Assembly (NCBI GenBank): GCA_947384955.1
Contig: CANDJC010000001.1
Coordinates: 99,623-163,622, forward strand
DNA: 64,000 nucleotides
Direction: 5' to 3'
DNA from: an uncultured Eubacterium sp.
GTDB taxonomy: Bacteria > Bacillota > Clostridia > Lachnospirales > Lachnospiraceae
Both the position numbers and the translations under genes were made by a program. Of the stretch, positions 1 to 64,000 are shown piece after piece. The notes under the pieces were generated by a model that searched no databases, was not told the origin of the DNA, and saw nothing but the letters and a program-made list of their open reading frames with translations. Every line of letters starts with the position of its first letter. Positions within the stretch are counted from its first letter, which is position 1.

Positions 1-2
1 AA

Positions 3-881
3 TATTTGCATGAAGTAATCCCGCTGCTGCAAAAGGAAGGTTTTTTGCATGTAATTCCTATGACGTTTGAAAGTGACCTGTGGAGTCAGCTTCGGGGCAA
101 TTATTTTCGGGAGCTGTGTTTAAAGCAGGGCAGACAGTATCTGACTTTGGAAGAAGAAATAGAAAAGGCAGTCTGTGATACGAATGAGGATTCTATTCAT
201 GATATTCACATGTATATGGTTCGCAGTCATGCTGACCGTCAGCTTCAGGCAGATCTGGATGCATATAATTGGGAAATTCCAATTCAGGCAGGAGCAGCAC
301 TGACTAGTCGGCAGATATTACAGGTTCGTGATAATCAGGGAGAACAGATATCTTATAAGAATCGGGAATACTGTGAACTTACAGCCTTGTACTGGATATG
401 GAAAAATGATGTTTCAAAATATGCAGGGCTGTGTCATTACCGGAGGCATTTTAATTTCGATAAGGGTTTATTGCAAAAACTTATAGTGTCAGATATTGAT
501 GCTGTACTGACGATACCGATTTTGAATTTTCCAGATGTACGTACTGTATACGCAAATGACCATATCGAACAAGACTGGGACATTATGCTGCAGGCATTAG
601 AAAAACTGCATCCGGATTACCGCAAGACAGCAGAGATTGTACAGCGGGGAGTTTTTTACTATGGTTACAATATGTTTCTTGCAAGGAAAGAAATTCTGGA
701 TGCGTATTGTGAATGGCTGTTTCCGATTCTGGAAGCCTGTGAGGAAAAGTGCGGAAAAAAAGAGAATGCATATCAGAACAGGTATGCTGGGTTCCTGGCT
801 GAAAGGCTGATGACTGTCTATTTCCTTCATAATAAGGAGCAGTATAAAATTGTACATGCCCAGAAGACTTTTTTGGAATAA
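3..881 (+). CDS. DUF4422 domain protein, 5'-truncated by window edge
   Basis: This is the C-terminal part of a DUF4422 protein, a family found in capsule and exopolysaccharide clusters and thought to act as glycosyltransferases. The frame is open to the first base. The TTG at 6 has no ribosome binding site, and the paralogue just downstream has about 115 extra N-terminal residues, so the true start lies outside the window. Visible family features are the ISYKNREYCELTALYWIWKN block and the AGLCHYRRHF block, both repeated almost word for word in the next gene. Membership of DUF4422 is clear; the sugar transferred cannot be read from sequence. Confidence 0.8.
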   Translation, partial: YLHEVIPLLQKEGFLHVIPMTFESDLWSQLRGNYFRELCLKQGRQYLTLEEEIEKAVCDTNEDSIHDIHMYMVRSHADRQLQADLDAYNWEIPIQAGAALTSRQILQVRDNQGEQISYKNREYCELTALYWIWKNDVSKYAGLCHYRRHFNFDKGLLQKLIVSDIDAVLTIPILNFPDVRTVYANDHIEQDWDIMLQALEKLHPDYRKTAEIVQRGVFYYGYNMFLARKEILDAYCEWLFPILEACEEKCGKKENAYQNRYAGFLAERLMTVYFLHNKEQYKIVHAQKTFLE

Positions 882-908
882 TGGTAAGTATGAGCGGAGG
901 TGGGCAGG

Positions 909-1979
909 ATGTCCAGGCTTATGATATATGGAGCAAAATCAATAGCACTTGGGGTATGCCTTGCAGTGCAGAAATTATATCCGGGATATACGGTAGCGGG
1001 ATTTGTTGTCAAATCCTTGCGGAATAATCCTGATACGCTGGGCGGACTGCCTGTATGGGAGTTACATACAGTAGAAGATAAAAGTGCATATATTTTAATA
1101 GGTACGCCGGAAGATACGCATTCAGAAATTATCCGGGATTTAGAAGATTGTGGCTTATACCATTATATATGTATTGATTCCAGAAAAGAAGCAAAACTAA
1201 TGGAAGCGTATTTTGGAGAAATAGGAAGGTTTCCGTCGATTCATAAATTAAAAAAAGGAACAAAAGCAGCTCGGATGTGTGTTTATATGGCCAGATATTA
1301 TAAGGACAGGATGCTGAAGAATACATATGCTCTCCCAGAATGGATTTGCCCGGTCAGCGCAGGCGCTGCGTTAGGCAGTGAAGACCAGATGACTGACCGG
1401 GATGACGATGGTGATAACATTTCAGTAAAAAATGGAAATTACTGTGAACTGACAGCCTTGTACTGGATGTGGAAAAACAGGCTTCAGGACAGTCATGAGT
1501 ATGCTAAGAAAGCAGAGTATTATGGTCTGTATCATTATCGGAGAATACTTGATATTTCACAAGAAGATGTTTTGCGTCTCCAGGAAAATAAAATTGATGC
1601 TGTGCTTCCGTTTCCAACGGTGCATGAACCGGATATTTTTGAACACCATACCAGATACTTGAAGGAAGCTGACTGGCAGGCAATGATGGAGGCTCTGGAG
1701 GAACTGCATCCAGAGTACGCGAAAGCTTATCCTGAAATATTGGCCCAGCCTTATTTTTACAATTATAATATATTAGCAGCAAAAAGTTCGGTATTGCAGG
1801 AATACTGTGCATGGCTGTTTCCGATACTTGAGCGGACGGAGCAGTTAAGCAGTCCAAAAGGCTGGGAACGGTCAGACCGTTATATCGGTTATCTGGGAGA
1901 GAACCTGCTTACATTATATTTTATGTATCATAACCAGGATTTAAATATAGCACATACAGGCCGATATATGTTAATATAG
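909..1979 (+). CDS. DUF4422 domain protein with N-terminal Rossmann-like domain
   Basis: This is a second DUF4422 protein, probably a glycosyltransferase of surface polysaccharide assembly. ATG 909 is chosen over the upstream in-frame GTG at 900 because GCGGAGG ends at 900 and gives normal spacing. Residues 1 to about 110 resemble a small nucleotide-binding fold (MIYGAKSIALGV start, then ILIGTPEDTHSEI), similar to sugar-modifying accessory domains. The DUF4422 part follows, with GDNISVKNGNYCELTALYW and YGLYHYRRIL. It lies 27 bp after its paralogue, which suggests tandem duplication and one transcript. Confidence 0.75.
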   Translation: MSRLMIYGAKSIALGVCLAVQKLYPGYTVAGFVVKSLRNNPDTLGGLPVWELHTVEDKSAYILIGTPEDTHSEIIRDLEDCGLYHYICIDSRKEAKLMEAYFGEIGRFPSIHKLKKGTKAARMCVYMARYYKDRMLKNTYALPEWICPVSAGAALGSEDQMTDRDDDGDNISVKNGNYCELTALYWMWKNRLQDSHEYAKKAEYYGLYHYRRILDISQEDVLRLQENKIDAVLPFPTVHEPDIFEHHTRYLKEADWQAMMEALEELHPEYAKAYPEILAQPYFYNYNILAAKSSVLQEYCAWLFPILERTEQLSSPKGWERSDRYIGYLGENLLTLYFMYHNQDLNIAHTGRYMLI

Positions 1980-2031
1980 ATACGGCGAAAACTGCATGGA
2001 CAGCAGCGGGAAAAATCACGGAGGATTAGTC

Positions 2032-2691
2032 ATGTATACACAATTATCGGCATCTATGATGTGTGCAAATTTTGCAAACTTGAAAAAGGAAATAGAGTCA
2101 TTAGAAGAGGGCGGGATCGATTCCTTCCATATTGATATTATGGATGGACAGTTCGTGCCTAATTTTTGTATGGGAATTCAGGACCTGAAGTGTATCCGCC
2201 GGCTGACGAAAAAGCCGGTAGAGGTTCATTTGATGATAAAAAGGCCTTTGAGCTATTTAAAAGTATTTATAGATGCAGGGGCAGATGTCATTTATGTGCA
2301 TCCGGAAGCAGATTATCATCCGGCGGCTACTCTGCATGCAATTATTAACGCAGGAATAACGCCAGGAATCGCGGTGAATCCAGGGACTTCATTTGAAACG
2401 GTGAATGAGCTGCTTTTTCTAGCGGAGAGAGTATTGGTTATGAGTGTGAATCCTGGAAACGCAGGCCAGGTTTTTTTACCATATATTGGGCAGAAGCTGA
2501 ATAAGTTCTTAGAAGTAAGAAGAGAGAGAAATATTGAAGTTTACTGGGACGGGGCATGCTCAGAGGACAAAATTCGCACCTATGCACCGAAAGGAGTAAA
2601 AGGCTTTGTGCTGGGCACTACCGTATTGTTTGGCAAGAAAAGACCATACGGAGAAATTTTGCAGGATGTCAGAGAATACTGTATTGAATAA
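2032..2691 (+). CDS. ribulose-phosphate 3-epimerase family protein
   Basis: This 219-aa TIM-barrel protein belongs to the ribulose-phosphate 3-epimerase family, which interconverts ribulose-5-P and xylulose-5-P or related ketose phosphates. Family motifs are HIDIMDGQFVPN near residue 36 and MSVNPGNAGQ in the second half. The start is ATG 2032 after GGAGG; an in-frame ATG at 1996 lacks a site. The usual late Asp-Gly-Gly signature reads WDGACS, so substrate preference may differ from housekeeping Rpe. It sits before a cytidylyltransferase and a polyol-phosphate dehydrogenase, which suggests a dedicated supply of a sugar phosphate for a CDP-alditol rather than pentose-phosphate metabolism. Confidence 0.75.
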   Translation: MYTQLSASMMCANFANLKKEIESLEEGGIDSFHIDIMDGQFVPNFCMGIQDLKCIRRLTKKPVEVHLMIKRPLSYLKVFIDAGADVIYVHPEADYHPAATLHAIINAGITPGIAVNPGTSFETVNELLFLAERVLVMSVNPGNAGQVFLPYIGQKLNKFLEVRRERNIEVYWDGACSEDKIRTYAPKGVKGFVLGTTVLFGKKRPYGEILQDVREYCIE

Positions 2692-2717
2692 GCAGTTTAA
2701 AGGCGGGAGGTTATGGT

Positions 2718-3437
2718 GTGAATTATGCAGTGATTCTATCTGGAGGTGTCGGAAACAGGCTGAAAGGGATTGATGTGCCAAAACAGTATTTTAAGGTAAA
2801 GGGCAGGACAATATTAAGCTATAGTGTAGAAGTAATTGAAAAATCGGCTTGTGTAGATGCTTATGTAATTGCGGCAGCAAAAGAATGGCAGGAAGAAATT
2901 ATAAATGAAATGTACCGGAAAGTGAAGAAGGGAGAGACAGAGAGAAAGAAATTCCTGGGTTTTGCTCTTCCGGGAGAAAACAGACAGCTGTCTGTTTTGA
3001 ACGGGCTTAGAGTGTTAAAGGATTGTGCGAAAGAAAATGATATTATTCTGATACAGGATGCAGTGAGGCCGCTTACATCTGATAACCTGATTTGTGCGTG
3101 TATAAAAGCAGCTGAAAAGGCAGAAGGTGCTATGCCTGTATTAAAGATGGCAGATACCGTATACTATAGTGCAGACGGCTGCAAAATTGATTCTCTGCTT
3201 GAGAGGGATAAAATTCTGGCGGGGCAGGCTCCGGAAGCATTTCGTTATGGAGTATATCTTCGTGCAAATGAAATACTGACAAAAGAAGAACTGCTTCAAA
3301 TCAAAGGCAGCAGTGAGCCGGCAGTGAAAGCGGGAATGCATATGGCTCTGGTAGATGGGGAGGAAGGGAATTTCAAAATTACGACTGCTGCAGATTTGAG
3401 GCGTTTTGAACAGCTGGCGGGAGCACGGGAAATATGA
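2718..3437 (+). CDS. IspD/TarI-family cytidylyltransferase
   Basis: This 239-aa nucleotidyltransferase joins CTP to a polyol phosphate. The N-terminal nucleotide loop reads LSGGVGNRLKGIDVPKQYF, and ILIQDAVRPL follows near residue 115; both are typical of IspD and of TarI (ribitol-5-phosphate cytidylyltransferase). The start is GTG 2718 after GGGAGG; the ATG at 2713 is out of frame. The gene overlaps the next dehydrogenase by 4 bp. A TarI-like role in making a CDP-alditol for surface polymer is more likely than the isoprenoid IspD role because every neighbour is a polysaccharide gene. Substrate is inferred only. Confidence 0.75.
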   Translation: MNYAVILSGGVGNRLKGIDVPKQYFKVKGRTILSYSVEVIEKSACVDAYVIAAAKEWQEEIINEMYRKVKKGETERKKFLGFALPGENRQLSVLNGLRVLKDCAKENDIILIQDAVRPLTSDNLICACIKAAEKAEGAMPVLKMADTVYYSADGCKIDSLLERDKILAGQAPEAFRYGVYLRANEILTKEELLQIKGSSEPAVKAGMHMALVDGEEGNFKITTAADLRRFEQLAGAREI

Positions 3438-4507
3438 AGGCGTATGTGTTAAAAGGAATTGGGCAGTTAGAGTATGAAGATGTGCCAATGCCGCAGTTAC
3501 AAAGCGGCTGGGCAATTGTTCAGACTGGAGCAGCCGGTATTTGCGGCTCGGATATACCGAGGATTTTCAAAACAGGTACATATCATTTTCCGATGATACC
3601 AGGGCATGAATTTTCTGGAAAAGTAGTTAAAATATCGGATGAAAAGCATAAGGGGTGGCTGGGAAAAAGAGCAGGAATTTTCCCGCTGATTCCATGTATG
3701 AAATGTGCAGTCTGTAGGACGAAACAGTATGAAATGTGCGGGAATTATGATTATCTGGGCTCTCGGTGCAATGGAGGCTTTGCGGAATTTTCAGCTGTTC
3801 CGGTTTGGAATCTGATTGAACTGCCGAAGAATATGGGCATGAAAGAGGCTGCGCTGCTGGAGCCGGCATCTGTTGCATTGCATGCTGTAAGGCGGCTGAA
3901 ATTACAAAAAGAGGATTTTGTTGTATTGCTTGGACTCGGAACGATCGGTCTGCTTATTGTGCAGTGGCTGCGAATCATGGGTATACGTAAAGTATTAGCA
4001 TCTGGCCATAATCAGGGTCATGGTCAGATGATGATGAAAGTGGCATCAGAAGACTATCAGTATCTGAATCTTGATAGGAATCCTGATAAAAAGTTTGATA
4101 TGTTTTCGTGGGTTATGCAGTATACAAATGGCGAAGGTGCAGCAGCAGTTATCGACTGTATTGGAGATTCAGAATCCATGAAGGACTGTCTGGACTGTGT
4201 AAAGCCGGGAGGACAGGTTTTATCTGTTGGAAATCCAAAAGGAGATATCTGTCTGGAAAAAGACACGTATTGGAAAATACTGCGTAAGCAGATTCGGCTG
4301 ACAGGAACATGGAATTCTTCTTTTTATCATAGAGAAGAGGATGACTGGCATTCAGTGATAAAAGCATACTGCAAAGGAGCACTCAGGCTGTCTGAATTAA
4401 TTACGCATGAACTCGCATTTGAACAATTGCATACAGGGCTTGATATTATAAGAAACCATGAAGAATATCATAATAAGATTGTTATTTCGAATCGGTCTGT
4501 GATTTAA
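3434..4507 (+). CDS. zinc-dependent polyol-phosphate dehydrogenase (GatD/TarJ-like)
   Basis: This 357-aa medium-chain alcohol dehydrogenase would interconvert a ketose phosphate and a polyol phosphate using NAD(P). It shows the catalytic zinc ligands in GICGSDIPRIF and the GHEFSG block, four structural-zinc cysteines in CMKCAVCRTKQYEMC, and a Rossmann glycine stretch (LLGLGTIGLL). The CGSDIPRIF-GHEFSG pattern is closest, from memory, to galactitol-1-phosphate 5-dehydrogenase. Its ATG overlaps the stop of the cytidylyltransferase, implying translational coupling, as with TarI and TarJ in teichoic acid synthesis. Likely product: ribitol-5-P or a related alditol phosphate that the upstream enzyme activates. 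Confidence 0.75.
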   Translation: MKAYVLKGIGQLEYEDVPMPQLQSGWAIVQTGAAGICGSDIPRIFKTGTYHFPMIPGHEFSGKVVKISDEKHKGWLGKRAGIFPLIPCMKCAVCRTKQYEMCGNYDYLGSRCNGGFAEFSAVPVWNLIELPKNMGMKEAALLEPASVALHAVRRLKLQKEDFVVLLGLGTIGLLIVQWLRIMGIRKVLASGHNQGHGQMMMKVASEDYQYLNLDRNPDKKFDMFSWVMQYTNGEGAAAVIDCIGDSESMKDCLDCVKPGGQVLSVGNPKGDICLEKDTYWKILRKQIRLTGTWNSSFYHREEDDWHSVIKAYCKGALRLSELITHELAFEQLHTGLDIIRNHEEYHNKIVISNRSVI

Positions 4508-4559
4508 ATTCATATATTCAGATATGTTATAAAATTGTTGAGCATGGAGGCTGTGCAGA

Positions 4560-5648
4560 ATGAAAAAAGCATTAATTACAGGGATAACCGGACAGGACGG
4601 TTCCTATCTGGCGGAATTTCTGATGGAAAAAGGATATGATGTCCATGGCTTAATCAGGCGTTCTTCGGTAGATTACAGAGAGAGGATTGCTCATATGGAA
4701 GGAAGTCCTCATTTTCACCTGCATTATGGTGATTTAGCCGATTCTATGAGCCTGACAAATGTGATTGAAAAAGTACGGCCGGATGAAATATATAATCTTG
4801 CAGCGCAGTCTCATGTCCAGGTCAGTTTTGACGTTCCCGAATTTACAGCAGATGTAGATGCAGTAGGCGTTCTCAGAATACTGGAAGCTGTGAGACTCAC
4901 GGGGCAGACGAAGACCTGCCGTATTTATCAGGCATCTACTTCAGAATTGTATGGTAAAGTAGAGGAAATTCCGCAGAGCGAGGCAACACCGTTTCATCCT
5001 TACAGCCCTTACGCAGTTGCAAAACAGTATGGATTTTGGATTGTCAAAGAATACAGGGAAGCTTATGGGATGTTCTGCTGTTCTGGAATTCTTTTTAACC
5101 ATGAATCGGAGAGACGGGGAGAAACATTTGTTACGAGGAAAATTACACTGGCGGCTGCAAGAATTGCACAGGGAAAACAGGACAGGCTGTATCTTGGAAA
5201 CCTTTCAGCTCTGAGAGACTGGGGATACGCAAAGGATTATGTGGAATGTATGTGGATGATGCTTCAGAATGATGATCCGGAAGATTTTGTCATAGCTACA
5301 GGCAGGCAGCATTCTGTCCGTGAATTCTGCCAGCTGGCTTTCCATTATGCAGGAATTGAGCTGGAATTTCAGGGGACAGGGATTGATGAAAAAGGCATGG
5401 ATAAGAGTTCAGGCAGAGTTCTTGTTGAGGTTTCAGAAGATTTTTACCGGCCGACAGATGTGGTCAATCTCTGTGGCAATCCAGCCCGGGCAATGAAAAA
5501 GCTTGGATGGAATCCGGCCAGAACGAGTTTTGAGGAACTTGTTAAAATTATGGTGGAGCATGACATGAAAAAAGCAGCAATGGAGCGTGCAGAGGAGCAT
5601 ATCAGAGTAAATCTGGAAGAGTATTTGGAAAAAGGTGTTGTAAAATAA
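4560..5648 (+). CDS. gmd: GDP-mannose 4,6-dehydratase
   Basis: Converts GDP-D-mannose to GDP-4-keto-6-deoxymannose in the cytoplasm, the first step to GDP-L-fucose and other 6-deoxyhexoses. The 362-aa length is normal for Gmd. The NAD(P) loop is [14 protein letters not shown] at residues 8-21, the short-chain dehydrogenase serine/threonine block is STSELYGK, and the catalytic tyrosine-lysine pair lies in [31 protein letters not shown] is strongly diagnostic of Gmd. The gene is followed after 48 bp by the epimerase-reductase that completes GDP-L-fucose synthesis. Confidence 0.93.
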
Positions 5649-5696
5649 AAAACGGTGCAGGAATGCAAAGCTTGTAAACTGAGGAGAGAGCGGGAA

Positions 5697-6638
5697 ATGA
5701 ATAAAAATGACAGGATATTTGTTGCAGGGCATAAGGGCATGGTCGGCTCAGCGATTATCAGAGAATTGGAAAAACAGGGTTATGCAAATATTTTGACGCT
5801 TCCGCATTGCAGGCTGGATTTGACCAGCCAGAAAGATGTAGAAGCATTTTTCCAGTCTGAAAAGCCGGAATATGTATTTCTTGCTGCAGCGAAGGTGGGA
5901 GGCATTGAAGCAAATGCAAATGCACCGGCGGATTTCATGTATGAAAATATCATGCTTGAAATGAATGTGATTCATGCTGCATGGCAGAATGGATGCAGGA
6001 AACTGGAATTTTTAGGATCATCCTGTATTTATCCCAGGCTTGCACCGCAGCCAATGACCGAAAGCTGTCTTTTGACAGGAGAGCTGGAGAAAACAAATGA
6101 AGCTTATGCATTGGCAAAAATCAGCGGGTTAAAATATTGCGAATTTCTAAACAGACAGTATGGAACGGATTTTATTTCGGTAATGCCAACAAATCTTTAT
6201 GGACCGAATGATAACTACCATCCGATTCATAGTCATGTGCTTCCGGCTATGATTCTAAAGTTCCATGAAGCAAAAGTGACAGATGCATCTTCGGTTATAT
6301 GCTGGGGTGACGGAAGTGCGATGAGAGAATTCCTGTATGTAGATGATTTGGCGGAGCTTTGTGTGTTTTTAATGAACCATTATAGCGGGGATGAGACGGT
6401 GAATGCCGGTACGGGGAAGGAATTGTCTATAAAAGAACTGGCCGAAATGACCGCGCAGATTGTCGGCTATAATGGAGAGATTTTATGGGATACAGAGAAA
6501 CCAAATGGTACGCCGCGTAAGCTGCTGGATGTGAGCAAGGCAGAAAAGCTGGGGTGGAAATATAAGACGGAACTGAAAGATGGAATCAGAATGGCGTATG
6601 AGGATTTTCTTAGGAACCCAGAAATAAGAAAACGATGA
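5697..6638 (+). CDS. fcl: GDP-L-fucose synthase
   Basis: A bifunctional 3,5-epimerase/4-reductase that turns GDP-4-keto-6-deoxymannose into GDP-L-fucose. The 313-aa protein begins with the NADPH loop VAGHKGMVGSAI, carries the GSSCIYP serine block and the catalytic NEAYALAKISG tyrosine-lysine pair, and has the MPTNLYGPNDNYHP stretch typical of WcaG/Fcl. ATG 5697 is chosen because GAGGAG lies about 10 bp upstream; an in-frame ATG at 5664 has no site and would add residues foreign to the family. It forms a pair with gmd and ends the first polysaccharide block. Confidence 0.92.
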   Translation: MNKNDRIFVAGHKGMVGSAIIRELEKQGYANILTLPHCRLDLTSQKDVEAFFQSEKPEYVFLAAAKVGGIEANANAPADFMYENIMLEMNVIHAAWQNGCRKLEFLGSSCIYPRLAPQPMTESCLLTGELEKTNEAYALAKISGLKYCEFLNRQYGTDFISVMPTNLYGPNDNYHPIHSHVLPAMILKFHEAKVTDASSVICWGDGSAMREFLYVDDLAELCVFLMNHYSGDETVNAGTGKELSIKELAEMTAQIVGYNGEILWDTEKPNGTPRKLLDVSKAEKLGWKYKTELKDGIRMAYEDFLRNPEIRKR

Positions 6639-6716
6639 CAGGATTTATGTGATTTGACACAAAGAAATCTGCAGAGGTAAAGGATACTTTTAGGTTTAAA
6701 AACTGCTTGACTATAC

Positions 6717-6746
6717 ATAACGACAGCTTATATAATTAAAAATATA
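6717..6746 (+). promoter_or_regulatory. sigma-A type promoter before the 43-aa ORF
   Basis: TTGACT and TATAAT are separated by 18 bp in the otherwise AT-rich gap after the fucose synthase gene. The promoter would drive the small ORF at 6828 and perhaps the following AAA ATPase. The rest of the 6639-6827 gap shows no other feature. Confidence 0.55.
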
Positions 6747-6827
6747 AGAAAATTCAAGGAATGGCAGCCATAGTATTATATTTTGCAGCAGAATTTTTAA
6801 AATAATACGAAAAGAGGAAAGTGTCAA

Positions 6828-6959
6828 ATGTCAAAATTTATTTCACCGGTTCTATCATTTTTTGCAGACATTGCAAAACTCGGAGTTGTTGTAGCAATAC
6901 TTTATGCCATATATTTATTATACGGCTTGAAAAAAGGCTTTATTATGATTTCAGCGTAA
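6828..6959 (+). CDS. small single-span membrane protein, 43 aa
   Basis: An ATG with AAGAGGAAA about 8 bp upstream opens a 43-codon frame. The product has a hydrophobic stretch over roughly residues 17-35 (GVVVAILYAIYLLYG) followed by two lysines, consistent with one transmembrane helix. A promoter lies about 80 bp upstream. I do not recognise the family. Hydrophobic character, start context and promoter support a real gene. A toxin-like or regulatory membrane peptide is possible but not shown. Confidence 0.5.
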   Translation: MSKFISPVLSFFADIAKLGVVVAILYAIYLLYGLKKGFIMISA

Positions 6960-7088
6960 TAAAATAATCAGCTTACTTTACTAACAGATATGAATGCTCA
7001 CGAGATATAATTTCAGAATAAGATATTAACACATTGGAAAATAAAGTGTGGAAAAAAGGTATCTGTCAATTGAGGGGAGGACAGCTGA

Positions 7089-8777
7089 ATGGCAAATAAA
7101 CCGCTGCCAGTCGGAGTAGACAATTTCGAAAAACTGATTACAGAAGGCTATTATTTCATCGATAAAACGCTGCTCATTCAGGAACTTTTAAGCATAAAAG
7201 GCGATGTAAACCTATTCACCCGTCCCCGCAGATTCGGCAAAACGCTCAACATCAGCATGCTCCAGTATTTTTTCGAAGATGCCAGAGGGGCTGACGGAAA
7301 AAAAACAGATAACAGCCATCTGTTTCAAGGCACAAAAATCATGCAGGCAGGAGAAGAATATCTGTCTTACATGGGACAGTATCCGGTTATCAGCCTTTCT
7401 TTAAAATCCACAAAACAGCCGGACTTTCACCTGGCATACCAGCTGCTGGTAAGACAGATTGCAGACGAGTTCAGAAGACATCGCTTTGTAATGGAAAATC
7501 TGCCGGAAGAGCAGAAGAAAAGATATGAAGACATTATATGGGAAAAAGCTGATACCGGCAGCGTTAGTGATTCTATCAAATTCTTATCCGAATGTTTAGA
7601 AAATTATTATGGACAGAAAGCAATTATCCTGATTGACGAATACGATGTACCGCTGGAAAATGCTTTTTTTGAAGGTTTTTATAAAGAAATGGCCAGCTTG
7701 CTCCGTTCGCTGTTTGAGTCAGCCTTTAAGACAAACAGCAGCCTGAAATTTGCTGTAATCACAGGCTGTCTTCGGGTTTCTAAAGAGAGCATTTTTACCG
7801 GAATGAATAATTTGAAGATTTTTTCCATTCTGAGTAAGAATTATTGTGAGTATTTTGGTTTTACAGAAGAAGAAGTGAAAAAAATCTGCAGAGATTACGG
7901 TCTGGAACATAAGTATACAGAGGCAAAAGAATGGTATGACGGTTATATATTCGGAAATGCACATGTATATAATCCCTGGAGTATCATCCGTTATATTGAA
8001 GATATGATGGCAGACAATACAGCATTTCCGTCTGCTTACTGGGCAAATACAAGCTCGAACAGCATTGTACGGACACTGATTGAACAGGCAGATGATGATA
8101 CAAAAGAAGAAATAGAAGAACTGATTGAGGGAAAAATGGTAGAAAAGCGGATTCATGAAGACATTACATATGATGAAGTTTACAATTCCATGGAAAATTT
8201 GTGGAATTTTATGTTTTTTACCGGATATTTTCGCAAGGTATCAGAGAATATGGACAGTCAGGGGGATCTAAATGCAGTATTTGCTTTGCCGAATAAAGAA
8301 GTAAAATACATTTTCCGCACAAAAATACTTGCATGGTTCGATGAAAAAATAAAGGCGAAGGACCGCACCAGGCTGTTTCAGGCATTTTTAGACCATGATG
8401 CGGCAATACTGGAAGAAGAGATTTCAGAGCTTTTGCTGGAAACAATCAGCTTTTATGATGCATATGAAAGTTTTTATCATGGATTTCTGTCAGGAATTTT
8501 GGCAGGCATGAAAGGCTATGTTGTAAAATCAAACCGCGAAGGCGGTTCCGGGCGCAGTGATTTGTTTGTCAGGCCGGTGACGAGGCGGAAAGAAGCGTTT
8601 GTTGTAGAATTTAAAACAGCGAAGAAGTTTCAGGAAATGGAGGCGAAGGCGGAAGAAGCCCTTTGTCAGATAGAGGACAGACAGTATGTACGGGAATTAA
8701 ATGAAGACGGCTATGAGAAAACGGGAAAATATGGAATCGCTTTTTTTGGAAAAGACTGTCTGGTAAAAGTGAGATAA
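7089..8777 (+). CDS. AAA-ATPase-like protein with C-terminal PD-(D/E)XK nuclease-like domain (DUF1703 type)
   Basis: This 562-aa protein belongs to a widespread family of Clostridia and Bacteroidetes whose role is unknown. The N-terminus has the signature PVGVDNFEKLITEGYYFIDK and a Walker A-like RPRRFGKTLNISML near residue 45. IILIDEYDVPLENA near residue 180 is the Walker B/DEYD block. The C-terminal part has SDLFVRP followed by FVVEFKTAKK, the D-(E)xK pattern of the PDDEXK_9 domain. These genes often occur in many near-identical copies per genome and behave like scattered cargo. It lies 25 bp before the glutamine kinase gene, probably by insertion rather than shared function. Confidence 0.85.
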   Translation: MANKPLPVGVDNFEKLITEGYYFIDKTLLIQELLSIKGDVNLFTRPRRFGKTLNISMLQYFFEDARGADGKKTDNSHLFQGTKIMQAGEEYLSYMGQYPVISLSLKSTKQPDFHLAYQLLVRQIADEFRRHRFVMENLPEEQKKRYEDIIWEKADTGSVSDSIKFLSECLENYYGQKAIILIDEYDVPLENAFFEGFYKEMASLLRSLFESAFKTNSSLKFAVITGCLRVSKESIFTGMNNLKIFSILSKNYCEYFGFTEEEVKKICRDYGLEHKYTEAKEWYDGYIFGNAHVYNPWSIIRYIEDMMADNTAFPSAYWANTSSNSIVRTLIEQADDDTKEEIEELIEGKMVEKRIHEDITYDEVYNSMENLWNFMFFTGYFRKVSENMDSQGDLNAVFALPNKEVKYIFRTKILAWFDEKIKAKDRTRLFQAFLDHDAAILEEEISELLLETISFYDAYESFYHGFLSGILAGMKGYVVKSNREGGSGRSDLFVRPVTRRKEAFVVEFKTAKKFQEMEAKAEEALCQIEDRQYVRELNEDGYEKTGKYGIAFFGKDCLVKVR

Positions 8778-8802
8778 TTTAGAAAGGCATTCAGTTAATT
8801 TT

Positions 8803-11151
8803 ATGGAAAAGTTAGGAACGAAAGCAGAAACCCTCCAAAAGCTTTACGGAAAATTAAAGCATGCAGAGGTTCTTCCGCAGTTATGCTTTACAGTACAAAA
8901 GTGGGAAAGAGACAGAGAAAGCATTCTGCATGAATATGAGAAAACAGGCTGGAATCAGCCGGCTGCAGTACGGAGCAGCGCCCTGATGGAAGATACAGCA
9001 TCAGAGTCTTTTGCAGGCATATATGAATCTGTATTAAACGTAAGCGGAAGGGAAGAATTTATACATGCAGCAGAAAAAGTGATAAGCTCCTATAAAGATG
9101 GAAACCCTCAGAATCAGGTTTTGGTGCAGCCGATGCTCAGCCAGCAGCATCTCTGGGCCGGAGTAGCATTTACAATTGACCCGAATACGCTGGGCAATTA
9201 TTATGTAATCAATTACAGCACCACGGGCTCTACATCTGAGATTACATCAGGAAACAGCACGGAAAATGTTCTTTTTTATCAGTTCAAGGCTGGCGGATAT
9301 GAGGATGCGCCCTCTGAAATGAGAATGCTTTGCACAGCGCTCCGGGAGCTCGAGGACTTTTTTGGACAGGAAAATCTGGATGTGGAATTTGCATTTGCGG
9401 ATAACCGGCTTTATATTTTACAGGTAAGGACATTATGCATTCAGGGTAAGCCAGCCGGCCTGGAGCGCCAGAAAACGGAACTGCAGCGTATTGAACAGAA
9501 AATCCGTCAGCAGCAGTCGCCGAAACCGTTTTTATTTGGCAGAAAAACAATTTACAGTGTGATGACAGACTGGAACCCGGCTGAGATGATTGGCATTCGT
9601 CCGAAACCATTAGCGCTGTCTTTGTATCAGGAAATTATTACTGACAGTGTATGGGCATATCAGAGAGATAATTACGGATACCGCAACCTCAGAAGCTTTC
9701 CGCTAATGATAAACTTTGCAGGCCTTCCTTATATCGATATCCGTGTGAGCTTTAACTCCTTTATCCCGGCTGACCTGGAAGAAGAGCTGAGTGAAAAACT
9801 GGTAAATTACTATATAGACCGTCTGACTGAAAATCCCCAGAAACATGACAAAGCTGAATTTGAGATTGTATTTTCCTGTTATACACTGGACTTGCCGCAG
9901 CGGATACAGGTTTTAAAAGACTATGGTTTTACGGAAACAGAGATACAAAAGATATTAAGTGCACTCAGAAATGTAACGAATCATATTATTGATCATAAAA
10001 ACGGTCTGTGGCGGAAGGATTATGACAAAATACAGATATTAGACAAGCGTTATCAGGAAATTATGGAAAGCAGCCTGGATGATATTGCAAAAGTATACTG
10101 GCTGTTAGAAGACTGCAAGCGGTATGGAACACTTCCGTTTGCCGGGCTGGCAAGAGGGGCTTTTATTGCAGTGCAGATTTTACAGTCGCTGACAGCGTGC
10201 GGAATTATTACTAAGACTGATTACGAGCTGTTTATGAACGAGGTCAGTACGATTAGCTCAGAAATGAACACGGATTTTCGCAAAATGTCGAGGGAGGCAT
10301 TTCTGGAAAAATACGGACATCTGAGGCCTGGGACATATGATATTACTTCCATGCGGTATGACGAAGCTCCTGAGCTCTATTTTGACTGGCAAAATCAGAA
10401 TAAGGTGCCTGAACATGCGGCAAAAGATGGCAGAAGTACGTCTGAGGAATTCCGCCTTTCGCTGACGCAGCTGAATGAGCTGAAAAAGAAATTAGATGAA
10501 AACGGGCTTGCAAATGATATTCTGGAACTGATGGATTTTATTAAGAACGTAATTGAAGGACGTGAATATGGTAAATTTATGTTTACAAGAAATTTAAGCA
10601 CGGCGATTCAGTTAATGAGCAAAATCGGACAGGCAGCAGGGATATCGAAGGAAGACTGCGCGTTTATCAGCGTACGTGCATTTTATGAAATCTATGCATC
10701 AGCTATGGACGTTAAAGAGAGCCTGCTATATTCTGTACAGCGGGGCAGGCAGCAGTATGAAATAACAAAATCAATTACGCTTCCTCCGGTTATAACAAGC
10801 CCGGGTGAGGCGGTTCGGTTTTTCTATCCGGATTCGGAACCGAATTTTATTACATCAGGCAAAGCAGATGGATATACCTGTCTGCTGGAAAAAATGGACA
10901 CGGCAGCGGGTCTGGAGGGGAAGATAGTGCTGATTCCAAGTGCAGACCCTGGATATGACTGGATTTTTTCACATAAAATCAGGGGATTTATTACGATGTA
11001 TGGCGGTGCGAATTCGCATATGGCAATACGTGCCGGCGAACTGGGAATCCCGGCAGCGGTCGGTGTTGGAGAAAAACTGTTTCTGCAGTATAGAAATGCT
11101 GCATATATAGAAATTGATGCTCAGGCAAAAATGATAAAAATACTGAGATAG
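8803..11151 (+). CDS. L-glutamine kinase of phosphoramidate synthesis (Cj1418-like)
   Basis: This 782-aa protein has PEP-synthase architecture: an N-terminal PPDK-type ATP-grasp domain (AVRSSALMEDTASESFAG near residues 57-72) and a C-terminal swivelling phospho-histidine domain, GGANSHMAIRAGELGIPA, with His739. In C. jejuni a protein of this size and layout (Cj1418) phosphorylates the side-chain amide of L-glutamine with ATP, the first step of O-methyl phosphoramidate synthesis. The following five genes match the rest of that pathway, which is the main reason to prefer this call over phosphoenolpyruvate or rifampicin-phosphotransferase activity. A classical PEP-binding C-terminal TIM barrel is absent. 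Confidence 0.75.
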   Translation: MEKLGTKAETLQKLYGKLKHAEVLPQLCFTVQKWERDRESILHEYEKTGWNQPAAVRSSALMEDTASESFAGIYESVLNVSGREEFIHAAEKVISSYKDGNPQNQVLVQPMLSQQHLWAGVAFTIDPNTLGNYYVINYSTTGSTSEITSGNSTENVLFYQFKAGGYEDAPSEMRMLCTALRELEDFFGQENLDVEFAFADNRLYILQVRTLCIQGKPAGLERQKTELQRIEQKIRQQQSPKPFLFGRKTIYSVMTDWNPAEMIGIRPKPLALSLYQEIITDSVWAYQRDNYGYRNLRSFPLMINFAGLPYIDIRVSFNSFIPADLEEELSEKLVNYYIDRLTENPQKHDKAEFEIVFSCYTLDLPQRIQVLKDYGFTETEIQKILSALRNVTNHIIDHKNGLWRKDYDKIQILDKRYQEIMESSLDDIAKVYWLLEDCKRYGTLPFAGLARGAFIAVQILQSLTACGIITKTDYELFMNEVSTISSEMNTDFRKMSREAFLEKYGHLRPGTYDITSMRYDEAPELYFDWQNQNKVPEHAAKDGRSTSEEFRLSLTQLNELKKKLDENGLANDILELMDFIKNVIEGREYGKFMFTRNLSTAIQLMSKIGQAAGISKEDCAFISVRAFYEIYASAMDVKESLLYSVQRGRQQYEITKSITLPPVITSPGEAVRFFYPDSEPNFITSGKADGYTCLLEKMDTAAGLEGKIVLIPSADPGYDWIFSHKIRGFITMYGGANSHMAIRAGELGIPAAVGVGEKLFLQYRNAAYIEIDAQAKMIKILR

Positions 11152-11258
11152 CAAGGTTTTTGTGGATTTCAATTTTTGGCGGTTAAGGCATAGAATCGAA
11201 AAATAAAAGGTATACATTCATCATTGTATAAAAAATATTTTTAGAAAGGAAATTAAAA

Positions 11259-12024
11259 ATGAAGCATGGAGATTTTACAGAACTGGCAAAATATTATACA
11301 AATCGGCCAGGATACTCAAAAACCGTATTAGAGTGTTTGAAAAACCATATTTTTAACTGTACGGGTGAAGGCAGAGTAGCAGATATTGGAGCAGGAACAG
11401 GCAAGCTGACAGAAAATTTAGCTGAACTGGGCCTTGGCGGTTATGCAGTTGAACCAAATAAGGCAATGCGCGCAGAAGCATCTGATTCTCTGGGGGGGGG
11501 TATTTTCCTGGTCAGAAGGTTCTGCGGAAGCTACAGGGCTTGCAGATAACAGCGTATGCTGGGCACTGATGGGTTCTTCTTTTCACTGGGCAGACAGCGA
11601 ACTGGCAGTAAAAGAATTTTACAGGATACTGGTTCCGGGCGGGTTTTTCACTGCCATCTGGAATCCGAGAAATATAGAATCCAGTGAACTGCATCAAAGT
11701 ATTGAGGATGCTGTATATGAAGAAATTCCAGGCATGCACCGGGTTTCCTCGGGAAGAAAAATTACATCGCAGGAGATGGCGGCAAAGCTGCTTTATGGAG
11801 GATATTTTAAAGATATCCTGTTTATGGAGGCTCCGCACAAGGAGTCTATGACAAAAGAAAGATACATGAATACATGGAAATCAGTGAATGATATTCAGGT
11901 ACAGGCAGGGGAAGAAGGATTTCAGAGAATTCTGGATAAAATCTGGGAGATTATAAAAGAATATGATGAGATAGAAGTTCCATATCTTTCAAGAGCATGG
12001 ACTGTTCAAAGCTGTAAGAAGTGA
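11259..12024 (+). pseudogene. SAM-dependent methyltransferase, frameshifted at a G9 tract (probably phase-variable, OFF)
   Basis: The ATG at 11259 after GAAAGGAA opens a class I methyltransferase with the SAM loop VADIGAGTGKLTE. Translation runs into the wrong frame at nine Gs (11492-11500) and stops at 11549. The rest of the protein continues in the +1 frame to 12024, without its own plausible start. With eight Gs the joined product aligns with the neighbour at 12200 across the junction (SLGGVFSWSEGSAEATGL against QYENVQWFEGVGEHTGM), so G8 is the ON form of about 254 aa. By position and family it corresponds to the methyltransferases of the C. jejuni MeOPN locus (Cj1419/Cj1420). A sequencing error in the homopolymer is the alternative. 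Confidence 0.75.
11492..11500 (+). repeat. poly-G tract (G9) inside methyltransferase gene
   Basis: Nine consecutive Gs sit within the coding part of the methyltransferase. The observed length puts the gene out of frame; loss of one G, or gain of two, restores it. Tracts of this kind are the classical slipped-strand contingency switch in Campylobacter capsule genes. Confidence 0.8.
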
Positions 12025-12199
12025 TGAGCTAAGTGCAATGTTAAAATGGAACAGGCGGTTTCAGTTTTGACGGAAGCATTCATGTTTATAGAATAGTTCT
12101 GTTGGAATTGTCTGCAATTCTTTCTTAATTATATCCTTCAGATACCTTTCAGACAGACCTGTACGTATCGAAGGCATATTAAGAAAGGAATAAACAGAA

Positions 12200-12949
12200 A
12201 TGAAAACAGAATGGGATTACACAGAATTAGCAGAAGCATATTTAAAACGCCCGGATTATGCGCAGGACGCAATTGATAAGATGTTAAAAACAGCAGATAT
12301 GCAAAAAGGCGGCAGTGCCTGTGACGTAGGCGCAGGTGCAGCGCATCTGACCTTAAAGCTGGCAGAGTACGGCCTGAATGTCTGTGCAGTAGAGCCGAAT
12401 GATGCGATGCGTGCAAACGGAATCCGCCGCACAAGCCAGTATGAAAATGTCCAATGGTTTGAAGGAGTCGGGGAACATACCGGTATGGAGGACAGTAAAT
12501 TCGATCTTGTGACATTCGGCTCATCTTTCAATGTCTGTGACCGTCAGGAAGCGCTGAAGGAAACAAAGCGAATTTTAAAGTCTGGCGGATGGTTTGCATG
12601 CATGTGGAATCACAGGGATTTAAACGACCCTCTGCAGAACGAAATTGAAACTATTTTAAAGGCAGAAATCGAAGGCTACAGCTATGGGACAAGACGTGAA
12701 GACCAGACGGATGTGATTAACCAGAGCGGTTTATTTCGGGATGTGGTTTATATAGAAGGCACAGTGCTGCATGAGATTCTGGCAGAGGATTTTATTGAAG
12801 GATGGAAATCTCACGGCACACTGCAGCGTCAGTCAAAAGATAAATTTGATGATATCAATCAAAAAATACGCCAGGCTGTGGAAGCTAAGGGCAAAACTTA
12901 TATTAAAGTGCCGTATACAACGAGAATCTGGATGGCTCAGGTAAAATAA
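12200..12949 (+). CDS. SAM-dependent methyltransferase of phosphoramidate cluster (Cj1419/Cj1420-like)
   Basis: This 249-aa class I methyltransferase is a paralogue of the frameshifted gene upstream. The SAM loop is ACDVGAGAAHLTLKLAEYG near residues 38-56, then CAVEPNDAMR and VTFGSSFNVCD follow. In C. jejuni two such enzymes lie beside the glutamine kinase and are thought to methylate the phosphoramidate group, giving the O-methyl form. The start ATG 12200 follows AAGAAAGGAA. The 175-bp gap before it contains a weak promoter-like TTGACG-16-TAGAAT (12067-12094), so this gene could be expressed even when the first methyltransferase is OFF. Confidence 0.75.
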   Translation: MKTEWDYTELAEAYLKRPDYAQDAIDKMLKTADMQKGGSACDVGAGAAHLTLKLAEYGLNVCAVEPNDAMRANGIRRTSQYENVQWFEGVGEHTGMEDSKFDLVTFGSSFNVCDRQEALKETKRILKSGGWFACMWNHRDLNDPLQNEIETILKAEIEGYSYGTRREDQTDVINQSGLFRDVVYIEGTVLHEILAEDFIEGWKSHGTLQRQSKDKFDDINQKIRQAVEAKGKTYIKVPYTTRIWMAQVK

Positions 12950-12964
12950 AACAGGTATCAGGTT

Positions 12965-13573
12965 ATGAAAATAGTATTTTATACACAGAGAGTAGAAGTA
13001 ATAGAGAGCTATGGCGAACGAAGGGACTGTGCAGACCAGAATATTCCGCGTTTTATTGAAGCATGCGGATATCTCCCGGTTCCGGTTCCGAATAACTGGG
13101 AGATTTCAAAACAGATGCTGCAGCAGCTTCAGCCGTCCGGAATTATGTTTACAGGGGGAAACAGTCTTGTAAAGTATGGCGGAAATGCGCCGGAGAGAGA
13201 CCGTATGGAGCAAAATATGCTGGATTTCGCTTTGCATCACGACATTCCGGTGTATGGATTTTGCAGAGGCATGCAGGTAATTGCAGATTATTTTGGCTGT
13301 GAGCTGAAGGAGGTTCAGGGACATGTGGCAGTGCAGCATAAGGTTACCGGAAAATTAGGAACGGTAAGTGTAAACAGCTATCATAATCAGGCATGTCTTC
13401 TGGTGCAGCCTCCTTTAGAAGCCCTTGCAAAAAGCGAAGACGGGATAATCGAAGCGCTCTGTTATCCGCAAAAGTCTGTTTTGGGAACAATGTGGCATCC
13501 TGAGCGGGAAAATCCTTTTAAAAATCAGGATATCCAAATGGTAAAAAACATATTTGAAAGAGTGGCAGGATAA
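12965..13573 (+). CDS. gamma-glutamyl-CDP-amidate hydrolase (class I amidotransferase fold, Cj1417-like)
   Basis: This 202-aa peptidase C26/class I glutamine-amidotransferase-like protein carries the nucleophile elbow GFCRGMQ (Cys100) and the histidine-glutamate pair in WHPERENPF (His178, Glu180). In the MeOPN pathway a protein of this family (Cj1417) releases L-glutamate from gamma-glutamyl-CDP-phosphoramidate, leaving CDP-amidate. It lies 15 bp after the methyltransferase and 29 bp before the cytidylyltransferase. The family also contains gamma-glutamyl-GABA hydrolases, so the specific call rests on the neighbourhood. Confidence 0.78.
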   Translation: MKIVFYTQRVEVIESYGERRDCADQNIPRFIEACGYLPVPVPNNWEISKQMLQQLQPSGIMFTGGNSLVKYGGNAPERDRMEQNMLDFALHHDIPVYGFCRGMQVIADYFGCELKEVQGHVAVQHKVTGKLGTVSVNSYHNQACLLVQPPLEALAKSEDGIIEALCYPQKSVLGTMWHPERENPFKNQDIQMVKNIFERVAG

Positions 13574-13602
13574 ATACACTGTAAAATTGGAAGGGGAGCA
13601 GA

Positions 13603-14382
13603 ATGAAAGTAATTATATTAGCTGCAGGGCAGGGAACCAGGCTAAGGCCGATGACGGATGACAGGCCGAAGTGTATGGTAACGGTAAACAAAAAGAGTAT
13701 TTTAGAACGCCAGTTAGATACGATGTATGCCTGTGGCATTCAGGAAAAGGATATTACGATTGTATCTGGATACTGCAGCCATGTATTAGCTGAAAGATTT
13801 AAAAATACAAATATCATCATCATTGTAAATGAATCATATGAAACAACAAATATGGTCTGCTCGCTGATGTGTGCAAAAGAGCTGATGGAATCAGAGGATG
13901 ACATCATTATTTCTTATGGAGACATTATATATCATACAGCTGTATTTCAAAAGATTCTGGAAGTACAGGATGATATGTCAGTCATCGTGGACGACGGATG
14001 GTATGAATACTGGGCGAAACGGTGTGAAAATCCTCTGGATGATGCAGAAACTCTTCGGTATGACAAAGACAGCTGGCTGCTGGAAATCGGTCAGAAAACT
14101 TCAGATATCACAAAGGTCCAGTCACAGTATATCGGACTGATGCGTTTTAAAAATGACGGTTTAAAAGCCCTTTTATCTTTAAGTGCAGAAGCGGAAAAAA
14201 GAAGCAGGCAGGGAGAGCCTCTTTGGAGGACAGACCGAAACTATCATAAAATGTATATGACAGATTTGCTGCAGGGACTGATTGATGAAGGAGCGAAACT
14301 GCGGGCAGTGCATATTCAGCGCGGATGGTTTGAAATTGATGACTGTGACGACTTAAAGCTGGCAGAAAAGGAACTGGGCTAA
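13603..14382 (+). CDS. CTP:phosphoglutamine cytidylyltransferase (Cj1416-like)
   Basis: This 259-aa nucleotidyltransferase of the LicC/phosphocholine-cytidylyltransferase type starts with LAAGQGTRLRPMTDDRPKCM and has a metal-binding aspartate in SYGDIIY near residue 107. In the MeOPN route it would couple CTP with L-glutamine phosphate to give a CDP-linked phosphoramidate and pyrophosphate. The start follows GAAGGGGAG. Outside this context the domain would be called a choline-phosphate or sugar-phosphate cytidylyltransferase; the kinase, hydrolase and APS-kinase-like neighbours favour the phosphoglutamine role. Confidence 0.78.
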   Translation: MKVIILAAGQGTRLRPMTDDRPKCMVTVNKKSILERQLDTMYACGIQEKDITIVSGYCSHVLAERFKNTNIIIIVNESYETTNMVCSLMCAKELMESEDDIIISYGDIIYHTAVFQKILEVQDDMSVIVDDGWYEYWAKRCENPLDDAETLRYDKDSWLLEIGQKTSDITKVQSQYIGLMRFKNDGLKALLSLSAEAEKRSRQGEPLWRTDRNYHKMYMTDLLQGLIDEGAKLRAVHIQRGWFEIDDCDDLKLAEKELG

Positions 14383-14385
14383 ACA

Positions 14386-14904
14386 ATGCAGAAGAATACG
14401 GTTTATTGGATTACAGGTCTTTCCGGTGCGGGAAAAACTACAATCGGAGAATTATTTTATAAGAAAATAAAAGAAAAATATCCGAATACCGTTTTCTTTG
14501 ACGGTGATACACTGCGGGAAGTGTTTGGCGGATGCTTTGGATATTCAGAAGAAGAACGGCGAAAGTGTGCCATGTGTTATGCGAGGCTGTGTGCTATGCT
14601 GCAAAAACAGGGAATGAATGTCATCTGCTGCACGATTTCGATGTTTGACAGTGTACGGAAATGGAATCGGGAGAATATTGGCCATTATAAAGAAATCTAT
14701 GTCAAAGTGTCGCCAGACACGCTCAGAGAAAGAGACCAGAAAGGCTTGTACAGCGGTGTGACAAAAGAAAAACAAAAAGAAGTGGTTGGCATACATGTAG
14801 ATTTTGAAGAGCCTAAGCAGCCGGATTTGATTCTTATCAACGACGGAGACAGGACCCCGCAGGAGCAGGTAATGAAAATGCTGGAGACATTGAACTGTAT
14901 CTGA
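14386..14904 (+). CDS. CDP-amidate kinase (APS-kinase fold, Cj1415-like)
   Basis: This 172-aa P-loop kinase of the adenylylsulfate kinase family has Walker A GLSGAGKTTI near residues 11-20 and FFDGDTLREVFGG near residue 38. No sulfate-assimilation genes are nearby. In C. jejuni the equivalent enzyme (Cj1415) phosphorylates the 3'-hydroxyl of CDP-amidate, producing the likely donor for later transfer. It starts 3 bp after the cytidylyltransferase stop, indicating coupling. No recognisable MeOPN transferase (Cj1421/Cj1422 type) follows within the window. Confidence 0.78.
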   Translation: MQKNTVYWITGLSGAGKTTIGELFYKKIKEKYPNTVFFDGDTLREVFGGCFGYSEEERRKCAMCYARLCAMLQKQGMNVICCTISMFDSVRKWNRENIGHYKEIYVKVSPDTLRERDQKGLYSGVTKEKQKEVVGIHVDFEEPKQPDLILINDGDRTPQEQVMKMLETLNCI

Positions 14905-14937
14905 GCGGGTTTGCAGCAGACATAAGAGAGAGGGGGA

Positions 14938-15060
14938 ATGGAGATGTTAGCATTTCTCAGTGAGGATTTATCTTTTACATGGGATGTATTAAAGATTGCA
15001 GTGATTTTGAAAGCGGTCTGGTGCCTGATGCACGCAGTATATAAACGCTGTTTTCAATAA
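14938..15060 (+). CDS. small hydrophobic protein, 40 aa, end of phosphoramidate operon
   Basis: ATG 14938, or the second ATG two codons later, follows GAGAGAGGGGG. The 40-aa product has a hydrophobic middle (VLKIAVILKAVWCLMHAVY) and a basic end, consistent with one membrane helix. It follows the kinase by 33 bp. Like the 43-aa ORF at 6828 it is a short one-helix protein bordering this region. I do not recognise a family. Confidence 0.4.
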   Translation: MEMLAFLSEDLSFTWDVLKIAVILKAVWCLMHAVYKRCFQ

Positions 15061-15132
15061 TTGCATGGGAACGGTCGTCGAATGGAACGTTTTGAAGAAT
15101 ACCTATGCAGAATCATTTGCGATAATTCAGCT

Positions 15133-15226
15133 GGGAGTGTCAGAATTTCTGTGAATTATTTCAAAAAATACCTATAATCAGAAATTTTGCGAAATCTTTG
15201 CACAGAAATGAAATTCTGACACTCCC
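15133..15226. mobile_element. MITE-like element with IS256-type ends
   Basis: A 17-bp perfect inverted repeat (GGGAGTGTCAGAATTTC and its complement) bounds about 94 bp without an ORF. The GTGTCAGAA ends resemble those of IS256/Mutator-family insertion sequences. No clean target-site duplication is visible. A diverged half copy of the same end lies at 16751-16770. The remaining 15227-15335 gap holds an AT-rich imperfect hairpin that might end the convergent transcripts. Confidence 0.5.
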
Positions 15227-15335
15227 AAAGCTGTTGTTTTCTGGCAGAAATAGTTTAAAAAAGTTATGCATGAAACAGCCACAGCCTTATAAGAAATGGT
15301 ATTATAAAAAATATTTCTATAAGGTATCATTTCGT

Positions 15336-16319
15336 TTATGAAACAGAGTTCAGCAGTTTAACTGGATTCTCATCATTCAGCTGCATAATTTCGATATCAA
15401 GCGAATCTATTTTATTCTGTACATATATATTGTCATATCCTCCATGTACGGTTTTCCTTTTCAAATCCGCAATATGGCGCAGCATTTGTACAGCATCCAG
15501 GTTCTCATGCTCTAAATGAGCCCTCAGGCAGACATTTACCCCATAAGAATACATCTGCAGCAGTTCATATTCAACAGCTGGACGGATACCTTTGTAATTT
15601 GGAAGCGGGCTGGTTTTCTGGTATATGTGCGTTATTGCTTCGCAGATGTTATGGTAGTATTTATCTGTCTGAATGATTTTGGAGGCAGAATCGGGCTGAT
15701 TTCGGTAAAAATAGAGGATTTCTTTTACAGTTCCGATGGAGCCGGCTGTTGCATACAGGTAAGTGATAAAATCTGCATCCTCTAATATTACATTCTGCCG
15801 GAAACGCAGCTGCCTGTCTTCAAACAGACTTCTGCGGTATAGCTTGCTGAATACATATCCGCCGCTTACAATAAGCTCCATGCGTTTCGGGCTGGTCAGC
15901 TGTCCGGTACAGTCGTCGGATGTATGCAGCAGTGCAGAATCATTATCCTGCATATAATAACCGCAGTCAATGACATCATATCCGCTGGCATCTGCAGCCT
16001 GGTACAGTTTTTCATACATTGTTACATCAGCAAGGTCGTCGCTGTCCACAAAACCGATATACTCTCCCTCGGATGCTTCAATACCAAGATTTCTTGCACC
16101 TCCCGGCCCGAGGTTTTTAGGAGAATCTATGATACGGACGAGCTGCGGAAACTGTGTCCGGCATTGTTCCATAACAGCCAGACTGTTATCTGTCGAGGCA
16201 TCATTGACCAGAATAAGCTCGACAGGCTCCAGTGTCTGGTGCGTAAGATTACCAAGACATTCTGCAAGAATGCGGGAACGGTTATATATAGGAACGATAA
16301 TGCTTACTTTCTTTTTCAT
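15336..16319 (-). CDS. family 2 glycosyltransferase
   Basis: A 327-aa GT-A glycosyltransferase that would transfer a sugar from a nucleotide donor to a surface polymer or protein. The GT2 signature is complete: VSIIVPIYNRSRIL at the N-terminus, LILVNDASTDNS, the GPGGARNLGIE block, and the metal-binding YIGFVDSDDLA near residue 93. The start ATG at 16319 follows AAGGACT on the minus strand. It is transcribed toward the phosphoramidate operon and is separated from it by the MITE-like element. Donor and acceptor cannot be inferred. Confidence 0.88.
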   Translation of the reverse strand: MKKKVSIIVPIYNRSRILAECLGNLTHQTLEPVELILVNDASTDNSLAVMEQCRTQFPQLVRIIDSPKNLGPGGARNLGIEASEGEYIGFVDSDDLADVTMYEKLYQAADASGYDVIDCGYYMQDNDSALLHTSDDCTGQLTSPKRMELIVSGGYVFSKLYRRSLFEDRQLRFRQNVILEDADFITYLYATAGSIGTVKEILYFYRNQPDSASKIIQTDKYYHNICEAITHIYQKTSPLPNYKGIRPAVEYELLQMYSYGVNVCLRAHLEHENLDAVQMLRHIADLKRKTVHGGYDNIYVQNKIDSLDIEIMQLNDENPVKLLNSVS

Positions 16320-16484
16320 AATGGGAGTCCTTTATTAATATGAGATTTTTACTGTTACAGGAATGTAATTTTTATTGTGGTTTTTGCTGTTTTTACATAT
16401 ATGTTAAATATAGCATATTATACAGCGGTATGCAAATGAAACGGCTGTCAAACTGGTATTTTTCATATTTGGAATGGAATCTGA

Positions 16485-16513
16485 TAGACTTTGCCTGTAA
16501 GCTATGCTATACT
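16485..16513 (+). promoter_or_regulatory. promoter TAGACT-17-TATACT before an Uma2 remnant
   Basis: The boxes and spacing are identical to a promoter at 22260-22288, and both are followed by short upstream leaders. Here it precedes a degraded Uma2-like reading frame. Confidence 0.4.
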
Positions 16514-16627
16514 GGTTAAAAATTAAATAAAGTTTCAAGGAATACGAAAGTCTATAATGGCAGCATTCTTTTATATACTGCAGTAATCGCAATAATAGCG
16601 AAAAGCAGCCAGAAAGCGGGGAATACC

Positions 16628-16711
16628 ATGCATGCAGCATTCAGCGGGAATAAAATCTATACAATCGAAGACATCTATGCATTAAGGAGAGTCAGATTTT
16701 TCTTGCAATGA
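16628..16711 (+). pseudogene. remnant of Uma2-family endonuclease N-terminus
   Basis: A 27-codon frame reads ...KIYTIEDIYALRRVRF before a stop. KxYTIEDIYALPEGxRAELIDG is, from memory, the usual start of Uma2 (DUF820) restriction-endonuclease-like proteins, so this looks like a truncated copy that lost everything after the first block. The rest of the 16320-16879 gap holds only the promoter and the half transposon end at 16751-16770. Confidence 0.45.
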
Positions 16712-16879
16712 TTTACAAAAGGCCTGGTTCAAAGGCATCTAAATAAAACACACAGAAATTCTGACGCTCCGGCAGTTCAGAAAGTGCACTGCATTTATGA
16801 ACATTCAGGCATCGTACACGCGGCTCTGTCACAATCTAATTACAGTCAGTCTGCAGCATTATTAAACGTGTGTAAGGCC

Positions 16880-18064
16880 TCAGCTATTCTGGAACCGAAT
16901 ACAGCGAACCATCTCCTCCAGCCGCTGTTCCAGACGGTGCAGCTTCTTCGCCTTTTCAAACCCATTCTGTGCAATCTGCTTACGTTCCTCTTCATGCGCA
17001 AGATAGTATTCGCATTTCTCAATCAGTTCTTCTTCGCTTGAGTAAGTTTCCAAATCCGTGCCAATTTCAAAATATTCCGGTATCTCGCTCTGATAATTAG
17101 TCATCACAAATCCCCCGCAGGCGAGAATATCCCAGATACGCAGAGGCAGGGCAGATTTAATAGACTTTGCGGTCATATTCAGATTAATTCTGCTAAGGCG
17201 GAAAATCTTCGGCATTTCAGAATAAGTACGTGCAAGACCCTTATTATGAATCCGCGGCAGGCCGGACGTATCGCTTCCGGTATAAAGGCTGACGGTAAAA
17301 CGCTCTGACAGTGCCTGAAGCAGTCGCAGCCGTTCCTGTTCTGTGACCTTTGTGCCGATATAAAGGTCTGCAACAACAGCCTGTTCATTCTGTTCATATT
17401 TTTCAGGAAACTGATAAAATCCCGGAAGATATTTTTTGAATTCCGCAGCCAGTTCTCTGCTGATAAGCTCCCGCAGAAAATTATACCCGTAGACTTTCAG
17501 CTGCGCTTCGATGATGCCGTCCAGATACCCGCGCAGATAATCCGGGGGATTTTTCAGCTTGTTATAAGGACATTTTTCCGTATACAAAGAAGCCACAAAC
17601 GAAATATCGCTGCCATATTTTGCCCGGTCGCTATCTGTAATGGTATCGCAGACAGCGGACATGCCTGTGACATCGGCAGCAAGCGGCAGATGAAAAATAC
17701 AGTCTGGATTTTTCGGAGCAAACTCGCGGTACAGTTCATAATCAAATAAGAAAATACGGTTCCAGGGACGGCGGATAGCATCCGAATATAATTCCAGTAC
17801 AGGGCTGTCCACAATCCAGCATGCATAAGGTGTTTTGAAAATACTGCATACTTCAGCCAGTACCGGAAAGAAATTAATGCTGAATACAAAATCATATCGT
17901 GCTGCCTTCAGCGGTTCGCTGACCAGGAGCAGCTGTTCTTTCGGAGTGAGATTTTTATTTTCCATTTCTTCTGTGATTTCGGTAATCTGATAACCGAGTT
18001 TGTTCCAGACAGAGAGAATGGATAATTCGCAGATACTGTTATAGCGGTAAAATAAAATATTCAT
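16880..18064 (-). CDS. CgeB-like glycosyltransferase family 1 protein
   Basis: This 394-aa protein resembles spore-maturation CgeB and related GT-B glycosyltransferases. An N-terminal domain (residues 1 to about 190, with YDFVFSINFFPVLAEVC and YACWIVDSP) precedes the C-terminal glycosyltransferase half. That half has LPLRIWDILACGGFVMTNYQ near residue 315 and a terminal AHEEERKQIAQNGFEKAK helix. The start at 18064 follows AAAGGATG on the minus strand. A close paralogue is at 20462 on the other side of the flagellin gene. The context suggests glycosylation of flagellin or of another surface structure. Confidence 0.8.
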   Translation of the reverse strand: MNILFYRYNSICELSILSVWNKLGYQITEITEEMENKNLTPKEQLLLVSEPLKAARYDFVFSINFFPVLAEVCSIFKTPYACWIVDSPVLELYSDAIRRPWNRIFLFDYELYREFAPKNPDCIFHLPLAADVTGMSAVCDTITDSDRAKYGSDISFVASLYTEKCPYNKLKNPPDYLRGYLDGIIEAQLKVYGYNFLRELISRELAAEFKKYLPGFYQFPEKYEQNEQAVVADLYIGTKVTEQERLRLLQALSERFTVSLYTGSDTSGLPRIHNKGLARTYSEMPKIFRLSRINLNMTAKSIKSALPLRIWDILACGGFVMTNYQSEIPEYFEIGTDLETYSSEEELIEKCEYYLAHEEERKQIAQNGFEKAKKLHRLEQRLEEMVRCIRFQNS

Positions 18065-18130
18065 ATAATCATCCTTTGAGGCAGTTAATTTTTCACAGAA
18101 CCCGGTCTGATAAATATGTGCACAAGGAAA

Positions 18131-18236
18131 GCTGCTGCGTCAGGCTGTGTCTGGCGCAGACATAGCCGGTGCAGCAGCTTTTGCGAAATCTGGCGCTGCG
18201 GCTGTTGTGTACAGAGCTGACAGCGCCAGATTTTCA
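18131..18236 (-). terminator. two hairpins downstream of flagellin gene
   Basis: AATCTGGCGCTG (18187-18198) pairs with CAGCGCCAGATT (18221-18232), and GCTGCTGC (18131) pairs with GCAGCAGC (18171). Both lie just after the flagellin stop on the minus strand, where read-through transcription into the glycosyltransferase gene would be stopped. The T-runs are short, so efficiency is uncertain. Confidence 0.45.
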
Positions 18237-18266
18237 CTTAGCTGTTAATTTTTGGGTAAGAGTGGA

Positions 18267-19043
18267 TTAAGTCCAAAAGTTCTGCATTTTTCGTGCTTCA
18301 TCCTGCATTTTTCGTTTCTGCATCATGATAGAATACGTCTGCAGCGTTTTTTGCTTATTTAATTCAATCGCAGCTTTGCCATAATCAGTATCAGCAATCC
18401 GGCTTCTTGCAGCGCTTGCATTATACGATGCGTAAGAATTAAAGTTAATTGCATGATCCAGCCGGTTTGACTGTGCGCCGCCCTGGCTGCGGATGCTGCT
18501 GACTTTGTTTAAAGCGTTGTCAATTGTACGCAGGTCAAAATTTTTTGTAACATCAAAATCTGCGATTCCCAATGCTTTTAATGTAGAATCAGAATTATTC
18601 TGAATGGTAAAGGAATTGCCGTTTCCATCGGATGCAATCTGAAAACCGCCGCTGCGGCTTCCATCTAACAGGTTCATCCTGTTGTACTGCGTCTGCGATG
18701 CAATATCGGTAATGCCCTGTTTCATCTGATTAATTTCATCCTGAATACCCTGCAAATCATCATCCGTCATCAGTGCGCTGTTGGAAGCCTGAAGCGAAAG
18801 CTCACGGATTCTTTGCAGGTAATCTGTTACACCGCTTAACGCTGCATCGGAAATGTTTAAAAGGTCCTTGCCGGACCGGAGGTTATTGGCAGATGTGTTG
18901 TAGCCGGTTACCTGTGTTTTCTGCTTTTCGGAAATAGCAAGCCCGGCTGCATCCTTGGAAGCAGACGTCAGTCTGTTGCCGCTGGCAATCTGTCCGTAAA
19001 GGGAATACGGCGATACGCCGCTGATACCAGAGATACCGCTCAT
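18267..19043 (-). CDS. flagellin, short divergent form
   Basis: This 258-aa flagellin forms the filament or a minor filament subunit. The conserved D0/D1 N-terminal features are present: IASGNRLTSASKDAAGLAI, NLRSGKDLLNISDAALS, and YLQRIRELSLQASN, then QMKQGITDIASQTQYN. The C-terminal helix includes SNRLDHAINFNSYASYNASAA. Both extreme ends differ from the norm: the first residues are MSGISGISGVSPYS instead of MRINxNxxALN, and the last are MQDEARKMQNFWT. No variable central domain is present. The start at 19043 follows AAAGGAGTG. No other filament genes except the FliD-like gene at 23169 are near. Confidence 0.85.
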   Translation of the reverse strand: MSGISGISGVSPYSLYGQIASGNRLTSASKDAAGLAISEKQKTQVTGYNTSANNLRSGKDLLNISDAALSGVTDYLQRIRELSLQASNSALMTDDDLQGIQDEINQMKQGITDIASQTQYNRMNLLDGSRSGGFQIASDGNGNSFTIQNNSDSTLKALGIADFDVTKNFDLRTIDNALNKVSSIRSQGGAQSNRLDHAINFNSYASYNASAARSRIADTDYGKAAIELNKQKTLQTYSIMMQKRKMQDEARKMQNFWT

Positions 19044-19094
19044 AAAATCACTCCTTTCTTTCTTAAAAAAGACAATAATCTTCTATAAATAACA

Positions 19095-19119
19095 TATCGC
19101 GAAAGCAGCGGTTTGTCAA
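19095..19119 (-). promoter_or_regulatory. candidate sigma-28 type promoter for flagellin
   Basis: On the minus strand TTGA, 16 bp, CGATAT precede the gene by about 50 bp. The block AAACCGC...CGATA recurs in front of the FliD-like gene. A sigma-A reading (TTGACA-17-TATGTT) overlaps it, so assignment is tentative. Confidence 0.45.
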
Positions 19120-19278
19120 ACATAAAATGAATAATTTGCCGTCCCTGTTTATTAATGAAATTCTGCAAGCTGAACGATATATGAAATGAGAGAATTATGG
19201 AATGAAAGAATAATGAAATAAGACAATAATGAAATGAAAAAATTATGAAATGAAAGGAAAATATGGCAGGAGGGTGAC

Positions 19279-20448
19279 ATGGCGAGATATCTGCTGTTTC
19301 GGGGACTGATTGACACATTAGATTTGTATACAGATGAATTTGCAAAAATATTTCGGGCGCAGGGGGCGGACTGTCTTGTGCTGGATGCCGGGCGCATGGA
19401 GGAAGAGATGGTGCGGCTGAAGGCATTTCTGCTCCGGCCGGTAACGGCAGCTGTTTCCTTTAACAATATCGGGCTGCATCTGGAGCTGGAAGACGGGCAG
19501 AATATATGGGATGCTTTTCAGATTCCGTTTTGGAATATTTTAATGGACCATCCGTTTCATTATAAAAAGGCGCTGGATACGGCGCCGGAGCAGACGGTTC
19601 TTTTGTGCATGGATAAGAATCATCTGGAATACGTGGCAAGGTTTTTCCCGCATATCAAAAAGACAGAATTTTTCCCGCATGCAGGTATTTCGGTGCGAAA
19701 GAAGGAAGACATTCTGCCGCTTGGGGAACGGAAGATAGACGTGCTGTATGCGGGCGGGCTGTCCAGATATGCTGCTGAGGGCCTGATTCCGGACCTCGGT
19801 AAATTTATGGATTTTGATGCGTTTGCACTTGTAAAACGCGCACTGGAAAGGCTTATTCAGGAGCCGGACAGTACGACAGAGCAGGTGATAGAGCAGTGTT
19901 TAAACCAGATGCAGCCGGTGTATGATGATAAGAGACTGGGGGAAATCATTTCAGGACTGCGTTTTGTGGATTCTTTTGCAGTATCTTTTTACCGGGAGCA
20001 GATGGTGCGGATTCTGGCTGAAAGCGGAATTACGGTAACTGTGTTTGGAGCAGGCTGGGAGAGGTGCGGCTGGGAGCATCCGAATTTTATATATGCCGGA
20101 GAAATACCGCCGCGTCAGATTTTAGAATTAATGAACCAGAGTAAAGTGGTTTTGAATACCATGACCTGGTTTAAGCGAGGGGCGCATGACAGGATTTTTA
20201 ATGGAATGCTTGCCGGGGCAGCAGTCGTAACGGATACCTCGCAGTATTTACAGGAGCATTTTAAGGATGCCAGGGAGCTTCGCGTGTTTTCCCTGAAAGA
20301 GATGCATGCTCTGGCAGACATTGTAAAAGAACTGTTAGCGGATATCGAAGGGGCACAGCAGATGGCTGACTGTGGATATCAGGAAAGCCTGGCGCACCAT
20401 ATGTGGAAAAACAGAATAGACGCGCTGACAGCCGGACAAAAATCTTAG
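19279..20448 (+). CDS. CgeB-like glycosyltransferase
   Basis: This 389-aa protein has the two-part layout of CgeB-type glycosyltransferases: an N-terminal domain with FNNIGLHLELEDGQN and PFWNILMDHPFHY near residue 90, and a C-terminal GT-B half with YAGEIPPRQILELMNQSKV and HDRIFNGMLAGAAVVTD near residue 300. It starts at ATG 19279 after AGGAGGGTG, is divergent from flagellin, and lies 13 bp before a second glycosyltransferase. Together they form a likely two-gene glycosylation operon. Substrate unknown. Confidence 0.75.
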   Translation: MARYLLFRGLIDTLDLYTDEFAKIFRAQGADCLVLDAGRMEEEMVRLKAFLLRPVTAAVSFNNIGLHLELEDGQNIWDAFQIPFWNILMDHPFHYKKALDTAPEQTVLLCMDKNHLEYVARFFPHIKKTEFFPHAGISVRKKEDILPLGERKIDVLYAGGLSRYAAEGLIPDLGKFMDFDAFALVKRALERLIQEPDSTTEQVIEQCLNQMQPVYDDKRLGEIISGLRFVDSFAVSFYREQMVRILAESGITVTVFGAGWERCGWEHPNFIYAGEIPPRQILELMNQSKVVLNTMTWFKRGAHDRIFNGMLAGAAVVTDTSQYLQEHFKDARELRVFSLKEMHALADIVKELLADIEGAQQMADCGYQESLAHHMWKNRIDALTAGQKS

Positions 20449-20461
20449 GAGGACATATTTC

Positions 20462-21643
20462 GTGAAAATTCGACACAGGCAGATTTTAATCTATAAATGG
20501 AAAGCCTATAATTATCTGGACGTGTACCAGACCTTCGTATCCATGGGCTTTCAGGCAGATGTTATCGAGCAGCATCTGCCGTCATATGACGAAGATGAAG
20601 CATTTTCAAAGCGTCTGGCAAAGCTGCTGGAACAGAAAGATTATGATTTTATATTTACAATTAATTATTTTGGCGTAATTTCGGATACTTGTGAAAAGGC
20701 GGGAGTGCCATATGTTTCCTGGTCCTGTGACAGCCCGCTGATAAGCATGTATCATGAATCGGTGTACAACGACTGCAACTACATTTTCCTGTTTGATAAA
20801 AGCAGTTATATGTTTTTTAAGGCAATGGGAGCGGCACATATCTGGCATCTTCCGCTGGCTGTTGATACAGGACGTATTGGTCATATTCTGGCTCAGGCAG
20901 ACGATTTAAAATTATATCAAAATGAAATTTCTCTTGTTGGAAGCCTGTATGAGCGTAATACATATGACAGGATTTTGCCGACACTTCCTCAGTATCTGAG
21001 GGGGTATTTTGACTGTGCGATTGAAGCGCAGATGAATATCAGCGGAGGGAATCTTATTGAGACATTACTGACAGATGACATCTGCCGGGAACTGTCACAG
21101 TATTATCATCTTGAAAAGACAAAACGGTCATTTTCGGACCTGAGGCTGATTTTTGCGACAACTGTGCTGGGGCTGAAAGTGGCAAAGGAACAGAGGCGGA
21201 CCTGTCTTTTGGAACTGGCTAAAAAACATCAGGTTTCCATTTATACAAACAGCAGCACGCAGGACCTGCTGCGGGTAGATTACCGGGGCTCGGTAGATTA
21301 CTGGACACAGATGCCAAAGGTATTTCATGAAAGCCGCATTAATCTGAATCTGACAATACCAAATATTAAGACAGGCATTCCGCTGAGAGTATGGGATGTG
21401 CTCGGCGCGGGCGGATTTTTGATGACAAACTACCAGCCGGAACTGGAGCTGTACTTTGAGCCGGACAGAGATATTGTCATATTTGAGAATAAGCAGGAGC
21501 TGGTAAAAAAAGCAGCTTATTACCTGGAACATGATGATGAGCGGAAAAAAATAGCTGAAAATGGCCATGAAAAAGTAAAGCAGTTCCACAGCTATAAACA
21601 GCGCATGGCAGAAATGATGGAACTGCTGGAAAGCGGAGAATGA
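20462..21643 (+). CDS. CgeB-like glycosyltransferase, paralogue of the 16880 gene
   Basis: This 393-aa protein is co-linear with the minus-strand gene at 16880-18064: both have YDFIFTINYF / VSWSCDSP-type N-terminal blocks, YLRGYFDCAIEAQ, and PLRVWDVLGAGGFLMTNYQ in the GT-B half, and end in a lysine- and glutamate-rich helix. The start is GTG 20462 after TTAGGAGGA, which overlaps the stop of the upstream gene. Paralogues placed on both sides of flagellin suggest duplication around a glycosylation locus. Confidence 0.78.
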   Translation: MKIRHRQILIYKWKAYNYLDVYQTFVSMGFQADVIEQHLPSYDEDEAFSKRLAKLLEQKDYDFIFTINYFGVISDTCEKAGVPYVSWSCDSPLISMYHESVYNDCNYIFLFDKSSYMFFKAMGAAHIWHLPLAVDTGRIGHILAQADDLKLYQNEISLVGSLYERNTYDRILPTLPQYLRGYFDCAIEAQMNISGGNLIETLLTDDICRELSQYYHLEKTKRSFSDLRLIFATTVLGLKVAKEQRRTCLLELAKKHQVSIYTNSSTQDLLRVDYRGSVDYWTQMPKVFHESRINLNLTIPNIKTGIPLRVWDVLGAGGFLMTNYQPELELYFEPDRDIVIFENKQELVKKAAYYLEHDDERKKIAENGHEKVKQFHSYKQRMAEMMELLESGE

Positions 21644-21668
21644 AAACGCAGCAAGGCATTCATTTTCT

Positions 21669-22091
21669 TTAAAGAAGACTTAATATTTCTTCTTCGCTTG
21701 TAGCTGTTACCCTTGCTATCGTAGCGGTTGGTATGCCGCAGGTATGCAGATTTCGGATTGTCTGGTCCATCTGCTTTTTCTGCCGGGCAATTGTATTTAG
21801 AAGCGTACATAAATAGTCTTCCATTGTTACAGAAGCCGGATAAATCTGCCCCATGACTTTTGAAGTTATGGCAGAATTTTCCGCTGGTGCGGATGTATCA
21901 GGTCCGGACAGCCCCAGCAGCGTGTCAGCGGAAACGTCTAACATCTGACAGAGCCTGACTATGGAATCTTCGGATAATGGAACACGCCCGGTTTCATATT
22001 TTGAAACTGCCGCCGGTTTAATCCCGAGTTCATTTGCGATATCTGCCTGGGATATATTTCGTTCTTTTCGCAGAGCTTTTAACTGGTTCAT
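21669..22091 (-). CDS. XRE-family transcriptional regulator
   Basis: This 140-aa protein has a canonical N-terminal Cro/C1 helix-turn-helix: LKALRKERNISQADIANEL, then KPAAVSKYETGRV and IVRLCQMLDVSADTLLGL within the first 55 residues. A linker and a helical C-terminus (RQKKQMDQTIRNLH) may dimerise or sense a ligand. ATG 22091 is preferred to the upstream in-frame GTG at 22109, which overlaps the AAAGGAA binding site. It is convergent with the glycosyltransferases and divergent from the coiled-coil gene, which it may regulate. Confidence 0.85.
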   Translation of the reverse strand: MNQLKALRKERNISQADIANELGIKPAAVSKYETGRVPLSEDSIVRLCQMLDVSADTLLGLSGPDTSAPAENSAITSKVMGQIYPASVTMEDYLCTLLNTIARQKKQMDQTIRNLHTCGIPTATIARVTATSEEEILSLL

Positions 22092-22259
22092 AGTAAAAAT
22101 TCCTTTCACTGTAAATCTTTATAGGATATGATAGTATAAATAAAATCAGTTGTAAAGCCTGTTTATAAAATATTATTGGAAATTGTAATGCTTTATGCAG
22201 CACCCTGCCTGAACTGTAACAGAGATTTTATACTTGTAATATAATTTTTAATAATCCAA

Positions 22260-22288
22260 TAGACTTTTTTTGTCTGATGTGCTATACT
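22260..22288 (+). promoter_or_regulatory. promoter TAGACT-17-TATACT for the coiled-coil gene
   Basis: Boxes and 17-bp spacing match the promoter at 16485-16513 exactly. It lies 40 bp before the start codon of the repeat protein. Confidence 0.5.
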
Positions 22289-22328
22289 TATCAGAAATAT
22301 AGGACTGACTCAAAAGGAGGATGATTAA

Positions 22329-22853
22329 ATGACAGATCATGAATTACTGCTGGTTATCAGCAGACAGCTGGAAACAACGAACAGCCGCTTTGACAAAGTG
22401 GACGAGCGCCTTGATAAAATGGACGAGCGCTTTGACAAAATAGAGGTCCGCCTCGATAAAATAGAGGTTCGTCTGGATGCAATGGACGAACGTTTTGATA
22501 AAATAGAAGGCCGTCTCGACAAAATAGAAGGCCGTCTCGACAAAATAGAAGACCGTCTCGACAAAGTAGAAGACCGTCTCGACAAAGTAGAAGGCCGTCT
22601 CGACAAAGTGGAAGGCCGTCTCGGCAAAGTAGAAAGCCGTCTCGACAAAATAGAAGTCCGCCTTGACAAAGCAGAGAATACGTTAGACATCCTGAAATTT
22701 AATCAGGAACATATGGCGGATAAGCTGAAAGGCATTGAAGTAACAATGAATTATAATTATTACAATTTAGACAGCAGAGTCAAAAAATTACAGGAAGATA
22801 TGGATACAGTTGTACAAGTATTAAAAATACATAAACTGATACCTGTTGCATAG
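22329..22853 (+). CDS. coiled-coil protein with heptad tandem repeats, 174 aa
   Basis: Strong start context (AAAGGAGGATGATTAA before ATG) and a promoter mark a real gene. Residues about 20-115 are about 14 units of a 7-residue repeat of the form RLDKIEG/D/V, predicting a long charged coiled coil with Leu and Ile/Val on the hydrophobic face. A non-repetitive C-terminus includes LKFNQEHMADKLKGIEVTMNYNYYNLDS. I do not know the function. Such proteins occur as orphan genes in Clostridia and may act as structural or phage-related tethers. Repeat number could vary by slippage because several units are nearly identical at DNA level. Confidence 0.7.
   Translation: MTDHELLLVISRQLETTNSRFDKVDERLDKMDERFDKIEVRLDKIEVRLDAMDERFDKIEGRLDKIEGRLDKIEDRLDKVEDRLDKVEGRLDKVEGRLGKVESRLDKIEVRLDKAENTLDILKFNQEHMADKLKGIEVTMNYNYYNLDSRVKKLQEDMDTVVQVLKIHKLIPVA
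22393..22673 (+). repeat. 21-bp tandem repeats encoding the coiled coil
   Basis: Units of the type GAAGGCCGTCTCGACAAAATA repeat in frame. They are most uniform between about 22500 and 22640, where neighbouring units differ by one or two bases, indicating recent expansion. Confidence 0.75.
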
Positions 22854-23035
22854 CCGGACTCTCCTGCATATAACATCTAAATATGATAAAAACAGAACGA
22901 ATGATAAAACAATAGGGAAAAACCAATGACAAATCATAATTTCTTATCCAGACAAAGCGCAGAGTCCGTCAGCGTCAGGCATTCAGAGGGACTTTGTGCT
23001 TTCTTCATGCATCTGACAAAACCCATTGCATTTGA

Positions 23036-23125
23036 GAAGGCAGACAGTGAACAGATAAAAAACCACGGCATCCGAAAGGCAGACAGTGAACAGATAAAAA
23101 AACCATGGCATCTGAGAATCAGCAG
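23036..23125 (+). repeat. short direct repeats (about 42-bp period) in a gene-poor stretch
   Basis: GGCAGACAGTGAACAGATAA occurs twice with flanking AACCAYGGCATC segments, about 2.5 units in all. A 93-codon frame (22926-23207) crosses it but is composed mostly of the repeat and has no convincing start context. I see no gene in 22854-23168. Confidence 0.5.
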
Positions 23126-23168
23126 TTTCAGACACCACAGTTCATACAAAAATATAATATTTTTTTCA

Positions 23169-24476
23169 TTAACATATCCGATCCACCATCATCCCGGCAT
23201 ACACTGAAGAAATATAAGGACATAAAAAATTCTTAGAAGCATTTGGATTTTTATATGTCACAAGCACCTTGTTCACATAATTCATAGGGTCTAAAGAGGC
23301 TTCATCGGCTTTCCTTCCGACTGCATCTTTAAAGCGGTTTAAAACATCAATGTTCTGGTCTGCGTTTTCTGAAACAACAGACTGTGTAAGCTTTGTCCGG
23401 TCAACAGAAATCATGCCTTTTTTTGAAACAGACAGGCCTAGCGGATTTAAAGCTGAAGAATAAGTTTTTGCAATACTTCCCATATCCTTTAACAGCTTTT
23501 CGTTAGACAGCTGCGGCTCAGAATGATTTTCAGCAACTCTTAAAATAGAATTAAACGAATTAACCAGCGACTGGATATCATCGGTAACTGCTTCAGAACC
23601 CGGTTTGAATCCGATTTTAACAGGTTCGTTTTTTGGCGTAACGTCATGAAGCTCTACTGCGAAAGTATTGTTAATCGTAAATGTGTTGGAATAAGAGCTG
23701 TGCTTTACACCGTTTAATAAAAACGAGGAATTTTCTGCAGCGGCGGCAACAGCGTCGATTCCAAGAGTCTTCATGGCCTGCTTTGAATCCGGGTCTGCAT
23801 TTGCGACAATCCGAAACAGCGATGATTCTTTAGGGCCGAGCCCGGTCTGGTTTGATTCCAGGCGAAGCGCGGACATATCCTGAGAACCGTTCAGGATATC
23901 TGCTTTTAAACCGATGTGTGCATTATTTACAAGCCGGGAAAGCTTGCGCAGTACATCTTCGTTGGTATCTCCCACGTTGATATTGTACTGAAATTCATAA
24001 GAATTTGAATTCAGATTCAAATCAAAAGAATAGCTGCCTGGCAGGAAATCATATGCATCGCGTTTTAAAAAGCTGCCTATGTTTGTCTGCGGAGAAGCCA
24101 GCTGCTGTACTTCGATTTCAAAACCTTCACTGGCAGTCATAGCAGAACTGTCACCGGTGTATTCTGCCGTTACAGAGTCAGGATTGCTGGATGTGGCGAT
24201 TTTTTTATGAAAAGCCGCACCGATTCCTTCATCGGTTTCTGAAAATGAAGCAACGATGTTTTTAATGCTTCTCGCATTTTCCTTAATATCAATTGCAAAT
24301 TTCTGAACATCCCCAGAGATTTTAATTTTGTACAGAGGAGACTGTTTGTTCAGAAGTTTAATTTTGTTGACAGTTTTACGTAAGTCTTCTTTCCTATGAG
24401 AATCATAACGGGATACCTGTCTGGAACCATAAGTTGTTAAATAATAGTCATAGGCAGAGCCAATTAAAGATGCCAT
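23169..24476 (-). CDS. flagellar hook-associated protein 2 (FliD)-like protein
   Basis: This 435-aa protein resembles FliD, the filament cap that helps flagellin polymerise. Supporting blocks are SEGFEIEVQQLASPQTNIGSF (FliD N-terminal domain), VGDTNEDVLRKLSRLVNN, the flagellin-hook IN-like segment with LRLESNQTGLGP, and the C-terminal VTDDIQSLVNSFNSIL and NPLGLSVSKKGMISVDR stretch. ATG 24476 after GGAGGGGC is chosen; the longer frame upstream has no site and an unrelated sequence. The N-terminus (MASLIGSAYDYYLTTYGSR) is unlike standard FliD, paralleling the odd ends of the flagellin at 18267. Confidence 0.7.
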   Translation of the reverse strand: MASLIGSAYDYYLTTYGSRQVSRYDSHRKEDLRKTVNKIKLLNKQSPLYKIKISGDVQKFAIDIKENARSIKNIVASFSETDEGIGAAFHKKIATSSNPDSVTAEYTGDSSAMTASEGFEIEVQQLASPQTNIGSFLKRDAYDFLPGSYSFDLNLNSNSYEFQYNINVGDTNEDVLRKLSRLVNNAHIGLKADILNGSQDMSALRLESNQTGLGPKESSLFRIVANADPDSKQAMKTLGIDAVAAAAENSSFLLNGVKHSSYSNTFTINNTFAVELHDVTPKNEPVKIGFKPGSEAVTDDIQSLVNSFNSILRVAENHSEPQLSNEKLLKDMGSIAKTYSSALNPLGLSVSKKGMISVDRTKLTQSVVSENADQNIDVLNRFKDAVGRKADEASLDPMNYVNKVLVTYKNPNASKNFLCPYISSVYAGMMVDRIC

Positions 24477-24555
24477 AAAAAAGCCCCTCCTTTCTTCCAT
24501 GAAATTACAGTAAAACTGCATGGGCATGTAAATCCATTTAACATATTTTAAATAT

Positions 24556-24583
24556 TTATCGGAGAAAATTGCGGTTTCGTTTA
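24556..24583 (-). promoter_or_regulatory. candidate sigma-28 promoter for the FliD-like gene
   Basis: On the minus strand TAAA, 17 bp, CCGATAA lie 80 bp before the start codon. The internal GAAACCGC is shared with the region in front of flagellin, supporting a common flagellar sigma factor. Confidence 0.5.
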
Positions 24584-24633
24584 TATCTGGTTTACAAGAA
24601 AAATAAAATCCCGGGAATTTTTTAAGAAAAAGA

Positions 24634-24662
24634 TTGACGGATGCTAAAAATCGTGCTATTCT
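24634..24662 (+). promoter_or_regulatory. sigma-A promoter of rpmG-secE-nusG
   Basis: TTGACG and TATTCT are separated by 17 bp, 77 bp before rpmG. Confidence 0.6.
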
Positions 24663-24738
24663 AAGTACGCGATGGAAGTAGGTCTTTTTTTTATGCCTAA
24701 AATTAAAGAATGAAAAACATTTAATGGAGGTGGAAGTT

Positions 24739-24888
24739 GTGCGCACTAGAATTACATTGGCATGTACAGAATGCAAGCAGCGTAATTACAACATGACGAA
24801 GGACAAGAAGACTCATCCGGATAGAATGGAAACCAAAAAGTATTGCAGATTCTGCAGAAAGCATACTTTACACAAGGAAACCAAATAA
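24739..24888 (+). CDS. rpmG: 50S ribosomal protein L33
   Basis: This 49-aa L33 starts at GTG 24739 after GGAGGTGGAA. It has the zinc-ribbon type cysteine pairs CTEC near the N-terminus and CRFC near the C-terminus, with [19 protein letters not shown] between, ending [10 protein letters not shown]33 directly before secE and nusG is the standard Clostridia order. The four cysteines mark the zinc-binding form rather than the zinc-independent paralogue. Confidence 0.95.
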
Positions 24889-24918
24889 TTCGGATTGAGC
24901 AAAGGAAGTGACAAGTAA

Positions 24919-25125
24919 ATGGGAAAAGAAAAAGAAATAGAAACCCAAAAGTCAGGCTGGGTGACTGGCCTTAAGGCCGAGTTCGCAAAAATTATCTGGC
25001 CGACAAAAGAACAGCTTGCCAAAGAGACAACAGCCGTTGTCATAGCGTCAGTCATTTTAGGAGTAATTATTGCTCTGCTGGATTTTGTAATCCAGTATGG
25101 TGTTGATTTCCTGGTCGGTTTATAA
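24919..25125 (+). CDS. secE: preprotein translocase subunit SecE
   Basis: A 68-aa single-span subunit of the SecYEG channel. The conserved amphipathic block LKAEFAKIIWPTKEQLAKET precedes one transmembrane helix (VVIASVILGVIIALLDFVIQ). ATG 24919 follows AAAGGAAGTG. Gene order rpmG-secE-nusG and length are typical. Confidence 0.95.
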   Translation: MGKEKEIETQKSGWVTGLKAEFAKIIWPTKEQLAKETTAVVIASVILGVIIALLDFVIQYGVDFLVGL

Positions 25126-25138
25126 GGAGGAGCGATCA

Positions 25139-25654
25139 ATGGCAGAAACAAACTGGTATGTAGTCCATACCTATTCCGGTTATGAGAATAAGGTCAAAGC
25201 GAACATTGACAAGACAATCGAAAACAGACACCTGGAAGACCAGATTCTGGAAGTCAGAGTCCCTTTGCAGGATGTTTTGGAGCTGAAGAACGGCGCAAAA
25301 AAGCAGGTTCAGAAAAAAATGTTTCCGGGATATGTGCTCATTAATATGGTTATGAATGATGACACTTGGTATGTTGTCAGAAATACCAGGGGAGTGACCG
25401 GATTTGTTGGTCCGGGCTCAAAGCCGGTGCCGCTTACGGAAGCAGAGATGAAGCCGTTAGGAATCCGAACGGAAGAACTGGTGGTGGATTTTGACGAAGG
25501 AGATACTGTAACTGTAACAGGCGGTGTCTGGAAAGATACCATTGGCGTGATTCAGAGTATGAACCACAGTAAACAGATTGTAACGATTAATGTCGATTTA
25601 TTCGGCCGCGAAACGCCGGTAGAAATAAGTTTCGCAGAAGTAAAGAAGTTATAG
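25139..25654 (+). CDS. nusG: transcription termination/antitermination protein NusG
   Basis: This 171-aa NusG binds RNA polymerase and influences pausing and coupling with ribosomes. The NGN domain begins NWYVVHTYSGYENKVKANI and includes KKMFPGYVLI and RNTRGVTGFVG. The C-terminal KOW domain begins near residue 120 (EGDTVTVTGGVWKDTIGVI). ATG 25139 after AAGGAGGAG is chosen; the longer frame overlapping secE is not used. Confidence 0.96.
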   Translation: MAETNWYVVHTYSGYENKVKANIDKTIENRHLEDQILEVRVPLQDVLELKNGAKKQVQKKMFPGYVLINMVMNDDTWYVVRNTRGVTGFVGPGSKPVPLTEAEMKPLGIRTEELVVDFDEGDTVTVTGGVWKDTIGVIQSMNHSKQIVTINVDLFGRETPVEISFAEVKKL

Positions 25655-25687
25655 ACAAGCTATCATATTGTTTAGGAGGCGACCAAA

Positions 25688-26113
25688 ATGGCAAAGAAAG
25701 TAGAAGGATATATCAAATTGCAGATTCCGGCCGGAAAGGCAACTCCGGCACCGCCTGTAGGCCCTGCACTCGGCCAGCACGGTGTTAATATCGTGGAATT
25801 TACAAAACAGTTTAATGCAAGGACGGCTGATCAGGGCGATACGATTATTCCTGTCGTAATTACGGTTTATGCAGACCGCAGCTTTAGCTTTATTACAAAG
25901 ACTCCGCCTGCAGCGGTACTGATTAAAAAAGCCTGCAATATCAAGAGCGGTTCCGCCGTTCCGAATAAAGATAAAGTAGCGACAATTTCAAAAGCAAAGC
26001 TTCAGGAAATCGCTGAACTGAAAATGCCGGATCTGAATGCGGCATCTGTAGAAGCAGCCATGAGCATGATTGCCGGTACAGCGAGAAGCATGGGCGTTGA
26101 AGTAGAAAAATAA
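25688..26113 (+). CDS. rplK: 50S ribosomal protein L11
   Basis: This 141-aa L11 of the GTPase-associated centre begins [31 protein letters not shown] without its initiator Met and includes the proline-rich [13 protein letters not shown] block. The start follows TTAGGAGGCGACC. It lies 33 bp after nusG and before rplA in the conserved operon. Confidence 0.97.
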
Positions 26114-26187
26114 TTTAAAAGATAATTCCAGCAGTATATTACAGTTAAACTTAGGCAAATAATTTAAGACAAATTTAATACTTTATC

Positions 26188-26216
26188 GTGGGAGGGATAA
26201 CTCCCGCTATAACCAC
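26188..26216 (+). promoter_or_regulatory. hairpin before rplA resembling an L1-binding autoregulatory site
   Basis: GTGGGAG and CTCCC...CCAC form an interrupted stem directly before the rplA ribosome binding site. The layout resembles L1 target sites used for translational feedback in ribosomal protein mRNAs. The assignment is by resemblance and position only. Confidence 0.5.
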
Positions 26217-26230
26217 TAGGAGGTAATGAA

Positions 26231-26926
26231 ATGAAAAGAAGTAAGAAGTATCAGGAGCTGATTAAGCAGGTTGATAAGACAAAACAGTATGAGCCTGCAG
26301 AAGCGCTTGCACTTGCAAAAAAGACAGCAACAGCAAAATTTGATGAAACGATTGAAGTTCATATCAAGACAGGCTGTGACGGACGTCATGCAGAACAGCA
26401 GGTCCGCGGTGCCGTTGTGCTTCCTCATGGAACTGGCAAATCAGTAAAAGTGCTTGTATTCGCAAAAGGCGTGAAATTAGACGAAGCTCAGGCTGCAGGC
26501 GCTGACCATGTAGGCGGAGAAGAACTGATTCCGAAGATTCAAAATGACGGCTGGCTGGATTTTGATGTAGTTGTAGCTACGCCTGATATGATGGGTGTCG
26601 TTGGACGTCTGGGACGTGTGCTCGGACCAAAAGGCTTAATGCCGAACCCGAAAGCCGGCACTGTAACAATGGATGTTACAAAAGCCATCAACGATATTAA
26701 AGCTGGTAAGATTGAATACAGATTAGACAAGGCAAATATTATCCATGTGCCGATTGGTAAAGCATCCTTTACAGAAGAAAAGTTAGCGGACAACTTCCAG
26801 AGCCTTATGGACGCAATTATCAAAGCAAGACCAAGCGCAGTAAAAGGCCAGTTCATCAGAAGCTGTACAGTAGCTTCCACAATGGGGCCTGGCGTAAAGA
26901 TTAATCCGGCAAGTTTTGTGAAATAA
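26231..26926 (+). CDS. rplA: 50S ribosomal protein L1
   Basis: This 231-aa L1 of the ribosomal stalk has the family signature in [30 protein letters not shown] and starts [17 protein letters not shown]. Length is normal. ATG 26231 follows AGGAGGTAATGAA, next to the candidate autoregulatory hairpin. Confidence 0.97.
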
Positions 26927-26929
26927 TTG

Positions 26930-26958
26930 TTGACAAATAGATGATACGATATTATAAT
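26930..26958 (+). promoter_or_regulatory. sigma-A promoter of rplJ-rplL
   Basis: Perfect TTGACA and TATAAT with 17-bp spacing, just after rplA and before the L10 leader. Confidence 0.85.
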
Positions 26959-26970
26959 TGCAACGTATAT

Positions 26971-27095
26971 TGCCGAAGACAGCAGGTGCCGCAAGGCGTA
27001 ACTATCATAAGGCCTGCCGAGGAGTTTTTTTCAGATAGCGATATCTGTTAATGAGATTACATGCCTCCCTGTGTCTTTTGCAGGGAGGTTTTCTT
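26971..27095 (+). ncRNA. ribosomal protein L10 leader with attenuator
   Basis: The leader has the conserved L10 core (AAGACAGCAGGTG... and GGCCTGCCGAGG forming the main stem with the kink-turn region) followed by a rho-independent hairpin, CCTCCCTG (27064) pairing with CAGGGAGG (27081) plus a T-run. Free L10(L12)4 binding this RNA is known in Firmicutes to reduce rplJ-rplL expression. Confidence 0.85.
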
Positions 27096-27133
27096 CTGAG
27101 CAATACAAAAATAAATTAAGGAGGTGCTCATTC

Positions 27134-27655
27134 GTGGCAAAAGTAGAAATCAAGCAGCCAATCGTACAGGAAATTGCAGAGAATGTCAAAGATGCACAGT
27201 CTGTTGTACTCGTAGATTACCGCGGGCTTACGGTTGCACAGGATACACAGCTCCGTAAAGAATTAAGAGAAGCTGGTATTACTTATAAAGTATACAAGAA
27301 TACTTTGATGAATTTTGCATTCAAGGGTACAGAATTCGAAGGACTGACAGACTGCCTGGAAGGCCCAAATGCAATTGCTATTTCCAAAGACGATGCAACT
27401 GCTCCGGCAAGACTTCTTGCAAAATTTGCCAAGACTGCTCCGGCATTAGAGATTAAGGCAGGCGTTGTAGAAGGCAATTTCTATGATACAGAAGCAATGA
27501 AAGAGATTTCCAGCATTCCTTCCAGAGAAGAGCTGCTTGCCAGACTGTTTGGAAGCTGGCAGTCGCCGATTACCAATTTTGCTCGTGTTATCAAGCAGAT
27601 TGCAGAAAAAGACGGAGAAGCTGCGCCGGCTGAAGAAGCTGCAGCAGAAGCATAA
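27134..27655 (+). CDS. rplJ: 50S ribosomal protein L10
   Basis: This 173-aa L10 anchors the L7/L12 stalk. It begins AKVEIKQPIVQEIAENVKDA after its initiator and has VVLVDYRGLTVAQDTQLR near residue 25 and the KNTLMNFAF block. The start is GTG 27134 after AAGGAGGTG; an in-frame ATG at 27071 lies inside the attenuator and is rejected. The acidic-alanine C-terminus (GEAAPAEEAAAEA) is common in this group. Confidence 0.96.
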   Translation: MAKVEIKQPIVQEIAENVKDAQSVVLVDYRGLTVAQDTQLRKELREAGITYKVYKNTLMNFAFKGTEFEGLTDCLEGPNAIAISKDDATAPARLLAKFAKTAPALEIKAGVVEGNFYDTEAMKEISSIPSREELLARLFGSWQSPITNFARVIKQIAEKDGEAAPAEEAAAEA

Positions 27656-27784
27656 AAGCAGCCGTCTGTACCGGATGGGCTGCACAGAAGCATTAGGACA
27701 TAAAAACGCCGCCTGCATTGGGTGACCGTGTCCGGGATGCTTCGTACAATTTGAATTAAGATGTTAAATTAGGAGGAAAGAAAA

Positions 27785-28147
27785 ATGACAACAGCTGAGA
27801 TTATTGAAGCAATCAAAGGCTTAACTGTATTAGAGCTGAACGATTTAGTAAAAGCATGCGAAGAAGAATTTGGCGTATCTGCAGCAGCAGGCGTTGTAGT
27901 TGCAGCAGCAGGCCCGGCAGAAGCAGCAGAAGAAAAGACAGAATTTGACGTAGAACTGACAGAAGTCGGCCCGAACAAGGTTAAGGTTATCAAAGTTGTC
28001 CGCGAAGCTACAGGCTTAGGCTTAAAAGAAGCAAAAGAAGTCGTAGACAACGCACCAAAGGTTGTAAAAGAGCAGGCTGACAAGGCTTCTGCAGAAGAAT
28101 TAAAAGCAAAACTGGAAGCTGAAGGCGCTAAGGTTACATTAAAATAA
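27785..28147 (+). CDS. rplL: 50S ribosomal protein L7/L12
   Basis: This 120-aa stalk protein has the N-terminal dimer domain, an alanine-rich hinge ([17 protein letters not shown]) and the conserved C-terminal domain [23 protein letters not shown] structured 129-bp gap separates it from rplJ (GCAGCC...GGGCTGC hairpin). In most Firmicutes rpoB follows closely, but here it lies 3.5 kb away. Confidence 0.97.
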
Positions 28148-28167
28148 TCTGAGTATGAATTATGAGG

Positions 28168-28196
28168 GAGCAGTTCTGAGAAGAACTGCTCTTTTT
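28168..28196 (+). terminator. rho-independent terminator after rplL
   Basis: GAGCAGTTCT pairs perfectly with AGAACTGCTC across a 4-base loop, followed by five Ts. Confidence 0.9.
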
Positions 28197-28240
28197 GCAT
28201 AAAGCTGCTTTTGCACAGCTGCTGGAGAAAGGTGTATAGA

Positions 28241-28927
28241 ATGAAAAAAATTTTACTGATAGAGGATGACTTAAGCTTAATCAACGGTCTGTCTTTTGCC
28301 CTGACAAAACAGGGATACATGCTGGACACTGCCCGTACCAGCGCTGAAATGCACCGAATCTGGACAGAAGGAAAATATGACCTGGTAATCCTGGATGTCT
28401 CCCTGCCAGACGGTTCCGGTTTTGACTTATGCAGGGAAATACGCCAGACCTCAAAAGTACCCCTGATGTTTCTGACTGCAGCAGACGAAGAAACAGATAT
28501 GATTATGGGACTCGATATCGGCGGCGACGACTACATCACCAAGCCATTTAAACTCGCTGTATTTATGTCCCGCATCAATGCCCTTCTGCGCAGAGGCGAT
28601 AACTTCAGCCACGCAGAACCGGAACTGTCCTCGAACGGGATTTCCGTTCATCTGCTAAAAGGAGAAGCTTACAAAAATAACGAAAAAATAGAACTGACAG
28701 CAGGAGAATATAAGCTCCTTTGTCTGTTTATGGAAAACCCTGGCAATGTGCTTTCGCCAGAACAGATTTTAAACAGACTGTGGGACTGTAACGGCGGCTA
28801 TATCGATAACAACACCATAACCGTCTACATCAGAAGACTGCGTACAAAAATTGAAGATGACCCGGGGCATCCCAAAAGGATAGTCACAGTGCGCCGCATG
28901 GGATATAAATGGAATACTTCACAATGA
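28241..28927 (+). CDS. OmpR/PhoB-family response regulator
   Basis: This 228-aa two-component regulator has a receiver domain (acidic pair in LIEDDLS, phospho-acceptor aspartate in LVILDVSLPDGSG near residue 52, LTAADEE, and ITKPFK lysine near residue 100) and a winged-helix DNA-binding domain (LTAGEYKLLCLFMENPG, then DNNTITVYIRRLR). ATG 28241 follows GGAGAAAGG. It is paired with a kinase 9 bp downstream. The overall look, with a short-loop kinase, is that of VncR/BceR-like envelope-stress systems; no partner transporter is in the window. Confidence 0.9.
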   Translation: MKKILLIEDDLSLINGLSFALTKQGYMLDTARTSAEMHRIWTEGKYDLVILDVSLPDGSGFDLCREIRQTSKVPLMFLTAADEETDMIMGLDIGGDDYITKPFKLAVFMSRINALLRRGDNFSHAEPELSSNGISVHLLKGEAYKNNEKIELTAGEYKLLCLFMENPGNVLSPEQILNRLWDCNGGYIDNNTITVYIRRLRTKIEDDPGHPKRIVTVRRMGYKWNTSQ

Positions 28928-28935
28928 GGTGCGGG

Positions 28936-29979
28936 ATGAATATACTGGTAAATGCAAAAATCAAATCACTATTTTATAAAATTCTTCTAATTATGCTTAC
29001 ATGCGCACTGATTTGCGTATGCCTTGCGGGATTGAAAGCAGAGCATGCGTCTGTTTATATTTCTATCAGCTTTCTTGGCATGACGGCCGCGGTCCTGACT
29101 GTCTTCATAAGATATTTCAAAGAACAGAACGAGATTATGGAGGAGGCGGTGACAAAGATTACACAATATATTTCCGGCACAGAGACAGCACGCATAGAAT
29201 GCAGCCAGGAAGGAGAATTATACAGGCTTTTTCACGAGGTAAATTCTCTTGTTTCTATTTTAAATGCTCACGCAGAAAATGAGAGAAGGGCAAAGCTGTT
29301 CCTAAAGGATGTCATATCGGACATTTCGCATCAGCTGAAAACGCCTCTGGCCGCCTTAAATATCTACAACGGCCTTCTTCTGGAAGAAACACAGGAGCTG
29401 CCGGAATTAAAAGAATTTGTCCTGCTTTCAGAAAAAGAACTCGACAGAATGGAAGCCCTGGTACAGAATCTCCTAAAAATCACAAAACTCGATGCCGGAA
29501 CAGTTATATTCGAAAAAGCATCTGAAAATATAGCAGACATGATGAAAGAAACCGAGATGCATTTTGCTTACAGGGCAAAGCAGGAACACAAGGAAATCAT
29601 TCTATCCGGCTCAGACACCGCGGTTCTCTTCTGCGACCGCGTCTGGATAACAGAGGCAGTCGACAATATCGTAAAAAATGCACTGGACCATACAGACAGC
29701 GGAGGCAGGATTCGCATCGAATGGAAGCAGACAGATACACTGGTGCAGATTGCGATACATGATAACGGCAGCGGAATACACCCGCAGGATTTGTACCATA
29801 TTTTCAAGCGTTTTTACCGCAGCCGCTTCTCTAAAGATACACAGGGAATCGGACTGGGACTGCCTCTGGCGAAAGTGATTGTTGAAGGGCATAATGGAAC
29901 GATAGAGGCGGACAGCCAGATGGGGAGGGGGACGGTATTTATGATAAATTTTTTGGAGGAGACTGGCATGGAGGGGTGA
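28936..29979 (+). CDS. sensor histidine kinase
   Basis: This 347-aa membrane kinase pairs with the preceding regulator. Two transmembrane helices (about residues 13-32 and 38-58) are separated by a very short loop, typical of intramembrane-sensing kinases. The H-box SDISHQLKTPLAAL, N-box DNIVKNALDH, and ATP-lid motifs DNGSGI and GIGLGLPLAK are complete. ATG 28936 after GAGGTG is preferred to ATG 28924, which overlaps the regulator stop. The pair is inserted between rplL and rpoB. Confidence 0.88.
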   Translation: MNILVNAKIKSLFYKILLIMLTCALICVCLAGLKAEHASVYISISFLGMTAAVLTVFIRYFKEQNEIMEEAVTKITQYISGTETARIECSQEGELYRLFHEVNSLVSILNAHAENERRAKLFLKDVISDISHQLKTPLAALNIYNGLLLEETQELPELKEFVLLSEKELDRMEALVQNLLKITKLDAGTVIFEKASENIADMMKETEMHFAYRAKQEHKEIILSGSDTAVLFCDRVWITEAVDNIVKNALDHTDSGGRIRIEWKQTDTLVQIAIHDNGSGIHPQDLYHIFKRFYRSRFSKDTQGIGLGLPLAKVIVEGHNGTIEADSQMGRGTVFMINFLEETGMEG

Positions 29980-30003
29980 ATTTGTGTGTGGGAATCTGGG
30001 GAA

Positions 30004-30079
30004 GGGGATTGTGGCTTTGCGGATGCCAGGGAGGATTGTGGCTTTGGGGACTCGGGGGAGGATTGTGGCTTCGCGGACG
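30004..30079 (+). repeat. three degenerate 26-28-bp tandem units beside hairpin element A
   Basis: GGATTGTGGCTT-GCGGA-GCCGGGAG-like units begin near 30007, 30033 and 30061 and lead directly into the left arm of hairpin element A. They match, in the same relative orientation, the 34-bp tandem array outside element B. Confidence 0.6.
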
Positions 30080-30317
30080 CCGGGAGAGGGAATTTGCCCT
30101 GTCTTCCCGGGGGCTGCTCCAGAATGTTAAGAAGCCCTAGGCATTCTGCGGTTATGCTGTGGCCCCGGACGGTCGCGGCACCTAGTTCGCCCTGGCTTAC
30201 AGCCATAAGCTAAAGGTGCCGCTTCGGCTTCGCCGCCTGTTTATTGAGCAGAATGCCAAGGGCTTCTAAACATTCTTCCAATGCCCCCGGGAAGACAGGG
30301 CAAATTCCCTCTCCCGG
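30080..30317 (+). repeat. hairpin element A (70-nt arm / 98-nt loop / 70-nt arm)
   Basis: Arm 30080-30149 is nearly perfectly complementary to arm 30248-30317. The loop contains an inner stem (GCGGCACCT with AGGTGCCGC) and an apical CTTA/TAAG hairpin. It has the same dimensions as element B at 30949-31186 and nearly the same loop, but different outer arm sequence. No ORF is convincing. Function is unknown; a structured RNA or a non-autonomous mobile element are both possible. Confidence 0.8.
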
Positions 30318-30948
30318 CTGGTTTTTGGGAAGCTTTACGTGCCATGGCTGGAATATGGAATTATCTTTTAACGGGATTTTAAGGGCCTCATTTTATTTAA
30401 CATCGATTTACAGTTTTTCAGATTCTAATGTATTTTTGAGAAAATCGGAACTATATATTGTATTTGGGGATGAAAGTATAATCCATATATAGCATGGAAT
30501 CAAAAATTTGTAGAGCGAAGTTTGTTTAATTATAACTGTGAAAATAATTCTGTATGGCAGACCCATATGGGTAAATCTGACAAATGGGAGTTCATTGTCT
30601 GGTTAGTTCATTTTGCATCATCAAGAGCAGTGCTCTCGAAAGATAAATCATAGCTTCAGCAGTCCGGCGCCTGTTTAATCATTCTGCATTATTTTCTAGT
30701 GACCTGTAAAGTTTAAATATATATCAAAACCAAATGACGAAAATCGAAAAGTATTTTCCTTTGCTATTAAGATTTCTGACTGGCCTGGACAGAATTTGAT
30801 AAACATTTAAACTTTACAAGGCACTAGATTCATAAAAGCACGGCTTCCACAGAGGCAAATTTTTTCATCATCAGCTCGCCAGCCATCTGCTACACAAAGA
30901 TACCGCACAGCGTTCAAACTATTTTCACGTAAAACATACGAAAACCAG
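30318..30948. other. AT-rich gene-free spacer between hairpin elements A and B
   Basis: No ORF with start context, tRNA or known RNA family is visible. It holds the small inverted-repeat element at 30695-30828. Confidence 0.55.
30695..30828. mobile_element. 134-bp MITE-like element with 24-bp imperfect terminal inverted repeats
   Basis: The 24-bp end at 30695-30718 (begins TCTAGTGACCTG) and the end at 30805-30828 are inverted copies with two mismatches around an 86-bp AT-rich interior. No transposase and no clear target duplication are seen. Confidence 0.5.
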
Positions 30949-31186
30949 CCGGATGACGGGGAGAGGACCTGGCTTCCTGTGACATCGGAGGAATGTTTAG
31001 AATCCCTTGGCATTCTGCTCGAAAACCAGGCGGCGAAGCCGAAGCGGCACCTTTAGCTGCTGGCTGCAGGCCAGGGCGAACTAGGTGCCGCGACCGTCCG
31101 GGGCCACAGCATAACCGCAGAATGCCTAGGGATTCTTAACATTCCGGAGCAGTCACAGGAAGCCAGGTCCTCTCCCCGTCATCCGG
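30949..31186 (-). repeat. hairpin element B (70-nt arm / 98-nt loop / 70-nt arm), opposite orientation
   Basis: Arms 30949-31018 and 31117-31186 pair. The 98-nt loop read on the minus strand matches that of element A except in the apical hairpin (CTGC/GCAG instead of CTTA/TAAG) and the last bases. The outer about 34 nt of each arm differ from element A yet pair with each other, so the differences are compensatory. Elements A and B face each other. Confidence 0.8.
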
Positions 31187-31444
31187 CGTCCGCGAAGCCA
31201 GACAAAATCCCGTCATCCGGCGTCCGCGAAGCCAGACAAAATCCCGCCATCCGGCGTTCGCGAAGCCAGACAAAATCCCGCCATCCGGCGTCCGCGAAGC
31301 CAGACAAAATCCCGCCATCCGTCATCCGCGAAGCCAGACAAAATCCCGCCATCATCCATCCGCGAAGCCAGACAAAATCCCGCCGTCATCCATCCGCGAA
31401 GCCAGAACTAAATCCCATCATCCGTCATCCGCGAAGCCAGAACC
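31177..31444 (-). repeat. tandem array of eight 34-bp units outside hairpin element B
   Basis: CGCGAAGCCAGA recurs at 31191, 31225, 31259, 31293, 31327, 31361, 31395 and 31430, a constant 34-bp period with one 35-bp unit at the end. Units read CATCCGGCGTCCGCGAAGCC then AGACAAAATCCCGC. The CCGGATG-CGGG part equals the outer edge of the element B arm. There are no unique spacers, so it is not a CRISPR. Confidence 0.85.
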
Positions 31445-31473
31445 TCTCCCCTCCAAAATTCTGGAAAAACTCC

Positions 31474-31503
31474 TTGACGTATGACAAAGACTTGTGCTAT
31501 CAT
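31474..31503 (+). promoter_or_regulatory. sigma-A promoter of rpoB-rpoC
   Basis: TTGACG and TATCAT with 18-bp spacing lie immediately after the tandem array and 135 bp before rpoB. This gives rpoBC its own promoter, as expected if the usual read-through from rplL is interrupted by the island. Confidence 0.6.
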
Positions 31504-31637
31504 ATAGATTGCACCTATTGTGCGAATTAGCTTTTTTGCGCTTTTTTCCAATAGTACAACATCTTGTATTCAAAGCTGCAATGACTAGCTATATGTGCTA
31601 TTTTGTTAAAAATAAAGAACGAGAGGTGAAACGTCAT

Positions 31638-34600
31638 ATGGAGAAGAACAGAATACGTCCGGTAAATACTGGCAGAAGCATACGTATGAGTTACTCGAGA
31701 CAAAAAGAGGTTCTGGAAATGCCGAATCTGATTGAAGTCCAAAAAGACTCCTATCAGTGGTTTCTGAAAGAAGGCTTGAAAGAAGTATTTGCAGACATCT
31801 CTCCGATTTCAGATTACAGCGGGCATCTGAGTCTGGATTTTGTTGACTTTACATTGTGCGAGGACGACGTAAAATATACGATTCCGGAATGTAAAGAAAG
31901 AGATGCAACTTATGCGGCTCCTTTAAAAGTAAAAGTCAGACTGTATAATAAAGAAAACGGCGAGATTAATGACCATGAAATTTTTATGGGCGACCTGCCG
32001 TTAATGACTGAGACGGGTACGTTTGTAATTAATGGCGCGGAGCGTGTAATTGTCAGTCAGTTAGTACGTTCTCCGGGTATTTACTATGCGATTTCTCATG
32101 ATAAAGTCGGCAAGACTCTGTATTCCTGTACCGTTATTCCAAACCGTGGCGCATGGCTGGAATATGAAACGGACTCCAATGACGTATTTTATGTCCGCGT
32201 AGACCGGACAAGAAAGGTTCCGATAACAGTGCTGGTTCGCGCGCTCGGCGTAGGAACGAACCAGGAAATTATAGATTTGTTTGGCGAAGAGCCAAAGATT
32301 GTCGCAAGCTTTGGAAAAGACGTAGCGACGAATTATGAGCAGGGTCTTTTAGAGCTTTATAAGAAAATCCGTCCGGGCGAGCCGCTGACAGTAGACAGTG
32401 CGGAGAGCCTGATTACGGCAATGTTTTTTGACCCGAGAAGATATGACCTTGCAAAAGTAGGACGTTATAAATTCAACAAAAAGCTTCATTTTAAGAACCG
32501 GCTCAAAGGGCAGGTGTTAGCGGAAACGGTTACATTTCCTGACCCGGAAACCGGAGAAGTGATTGAACTGCAGCCCGGCACGGAGCTTTCCAGGGAAGCA
32601 GCGGAAAAGATTCAGAATGCGGCAGTGCCGTATGTATGGATTCAGACGGAAGAGCGGAACGTCAAAGTGCTGTCTTCCATGATGGTAGATCTGCGTGTCT
32701 GGTGCCCGGATATTGACCCGGAAGAGGCGGGAATCCGCGAGCTTGTTTATTATCCGGCGCTGAAAAAGATTTTAGATGAAAATGAAGGAGCAGATGCGGA
32801 TGAATTAAAGATGATTATCCGCAAAAATGTGAATCTGCTGATTCCGAAGCATATTACAAAAGAAGATATTTTTGCATCGATTAATTATAATATGCATCTG
32901 GAGTGGGGAATCGGGAATGATGATGATATCGACCACTTAGGAAACAGGCGTATCCGCGCGGTCGGCGAACTGCTGCAGAATCAGTACCGCATCGGGCTTT
33001 CCAGACTGGAGAGAGTGGTGCGCGAGCGTATGACAACCCAGGATCTGGAGGGGATTTCTCCGCAGAGCCTGATTAATATTAAGCCGGTTACAGCGGCAGT
33101 GAAGGAATTCTTCGGTTCTTCCCAGCTGTCCCAGTTTATGGACCAGAATAATCCGCTGGGCGAGCTGACACATAAGAGACGTCTTTCCGCGTTAGGGCCT
33201 GGCGGACTTTCCAGGGACCGTGCCGGATTTGAGGTCCGTGATGTACATTATTCGCATTATGGCAGAATGTGCCCGATTGAGACGCCTGAAGGCCCAAACA
33301 TTGGCCTGATTAACTCGCTGGCATGTTATGCAAGAATTAATGAGTACGGATTTGTAGAAGCGCCGTACCGTAAGATAGATAAATCGGACCCGAAAAATCC
33401 GAGGGTTACCGAAGAAGTTGTCTATATGACAGCTGATGAAGAAGATAATTATCACGTAGCACAGGCAAATGAAAAGCTGGATGAAAACGGACATTTTGTA
33501 CGTAATTCCGTATCAGGCCGTTATCTGGAGGAAACACAGGAATATGACAAGACGATGTTTGATTACATGGACGTGTCGCCTAAGATGGTGTTTTCTGTCG
33601 CAACGGCTTTAATTCCGTTTTTGCAGAATGACGACGCAAACCGTGCGCTGATGGGCTCGAACATGCAGCGTCAGGCAGTGCCGCTGCTGACGACAGAGGC
33701 GCCCGTGGTAGGTACCGGCATGGAGCCGAAGGCGGCTGTGGACTCCGGTGTCTGCGTGGTTGCGAAAAAGGCGGGCGTTGTAGAAAGTTCGGTTTCGAAT
33801 GAAATTAAAATCAGAAATAATGACGGTACGCTGAGCACTTACCGTCTGTCTAAGTTTACAAGAAGCAACCAGAGCAACTGTTATAATCAAAGGCCGGTTG
33901 TATTTAAAGGTGAATATGTAGAAGAAAATGAAGTGATTGCAGACGGCCCTTCGACCTCGCAGGGAGAGCTTGCGCTTGGCAAGAATCCGTTGATTGGATT
34001 TATGACCTGGGAAGGCTATAATTATGAGGACGCTGTTTTATTAAGCGAACGGTTAGTGCAGGATGATGTGTATACGTCTATCCATATCGAAGAGTATGAA
34101 GCAGAAGCCCGTGATACGAAGCTCGGGCCGGAGGAAATAACAAGAGACGTTCCGGGTGTGGGCGATGATGCGTTAAAAGACTTAGATGAAAGAGGAATTA
34201 TCCGTATCGGCGCAGAAGTGCGCGCCGGAGATATTCTGGTCGGAAAAGTAACGCCGAAAGGGGAAACGGAGCTGACTGCGGAAGAGCGGCTGCTGCGTGC
34301 GATTTTCGGTGAAAAAGCAAGAGAAGTGCGCGATACTTCTTTGAAGGTGCCGCACGGTGAATACGGAATTGTCGTAGATGCCAAAGTATTTACAAGAGAC
34401 AACGGGGACGAACTTTCTCCGGGTGTCAACCAGGCAGTGCGTATTTATATCGCACAGAAGAGAAAGATTTCGGTAGGAGATAAAATGGCGGGCCGTCATG
34501 GAAACAAGGGTGTGGTTTCCCGTGTGCTGCCGGTAGAGGATATGCCGTTTCTGCCGAACGGGCGTCCGCTGGATATCGTACTGAATCCGCTGGGCGTGCC

Positions 34601-35531
34601 TTCGCGTATGAATATCGGGCAGGTTTTGGAGATTCACTTAAGCCTTGCCGCAAAAGCGCTCGGATTTAATATTGAAACACCGGTGTTTGACGGAGCGCGC
34701 GAAGTAGATATTCAGGATACGCTGGAGCTGGCGAACGATTATGTAAATATGGAATGGGAAGATTTCGAGGCAAAATACCAGGAACAGCTGCGCCCGGATG
34801 TGATACAGTATCTGTCGGACCACAGGGACCACAGGGAATTGTGGAAGGATGTGCCGATTTCCAGAGACGGAAAGGTAAGGCTGCGTGACGGACGGACCGG
34901 AGAATATTTTGACTCCCCGGTAACAATCGGACACATGCATTATCTGAAGCTGCATCATCTGGTTGACGATAAAATCCATGCGCGTTCTACAGGCCCGTAT
35001 TCCCTCGTAACACAGCAGCCTCTGGGCGGCAAGGCGCAGTTCGGCGGACAGCGTTTCGGGGAAATGGAAGTATGGGCGTTAGAAGCATATGGCGCGTCTT
35101 ATACGCTGCAGGAAATTCTGACGGTGAAGTCGGATGATGTCGTCGGGCGTGTGAAGACTTATGAAGCGATTATAAAAGGGGAAAATATCCCTGAGCCTGG
35201 TATTCCGGAATCTTTCAAGGTATTGTTAAAAGAGCTGCAGTCATTAGCGCTGGATGTCAGAGTGCTTGACGAATACCGCAACGAAGTGCAGCTGATGGAA
35301 ACAAGCGAATATGGCAATACAGATTTGAATTCGATTATTTCGGGAGATAAGGATTTTGCATTTGAGAGCAATGAATCCTTTAGTAAAATGGGATTTTCCA
35401 GGAAGGAATTCGACGCGGAGAGCGAGGAGCTTGTGGATGCGGAGGATGACGAGCTGGAAGAGGATGAAGATGATTCTATTTTTGTAGATGATTTTGATGA
35501 TGACGGTTCAGATATTTCAGATATGGAATAG
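31638..35531 (+). CDS. rpoB: DNA-directed RNA polymerase subunit beta
   Basis: This 1297-aa catalytic subunit has all the landmark blocks: the rifampicin region with [22 protein letters not shown] and [22 protein letters not shown], the [16 protein letters not shown]-like stretch, the [15 protein letters not shown] hybrid-binding block, and [27 protein letters not shown] near the end. ATG 31638 after GAGAGGTGAA is chosen, not the upstream in-frame ATG at 31494. The C-terminus adds a long Asp/Glu-rich tail (residues about 1255-1297), a Clostridia trait. The window shows no classical rifampicin-resistance change that I can recognise. Confidence 0.98.
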
Positions 35532-35546
35532 AAGGGAGTGCCATAT

Positions 35547-38500
35547 ATGTCAGATGTAATGAACGAAGAAACCAATCAGCCGATTCAGTTTGACGCGATT
35601 CAGATTGGTCTGGCCTCGCCGGAAAAAATCAGGGAATGGTCGAAGGGCGAAGTAAAAAAGCCTGAGACGATTAATTACCGGACATTAAAGCCGGAAAAAG
35701 ACGGACTGTACTGCGAGAAGATTTTCGGGCCGAGCAAGGACTGGGAATGCCACTGCGGAAAGTATAAAAAAATCCGCTATAAAGGCGTTGTCTGTGACCG
35801 CTGCGGCGTCGAAATTACCAAAGCAAGCGTCCGCAGGGAGCGTATGGGGCATATTGAGCTTGCGGCTCCGGTTTCCCATATCTGGTATTTTAAAGGAATT
35901 CCAAGCCGTATGGGACTGATTCTGGATTTGTCTCCAAGGACACTGGAAAAAGTGCTGTACTTTGCTTCTTATATCGTGCTTGACCCGGGGACGACGGAAT
36001 TAAGCTATAAACAGGTATTGTCTGAGAATGAATACCAGGAGGCAAGGGAGAAATACGGCAGTGCATTCCGTGTGGGAATGGGCGCCGAGTCTATTTTAGA
36101 GCTGCTGCAGGCAATTGACTTAGAGAAAGATTCTGTGTCGTTAAAGGCGGCATTAAAGGATGCGACCGGTCAGAAGCGTGCAAGAATTATTAAACGGTTA
36201 GAAGTCGTAGACGCATTTTATGAGTCGGGAAACAAGCCGGAATGGATGATTATGACAGTCATTCCGGTGCTTCCGCCGGATCTTCGCCCGATGGTGCAGT
36301 TAGACGGCGGACGTTTTGCAACCTCTGACCTGAATGATTTATATAGAAGGATTATCAACCGCAATAACCGTCTGCGCAGGCTTTTAGAGCTCGGCGCGCC
36401 GGATATTATTGTCCGCAATGAAAAGAGGATGCTTCAGGAAGCGGTGGACGCTTTAATTGATAACGGCAGGCGCGGCCGTCCGGTAACAGGACCTGGCAAC
36501 CGTGCGCTGAAGTCATTATCGGATATGTTAAAAGGAAAAGGCGGACGCTTCCGCCAGAACCTGTTAGGAAAACGTGTGGATTATTCCGGGCGTTCCGTTA
36601 TTGTCGTAGGGCCGGAGTTGAAAATTTACCAGTGCGGTCTTCCGAAAGAAATGGCAATCGAGCTGTTTAAGCCGTTTGTTATGAAAGAACTGGTGTCAAA
36701 CGGCACCGCCCATAATATTAAGAGTGCAAAGAAAATGGTAGAGCGCCTGCAGACAGAGGTCTGGGATGTTTTGGAAGAGGTTATCAAAGAGCATCCGGTT
36801 ATGCTGAACCGTGCGCCTACGCTGCACCGTCTGGGTATCCAGGCATTTGAGCCGATTCTTGTAGAAGGAAAGGCAATCAAGCTGCATCCGCTTGTATGTA
36901 CCGCATACAACGCAGACTTTGACGGCGACCAGATGGCGGCGCATCTGCCGTTATCACAGGAAGCACAGGCAGAATGCCGCTTTATGCTGTTATCGCCGAA
37001 CAATCTGTTAAAACCGTCAGACGGCGGCCCGGTTGCGGTGCCTTCGCAGGATATGGTGCTCGGTATTTACTATCTGACACAGGAAAGACCGGGTTCTCTG
37101 GGTGAAGGAGCATATTTTAAAAATGTAAACGAAGCGATTCTGGCTTATGAGAACCAGGCATGTACGCTGCACAGCAGGGTGCATGTGCGTGTCAGCAAAA
37201 CAATGCCGGACGGAACGGTAAAGTCAGGCACGATTGAATCCACGCTCGGCAGATTTTTATTTAACGAAATCATTCCGCAGGATTTAGGATTTGTAGACCG
37301 CAGCCTTCCGGAAAACGAGCTGCTTTTGGAAGTGGATTTCCATGTGGCAAAGAAACAGTTAAAACAGATTCTGGAAAAAGTAATCAATGTCCATGGCGCG
37401 ACCAGGACAGCAGAAGTGCTGGATGATATCAAGTCCATGGGGTATAAATATTCTACAAGGGCTGCGATGACCGTGTCGATTTCCGATATGACCGTGCCGC
37501 CGCAGAAACCGGAGCTGATTAACGATGCGCAGAATACGGTGGACAGAATTACAAAGCAGTACAAGCGCGGACTCATTACAGAAGAAGAGCGTTATAAAGA
37601 AGTCGTAGAAGTATGGAAAGAAACGGATGATGAGCTGACCAAAGCGCTGTTATCCGGTCTGGATAAATACAACAACATTTTCATGATGGCAGATTCCGGC
37701 GCCCGCGGTTCCGATAAGCAGATTAAGCAGTTAGCCGGCATGCGCGGACTGATGGCGGATACAACCGGACGGACGATTGAGATGCCGATTAAGTCAAACT
37801 TCCGTGAGGGGCTTGACGTTTTGGAGTATTTCATGTCTGCACACGGAGCCAGAAAAGGAATGTCCGATACAGCGCTGCGTACGGCGGACTCCGGTTATCT
37901 GACCAGGCGTCTTGTAGACGTGTCACAGGAGCTGATTGTATTAGAGTCAGACTGTAACGAAGGCAAAGACCGCGAAATTCCGGGTATGGCGGTATCGGCA
38001 TTTGTAGACGGCAAGGAGGAAATCGAAAGTCTGCAGGAGCGCCTTACCGGACGGTTTTCCTGTGAAACAATCTGCGATAAGGACGGCAATGTGCTCGTAA
38101 AGGCAAATCATATGATTACGCCGAGACGAGCTGCAAAAATTATGAGCGTCGGCGTAGATGAAAACGGAGAACCGATTTCCAAAGTGAAAATCCGTACGAT
38201 TTTAACCTGCCGTTCCCACAGGGGCGTCTGTGCGAAATGCTATGGAACCAACATGGCTACCGGCCAGTCTGTGCAGGTAGGCGAAGCAATCGGTATTATT
38301 GCCGCACAGTCTATCGGCGAGCCGGGCACACAGCTTACGATGCGTACCTTCCACTCTGGCGGCGTTGCCGGCGACGATATTACACAGGGTCTTCCTCGTG
38401 TCGAGGAGCTGTTTGAGGCAAGAAAGCCGAAAGGACTTGCGATTATTACCGAATTCGGCGGGGTTGCCACGATAAAAGATACAAAGAAAAAGCGTGAAAT

Positions 38501-39365
38501 TATCGTAACGAATCAGGAATCAGGCGAGACAAAGACCTATTTAATCCCGTATGGTTCCCGTATCAAGGTAATGGACGGAGCAGTGCTTGAGGCCGGCGAC
38601 GAGCTGACTGAAGGTTCTGTAAATCCGCATGATATTTTGAAAATCAAGGGTGTGCGTGCCGTGCAGGATTACCTGCTGCGTGAAGTGCAGCGTGTATACC
38701 GCCTGCAGGGTGTGGATATCAATGATAAGCATATCGAAGTGATTGTACGCCAGATGTTAAAGAAAATCCGGATTGAAAATAACGGAGATTCTGAATTCCT
38801 GCCAGGAACACTGGTAGACAACCTGGATTTTGAAGACGCAAATGAAAGGCTGGAAAAAGAAGGCATGGAGCCGGCAGAAGGCTCACAGGTGCTGCTTGGT
38901 ATTACAAAGGCATCGCTTGCTACTAATTCATTCCTGTCAGCAGCTTCTTTCCAGGAAACGACGAAGGTACTGACAGAGGCCGCAATCAAAGGAAAGATTG
39001 ACCCGCTGATCGGCCTTAAGGAAAATGTCATTATCGGTAAGCTGATTCCAGCGGGCACGGGTATGAAACGCTATCGGAGTATCCGGCTGGATTCTGACCT
39101 GAATGATCAGGAAGTGCTGTTCGGGGAAGAGGATTTTATGGAGCTGGAAGAAGGGACAGCGGCTGGAAAGACAGGCGCTGCGGTCAGCGGGACGGCTTTG
39201 TTTGCGCTGGATGATGATGACGAAGAGGAAGATTTGTTTGCTGAGGATTCGGAGGAGGATTTTGCCGGGGAAGATGACGGTGATGCCGGGTTTCCGGATG
39301 AAGGCGGCAGCGATGAGGAGTATGATGAAATGAAAAGAGCCGGGGAGTTTGCGCTGATGGATTAG
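35547..39365 (+). CDS. rpoC: DNA-directed RNA polymerase subunit beta'
   Basis: This 1272-aa subunit carries the N-terminal zinc-binding cysteines ([20 protein letters not shown]), the Mg-binding active-site motif [14 protein letters not shown], the trigger-loop region with [10 protein letters not shown], and the second cysteine cluster ([13 protein letters not shown]). ATG 35547 after AAGGGAGTG is preferred to the in-frame GTG 35538. It follows rpoB by 15 bp and ends in an acidic tail of about 50 residues, mirroring that of RpoB. Confidence 0.98.
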
Positions 39366-39393
39366 CGGGGGCTGCCTGGATAGAGGGGAGAAG

Positions 39394-39437
39394 GACTGTT
39401 TCTGCCAGGGGATGGCGGGGACGGTCTTTTTCCTTTT
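39394..39437 (+). terminator. possible terminator after rpoC
   Basis: GACTGT pairs with ACGGTC (one G-T pair), followed by CTTTTTCCTTTTT. The stem is short and the loop long, so this is a moderate candidate. Confidence 0.5.
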
Positions 39438-39539
39438 TGCAAAAATACGGTTCTCAATGGTATTTTTTTCTAAAAAGCGGGAATCATATATGATAATCAG
39501 TGCAATATGCCGAAATGTGCTGAAACAGGGAATTCTTCC

Positions 39540-39568
39540 TTGACATTCTGGAAAACTCTATATATAAT
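39540..39568 (+). promoter_or_regulatory. sigma-A promoter of rpsL-rpsG-fusA
   Basis: Perfect TTGACA and TATAAT with 17-bp spacing, 55 bp before rpsL. Confidence 0.85.
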
Positions 39569-39623
39569 ATTCTGGCGTGTGATAGTATCGCATGTCCCAT
39601 ATAAAATACAGGAGGTGAAAATA

Positions 39624-40046
39624 ATGCCAACATTTAACCAGTTAGTAAGAAAAGGAAGAAAGACAGCTGCAAAGAAGTCTACAGCACCAGCTCTTCAGAA
39701 AGGGTATAACTCTTTACAGAAAAAAGCGACGGAAACATCTTCTCCGCAGAAGCGCGGTGTTTGTACTGCTGTTAAGACAGCAACTCCTAAGAAACCTAAC
39801 TCAGCGCTTAGAAAGATTGCCAGGGTACGTCTTTCTAACGGAATTGAAGTAACCAGCTACATTCCGGGTGAAGGCCATAACTTACAGGAGCATAGTGTTG
39901 TTCTTATCCGCGGCGGCAGAGTAAAGGATTTACCTGGTACAAGATACCACATTATCAGAGGTACGCTTGATACAGCAGGTGTTGCTAACAGACGTCAGGC
40001 CCGTTCAAAATACGGTGCTAAGAGACCGAAAGACGCTAAGAAATAA
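39624..40046 (+). CDS. rpsL: 30S ribosomal protein S12
   Basis: This 140-aa decoding-centre protein starts [12 protein letters not shown] and has [20 protein letters not shown] and the streptomycin-region blocks; lysines in KKPNS and in [11 protein letters not shown] are wild type. ATG 39624 follows AGGAGGTGAAAA; the longer frame from 39507 overlaps the promoter and is rejected. Confidence 0.97.
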
Positions 40047-40318
40047 GATTTGCTTAGAGAATTTTTAGCGGAGCAATAGACTCAGTGTATCAGAAGACGC
40101 CGGTTAGAAAAGCAGAAGCTTCCGATAACAGACGTCGGACAGAAGGGTTAGTGTTGGAATTATTTTAGGCCGGAGTATTTTAAGAATGCGTCCGGCAGCC
40201 TATTTGATATAAATATTTCCGCACGTAACACAACATGTGAGTACCGTTGAATTAATCGAAATAACGCATCTGTTTAGAAAAATTCTAAGCGGCCAAAATG
40301 ATTAAGGAGGGAAGTATC
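40047..40318 (+). other. 272-bp rpsL-rpsG spacer with a hairpin
   Basis: AGGCCGGA (40167) can pair with TCCGGCAGCCT (from 40191) with a small bulge; no T-run follows, so it is not an obvious terminator. The spacer is longer than usual for this operon and may hold an S7-type regulatory site. No ORF is visible. Confidence 0.35.
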
Positions 40319-40789
40319 GTGCCACGTAAAGGACATACTCAGAAAAGAGAAGTATTAGCCGATCCAATTTACAATAATACAGTTGTTACGAAACTGATTA
40401 ATAACATCATGTTAGACGGCAAGAAAGGTATTGCACAGAAGATAGTTTATCATGCATTCGACAGAATTGCTGAAAAGACAGGAAGACCTGCCCTGGAGGT
40501 ATTTGAGGATGCAATGAACAATATCATGCCGGTTCTGGAAGTAAAGGCAAGGCGTATCGGCGGCGCAACTTATCAGGTGCCGATTGAAGTACGCCCGGAC
40601 CGCCGTCAGGCGCTCGCACTGCGCTGGATGACCATGTTTTCGCGTAAAAGGTCAGAGAAAACCATGCAGGAACGGCTGGCGAATGAAATTATGGATGCTG
40701 CTAATAATACCGGCGCGTCTGTAAAGCGTAAAGAAGATATGCACAAGATGGCAGAAGCAAACAAAGCATTTGCCCATTACAGATTCTAA
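40319..40789 (+). CDS. rpsG: 30S ribosomal protein S7
   Basis: This 156-aa protein begins [22 protein letters not shown] after its initiator and has [23 protein letters not shown]. The start is GTG 40319 after AAGGAGGGAAG; a frame from 40298 is longer but lacks a site. Normal length. Confidence 0.97.
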
Positions 40790-40824
40790 TGTGCATTTTG
40801 CATTATAATTAGGAGGAAAAAATC

Positions 40825-42942
40825 TTGGCTGGAAGAGAATATCCATTAGAGAGAACCAGAAATATCGGTATTATGGCTCATATCGATGCTGGTAAGACTA
40901 CGCTGACTGAGCGTATCTTATATTATACCGGTATTAACTATAAGATTGGTGATACTCATGAAGGTACTGCTACTATGGACTGGATGGAGCAGGAACAGGA
41001 AAGGGGTATCACGATTACTTCAGCCGCTACAACCTGTCACTGGACGCTGGAAGACCATACAAAAGTAAAACCGGGTGCATTGGAGCACCGTATTAATATT
41101 ATTGATACACCGGGACACGTTGATTTCACAGTTGAAGTTGAGCGTTCTCTCCGTGTACTGGACGGCGCAGTAGGCGTCTTCTGTGCAAAGGGCGGTGTAG
41201 AACCTCAGTCGGAAAATGTATGGCGTCAGGCAGATACCTATAACGTTCCGAGAATGGCTTTCATTAACAAAATGGACATTCTGGGTGCAAATTTCTATGG
41301 AGCTGTTGACCAGATTCGTACAAGACTGGGCAAAAACGCTATTATTTTACAGATTCCAATCGGCAAGGAGGATGAATTCAAGGGAATCATCGATTTGTTC
41401 GAGATGGAAGCATATATTTACAATGACGATAAAGGCGATGATATCACAGTTACTGCAATTCCGGACGATATGAAGGATGATGCAGAATTATATCATACAG
41501 AACTGATTGAAAAAATCTGTGAATTAGATGATGATTTAATGATGCAGTACCTGGAAGGTGAAGAGCCGTCTGTCGAAGATTTGAAGAAGGTTCTGCGCAA
41601 GGCTACCTGTGAGTGTACAGCGATTCCTGTATGCTGCGGTTCTGCATACCGTAATAAAGGCGTTCAGAAGCTTCTGGATGCAATCCTGGAGTTTATGCCG
41701 GCACCGACCGATGTAGAAGCTATCAAAGGCGTTGACCTGGACGGCAATGAAGTAGAGAGGCATTCTTCCGATGAGGAACCGTTCTCTGCGCTTGCATTCA
41801 AGATTATGACGGACCCGTTTGTAGGAAAACTGGCATTTATCCGTGTATATTCCGGTATTCTTAAGTCCGGTTCCTATGTTTTGAATGCGACGAAAGATAA
41901 AAAGGAACGTGTAGGGCGTCTTTTACAGATGCATGCAAATAAGAGAGCCGAGCTGGATAAGGTTTATTCCGGCGATATTGCGGCAGCAGTCGGATTTAAG
42001 CTTACAACAACAGGCGATACGATCTGCGATGAACAGCATCCGGTAATTCTGGAGTCCATGGAATTCCCTGAACCGGTTATCGAGCTTGCGATTGAGCCTA
42101 AGACAAAGGCTGGACAGGGCAAGATGGGTGAAGCGCTGGCAAAGCTGGCTGAAGAAGATCCGACATTCCGCGCTCACACCAATCAGGAAACCGGCCAGAC
42201 AATTATTGCCGGCATGGGCGAGCTGCATCTGGAAATTATTGTAGACCGTCTGCTTCGTGAATTTAAAGTAGAAGCAAATGTAGGCGCGCCTCAGGTTGCT
42301 TACAAAGAAACATTTACAAAACCGGTAGACCAGGAATACAAATATGCAAAACAGTCCGGCGGACGCGGTCAGTACGGACACTGTAAAGTGAAATTTGAGC
42401 CGATGGATGCAAACGGTGAAGAAGTATTTAAGTTTGAATCTGCGGTTGTCGGCGGTTCGATTCCAAAAGAATACATCCCAGCAGTCGGCGAAGGTATCGA
42501 AGAAGCAGCGCAGGCAGGTATTCTGGCAGGCTTCCCTGTACTTGGTATCAAAGCAACTGTATACGACGGTTCTTACCATGAAGTCGATTCATCCGAAATG
42601 GCATTCCACATCGCAGGCTCTATGTGCTTTAAAGAAGCTATGGCGAAAGCAGGCCCGGCTATCTTAGAGCCGATTATGAAAGTGGAAGTAACTATGCCGG
42701 AAGAATACATGGGTGACGTTATCGGCGACCTGAATTCAAGACGCGGACGCATCGAAGGCATGGATGACCTTGGCGGCGGCAAAATTGTACGTGCGTTTGT
42801 ACCGTTAGCAGAGATGTTCGGCTACTCTACAGACCTGCGTTCCAGAACACAGGGACGCGGCAACTACTCGATGTTCTTTGAGAAATACGAGCAGGTTCCG
42901 AAGTCTGTTCAGGAGAAAGTTATTTCTGCACAGTCAAAATAA
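40825..42942 (+). CDS. fusA: translation elongation factor G
   Basis: This 705-aa translocation GTPase begins [31 protein letters not shown] with the G1 loop AHIDAGKT, then DTPGHVDFT (G3) and NKMDILGA (G4). Domain II-V landmarks include [15 protein letters not shown] and [17 protein letters not shown]. It starts at TTG 40825 after AGGAGGAAAAAA, a non-ATG start on a major gene. It is 35 bp after rpsG. Confidence 0.97.
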
Positions 42943-42959
42943 AATATATAAGGAATGAC

Positions 42960-42988
42960 TTGAAAAAACAGGAAATTTCGAATATAAT
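42960..42988 (+). promoter_or_regulatory. sigma-A promoter of tuf
   Basis: TTGAAA and TATAAT with 17-bp spacing lie just after fusA, allowing separate tuf expression. Confidence 0.75.
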
Positions 42989-43050
42989 ACGAGATAGTTA
43001 GCAATAAACACATCAGGCATCATTTTATTTTTTAAGGAGGACGTTTCAAA

Positions 43051-44238
43051 ATGGCAAAGGCTAAATTTGAAAGAACAAAACCACATTGTAATATCGGTAC
43101 CATTGGTCACGTTGACCATGGTAAAACAACTTTAACAGCAGCTATCACAAAGGTACTTTCTGAAAGAGTAGACGGAAACGCTGCTGTAGCATTTGACAAT
43201 ATCGACAAAGCACCGGAAGAGAGAGAAAGAGGTATCACAATCTCTACTGCTCACGTTGAGTACGAAACAGCAAACAGACATTATGCACACGTTGACTGTC
43301 CTGGACATGCTGACTACGTAAAGAACATGATTACAGGTGCAGCTCAGATGGACGGCGCTATCCTCGTAGTTGCTGCTACTGACGGTGTTATGGCTCAGAC
43401 AAAAGAGCATATCTTATTATCCCGTCAGGTAGGCGTTCCTTACATCGTTGTATTCATGAACAAATGTGATATGGTAGACGATGAAGAGTTACTTGAATTA
43501 GTAGAAATGGAAATTACAGAACAGCTGGAAGAATATGAATTCGAAGGCTGCCCGATTATCAAAGGCTCTGCTTTAAAGGCTCTGGAAGACCCGACAAGCG
43601 AATGGGGCGACAAGATTATGGAATTAATGGATACTGTAGACAGCTATATTCCAGATCCGCAGCGTGATACAGATAAGCCGTTCTTAATGCCAGTCGAAGA
43701 CGTATTCACAATTACAGGCCGTGGTACTGTTGCTACAGGCAGGGTTGAAAGAGGTACTCTGCATCTGAATGACGAACTGGAAATTCTTGGTGTGAAGGAA
43801 GATGTTCAGAAGACAGTTGTAACTGGTATTGAAATGTTCCGTAAACAGTTAGACGAGGCTATGGCTGGTGATAACATCGGTGCTCTGCTTCGCGGTATTA
43901 ACCGTGACCAGATCGAAAGAGGCCAGGTTCTGGCTAAACCGGGTACGGTAACCTGCCACCGCAAATTTACAGCTCAGGTTTACGTTCTGACAAAAGATGA
44001 AGGCGGCCGTCATACACCGTTCTTTAATAACTATCGTCCGCAGTTCTATTTCAGAACAACAGACGTAACAGGCGTATGCGCTTTACCGAGCGGTACAGAA
44101 ATGTGCATGCCTGGGGATAATATTGAGATGACGATTGAACTGATTCATCCGGTTGCTATGGAGCAGGGACTTACGTTTGCTATTCGTGAGGGTGGTCGTA
44201 CAGTTGGTTCCGGCAGGGTTGCTACAATCGTTGAGTAA
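43051..44238 (+). CDS. tuf: translation elongation factor Tu
   Basis: This 395-aa GTPase delivers aminoacyl-tRNA. The GTP loop [27 protein letters not shown] and [12 protein letters not shown] are canonical, and domain II/III blocks ([37 protein letters not shown]) follow. ATG 43051 follows AAGGAGGACG. Its terminator marks the boundary between core genes and the defence island. Confidence 0.98.
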
Positions 44239-44272
44239 TCTTGTGATTAGAGCCAAATAATAAAAATATGCG

Positions 44273-44310
44273 CCGCAATCCTTTGAAAAATCAAGGGGTT
44301 GCGGTTTCTT
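44273..44310 (+). terminator. rho-independent terminator after tuf
   Basis: CCGCAATCCTTTGA pairs with TCAAGGGGTTGCGG (with G-T pairs) across a short A-rich loop, followed by TTTCTT. Confidence 0.85.
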
Positions 44311-44312
44311 AA

Positions 44313-44456
44313 TGTCTGAAAATAATAGCGAACAAGACGCTTGCTGGAACTTCATTAAGTTATATCAAACAAATCGACGACGAAGGAAAGGAGCTGAGTC
44401 TTGGATTATTAAGCCAGGTGGCTCAGCATCGGGGTAGCAGCGATGGCAGCAAATAG
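44313..44456 (+). pseudogene. possible 3' remnant of a gene upstream of dndC
   Basis: This frame is open for 47 codons, has no ATG/GTG/TTG near its beginning, and ends with TAG 14 bp inside dndC. Its translation (…SLSYIKQIDDEGKELSLG… then …SQVAQHRGSSDGSK) looks protein-like. It could be the tail of a lost gene such as dndB, but I do not recognise the sequence. It may also be chance. Confidence 0.25.
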
Positions 44457-45834
44457 TTATTTTAATGAGAATACGCTAGACGAACTGATAGAGGAAATCA
44501 AATATGTTTATCAGTCAGATAAGCGCCCTTGGATAATTGGGTATAGCGGCGGAAAAGATTCTACGACTGTCGTTGAACTGGTTTATAAGATGTTATTAAC
44601 TCTTTCGAAAGAGGAAAGAAACAAGAATGTTTATATTGTTTCCTCAGATACGCTTATTGAGAATCCATTAATAAAAATATATCTCAGTAAGATGAATAAA
44701 CTTCTTGGAGAGGCTGCGGTAAATGACGATTTGCCTATTATCTCAACGATAGTAACGCCGCCCGCAGATAATTCATTTTGGGCAAATGTAATAGGAAGAG
44801 GATTTCCTACTCCAAGAATAAACGGAACATTCAGATGGTGTACAGACAGATTAAAGATAAATCCTAGTGCTGATTATATCAGAAATGTAATCAAAAAAGA
44901 AGGCGAAGAGGCTGTTATTCTTTTAGGAGTTCGAAAAGCAGAAAGTGAAGCACGCAGAAGACGTATTGAAGGAAGAGAATTAACTAACCGTCTTATGAAT
45001 AGACATGAAACTATTCAGGATGCGTATGTTTATAATCCAATAGTTGAGCTGACAACTGATGATGTCTGGGATGTTCTATTAAGACTTGACGGTGGAAAAA
45101 TTCCGTGGGGATCAAACACCGACGAACTTGTGGCACTGTATGCGGACGCAGACAGTGGTGAGTGCCCTTTTGCCGGAGTACATGCTGGAGGTCAGACACA
45201 GTCTTGTGGAAATTCAAGATTTGGATGCTGGGTATGTACAGTTGTTAGAGATGATAAATCTTTGAATGGATTTATTAGAAGCGGACATCGAGAATTGATT
45301 CCATTAGCTGAATTCAGAACGTGGCTTATGAGTATTCGAGATAAAGATGAATACCGTGAGAAAAAACGCAGGAATGGAACTGTATATGAAACAAAGACAG
45401 GAGAAATGGGATATGGTCCGTTTACATGGGAAGCAAGGAAGCTTATTTTGACAAAGCTTATAGAGACTCAGCAGAAGATGGGCTATGAACTGATTACTCA
45501 GGAAGAACTCAAAGCAATAGATGAAATCTGGGATGCTGAATTAGATTTATCAAGACGTACATTGGTTGAATTATATGAGGAATTAACTGGAGAAAGATTA
45601 CCCTGGTATCGGTATAAAGAACCGCTTGTTGATAAAGAAACCGTAGATGAATTAGAAAAACTGGCAGCAGCAAATGATGTACCATTTGATCTGGTTAGAA
45701 ATATTATTCTGTCTGTTTATCATAACAAGAATTATTCGAACCAGAGAATTATGAAAGATGCAATGGAGCGTTTGCTTAATCAGCAATGGCTTCATCATGA
45801 TATCCTGAAGGAGATTGAAGATGAGAATAAATAA
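44443..45834 (+). CDS. dndC: DNA phosphorothioation protein DndC
   Basis: This 463-aa PP-loop enzyme activates DNA for sulfur insertion, replacing a non-bridging phosphate oxygen. The ATP-pyrophosphatase loop GYSGGKDSTTVVEL lies near residues 34-47. CTDRLK follows, and cysteines CPFAG and CGNSRFGCWVC (about residues 254-265) are suited to hold a 4Fe-4S cluster, as in known DndC. ARRRRIEGRE is also present. It begins the island 200 bp after tuf and overlaps dndD by 14 bp. Confidence 0.93.
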   Translation: MAANSYFNENTLDELIEEIKYVYQSDKRPWIIGYSGGKDSTTVVELVYKMLLTLSKEERNKNVYIVSSDTLIENPLIKIYLSKMNKLLGEAAVNDDLPIISTIVTPPADNSFWANVIGRGFPTPRINGTFRWCTDRLKINPSADYIRNVIKKEGEEAVILLGVRKAESEARRRRIEGRELTNRLMNRHETIQDAYVYNPIVELTTDDVWDVLLRLDGGKIPWGSNTDELVALYADADSGECPFAGVHAGGQTQSCGNSRFGCWVCTVVRDDKSLNGFIRSGHRELIPLAEFRTWLMSIRDKDEYREKKRRNGTVYETKTGEMGYGPFTWEARKLILTKLIETQQKMGYELITQEELKAIDEIWDAELDLSRRTLVELYEELTGERLPWYRYKEPLVDKETVDELEKLAAANDVPFDLVRNIILSVYHNKNYSNQRIMKDAMERLLNQQWLHHDILKEIEDENK

Positions 45835-47965
45835 AATAGTGTTATACAATTTCAACTCCTTTGAGGGATTGAATCAGTTTGATTTTACAAGTGATGATAG
45901 TAACAAGAATATAATTTTGATTGGTGGAAAGAACGGTGCTGGAAAGACGTCCTTGTTTAATGCCATCAAGATTGCTTTATATGGTCCGTTATCTTATGGT
46001 TATGTTGGTGTTAATCCAAAGTATATTGCAAAAATAAAGGATTGTATTAATTCAAATGCTTTTCATATGGATGTAGTTGAATCGCGAGTTCAGATATCAG
46101 TATCTTTAATGGTTGAACGAGAAGTTAAAGAGTTTGAGATAACCAGAGAGTGGGATTATACGAAACAGAAGCTGGAAGAAAAATATTATGTTAAAACCGA
46201 TGGTCATTTATTAGATGAACAGGAATTATCATATTTTCAGAATTATTTGCAGGGAATGATTCCGCCTGACTTGTTTGAATTCTTTTTATTCGATGGAGAA
46301 GAAGTGGGAAGCATTTTCTCGACAGGTACTTACAATACCTATATAAAAAATGCGGTTTATACATTATGCGGATTAGATATATTTGAAATTATTCGTAAGT
46401 ATATGACTGGATATGCAGGTAAAGCAGAAAGTACAGACGAGCAAGAGATATATGCGCAGTATGAAGAGCTGAGAAAGAATGCCGAGGAAATAGAGTCAGA
46501 CTATACAGAAATAGAGGTTCAAATTGCAGTCGATAAAGATGAATTAGAAAAGGCTGAGACTGAATTAATAGAGATTGAAACGGCATTTAAAAATGCTGGT
46601 GGAATAACTGAAGCTGAGCGTCAGGCACTTTCAAAAGAGTTCTCGGAGGCGGAGCATGCAAAAACAGAAGCACTTACAAAAATTAAGATGTTCGTTGATG
46701 GATTAATGCCGTTTTTTATTCTTAGAGATTTCACGGGAAGAATTTCTGAACAGTTAGATTTTGAGGAAAAAGGCGAGATTTATTATTATGTTCAGAAAAA
46801 ACTTAAGAGACAGGAAATAAAGAATAAATTAAATGAGAATGAAGAAGTAAGTGCGGCTGCTGTTGATGCATTGATGGAATTTTTACTTAAAAAATTCAAA
46901 CCGAAAGGATTCAAAGAAGGTGCACAGCCTGTTTATGATCTTTCTAAGGAAGACTCTGGAAGAGTGAATGCGATGATTTCGGCAATTGATGATTTCGATG
47001 CTGAAGCCATGGTTGAACTGGTCGAAAAAAGGAAAGCAGCGGTTGAAAGGACCTTGGAAATTAATCGTATTCTTAAAAGTGCAATGACAGAAGAAGATGC
47101 AGGAAAATTTGCCGAAAAAGAGAATGCATTGCTGAAAAAGAAAGAAGAGATTTCATCGAGAATTCACGAGTCAGAGATGCGCTTGACTATGGTCAAAGAA
47201 GCACTGACAATTGCGATTCAGCAAAGAGACCGTGCGTTCCAAAGTATCAAAGATAGTGCTCAGAATAAGCATGTATTCGAATTGAGTACCGGCTTATCAC
47301 AGATGATGGGAACAATGCTTGAGCGAAAATCGGAATCAGTCAAGTGTAATCTTGAAAAGGTTATTGTTCAGAATTTACAGCATATATACAGAAAGAATAA
47401 CTTGATTACACATATTGAGATTGAAGATGATTTCCAATTTAATCTTTATCAGAATGTGAAGTACACTGCCTCGGAGCTGCTTCATTTAATAAAAAATCTG
47501 GGCAAAGAAGTGTTTGCCAGGGAGATTGGAAAGCAGGGAATGAAGCTTCTTTGTAAAAAGTATAAGTCTGATACCGTATCACAGCTGCAGCAGGCATTAG
47601 AGGCTGATAAACAGAGTAATAGGCATGATTTATTTAAGCGCATTGATATCAGCCGTTTGTCAAAGGGAGAATGCCAGATATTCATATTGTCATTATATTG
47701 GGCAATTATTGAATTATCTGGTAAGGATATACCCTTTATTATTGATACTCCTTATGCACGAATCGATGCTAATCATAGAAAAGAGATATCGGAGAAATTT
47801 TTCCCTAATATCAGTAAACAAGTAGTTATTCTTTCAACAGACGAAGAAATTAATGAAGAGTATTACGAAATTATCAAGCCTTATATTGCAAAGGAATACC
47901 TGCTTATAAATGATGAATGTCAAAACAGAACTACTGTTGAACAGCATTATTTTTTCGAGGTGTAA
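45821..47965 (+). CDS. dndD: DNA phosphorothioation SMC-like ATPase DndD
   Basis: This 714-aa SMC/RecN-like ATPase of the Dnd complex may nick or open DNA for sulfur insertion. The N-terminus has IVLYNFNSFEG and Walker A LIGGKNGAGKTSLFNAIK near residue 35, followed by FFLFDGEEVGSIF. Long coiled-coil stretches occupy about residues 215-500. The C-terminus has the signature-like RLSKGECQIFILSLYWA and Walker B PFIIDTPYARID. ATG 45821 after AAGGAG is chosen; the in-frame TTG 45815 is too close to the site. Confidence 0.92.
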   Translation: MRINKIVLYNFNSFEGLNQFDFTSDDSNKNIILIGGKNGAGKTSLFNAIKIALYGPLSYGYVGVNPKYIAKIKDCINSNAFHMDVVESRVQISVSLMVEREVKEFEITREWDYTKQKLEEKYYVKTDGHLLDEQELSYFQNYLQGMIPPDLFEFFLFDGEEVGSIFSTGTYNTYIKNAVYTLCGLDIFEIIRKYMTGYAGKAESTDEQEIYAQYEELRKNAEEIESDYTEIEVQIAVDKDELEKAETELIEIETAFKNAGGITEAERQALSKEFSEAEHAKTEALTKIKMFVDGLMPFFILRDFTGRISEQLDFEEKGEIYYYVQKKLKRQEIKNKLNENEEVSAAAVDALMEFLLKKFKPKGFKEGAQPVYDLSKEDSGRVNAMISAIDDFDAEAMVELVEKRKAAVERTLEINRILKSAMTEEDAGKFAEKENALLKKKEEISSRIHESEMRLTMVKEALTIAIQQRDRAFQSIKDSAQNKHVFELSTGLSQMMGTMLERKSESVKCNLEKVIVQNLQHIYRKNNLITHIEIEDDFQFNLYQNVKYTASELLHLIKNLGKEVFAREIGKQGMKLLCKKYKSDTVSQLQQALEADKQSNRHDLFKRIDISRLSKGECQIFILSLYWAIIELSGKDIPFIIDTPYARIDANHRKEISEKFFPNISKQVVILSTDEEINEEYYEIIKPYIAKEYLLINDECQNRTTVEQHYFFEV

Positions 47966-47968
47966 GCA

Positions 47969-48349
47969 ATGATATTTAGATTAAAGACTTCAAAGAGGAC
48001 TCAGGAAATATTCCAGGAGTTAGAAAATAGAACAAATTATAAGCCATATACTTTGGTGAAGCATGCTATTGCATGGTCTCTGAAGGAAAACACTTCGGTA
48101 GCAGATTATGAGTCAGATTCGGACGGACTGGATCTTAATAGGCAGACAATTACTGGAGATAATGAAACATATTTCAAGGTGCTGATAGAGGAAGTGGAAG
48201 GAAGATATTTACCAGAAGAAGAATTCTTTCCTAAATATGTAAAGGCACATATTGATAGAGGAAGTGAATTGCTGCTTGATATGTATAATCATGCAGGAAA
48301 TATGGATAAATATATTCTTCAAGTGTTAGGAGTAGGTGATACAGTATGA
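47969..48349 (+). CDS. dndE: DNA phosphorothioation protein DndE
   Basis: This 126-aa basic N-terminal protein starts FRLKTSKRTQEIFQELENRT and has YTLVKHAIAWSLKEN, the usual DndE core proposed to bind nicked DNA. Length fits the family. It is 3 bp after dndD, and its stop overlaps the dndA start (ATGA), so translation is coupled. Confidence 0.85.
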   Translation: MIFRLKTSKRTQEIFQELENRTNYKPYTLVKHAIAWSLKENTSVADYESDSDGLDLNRQTITGDNETYFKVLIEEVEGRYLPEEEFFPKYVKAHIDRGSELLLDMYNHAGNMDKYILQVLGVGDTV

Positions 48350-49563
48350 TTTATTTTGATAATAGTGCAACGTCTCCTGTGGATGGAGAAGTGCTGGATG
48401 CAATGCTTCCATATCTTAGAGAAGAATATGGAAATCCTTCAAGTAAATATTATTGTAAGGCAGTGAATGCTTATAATGCAGTAGAAGATGCACGTGACAG
48501 GGTTGCAAAACTGATGGGAGCTGACTCTGAAGAAATAATTTTTACAGCAGGTGCCACGGAGAGTACGAATTTTATCATCAAAGGGTATATGGACTATCGC
48601 CGCTATTATGGAGATGGAAAGAATCACATTATTACATCTGCTGCTGAACATAAGGCTGTTTTGAATACGTGTAAGTTCCTTAATGGTGACTTGTATTCAA
48701 ATAATGATCCAACTGTAACGCTGTCTGGTGGTAAGAAAACAGTGGATAGAGGATACGAGGCTACTTTTGTTGGTATTACTGAGAATGGTGAAATCCTAGT
48801 TACAGCCGTAGAGGAAGCGATAAAGAATAATACAGCGATGGTATCTGTTATCTATGTAAATAATGAAATAGGAACCATAAGTGATGTTTCTGGCATCGCT
48901 AAATTATGCGTGGAAAAAGGGATTGCTATTCATTCTGATCTGACACAGGCCATTGGCAAAATGGAGATAGATGTTCATAATATGGGATTGGATTTCGCAT
49001 CATGCTCAGCACATAAAATCTATGGACCAAAAGGAATTGGAGCTGCTTTTGTAAAGTGTGATGCATATGGTATTCCGCCAATTACCGCGTTTATGCATGG
49101 CGGTGAGCAGGAGAATGGTTTCAGAGCAGGAACTCTGGCTGTTCATAATATTGTTGGATTTGGGAAGGCTGCGGAAATTGCATTAAGAGACTTGAAGATA
49201 AATGAACAGAAAATCTTACGGTTTGATCAGATACTTATTGCTGGATTAATGGAAATACCAGACATCTCATTAACAAACCAATCAGACAAGAGATTACCTG
49301 GAATTATAAGTATCGTAATCGATAAAAAAAATTTTAATAATGAGAGGTTTATAAAGCATGTTAGCGATAAACTGGCTTTGTCTGCCGGTTCGGCATGCAG
49401 TGCCGGAGAACCATCATATGTGATAACTGCGCTGGGCTTGGAAGATAAGGCTTCAAAGGTGGTACGAATATCATTAAATAAGCATACAACAGAAGAGGAA
49501 ATCAATCAGCTAATAAAGATACTAAGAAAAGAACTGCAGAAGCTGAACATATGGGAATTGTAA
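48346..49563 (+). CDS. dndA: cysteine desulfurase of the Dnd system (IscS/DndA-like)
   Basis: This 405-aa PLP enzyme provides sulfur from cysteine to DndC. It begins IYFDNSATSPVDGEVLDAM, with AGATESTNFIIKG, the PLP lysine in CSAHKIYGPKGIGA (Lys224), and the catalytic cysteine in SAGSACSAGEPS (Cys351). Placement at the end of dndCDE, with a 4-bp overlap, shows it is dedicated rather than the housekeeping IscS. In many dnd loci the desulfurase gene is first or absent. Confidence 0.9.
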   Translation: MIYFDNSATSPVDGEVLDAMLPYLREEYGNPSSKYYCKAVNAYNAVEDARDRVAKLMGADSEEIIFTAGATESTNFIIKGYMDYRRYYGDGKNHIITSAAEHKAVLNTCKFLNGDLYSNNDPTVTLSGGKKTVDRGYEATFVGITENGEILVTAVEEAIKNNTAMVSVIYVNNEIGTISDVSGIAKLCVEKGIAIHSDLTQAIGKMEIDVHNMGLDFASCSAHKIYGPKGIGAAFVKCDAYGIPPITAFMHGGEQENGFRAGTLAVHNIVGFGKAAEIALRDLKINEQKILRFDQILIAGLMEIPDISLTNQSDKRLPGIISIVIDKKNFNNERFIKHVSDKLALSAGSACSAGEPSYVITALGLEDKASKVVRISLNKHTTEEEINQLIKILRKELQKLNIWEL

Positions 49564-49718
49564 AAGCTTCTGCGGGGAATACTGATATTGAGAACTATAA
49601 TTTCTTGAAACAAGGTATGAATGAAGCAGAAAAACTATTGAATGAACCTGGACTTGAAACCTGGCGGGCAGGATGCAGATACGATTATAGGAAATATAAA
49701 ATTAAGCTGAAAGGATGA
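49551..49718 (+). CDS. 55-aa protein between dndA and the GHKL ATPase
   Basis: ATG 49551 lies inside the end of dndA, and the stop is 6 bp before the ATPase ATG, fitting the tight spacing of this operon. The product (MGIVKASAGNTDIENYNFL..., ending KYKIKLKG) is basic and soluble. I do not recognise a family. The ribosome binding site is weak, so translation may be coupled to dndA. Confidence 0.45.
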   Translation: MGIVKASAGNTDIENYNFLKQGMNEAEKLLNEPGLETWRAGCRYDYRKYKIKLKG

Positions 49719-49724
49719 GATGAT

Positions 49725-51053
49725 ATGAATGAGGAAAGAATAAATGAGGAAATAGAAGGAAATAGTGACGAACAGACTGTAGATGCTTCTCCTACTAAGG
49801 GATTTTTTATCTTCATGATTACAAGAGATATATATATTAGACCTACAATAGTGGAACTTATTGATAATGCTATTGATGGTGCCAAACGTGTATGTCCAGA
49901 TGGAAATTACAAGGGCAAGAAGATAAAAATTTCATTCGATAGTGAAAAATTTATCATTCAGGACAACTGTGGCGGGATAGGCATTGAAACTGCAGTCAAG
50001 TATGCTTTTAAGTTTGGAAGGCCGGATGACAGACCAGATGAAGGTGAGCAGTTATTTACCGGTGTGTTTGGTATAGGAATGAAAAGAGCACTATTTAAGC
50101 TGGGAAGACATTTTACTGTTAAATCTACTACAAGCATTGATAGTTTTACGGTTGATGTTGATGTTGATGAGTGGTTAAAGGATCAAAAAAACTGGACATT
50201 TCCTATTACCGTAGAGAATAAAGAAGATTTAGAATGTGGTACAGAAATTGTAGTTGAAAAATTAAACAAGGAAAGCAAATTGCGGTTTTGTACACAAACT
50301 TTTGAAAATGAGCTGATTTCATACATTGAGAAATATCGTTCTGTTGAAACAGAAAATGGATTAGAGATATATGTTAATGAAAAACTAATAACTACTGCTA
50401 AAGAAAGTATTATTGAAAATGAGTCGATTATTCCATATAAAACTATAATTGAAGATAAAGATGGTATTATTCGTATTATAGCTGGAATTACGCATTATGG
50501 AAAACCACAAAATGCCGGATGGTATATATATTGTAATGGAAGACTGGTCTTGTATGCAGATAAAACAGAAACTACCGGATGGGGAAATGATTATAGATCA
50601 TATCACCCTAATTTAGCAGCTTTCAGAGGATATGTTTATTTTGAGTCTGCTAATCTGCTTGCTTTGCCGTGGAACACAACAAAAACAGGAGTTGATAATT
50701 TAAATCGTTTATATGTGCTGGCAAGAGAGAGGATGAAAGAAGCGGCTCAGCAAGTGTTTAGGGCTATTGATGACACAAAAAAGACAATGGATGTTGATTC
50801 GAAAAGTTTTGAGGAGCTGCCTTTCGTGAAGGGGGCTAAAGAAATTGATATGAATTATTCCTATTTATCCTCAATAAAAACTACAACAGATTTTAAAATT
50901 ACTCAACCTGAAGAAAGACCGAAAGTAGCAAGAATTAGTTTCACAAAATTGGCAGAAGATGTTGAAAAAGTTCAAAAACATATTGGTGCTGGCAGCCGAA
51001 AAGAATTAGGTGAGAAACTATTCCAGTATTATGTAGAAATGGAGGGTATATAA
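49725..51053 (+). CDS. GHKL (MORC/MutL/Hsp90-like) ATPase linked to Dnd
   Basis: This 442-aa protein has a full GHKL ATP site: N-box PTIVELIDNAIDGA near residue 45, G1 QDNCGGIG near residue 83, and FTGVFGIGMKRALFKLG near residue 110. An S5-like region follows, with a charged C-terminus. MORC/MutL-type ATPases have been described in bacterial restriction-modification neighbourhoods. It lies directly after dndA and 2 bp before the next gene. A role as a motor or sensor that acts on phosphorothioated or unmodified DNA is an inference. Confidence 0.7.
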   Translation: MNEERINEEIEGNSDEQTVDASPTKGFFIFMITRDIYIRPTIVELIDNAIDGAKRVCPDGNYKGKKIKISFDSEKFIIQDNCGGIGIETAVKYAFKFGRPDDRPDEGEQLFTGVFGIGMKRALFKLGRHFTVKSTTSIDSFTVDVDVDEWLKDQKNWTFPITVENKEDLECGTEIVVEKLNKESKLRFCTQTFENELISYIEKYRSVETENGLEIYVNEKLITTAKESIIENESIIPYKTIIEDKDGIIRIIAGITHYGKPQNAGWYIYCNGRLVLYADKTETTGWGNDYRSYHPNLAAFRGYVYFESANLLALPWNTTKTGVDNLNRLYVLARERMKEAAQQVFRAIDDTKKTMDVDSKSFEELPFVKGAKEIDMNYSYLSSIKTTTDFKITQPEERPKVARISFTKLAEDVEKVQKHIGAGSRKELGEKLFQYYVEMEGI

Positions 51054-51055
51054 GA

Positions 51056-52048
51056 TTGAGGTCAGATAATTCAAATATGACCGTAAATTATACTGTTCGG
51101 CCATGCAAAAGCGTTGAAAGAAAAATGATGTGTGAAATGATTTCTGCTGTAGGTGAGATGAGTCCAATTACAGATTCTTCGTCAAGATATATAGGGATGG
51201 GAGCTAAGTTTTTTACGGATTTTAGTATGATCCACAGAATCTTTGGACTAACTGAAATGTATAGTATAGAAAAGAGCAGTTCTGCGGAGGACATTCAAAG
51301 ATTTGAATTTAATAAACCATATAATTGTATCACTATGGTTTTCCAGAGGACAACGGACTTTTTAAACTCAACAAAATTTCCGAAAAAAGATAAACGTAAT
51401 ATAATCTGGCTTGATTATGATGGTGGATTTAGAAGCGAGATGCTTCAGGATGTGCAAATTTCAGTTAAAAAATCATCTTCTTTAAGTTTAATTTTTGTGA
51501 GCTTGAATGCTGATTTTGGTGATAAATATAAAAAGGCGTCTCCATCCGATAAACTTGATATCTTTAATGGCAGAGTAGGAAATGACAATTATACAAAAAA
51601 TGTAAGCCCTAAAGATTTGGCAGGGGATCGCTTGATTTCTTCGATTATCAGGATATTTAATCTGGCTATAGAAGAAGCATTGCTGGATATTAATGCAGGA
51701 GAAATAGGTGAAAATGATTTGCAGTGTAAGCAGATTGCCTGTTTTAAATATGCTGACTCACAGGCACCGATGCTTACTATGGGCTGGATTACATATTACA
51801 AGAATGAAATTGATAAGGTAAATAATTGCAAGATAAGGAAGCTGGCTTATTATAATGAAACAGATAGTCCGTATGACATTTCAGTTCCACCATTAACTTT
51901 GAAAGAAGTAGGAGTGTTAAATAGAAATTTGCCGGATATTAAATTTCCAGTACCAGGAGCAGAGTTTCTTACCAAAGATGAAGTGACGAAATATTCAGAA
52001 ATATATAGATATTACCCTGCTCTGACAGAATCAAATATGGTACTTTAA
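51056..52048 (+). CDS. uncharacterised partner of the GHKL ATPase, Rossmann/methyltransferase-like
   Basis: This 330-aa protein has features of a class I methyltransferase fold: RYIGMGAKFFTDF followed by EMYSIEK about 25 residues later, FNKPYNCI, and NIIWLDYDGGF near residue 120. Conserved SAM-loop glycines are not clear, so it may be inactive. The start is TTG 51056, 2 bp after the ATPase stop, with GGAGGG 13 bp upstream; ATG 51077 is an alternative. Strict pairing with the GHKL ATPase suggests the two proteins work together. Confidence in any function is low. Confidence 0.5.
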   Translation: MRSDNSNMTVNYTVRPCKSVERKMMCEMISAVGEMSPITDSSSRYIGMGAKFFTDFSMIHRIFGLTEMYSIEKSSSAEDIQRFEFNKPYNCITMVFQRTTDFLNSTKFPKKDKRNIIWLDYDGGFRSEMLQDVQISVKKSSSLSLIFVSLNADFGDKYKKASPSDKLDIFNGRVGNDNYTKNVSPKDLAGDRLISSIIRIFNLAIEEALLDINAGEIGENDLQCKQIACFKYADSQAPMLTMGWITYYKNEIDKVNNCKIRKLAYYNETDSPYDISVPPLTLKEVGVLNRNLPDIKFPVPGAEFLTKDEVTKYSEIYRYYPALTESNMVL

Positions 52049-52163
52049 AAAGACAATTACACGAGAAGGATTATTATATTTTAAGTAATGATTGCTTTTT
52101 CAATAAAAATACTACATAATAAAAAAGGAATATTAGTGGAAAATACACGAAGAGGTAAATGGA

Positions 52164-53102
52164 TTGGAAGATTTAATCCAGCTGGATTCATATCCGGTGC
52201 AGGCAGCATTAAAAATACTTTTGCAGGATAAAACGACTAAAAAGAATATTATATGGGCAACAGATTCCTACGCCTCTTTTGGAGAGAGTTATACGGACCG
52301 GAGTCAGATAACGGAGAATCAGTTAAAAAAGATGAATTACGGAATCATCCAGCCGCGAATATCGAAAGATATGGAACAGCAGACGCAGCGTACCAGAAAG
52401 AGTGCAGAAGTATTTACTCCGGCCTGGCTATGTAACAAGATGAATAATTTTTGTGATGAGGAATGGTTTGGCTATAAAGATGTTTTCAATCGGCAGGCTG
52501 GGCATGAGTGGATTCCTGCAGAGGATAAAATCGAGTTTCCTGATGGAAAGTGCTGGGAAGATTATATAGATTCCAGGCGGCTGGAGATTACATGCGGAGA
52601 GGCACCTTATCTGGTTTCAAGATACGATGCTTCCACAGGAAAGATGATTGACATTCATAAGCGAATAGGTATTCTTGACCGGAAACTTCGTGTTGTGAAT
52701 GAAAATGCAGCGGATGAAACAGAATGGATGAAATGGACTGTACGGGCATTTCAGAGTGTGTATGGGTATGAATATCAGGGTGACAGTCTTTTGATTGCAC
52801 GGATTAATCTGCTTATGACTTTTGCAGATTACATGAATCATAAATGGCACAGGCAGCCGGAGAAAGCAGAACTTCGTAAAATCGCAAATATAATAAGCTG
52901 GAATATCTGGCAGATGAATGGATTAAAGGGAACCGTTCCGATAGGAGTTTTGAAAGAGGAATATCATCAGATGTCGTTGTTTGAACCGTTTCAGGAAGCG
53001 GAAGAAGCAAATGAAGGACCAGAAGTCAGATGCAGAATATTTGACTGGCGTGGAGATAACTCTGTTTTATTTGAGGCATTAGAAAAAAACAGGCGGGAAT
53101 GA
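52164..53102 (+). CDS. N-terminal half of a split N6-adenine DNA methyltransferase
   Basis: This 312-aa protein has the front part of an Eco57I-type gamma methyltransferase: a motif X-like SAEVFTPAWLCNKMNNF near residue 80, a motif I-like RLEITCGEAPYLVSRYD near residue 143, and LLIARINLLMTF. It lacks the catalytic NPPY, which is in the next gene. The start is TTG 52164 after GAGGTAAATGG; the ATG 5 bp earlier is out of frame and stops at once. The 115-bp gap before it is the first sizeable break after dndC and may hold a promoter. Confidence 0.65.
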   Translation: MEDLIQLDSYPVQAALKILLQDKTTKKNIIWATDSYASFGESYTDRSQITENQLKKMNYGIIQPRISKDMEQQTQRTRKSAEVFTPAWLCNKMNNFCDEEWFGYKDVFNRQAGHEWIPAEDKIEFPDGKCWEDYIDSRRLEITCGEAPYLVSRYDASTGKMIDIHKRIGILDRKLRVVNENAADETEWMKWTVRAFQSVYGYEYQGDSLLIARINLLMTFADYMNHKWHRQPEKAELRKIANIISWNIWQMNGLKGTVPIGVLKEEYHQMSLFEPFQEAEEANEGPEVRCRIFDWRGDNSVLFEALEKNRRE

Positions 53103-53184
53103 AAAGATAGCAGCGGAATGATAAAGATAAATTGTATAAATGGGTAAAAATTTATGCAAGTATACGAGAAGGAGAATCAAGGCT

Positions 53185-54219
53185 ATGAAATTCGATTTTG
53201 TAATAGGCAATCCGCCATATCAGGATGAAACCATAGGAGATAACAAAGGCTATGCGCCGCCAGTATATCATAAATTTCTTGAAAATGCTTATAAAATTGG
53301 CGATGTAGTGGAAATGATTCATCCTGCCAGATTTCTTTTTAATGCCGGAAGTACCCCAAAGCAATGGAATGAGCAGATGCTGCAGGATCCACATCTTAAA
53401 GTATTATATTTTGAGCAGGACAGCAGTAAGGTATTCAGTAATACGGATATTAAAGGCGGAGTAGTCATTACCTATCATGATAATGTAAAGGATTATGGTG
53501 CGATTGGGACATTTACAGCTTATGAGGAATTAAATCTAATATTGAAGAAAGTAAGAAACAGAGATGATTTTTCAAGTTTTAGCAATATAGTGATTACGCG
53601 TACGGCATATCGCCTGACAGATAAAATGCATACTGACCATCCAGAAGCTATCGGACAATTGAGTGATGGACATGCATATGATATGTCAACCAACATATTT
53701 GAGAGACTGCCGCAGATTTTTTATGATGATAAACCGCAGGATGGGGCAGAGTATATACAGATTTTAGGGCGCGAAAATAATGAAAGAATTTATAAGTATG
53801 TAAGGCGTGACTATGTTAATACGGTCAGCAATTTGGATAAATATAAGATATTCCTTCCAAAAGCGAATGGAATAGGTGCATTAGGTGAAGTTTTATCAGC
53901 TCCGATACTGTGCGGGCCGATGATTGGTGCAACGGAAACATTTTTAAGTATCGGCGCATTTGAACGGCAGAGTGAAGCAGAAGCAGCCTTGAAGTATATG
54001 AAAACGAAGTTTGCCCGCGTCTTATTGGGTGTTTTGAAAACAACACAGGATATCACACCGAAAAAATGGAGATGTGTTCCGTTACAAGACTTTACCGCAT
54101 CATCTGATATCAGCTGGTCAGTATCCATATCAGATATAGACAGGCAATTATACAAAAAGTACAGCCTGTCCGATGAAGAAATCCATTTTATCGAAGCCAG
54201 AGTAAAGGAGATGGCTTAA
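53185..54219 (+). CDS. catalytic half of a split N6-adenine DNA methyltransferase (Eco57I type)
   Basis: This 344-aa protein opens with KFDFVIGNPPYQDE, the motif IV of N6-adenine methyltransferases, followed by EMIHPARFLF and a DNA-recognition-like C-terminal half. Together with the preceding gene it would make one complete enzyme, or the two act as a heterodimer. ATG 53185 after AAGGAGAATC is chosen because it places motif IV at the N-terminus; the frame is open from 53140. The stop overlaps the helicase start (TAATG). Confidence 0.8.
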   Translation: MKFDFVIGNPPYQDETIGDNKGYAPPVYHKFLENAYKIGDVVEMIHPARFLFNAGSTPKQWNEQMLQDPHLKVLYFEQDSSKVFSNTDIKGGVVITYHDNVKDYGAIGTFTAYEELNLILKKVRNRDDFSSFSNIVITRTAYRLTDKMHTDHPEAIGQLSDGHAYDMSTNIFERLPQIFYDDKPQDGAEYIQILGRENNERIYKYVRRDYVNTVSNLDKYKIFLPKANGIGALGEVLSAPILCGPMIGATETFLSIGAFERQSEAEAALKYMKTKFARVLLGVLKTTQDITPKKWRCVPLQDFTASSDISWSVSISDIDRQLYKKYSLSDEEIHFIEARVKEMA

Positions 54220-57200
54220 TGGCAGAAATAAGAATCAAGACAGCCAGGCGGGTTGTTCCTATGATTTACGCATATACCACTCCTGAAATTGCAAGACATA
54301 ATGGCTGGACAAAAATAGGATATACGGAACAGGCGGTAGAAAAGCGTCTGAAACAGCAGGCGCACACAGTAGATGTTATTTACCATGAAGAATGGAAAGG
54401 GAATGCTGTATATGATGATGGCTCCGGTGAAATTTTCAGCGATAAAGATTTCCATGTATATTTGAGAAAACTGGGAATTGAAAATAATCGGGCAAATGAA
54501 TGGTTTCACATAAGCGGCGCTGATTCTCAGAAGAGATTTTTTGAGTTTCGCTCTAATCGCGGTATTATAAAGGCGGAAGATACTGTTATTCCCTATACTC
54601 TGCGGGATGAACAGGAGACTGCGGTGGAACAGACGGCAAAATATTTTAAGTCGGGCATAGGAAAGGAATTCCTATGGAATGCAAAACCGAGATTTGGAAA
54701 AACATTGTCTGTCTATGAACTGTGCAGGAAAATGGAGGTGCAGAGTGTCCTGATTGTTACGAACCGCCCCGCGATTGCCAATTCATGGTATTCTGATTAT
54801 GTGAAGTTTCTTGGGACGGAATCGGGCTATCAGTTTGTCAGTAATGCGGACTCTTTAAAAGGGAAAAGGCTGGCTGTTTCACGTGAAGCCTATGTAAAGG
54901 AGAACTCCGTTTCGGATAATCCATATAATTGTATTGAATTTGTCAGCTTGCAGGATTTAAAAGGCTCCCTGTATTTTGGCGGAGATTATGATAAATTAAA
55001 AGAAGCTGCGGATATGAACTGGGATTTGCTGGTGATAGATGAAGCACATGAGGGCGTAGATACTTATAAAACGGATGTGGCGTTTGAACATATCAGCAGA
55101 AAGTACACGCTTCATTTGTCCGGCACGCCTTTTAAAGCGCTTGCAAACAATAAATTTCCAGATGATGCGGTCTTTCACTGGACATATGCAGATGAACAGT
55201 CGGCAAAACGCGATTGGAATTCAAAGGAAGGAGATGAAAATCCATATGCAGCACTTCCGCAGCTTAACATGTTCACTTATCAGATGTCGAAGATTATCAG
55301 GGATGAGTTAGAACAGGGAATTGAAATTCAGGGAGAAACGGAAGAATATGCTTTTGACCTAAATCTTTTCTTTGAAACTAAAAACGGACAGTTCATACAT
55401 GACAGTTCGGTGGACAAATTTCTGGATGCCATGACGACACAGCCCAAATTTCCTTTTTCAACAGAGGAACTGCGGAATGAGTTAAAGCACACATTCTGGC
55501 TTTTAAACCGCGTGGACAGCGCTAAGGCACTGGCAAAGAAACTTGAAAATCATTCGGTCTTTGGCGAATACAAAATAGTTCTTGCTGCCGGAGATGGAAT
55601 CATGAATGATGATGGAATGAGTTCTTTAGAGGAAAGCAGAAAATCTTTTGATAAAGCTGTAGCGGCTGTGAAGAATTATGAAAAGACGATTACTCTGTCT
55701 GTCGGGCAGCTGACGACAGGCGTTACAATTCCTGAATGGACGGCGGTGCTGATGCTGAGCAATGTGAAAAGTCCGTCTTTTTATATGCAGGCCGCGTTCA
55801 GGGCGCAGAATCCATGCCTTTTTGCTAAAGACGGAGAATTTTATCGTAAAAAAAATGCTTATGTATTTGACTTTGACCCAGCGCGTACGCTTATGATATT
55901 TGAAGAGTTTGCAAACGATTTATCTGCAAAAAATTCTGACGGGCGCGGGGATGCAGGAATACGAAAAGAAAATGTGAAGGAACTGCTGAATTTCTTTCCG
56001 GTTATTGGCGAAGATGAAAACGGGGAAATGACAGAACTGGATGCGGAAAAAGTATTGTCCATACCTCGGAAAATCCGTTCTCAGGAAGTCGTGAGAAGGG
56101 GATTTATGAGCGATTTCCTGTTTCAGAATATTTCTCATGTATTCTATGCACCGAAAGAAGTCATTGATATTATTACGTCTTTTACACCGGTTCAGGAGCC
56201 GGGCAAAAAAGCAGACATAACACCTGATACACGGACAGAGCTTTCTTTAAATGAGAATGGAGAAGTATCTTTAGAAGAAGGATATGTGATTGGAAAGTCG
56301 GCGGAACTATTCGGGAAAAAGATATATGATACGATTCCGGACAAACTGAATGATGTGATATCGGATATGAATATGGTACGGGATTTTGCGGGATACTCTG
56401 CTGAAAAGCTGAAGCAGACATTACATACAGAAGCTGTGAAAGCTATTATTGATACAGTAAAAGAGGAATACGCCTCGGATATGAGAAGTTCTGCCCGAAA
56501 TCAGATAGAACGCAGGCTGAAAGACGAAACGGATTCGCTGGTTAATAAGGCGTTCGGCAATTATAAGATTGAGGCGAATACCATAGAAAAAGAAAGACAG
56601 GAAGCATTAAAGAATCGTGCTGCCGCTGACAGGAGCGCGGAGGAAGTCAGCCAGGAGTTTGACAGGCGACAGGAAGAAGCTGCTTCAAGATTGCAGGAAG
56701 CTTTAAATTCATCCATCAGCGGCTTCGTAAAAACTGCCAGTGAGGAAGTGGTAAGAACTGTAGAGACCAGCAAAAAGGAACACGAGAAAAAGGAAATAGA
56801 GGATTCTGTAAAAGACCATTTGAGAGGATTTTCAAGAACGATACCGTCATTTCTCATGGCGTATGGAACAGAAGAAACGACTCTTGAGAATTTCGACACA
56901 ATTATTCCAGATGAAGTATTTGAGGAAGTGACAAGCATTTCACTTGCGCAGTTTCGTTTTTTAAGAGACGGAGGAACTTATACCAGCGAACAGACGGGTG
57001 AGGAGGAACGGTTTGAGGGCGGGATGTTTGATGCGGCGGTGTTTAATGATTCTGTCAGAGAGTTCCTGAATTTAAAAAGGAAACTGGCAGATTATTTTGA
57101 CGAGGACAGCACAGAGGATATTTTCGACTATATTCCGCCGCAGAAAACGAACCAGATTTTTACGCCAAAGCAGGTAGTGAAAAAGATGGCTGATATGCTG

Positions 57201-57542
57201 GAACAGGAAAATCCGGGGTGCTTTGATATGCCGGACAGGACATTTATTGATTTGTATATGAAGTCTGGTTTATACATGACAGAAATTATAAAGCGGCTGT
57301 ATCAGAGCAATGCTTTGAAAGAGCGGTTTCCGAAAAAAGAGGAACGGTTACGGCATATTTTTGAAAAACAGGTATACGGTCTGGCACCAACGGAGATTAT
57401 CTATAAAATTGCAACGGGTTATATTCTTGGATTTGATGAAAATGCTGTCATTACGAAGCATAATTTCCGCCAGGCGGATGCTTTGAAGTATGCGAAAAAT
57501 GGAACCCTGGAAGAAATGCTGGATGAGATTTATAAGGAGTGA
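54219..57542 (+). CDS. GIY-YIG-like nuclease / SF2 helicase with C-terminal methyltransferase-like tail
   Basis: This 1107-aa restriction protein has at least three parts. Residues about 17-110 look like a GIY-YIG (T5orf172-type) nuclease: IYAYTTPEIARHNG, WTKIGYTEQAVEKRL, ending NEWFHI. Residues about 125-560 are a superfamily 2 helicase: Walker A NAKPRFGKTLSVYE, DEAH in LLVIDEAHEG, HLSGTPFKAL, and SVGQLTTGVTIPEW with MQAAFRAQNP. A charged helical linker follows. The last about 140 residues (TNQIFTPKQVVKKMADML, TFIDLYMKSGLYMTEI, YGLAPTEIIYKIATGY) resemble motifs X and I of an adenine methyltransferase. It would translocate and cut DNA lacking the cognate mark. Confidence 0.75.
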   Translation: MAEIRIKTARRVVPMIYAYTTPEIARHNGWTKIGYTEQAVEKRLKQQAHTVDVIYHEEWKGNAVYDDGSGEIFSDKDFHVYLRKLGIENNRANEWFHISGADSQKRFFEFRSNRGIIKAEDTVIPYTLRDEQETAVEQTAKYFKSGIGKEFLWNAKPRFGKTLSVYELCRKMEVQSVLIVTNRPAIANSWYSDYVKFLGTESGYQFVSNADSLKGKRLAVSREAYVKENSVSDNPYNCIEFVSLQDLKGSLYFGGDYDKLKEAADMNWDLLVIDEAHEGVDTYKTDVAFEHISRKYTLHLSGTPFKALANNKFPDDAVFHWTYADEQSAKRDWNSKEGDENPYAALPQLNMFTYQMSKIIRDELEQGIEIQGETEEYAFDLNLFFETKNGQFIHDSSVDKFLDAMTTQPKFPFSTEELRNELKHTFWLLNRVDSAKALAKKLENHSVFGEYKIVLAAGDGIMNDDGMSSLEESRKSFDKAVAAVKNYEKTITLSVGQLTTGVTIPEWTAVLMLSNVKSPSFYMQAAFRAQNPCLFAKDGEFYRKKNAYVFDFDPARTLMIFEEFANDLSAKNSDGRGDAGIRKENVKELLNFFPVIGEDENGEMTELDAEKVLSIPRKIRSQEVVRRGFMSDFLFQNISHVFYAPKEVIDIITSFTPVQEPGKKADITPDTRTELSLNENGEVSLEEGYVIGKSAELFGKKIYDTIPDKLNDVISDMNMVRDFAGYSAEKLKQTLHTEAVKAIIDTVKEEYASDMRSSARNQIERRLKDETDSLVNKAFGNYKIEANTIEKERQEALKNRAAADRSAEEVSQEFDRRQEEAASRLQEALNSSISGFVKTASEEVVRTVETSKKEHEKKEIEDSVKDHLRGFSRTIPSFLMAYGTEETTLENFDTIIPDEVFEEVTSISLAQFRFLRDGGTYTSEQTGEEERFEGGMFDAAVFNDSVREFLNLKRKLADYFDEDSTEDIFDYIPPQKTNQIFTPKQVVKKMADMLEQENPGCFDMPDRTFIDLYMKSGLYMTEIIKRLYQSNALKERFPKKEERLRHIFEKQVYGLAPTEIIYKIATGYILGFDENAVITKHNFRQADALKYAKNGTLEEMLDEIYKE

Positions 57543-57626
57543 GAAAGCAGCATTTGAGCGTTTTGAAATGTCCTGCGAGTATTCAGGACTTGGAAAGGCA
57601 GTGGCAGTTTGAATGGAGATGAGCTT

Positions 57627-59411
57627 ATGAACCTGACAAATTTTTTAAAACAGACAGATGCTGCCGCAGCACAGTATTCAGCAGAACAGCTTGCTGCATT
57701 TATTCATGATATCGGGAGAGTATTACCGGAACATTACAGAGAAGATTTTCTGAGGAAATTAAAAGCAATAGGTAAAAAAGCAGAGAAAGAGCCGGATGCA
57801 GACGCAGATGCAGAGGACGGGCCTGAGTTTGACGGGATGTATCAGCAGGTCAGAAATAATTTGAAAATCATAGATTCACAGGAAATCACGATTACCGGAA
57901 TATTGAACGAAGAATATGACGAATGGTACAGCGACAGCGGCGAAGAATTTTATTATGAGGACAGCAGCGGTATTTCGGACATGCTGGCGGAGGCCTGTGA
58001 TTTTGTTCATGTCTGTATGGACACCGAGCGGTATAAAGAAGGCTTCGAAATAGGAAAGCAGCTGTTTTTAATGGAGATTTTATGTGAGAATGAATATGGA
58101 GACACAGAGTTTTCGATTGGAGAGCTAGTGTATCACGAGCTGTTACAGCGTGATTTAGTGCAGGTAATTCTTGATACGGCGTATTGTGCATATCATGCGG
58201 TACCGTTAAAGAAACGGGCTGAGACATTGTATGGGGTGATTGTGAATGCCGGGAAGGACGAGATTACGTTAGAAGCAGTTATGCAGCATGGAGACGGGGA
58301 ACTGCCTGAATTTAAGGAGTTTCTGACACTCTGGATTCATTATCTCGGGGAGAAAACAGGGCGTGATGCGCAGCGGCTTATTTTGGAAGCGGCCGGTCTG
58401 CTGAACGATGCTCATGCGGCTATGCGGTATGCTGAGAAATATGCGGCTGTTCATCCGGGATTATTTTTGAATTTATTAGAAAATGAGAAATATTCGAATG
58501 CGGGTGACAGGGTATTCATAGGCCTGGAAGCAGTCAGGAGGATACCAAAGAAATATATGATACGCAGCAGAGTGGCTTTAAAGACGGCAGAGTATATCAT
58601 TGAAGCAGATGCGGAACTGTCTTTGCTGGATAAGTGCTATTTTGCGGCATATGAATCGGATACATCTGCATTAAATTATCTGCGCGTACTGCTAAACGGA
58701 GCCGGGACGGAAGAGATAAAAGAAAAGCTTCGGAAAGTATTTGTGCCGTTATCGGTTCGTGAAAGCGGCAGTTCTTACAGTGTGTCTGGAAGAGGCGGCT
58801 TTTACTCTGAAATGGAAGAAAATAAACCGGACAGCAATATGATTTTGCTGCTCAGATTTTTGGACGGACAGTTTGCGGATGTGTTAGCGAAAGGTCTGAA
58901 CAATTCGAAAGCATTAGGGTGGTCAGGCACTTTCATGAAACAGGGAATCGCATTGTATCTGCTCTGTTCTTATGAAGGGAAGCGGGGCGGCAAAGGAATC
59001 GCTGCGATGGCAGGCATAGTAAAGAGCGCAATGAATTTTTCGGCAGAAGAATACCGGAAGGGTATCTGTGACTGTAATGCAGAAAATGATAATGATTTAT
59101 TCTGGGAATTATTTTTGAAATGGAAATCAAAAGTGCCGATGGAGCCTGATATCAGAACGCGTGCAGTAAAGAAAATAACGGGTCTGCTTGAAAAACGGAC
59201 AGAAGGAATTATGGAAGCAAACCGCAGAAATTATTACGGAGAATGTGCAGCCTATATTGCCGCATTGGGCGAGGTACAGGAGTCTTTGGGAGAGGCAGGT
59301 GCAAAGCAAAAACTGATGACATCCTATAAAGATAAGTATTCCAGAAGGAGTGCATTCCGGCAGGAACTGAGAAATTATGGCTGGATGGATGTCAGGAAAA
59401 AATATAAATAG
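57627..59411 (+). CDS. 594-aa helical protein of unknown function at the end of the defence island
   Basis: I do not recognise this protein. It is predominantly helical, with an acidic segment near residues 55-115 (DADADAEDGPEFDG, SDSGEEFYYEDSSG) and degenerate TPR/HEAT-like pairs of helices afterward (for example AHAAMRYAEKYAAVHPGLFL). The basic C-terminus reads RQELRNYGWMDVRKKYK. No signal peptide or membrane span. ATG 57627 after GGAGATGAG is preferred to the TTG at 57609. It follows the helicase gene by 84 bp in the same direction and may be an accessory scaffold of the restriction module, or an unrelated neighbour. Confidence 0.5.
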   Translation: MNLTNFLKQTDAAAAQYSAEQLAAFIHDIGRVLPEHYREDFLRKLKAIGKKAEKEPDADADAEDGPEFDGMYQQVRNNLKIIDSQEITITGILNEEYDEWYSDSGEEFYYEDSSGISDMLAEACDFVHVCMDTERYKEGFEIGKQLFLMEILCENEYGDTEFSIGELVYHELLQRDLVQVILDTAYCAYHAVPLKKRAETLYGVIVNAGKDEITLEAVMQHGDGELPEFKEFLTLWIHYLGEKTGRDAQRLILEAAGLLNDAHAAMRYAEKYAAVHPGLFLNLLENEKYSNAGDRVFIGLEAVRRIPKKYMIRSRVALKTAEYIIEADAELSLLDKCYFAAYESDTSALNYLRVLLNGAGTEEIKEKLRKVFVPLSVRESGSSYSVSGRGGFYSEMEENKPDSNMILLLRFLDGQFADVLAKGLNNSKALGWSGTFMKQGIALYLLCSYEGKRGGKGIAAMAGIVKSAMNFSAEEYRKGICDCNAENDNDLFWELFLKWKSKVPMEPDIRTRAVKKITGLLEKRTEGIMEANRRNYYGECAAYIAALGEVQESLGEAGAKQKLMTSYKDKYSRRSAFRQELRNYGWMDVRKKYK

Positions 59412-59471
59412 AGGATTGTACTGCCTTAATGAAACATTTTAGAAAATCATGAGATTGTCAGGGAGGAAAAA

Positions 59472-59690
59472 ATGGCTGATATAAAATTTGAAATTAAAAA
59501 AGAACTCGGAACACTTTCCGAGAGTGCAAAAGGGTGGAAAAAGGAAATCAATTTCATTTCATGGAACGGAGCAGCACCAAAATACGATATCAGGGACTGG
59601 TCGCCGAATCATGAGAAGATGGGAAAAGGAATTACTCTGACAGCAGAGGAGGCAGGGGCACTGGCTGAGATTTTATCGAAGCTGTCCTGA
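59472..59690 (+). CDS. YdbC family protein (PC4-like fold)
   Basis: This 72-aa protein matches YdbC of lactic bacteria and Clostridia, a small single-stranded nucleic-acid binding protein related to the PC4 coactivator. It begins IKFEIKKELGTLSESAKGWKKE, with the typical INFISWNGAAPKYDIRDWSP core and HEKMGKGITLTAEEA. The start follows CAGGGAGGAAAAA. It is a common housekeeping-type gene and marks the end of the defence island. Confidence 0.85.
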   Translation: MADIKFEIKKELGTLSESAKGWKKEINFISWNGAAPKYDIRDWSPNHEKMGKGITLTAEEAGALAEILSKLS

Positions 59691-59712
59691 TACATAAGAA
59701 AGGAGAAAAATT

Positions 59713-60087
59713 ATGCTGTTTTTGCAGTATCCAAAGTGTTCCACTTGTCAGAAGGCTAAAAAATGGCTGAATGCACATCAGGCTGTATATACGGAGCGTC
59801 ATATTGCGGAAGACCGCCCTTCATACGAGGAATTAAAACAGTGGCATGAAAAAAGCGGACTGCCGCTGAAGCGGTTTTTTAATACAAGCGGAGTGCTGTA
59901 TAAAGAAATGAAGTTAAAAGACAGGCTGCCTGCTATGAGTGAGGAAGAGCAGCTGCAGCTTCTTGCATCGAACGGGATGCTTGTAAAGCGTCCGATTCTT
60001 GCAGATGATAATCAGATACTGATAGGCTTTAAGGAAGCAGAATGGGCAGAAAAGCTTGGGGATTCCGGTAATATTGACACAATGTAG
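59713..60087 (+). CDS. ArsC/Spx family protein
   Basis: This 124-aa thioredoxin-fold protein has the N-terminal YPKCSTCQKAKKWL CxxC motif, the ERHIAEDRPSYEELKQW segment, KRFFNTSGVLYKEM and LLASNGMLVKRPIL. These are features of the ArsC-like branch that includes Spx and YffB; the two-cysteine motif and lack of an RNA-polymerase contact block favour a reductase-like protein over the global regulator Spx. Start after AAAGGAGAAAAA, 22 bp after ydbC. Confidence 0.85.
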   Translation: MLFLQYPKCSTCQKAKKWLNAHQAVYTERHIAEDRPSYEELKQWHEKSGLPLKRFFNTSGVLYKEMKLKDRLPAMSEEEQLQLLASNGMLVKRPILADDNQILIGFKEAEWAEKLGDSGNIDTM

Positions 60088-60207
60088 ATTTTCACATTTT
60101 TTTGACGTTCCTGCCAGAAAATGCACGTTCCTGCCAGAAGGATTGTTTTTTTCGAATGTTTTTATATAATTTTACAGGGAGAACTAGAAAAGGAGGAAAC
60201 AATTGCA

Positions 60208-63200
60208 ATGAAACGGCAGAAAGGAAAACAATGTGAACAGACATTACGGGGTTTTGCATCGGTGATTCTATCCGTATGCGTTACGGGACTGGCGTGTTTT
60301 GGGTCCATGCAGAGCACAAATCTGGATACCGCATGGGCACAGGTGCAGATGGAAGAAATAAATTACCGGACTTGTAATGAAAGCGGGCAGGACTGGACAG
60401 TGAAATCGGAGCAGTGTACGGCTGTTACATCGCAGGACCGTGTATGGCAGCAAGGATGGTATGCTGTAAGCGGCAGTGTCGAGATTACGGGCAGTGTTTC
60501 GGTAAACGGACAGGTGCATCTGATTTTAATGGACGGCTGCACGCTGAAGACAAAAGGAATCAAGGTATCCGGTACGGACAGCATTTCTATTTATGCGCAG
60601 TCTGAGGGAAGCATGGCAGGCGTTTTGGAATGTAGAGGAGCGGATTATGCTGCAGGAATAGGCGGTGCAGGTGATGCGGGTACTGGGAATGCAGCTGATA
60701 AAGACAGCGGGCATATTACGATTTACGGCGGCCATATTACGGCGAAGGGAGGTGAGAGCGCTGCAGGAATAGGCGGCGGGCATGGCGGTTCCGGACAGAA
60801 CATTACGATTCACGCAGGAATGGTAACAGCAAAAGGTGGCGGGGGCAATGATGCGAACATACCGGAAGGAAAGACAGGCGGCGCGGGCATTGGCGGCGGC
60901 GGAGCAGGCGGGAGCGGCAGTCTTATCAGAATTAATGGCGGCACTGTGTTGGCAGAAGGTGCAGTGGGTGCTACATTTGATGCAAATGGAGAAGTTGCTA
61001 CTCTCAGCGGCGGCGGTGCGGGCATCGGCGGTGGAAATAATGGAGCAGGAACTTTTATTTCGATTTATGATGGTGAGGTAACAGCAGCTGGCGCGGATGC
61101 AGGCGGCGCAGGCATTGGCGGAGGGACAAATCAGAAAGGTGAAAATATTACTGTCTACGGCGGTACTGTAAATGCCAGCGGCAGCGGTGCAGGCATTGGC
61201 GGCGGCGGTGCAGTTGCTGGGGATTTTGAAGATGGAGCTGGGAGGAATATTTCCATTTATGGAGGCCGTATTACAGCAGCTGGAGGACGACTGGGCGGTG
61301 CAGGCATTGGCGGTGGCTCAGGAGAAGGAAGCAGTATTTCCATTTATGGCGGTACAGTAACAGCAGAGGGAGGACCACAGGACGGCAGCACGGTTGGCGG
61401 TGCAGGCATCGGCGGAAGCTGGAATGCAAAAGGAGAGAATATCATTATCGGCGGCGGAGTGGTAACAGCGACAGGCGGCAGCAGCATGAATATATCAGGT
61501 GGAGCAGGTATTGGTGGCGGCGGAATCAACATCGCATCAGGAACACAGGAATTTGATACAGGGGTAATTATTATTAGCGGCGGTGCAATAATGGCAAAAG
61601 GCGGCAGCAGTACAAACGGATACAGTGGCGCGGGTATCGGCGGCGGAGGCGGCGGAGGCACAGTAAAGTCTGTCAGCATCAGTAATGCAGCTGTATGGGC
61701 ATCGGGCGGAGTGACGAATTCGGCAACGAACGACAGTCAGGCTGCTTCAGCAATCGGTAATGGACTGGGCAGCAGCGGAAGCGGCGGTGCACAGAAGCCA
61801 GAGATTACAAAAACGGATTGTATGGTATTTGAAGGAAATAATGGAACAGTAGCGGGAGCCTTTGTTTATGATGATGACTGTCCGCTGTCCGATAGAAAAG
61901 AAATAGAGATTGTCCCGGAAGCTAATCTGGTTATTGAAAAGGAAAGCAGGCTGGAAGTAGTCAGCGGAAAAGTGTTGATGAATAATGGGAAGATTACCAA
62001 TAACGGTCAGCTTGTGTTAGCCAATAAAAACTGCCTGCGAGGAAATGGCAAACTGGATGGAAACGGGGAATTTTTGCTTGCAGTAGCGAATGAAAATTTC
62101 CTGGACGGGGATTTGGATTTGTGCAAAGAGTATAACAGCCGGAATCAGGCAGAAGAGGTCATTGACTATGTCAAGAAAAAGATAGAAGGTTTTGGAGATG
62201 AGCTGTACGGAAAGACATTTAAAATGAATCCAGGCGAATATACGAATCTGCCAGAAGAGATGAGAAATTTCGGTATATATTCGATTACATGTGAAGGCGG
62301 TCAGATTGATTATACCATTAAAAAATTTCCGCTGAAAATAGTCAGCGCCCGCCCGGTTCAAACAAGCAAGACGTATGACGGCAGCGACCAGATTAAGATA
62401 CGTTCGGTGAAAATTTCCGGTGTATTTGACGGGGATATTGTGAGTGTAAATACAGAAAAACTGTACGGGAGTCTCCGCAGCAGTGAGGTAGGAATATATG
62501 ATTATGTGGTATTGAAGAATATGGAACTGATAGGAAAGGATGCTCGTAATTATACATTTCCGGGAGAAGGAGATGCGGGGCTGGAAACAGAAAGTAATAC
62601 ACAGCTGGAGGAAAAATTTGAGATTTATCCGCCTGGTTATGTTCCAGATACAGGCAATAATTCAGGCAGCGATTCAGGTTCTTCTTCCGGGGGATGGGGC
62701 AGCGCCTGGTCTCCGGCAGCCAGACATCCGTTTATCAAAAACTTTCCATTGAAAAGCGGCTGGACGCTGATTCGGCGGGAGGCGGAAGCTGCAGCTTTTG
62801 GAACGCTTCTTGAAATAGACATGAACGGAAATGCCTATGTACCGAAGGAAATGCTGCAGACAGTAAAAGACAGGGACATTCGTCTGCTTTTGGATATGGG
62901 AAAAGGCATTTTATGGCAGATACGCGGACAGGATATCGAGAAAGCTCCGTCTGGCAGCATTGATTTTCCTTCTGTCAGAAAAATCGAGAGTCTGCCGGAC
63001 GCTCTTGCGGCAACAGTATCGGCGGCAGCTGCAAAAAGACCGTCGTTTCAGATTTCCTATATTCTTAAAAAAGCATTTGAATTTCCGGCAGAGCTTGTGA
63101 TACAGGCTGATACCAGCTGTGCGGGGATGTATGCAAATCTGTTTTCGCAGGAAGAAAATGGCGGCTGGAAATGTGTACGTGCTGTGGCTGTCGGTACAGA

Positions 63201-63831
63201 TGGAACGGTAAGACTGACGGTAAAGGACGCTGTGGACGGTATTCTTATACTGGATGAAAAAGATTACACGCCTAAAATTCAGACACTGCCGGTGGAAACG
63301 CTGTACGAAGCGCAGATACAGACAGACGGAAGTATCAAAATAACGGCCAGTGATGGCAGTCCGGTATCAAACCGTTTTGTTACGACAGAGGATGGCAGGC
63401 TGTATTATGCACAGGCAGACGGAATGGCGGCAAGAAACAGAGTTATTACGGTGAGCGGGCGTAAATACTTTGCGCAGAAGAACGGAATCATTGCAAAAAG
63501 CGGATTCTTCGTAACAAGGACTGGAAATAAAGTGTATGCGCGCTCGAACGGGGAACTGATGACGGACAAAATTTTTCAGGCAGGAGGAAAGCGCTATTAT
63601 GCGAAACCTTCCGGCGCAGTGGCAAAGGGAAGATTTTTTCGTACACAGTCAGGAAAGCAGGTTTATGCAAAGGCGTCAGGCGTGCTCGTGACGAATAAAA
63701 TTTTCCGTGTAAGAGGAAAGCGGTTTTATGCGGATAAAAAAGGAATTATAGCGTCTGACAGATGGGTACGTGTGGGAAATAAAAAATATTACTGCAGCTC
63801 ATCAGGGAAAATTACGAAAGTTAAAAAGTAA
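60208..63831 (+). CDS. large secreted repeat protein with cell-wall-binding C-terminus
   Basis: This 1207-aa exported protein begins with a signal peptide (KRQKGKQCEQTLRGF, a hydrophobic core, and cleavage near AWA). Residues about 100-560 carry ten AGIGGG-type loops alternating with short strands of the form ISIYGGxVTAxG, suggesting a beta-helix or carbohydrate-binding stack. A YDG-type Ig-like domain (TSKTYDGSDQIKI) comes near residue 725, and a Ser/Gly linker near residue 825. The last about 150 residues are five or more GxxYYAxxxG cell-wall-binding repeats like those of choline- or glucan-binding proteins. ATG 60208 after AAAGGAGGAAAC is chosen. It is probably a surface adhesin; no enzyme active site is seen. 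Confidence 0.8.
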   Translation: MKRQKGKQCEQTLRGFASVILSVCVTGLACFGSMQSTNLDTAWAQVQMEEINYRTCNESGQDWTVKSEQCTAVTSQDRVWQQGWYAVSGSVEITGSVSVNGQVHLILMDGCTLKTKGIKVSGTDSISIYAQSEGSMAGVLECRGADYAAGIGGAGDAGTGNAADKDSGHITIYGGHITAKGGESAAGIGGGHGGSGQNITIHAGMVTAKGGGGNDANIPEGKTGGAGIGGGGAGGSGSLIRINGGTVLAEGAVGATFDANGEVATLSGGGAGIGGGNNGAGTFISIYDGEVTAAGADAGGAGIGGGTNQKGENITVYGGTVNASGSGAGIGGGGAVAGDFEDGAGRNISIYGGRITAAGGRLGGAGIGGGSGEGSSISIYGGTVTAEGGPQDGSTVGGAGIGGSWNAKGENIIIGGGVVTATGGSSMNISGGAGIGGGGINIASGTQEFDTGVIIISGGAIMAKGGSSTNGYSGAGIGGGGGGGTVKSVSISNAAVWASGGVTNSATNDSQAASAIGNGLGSSGSGGAQKPEITKTDCMVFEGNNGTVAGAFVYDDDCPLSDRKEIEIVPEANLVIEKESRLEVVSGKVLMNNGKITNNGQLVLANKNCLRGNGKLDGNGEFLLAVANENFLDGDLDLCKEYNSRNQAEEVIDYVKKKIEGFGDELYGKTFKMNPGEYTNLPEEMRNFGIYSITCEGGQIDYTIKKFPLKIVSARPVQTSKTYDGSDQIKIRSVKISGVFDGDIVSVNTEKLYGSLRSSEVGIYDYVVLKNMELIGKDARNYTFPGEGDAGLETESNTQLEEKFEIYPPGYVPDTGNNSGSDSGSSSGGWGSAWSPAARHPFIKNFPLKSGWTLIRREAEAAAFGTLLEIDMNGNAYVPKEMLQTVKDRDIRLLLDMGKGILWQIRGQDIEKAPSGSIDFPSVRKIESLPDALAATVSAAAAKRPSFQISYILKKAFEFPAELVIQADTSCAGMYANLFSQEENGGWKCVRAVAVGTDGTVRLTVKDAVDGILILDEKDYTPKIQTLPVETLYEAQIQTDGSIKITASDGSPVSNRFVTTEDGRLYYAQADGMAARNRVITVSGRKYFAQKNGIIAKSGFFVTRTGNKVYARSNGELMTDKIFQAGGKRYYAKPSGAVAKGRFFRTQSGKQVYAKASGVLVTNKIFRVRGKRFYADKKGIIASDRWVRVGNKKYYCSSSGKITKVKK

Positions 63832-63843
63832 TATAATCAAAGC

Positions 63844-63891
63844 CGGAGTAAGAACGGCCTGGTATCGCCGGGCTGGACTTGCTCCGATTTT
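63844..63891 (+). terminator. terminator after the secreted protein gene
   Basis: CGGAGTAAG pairs with CTTGCTCCG around an inner GC-rich stem, followed by ATTTT. Confidence 0.75.
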
Positions 63892-63951
63892 GTGCAGGAA
63901 AGAATGTTTACGTGTAACAGTTCGGGGGGGGGTGTTTTGGCTTCGCGGACG

Positions 63952-64000
63952 CCGGGAGAGGGGATTTGCACGGTCTTTCTGCGGCGGTTCCAGAATGTTA
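63952..64000 (+). repeat. hairpin element C, left arm only (cut by window end)
   Basis: The sequence after GGCTTCGCGGACG matches element A arm 1 at both ends (CCGGGAGAGG...; ...TTCCAGAATGTTA) but differs in the middle. A G9 run (63924-63932) and one tandem-type unit lie just upstream. The remainder of the element is outside the window. Confidence 0.65.

Follow-up and report, generated by a model that had tools for sequence, protein, structure and literature searches.

The DNA upstream of rpoB in an uncultured Eubacterium sp. (analysed here as a stretch of 64,000 nucleotides, referred to as the window) contains two copies of a long hairpin whose arms differ between the copies and nevertheless pair within each of them, which raises the question of how such pairing is kept. 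An earlier note, made from the sequence alone, offered two options: that selection maintains a structured RNA, or that the second arm is regenerated by a copying mechanism. Below, G000 is the genome containing the window, other G numbers are the compared genomes, and L numbers are loci. The relevant features of the window are the following.

30006 to 30078, plus strand: G-rich outer flank, ending with TGGCTTCGCGGAC (repeat family D4)
30079 to 30318, plus strand: hairpin copy 1, arm class A, beginning with GCCGGGAGAGG (inverted repeat, fold, model R1)
30079 to 30114 with 30283 to 30318, plus strand: outer stem of hairpin 1 (unbroken pairing)
30121 to 30149 with 30248 to 30276, plus strand: inner stem of hairpin 1 with two A.A mismatches, enclosing the apex (alignment)
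30319 to 30348, plus strand: inner tail 3' of hairpin 1, beginning with TGGTTTTTGGGAAGCTTTACGTG, like the tails of other copies (by eye)
30349 to 30917, no strand: variable interior between the tails, with two other repeats at about 30390-30523 and 30695-30828 (repeat analysis)
30918 to 30947, minus strand: inner tail of hairpin 2, beginning with TGGTTTTCGTATGTTTTACGTG (by eye)
30948 to 31187, minus strand: hairpin copy 2, arm class B, beginning with GCCGGATGACGG and facing copy 1 (inverted repeat, fold, model R1)
30948 to 30983 with 31152 to 31187, minus strand: outer stem of hairpin 2 (unbroken pairing)
31188 to 31446, minus strand: flank outside hairpin 2, with the outer end apparently amplified into 34-bp tandem repeats (repeat family D1)
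63939 to 64000, plus strand: start portion of a third hairpin copy, beginning at about 63951 and truncated by the contig end, which is also the window end (sequence read directly)

Each window hairpin is 240 bp long. The arms of hairpin 1 (30079-30149 and 30248-30318) and hairpin 2 (30948-31018 and 31117-31187) are 71 nt each with a spacing of 98 nt and show 89% and 90% complementarity, respectively, which confirms the facing 238-bp hairpins of 70-98-70 described earlier. The predicted folds of hairpins 1 and 2 have energies of -168.6 and -170.8 kcal/mol, whereas shuffled sequences average -89.0 and -89.4 (z -16.7 and -16.9), and in neither case did any of 200 shuffles equal the value. Model R1, a covariance model built on the inner stems and apices of 40 copies, scored 188.6 bits at 30118-30279 and 184.7 bits at 30987-31148. 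The outermost 36 bases pair without a break in both hairpins, and these 36-base arms differ at 19 positions between the copies, in agreement with the claim that the outer 34 nt or so are unlike and yet self-paired. The third copy, expected from 63952, was found to begin at about 63951 and to run off the contig. The reported apical change from CTTA/TAAG to CTGC/GCAG proved not to be general, as CTTA stands opposite GCAG in some of the 37 aligned copies considered next (by eye), for example in both copies of L045.

Alignment of 37 copies from G000 (columns 4-10 being excluded, where the two arm classes align with shifted gaps) revealed that 97.4% of 2068 cells are paired, versus 86.3% after shuffling. 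Changes on both sides were found in 29 of 56 pairs and in 229 cells, versus 15.9 and 68.6 in the shuffled alignments, none of 500 being as high; a change on a single side was found in one cell, and G.U in two. Since the covariation score was 0.294 versus 0.093 for shuffled alignments, with 0 of 500 shuffles reaching it, the paired change that the note had claimed is real. The number of pair types was unremarkable (115 of 500 shuffles), and 31 of the unpaired cells lie at three pairs beside the internal loop (columns 31, 35, and 36).

The outer stems of 59 copies from G000 are self-paired at 1901 of 1943 cells (97.8%), compared with 74.5% when arms are swapped between copies. The respective values are 775 of 790 (98.1%) and 66.4% for 33 copies from G003, 1666 of 1688 and 66.9% for a second set of 64 copies (mostly from G003 again), and 1332 of 1462 and 76.1% for 42 copies from G005. 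Mismatched arms with no excess covariation, the outcome named in advance as refuting, were not seen in G000 and G003. Outer-stem mismatches of the GU and AC types numbered 4 and 16 in G000, 4 and 5 in G003, 7 and 5 in the second, G003-rich set, and 92 and 16 in G005, the GU excess of the latter falling mainly on the outermost columns, which have G.T in nearly every copy. For 32-bp stems, compared in 170 of 182 elements (the other 12 were left out for failed anchors), the GU and AC counts were 4 and 11 in G000, 84 and 10 in G003 (mostly one fixed site), and 21 and 32 in G005; a single position accounts for 73 of the 114 mismatches in G003. Perfect 32-bp stems were found in 23 of 41 copies in G000, 11 of 92 in G003 (a count that would rise without its one recurrent mismatch position), and 4 of 37 in G005. 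Two A.A mismatches of the inner stem are kept in 39 of 39 (with one gap) and 40 of 40 sequences, the pairs neighbouring them covary, and the apex is conserved (alignment of 40 inner parts).

Comparison of each copy with its nearest relative indicates how such changes arise. Among copies differing at one or two of the 32 stem positions, double changes outnumbered single ones by 24 to 9 in G000 and by 179 to 50 in G003; the opposite was found in G005, with 10 double and 25 single changes. Transversions made up 15 of the 24 and 112 of the 179 nearest-copy double changes in G000 and G003, and across distance bins their share was 46-71% in G000, 57-65% in G003, and 50-60% in G005. As transversions have no G.U intermediate, stepwise compensation through G.U fits poorly for such double changes.

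Further evidence comes from G303, which belongs to another genus. There, 18 of the 19 loci read with a hairpin X have an unlike hairpin Y 83-295 bp away, always on the side opposite the GGAC border of X; GGAC stands immediately before Y in 17 of 18 cases and before X in 16 of 18, with the hairpins as delimited here. Arms were analysed in 15 of the 18 two-hairpin loci (L236, L241, and L249 were dropped as irregular, and one hairpin in L248 is partial). Arm lengths vary between copies (27, 32, 40, 58, and 69 nt in hairpin Y; 52, 55, 56, and 60 nt in hairpin X), with insertions and deletions mirrored between the arms: 29 of 30 hairpins have no gap between their own arms and the remaining one has a one-column gap. 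Mismatches occupy 15 of 540 cells in hairpin Y (AC 7, GU 2, other 6) and 44 of 799 in hairpin X (GU 20, AC 4, other 20), the latter largely at two positions mismatched in nearly all copies. In G000, G003, and this second genus, the outer arms thus differ from copy to copy, while the two arms of a copy match each other. Mirrored insertions of many bases, unlike base changes, are hardly reachable by successive selection, so copying of the arms is likely, and the data suggest that one arm is copied from the other at the DNA level, rather than the two evolving as a compensating RNA. Copying alone is insufficient, however, since A.A mismatches are left unrepaired, and selection on particular bases is also needed; the inner part of the hairpin may have an RNA function. 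Of the two options of the earlier note, arm-regenerating copying is thus favoured by the predominance of two-sided changes (229 cells, versus a single one-sided cell), the mirrored indels of G303, and the nearest copies of G000 and G003, and selection for a structured RNA fits less well, although the changes in G005 run counter to this and the A.A sites point to selection on sequence.

Hairpin copies tend to occur as facing pairs. Of 19 neighbours within 1.5 kb among 65 of the 131 places in G005, listed without being chosen as pairs, 15 were in the plus-then-minus order. Another tally gave 97 '+-', 13 '++', 11 '--', and 29 '-+' neighbours; it includes 60 hand-picked loci, partly picked as pairs, and may count a few units twice. 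Clustering of the 5' arms yielded two main classes in G000 and in G003 and less clear classes in G005; 28 arm positions were used, selected after the clustering of whole elements had set apart nothing but outliers in G000 and G005. Unlike classes were found at the two ends in 13 of the 15 pairs of G000 (7.7 expected, p 0.005, or 0.013 with three classes) and in 18 of the 21 pairs of G003 (10.6 expected, p 0.0009), with pairs assumed to be independent; in G005 the effect was not significant (9 of 14, 7.4 expected). The core is more alike between partners than between non-partners in G000 and G003: the median number of differences, of 92, was 4 for partners versus 9 for non-partners in G000 and 7 versus 13 in G003, while partners in G005 were no more alike than non-partners (10 versus 7). 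Interiors are mostly unlike between units in G000 and G003, some sharing other dispersed repeats, and at least nine G005 units have parts of one interior in common, both among the matches listed. By eye, a GACG border precedes the hairpins (it is rich in G in both G000 and G003), and CTGGTTTTCG-like tails follow them inside the pairs. Many hairpins of G005 at L071-L090 are bordered by CTAGAGCGAACAA-like sequence, which is common to other repeats of that genome.

The family is abundant in a few genomes. When 3 mismatches were allowed, a 21-base core gave 136 matches in G000, more than chance would produce, and the reversed pattern gave none. A 16-base core, for which 1 mismatch was allowed, was matched in 7 of 61 genomes: 371 times in G003, 131 in G005, 112 in G000, 39 in G010, 11 in G002, and once each in G009 (where the control likewise gave 1) and G047 (which belongs to the same order but to a different family). 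Eight of the 13 genomes of the genus have zero or one core match. G000 and G003 are draft genomes of 271 and 380 contigs, many of which end in or near hairpin copies.

A search with model R1 in 397 genomes of the bacterial family gave matches outside the genus in three other genera (E 4e-6, 4e-5, and 4e-4), and all three loci proved to be members of Rfam family RF01731, TwoAYGGAY (53, 95.8, and 64.1 bits). These weak matches between long hairpins may reflect a common plan rather than descent. The window elements matched no Rfam family: none reached the RF01731 gathering score of 43 bits, L001 gave nothing at E<=1, and the AYGGAY loop pair was not seen in the apex (alignment of 40 inner parts, by eye). 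With up to six candidates scored per genome, TwoAYGGAY was found in 65 of the 397 family genomes (63 above the cut-off), including two matches in G000, and in none of 14 controls. The stems of 23 TwoAYGGAY hairpins from six genomes span 60-185 columns, and in 6 of the 23 the stem ends no more than 2 nt from a GTCC, the sequence complementary to the GGAC border. At least five neighbour pairs within about 1 kb occur among the TwoAYGGAY matches listed, all of them (-,+), which is the same facing arrangement. A second hairpin was seen beside 2 of 30 TwoAYGGAY loci by a crude detector that recovered the locus's own hairpin in only 15. The TwoAYGGAY hairpin of L310 (G339) spans 546 bases with 246 stem columns and a fold of -366.5 kcal/mol.

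Insertion sites in sister strains, a check proposed earlier, show that some orthologous sites are empty. The spacer between the rubrerythrin and ThrE genes contains a unit in G000, where no target-site duplication was made out, and is short in G003. The rplL-rpoB spacer is short in G003, G004, G005, and G007, while G000 has a 3.3-kb insert including the window pair; in G010 this position is likewise occupied by a pair, and G002 has another gene with an apparent remnant (these comparisons were partly by eye). Positions shared between species were compared for part of the copies, giving nine locus pairs with similar flanks, two of which were inspected. The L117 and L087 copies lie beside the same gene; L084 and L171 differ, the L084 unit of G005 lying between CTAG sites at both borders and the G003 sequence of L171 being seemingly uninterrupted, in a weak alignment. 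Across 56 pairs the median distance to the 3' ends of facing genes is 54 bp (49 ends), and gene orientation shows no clear preference (16 ++, 16 -+, 15 --, 9 +-).

No mobilising enzyme was found in Y1_Tnp counts over 13 genomes, 305 loci, and a Pfam scan of interior ORFs. A link to RAYT (Y1) transposases was rejected, as the Y1_Tnp tally over the 13 genomes does not track the copies: G004 has 54 matches and no copies, G002 no matches and 11 copies. A PD-(D/E)XK nuclease was likewise discarded as the mobiliser, homologues of the L223 PDDEXK_2 protein and of an L055 ORF occurring in just 4 of 305 loci. In L223 (G197) a PDDEXK_2 'nuclease family transposase' gene (3-671) lies about 0.8 kb from a TwoAYGGAY hairpin, with no general association. 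No autonomous parent element was recognised in the 97 facing pairs, part of the copies having been read and a few interiors scanned. The interior exceeds 700 bp in seven of these pairs; ORFs from four were scanned against Pfam, giving a GNAT acetyltransferase (L037), TerD with an HTH (L153), and no match (L085, L055), and the other three (L038, L048, L061) had no ORF worth scanning. A viral origin was dismissed: two 17-base core matches occur in viral contigs, neither fitting the element profile.

The hairpin pair thus probably represents the ends of a small non-autonomous mobile DNA unit, the arms of which are renewed by copying. The two hairpins would be the two ends of one unit, with ends of unlike arm class and a variable interior. 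One arm would be rewritten from the other at the DNA level, either when replication switches template (quasipalindrome correction) or in a hairpin formed during movement, and a mutation or indel would enter both arms in one step. Recognition by a putative enzyme would depend on the conserved apex, the GGACG border, and the A.A mismatches, with the outer arms needing only to pair. Hairpins of a similar plan, with a different apex, exist in other genera of the family and are filed by Rfam as TwoAYGGAY.

The same copying could be a mere by-product of replication, ordinary quasipalindrome correction acting on inert repeats and matched arms having no role in the element. Template switching is a known process able to fix stems (in a passage of PMC8794818), and some copies decay in G005 and G415; however, such correction is expected to erase the A.A mismatches, kept in all 40 aligned copies bar one gap, and the way in which G000 and G003 combine ends of different classes points to a role for the unit, so we regard this reading as unlikely. 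It is improbable that the hairpins are a structured RNA, for instance one binding CsrA, with its stem kept through ordinary compensatory mutation. The strong covariation in 37 copies, the conserved apex and unpaired sites, and the filing of relatives as RNA family RF01731, for which CsrA binding has been proposed (a passage of PMC4333381), would all agree with an RNA; against it stand the few outer-stem G.U pairs outside fixed sites in G000 and G003 (GU/AC 4/16 and 4/5), the predominance of double changes with many transversions between nearest copies there, mirrored arm-length differences of up to 37 nt in G303, and up to 371 core matches per genome.

Service to the host, as DNA cruciforms or terminators kept between genes by host selection, would account for the closeness of facing gene 3' ends, for a pair upstream of rpoB in both G000 and G010, and, in the part of the copies compared, for L117 and L087 adjoining the same gene, but the lack of clear preference in gene orientation and the 8 of 13 genomes of the genus with no copy or one core match make it very unlikely. 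An assembly artefact, with short-read graphs merging palindrome arms into apparent identity, has to be considered because G000 and G003 are drafts with many contigs ending in or near copies, and because the near-closed genomes compared carry TwoAYGGAY rather than the window family, the stems in the one-contig G415 being less perfect. This seems most improbable, given that the A.A mismatches survive in drafts and that the TwoAYGGAY hairpin in G339, an assembly of two contigs, has 246 stem columns (18 gaps, 22 mismatches) with its outermost 60 bases matching.

The mobile unit with copied arms resembles several known systems in part. Bacterial MITEs are short non-autonomous mobile units with inverted ends, and the window family is likewise present or absent at orthologous sites; unlike in MITEs, each end is itself a long hairpin, interiors are mostly unlike in G000 and G003, and no parent element was recognised. 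Parvoviruses have two inward-facing terminal hairpins with arms renewed on copying, an arrangement similar to ours, although no replication gene or free linear form was found here. An improbable version of our reading is a cellular mobile element whose two unlike hairpin ends resemble telomeres and are renewed whenever it moves, through self-primed (rolling-hairpin) copying; its arms would be matched by construction and free to drift, and TwoAYGGAY would then be a DNA end, not an RNA. REPINs, or REP doublets, with RAYT transposases are described as non-autonomous, extragenic, inverted palindrome pairs in many copies (in part of PMC3116915), with REPs of 20-40 bp (a passage of PMC3733652). The window family shares the inverted palindrome pairs (15 of 19 neighbours in plus-then-minus order among the G005 places listed) and the many copies, but has ends of 240 bp in two classes, with variable self-matched arms, and does not track Y1_Tnp. 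In template-switch maintenance of stems in RNA genes, one event rewrites a stem half and can yield multibase compensatory change (part of PMC8794818); here, by contrast, stems are at least 36 bp, indels are mirrored, and the DNA is mobile. TwoAYGGAY hairpins are alike in being long, with a poorly conserved external stem and several copies per genome in the same bacterial family, but the window hairpins score no RF01731 match and show no AYGGAY loop pair by eye. Literature searches, judged by titles and abstract openings, gave no paper on such paired hairpins.

Stem changes on both sides are the usual evidence for a functional RNA. The very strong covariation observed here may stem from DNA copying in a mobile element, and covariation alone could therefore mislead. 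TwoAYGGAY, a candidate RNA family rated as probably RNA and probably not cis-regulatory (in a passage of PMC2864571), may deserve re-examination. Its hundreds of copies per genome, its mirrored indels, and the unrepaired A.A sites, which serve as an inner control within the same hairpin, make the family a natural system for measuring the frequency of arm rewriting.

The window pair sits within about 3.3 kb (28147-31455) between rplL and rpoB, which four sister genomes lack. Two genes of this insert were identified by Pfam, one for a response regulator at 28211-28927 and the other for a histidine kinase at 28909-29979. A 27-bp stretch of the outer end of hairpin 1 occurs three times in tandem at 30006-30086; these repeats and the 34-bp tandem repeats at 31141-31446 resemble amplified outer ends of the element. 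Inside the pair, 30695-30828 is a MITE-like inverted repeat with CTAG at each end and about 30390-30523 is another dispersed repeat; the segment 30341-30694 has 24 matches in the genome, including itself, most of them to this dispersed repeat. A ribosomal protein L10 leader (RF00557, 74.5 bits) was identified at 26955-27103.
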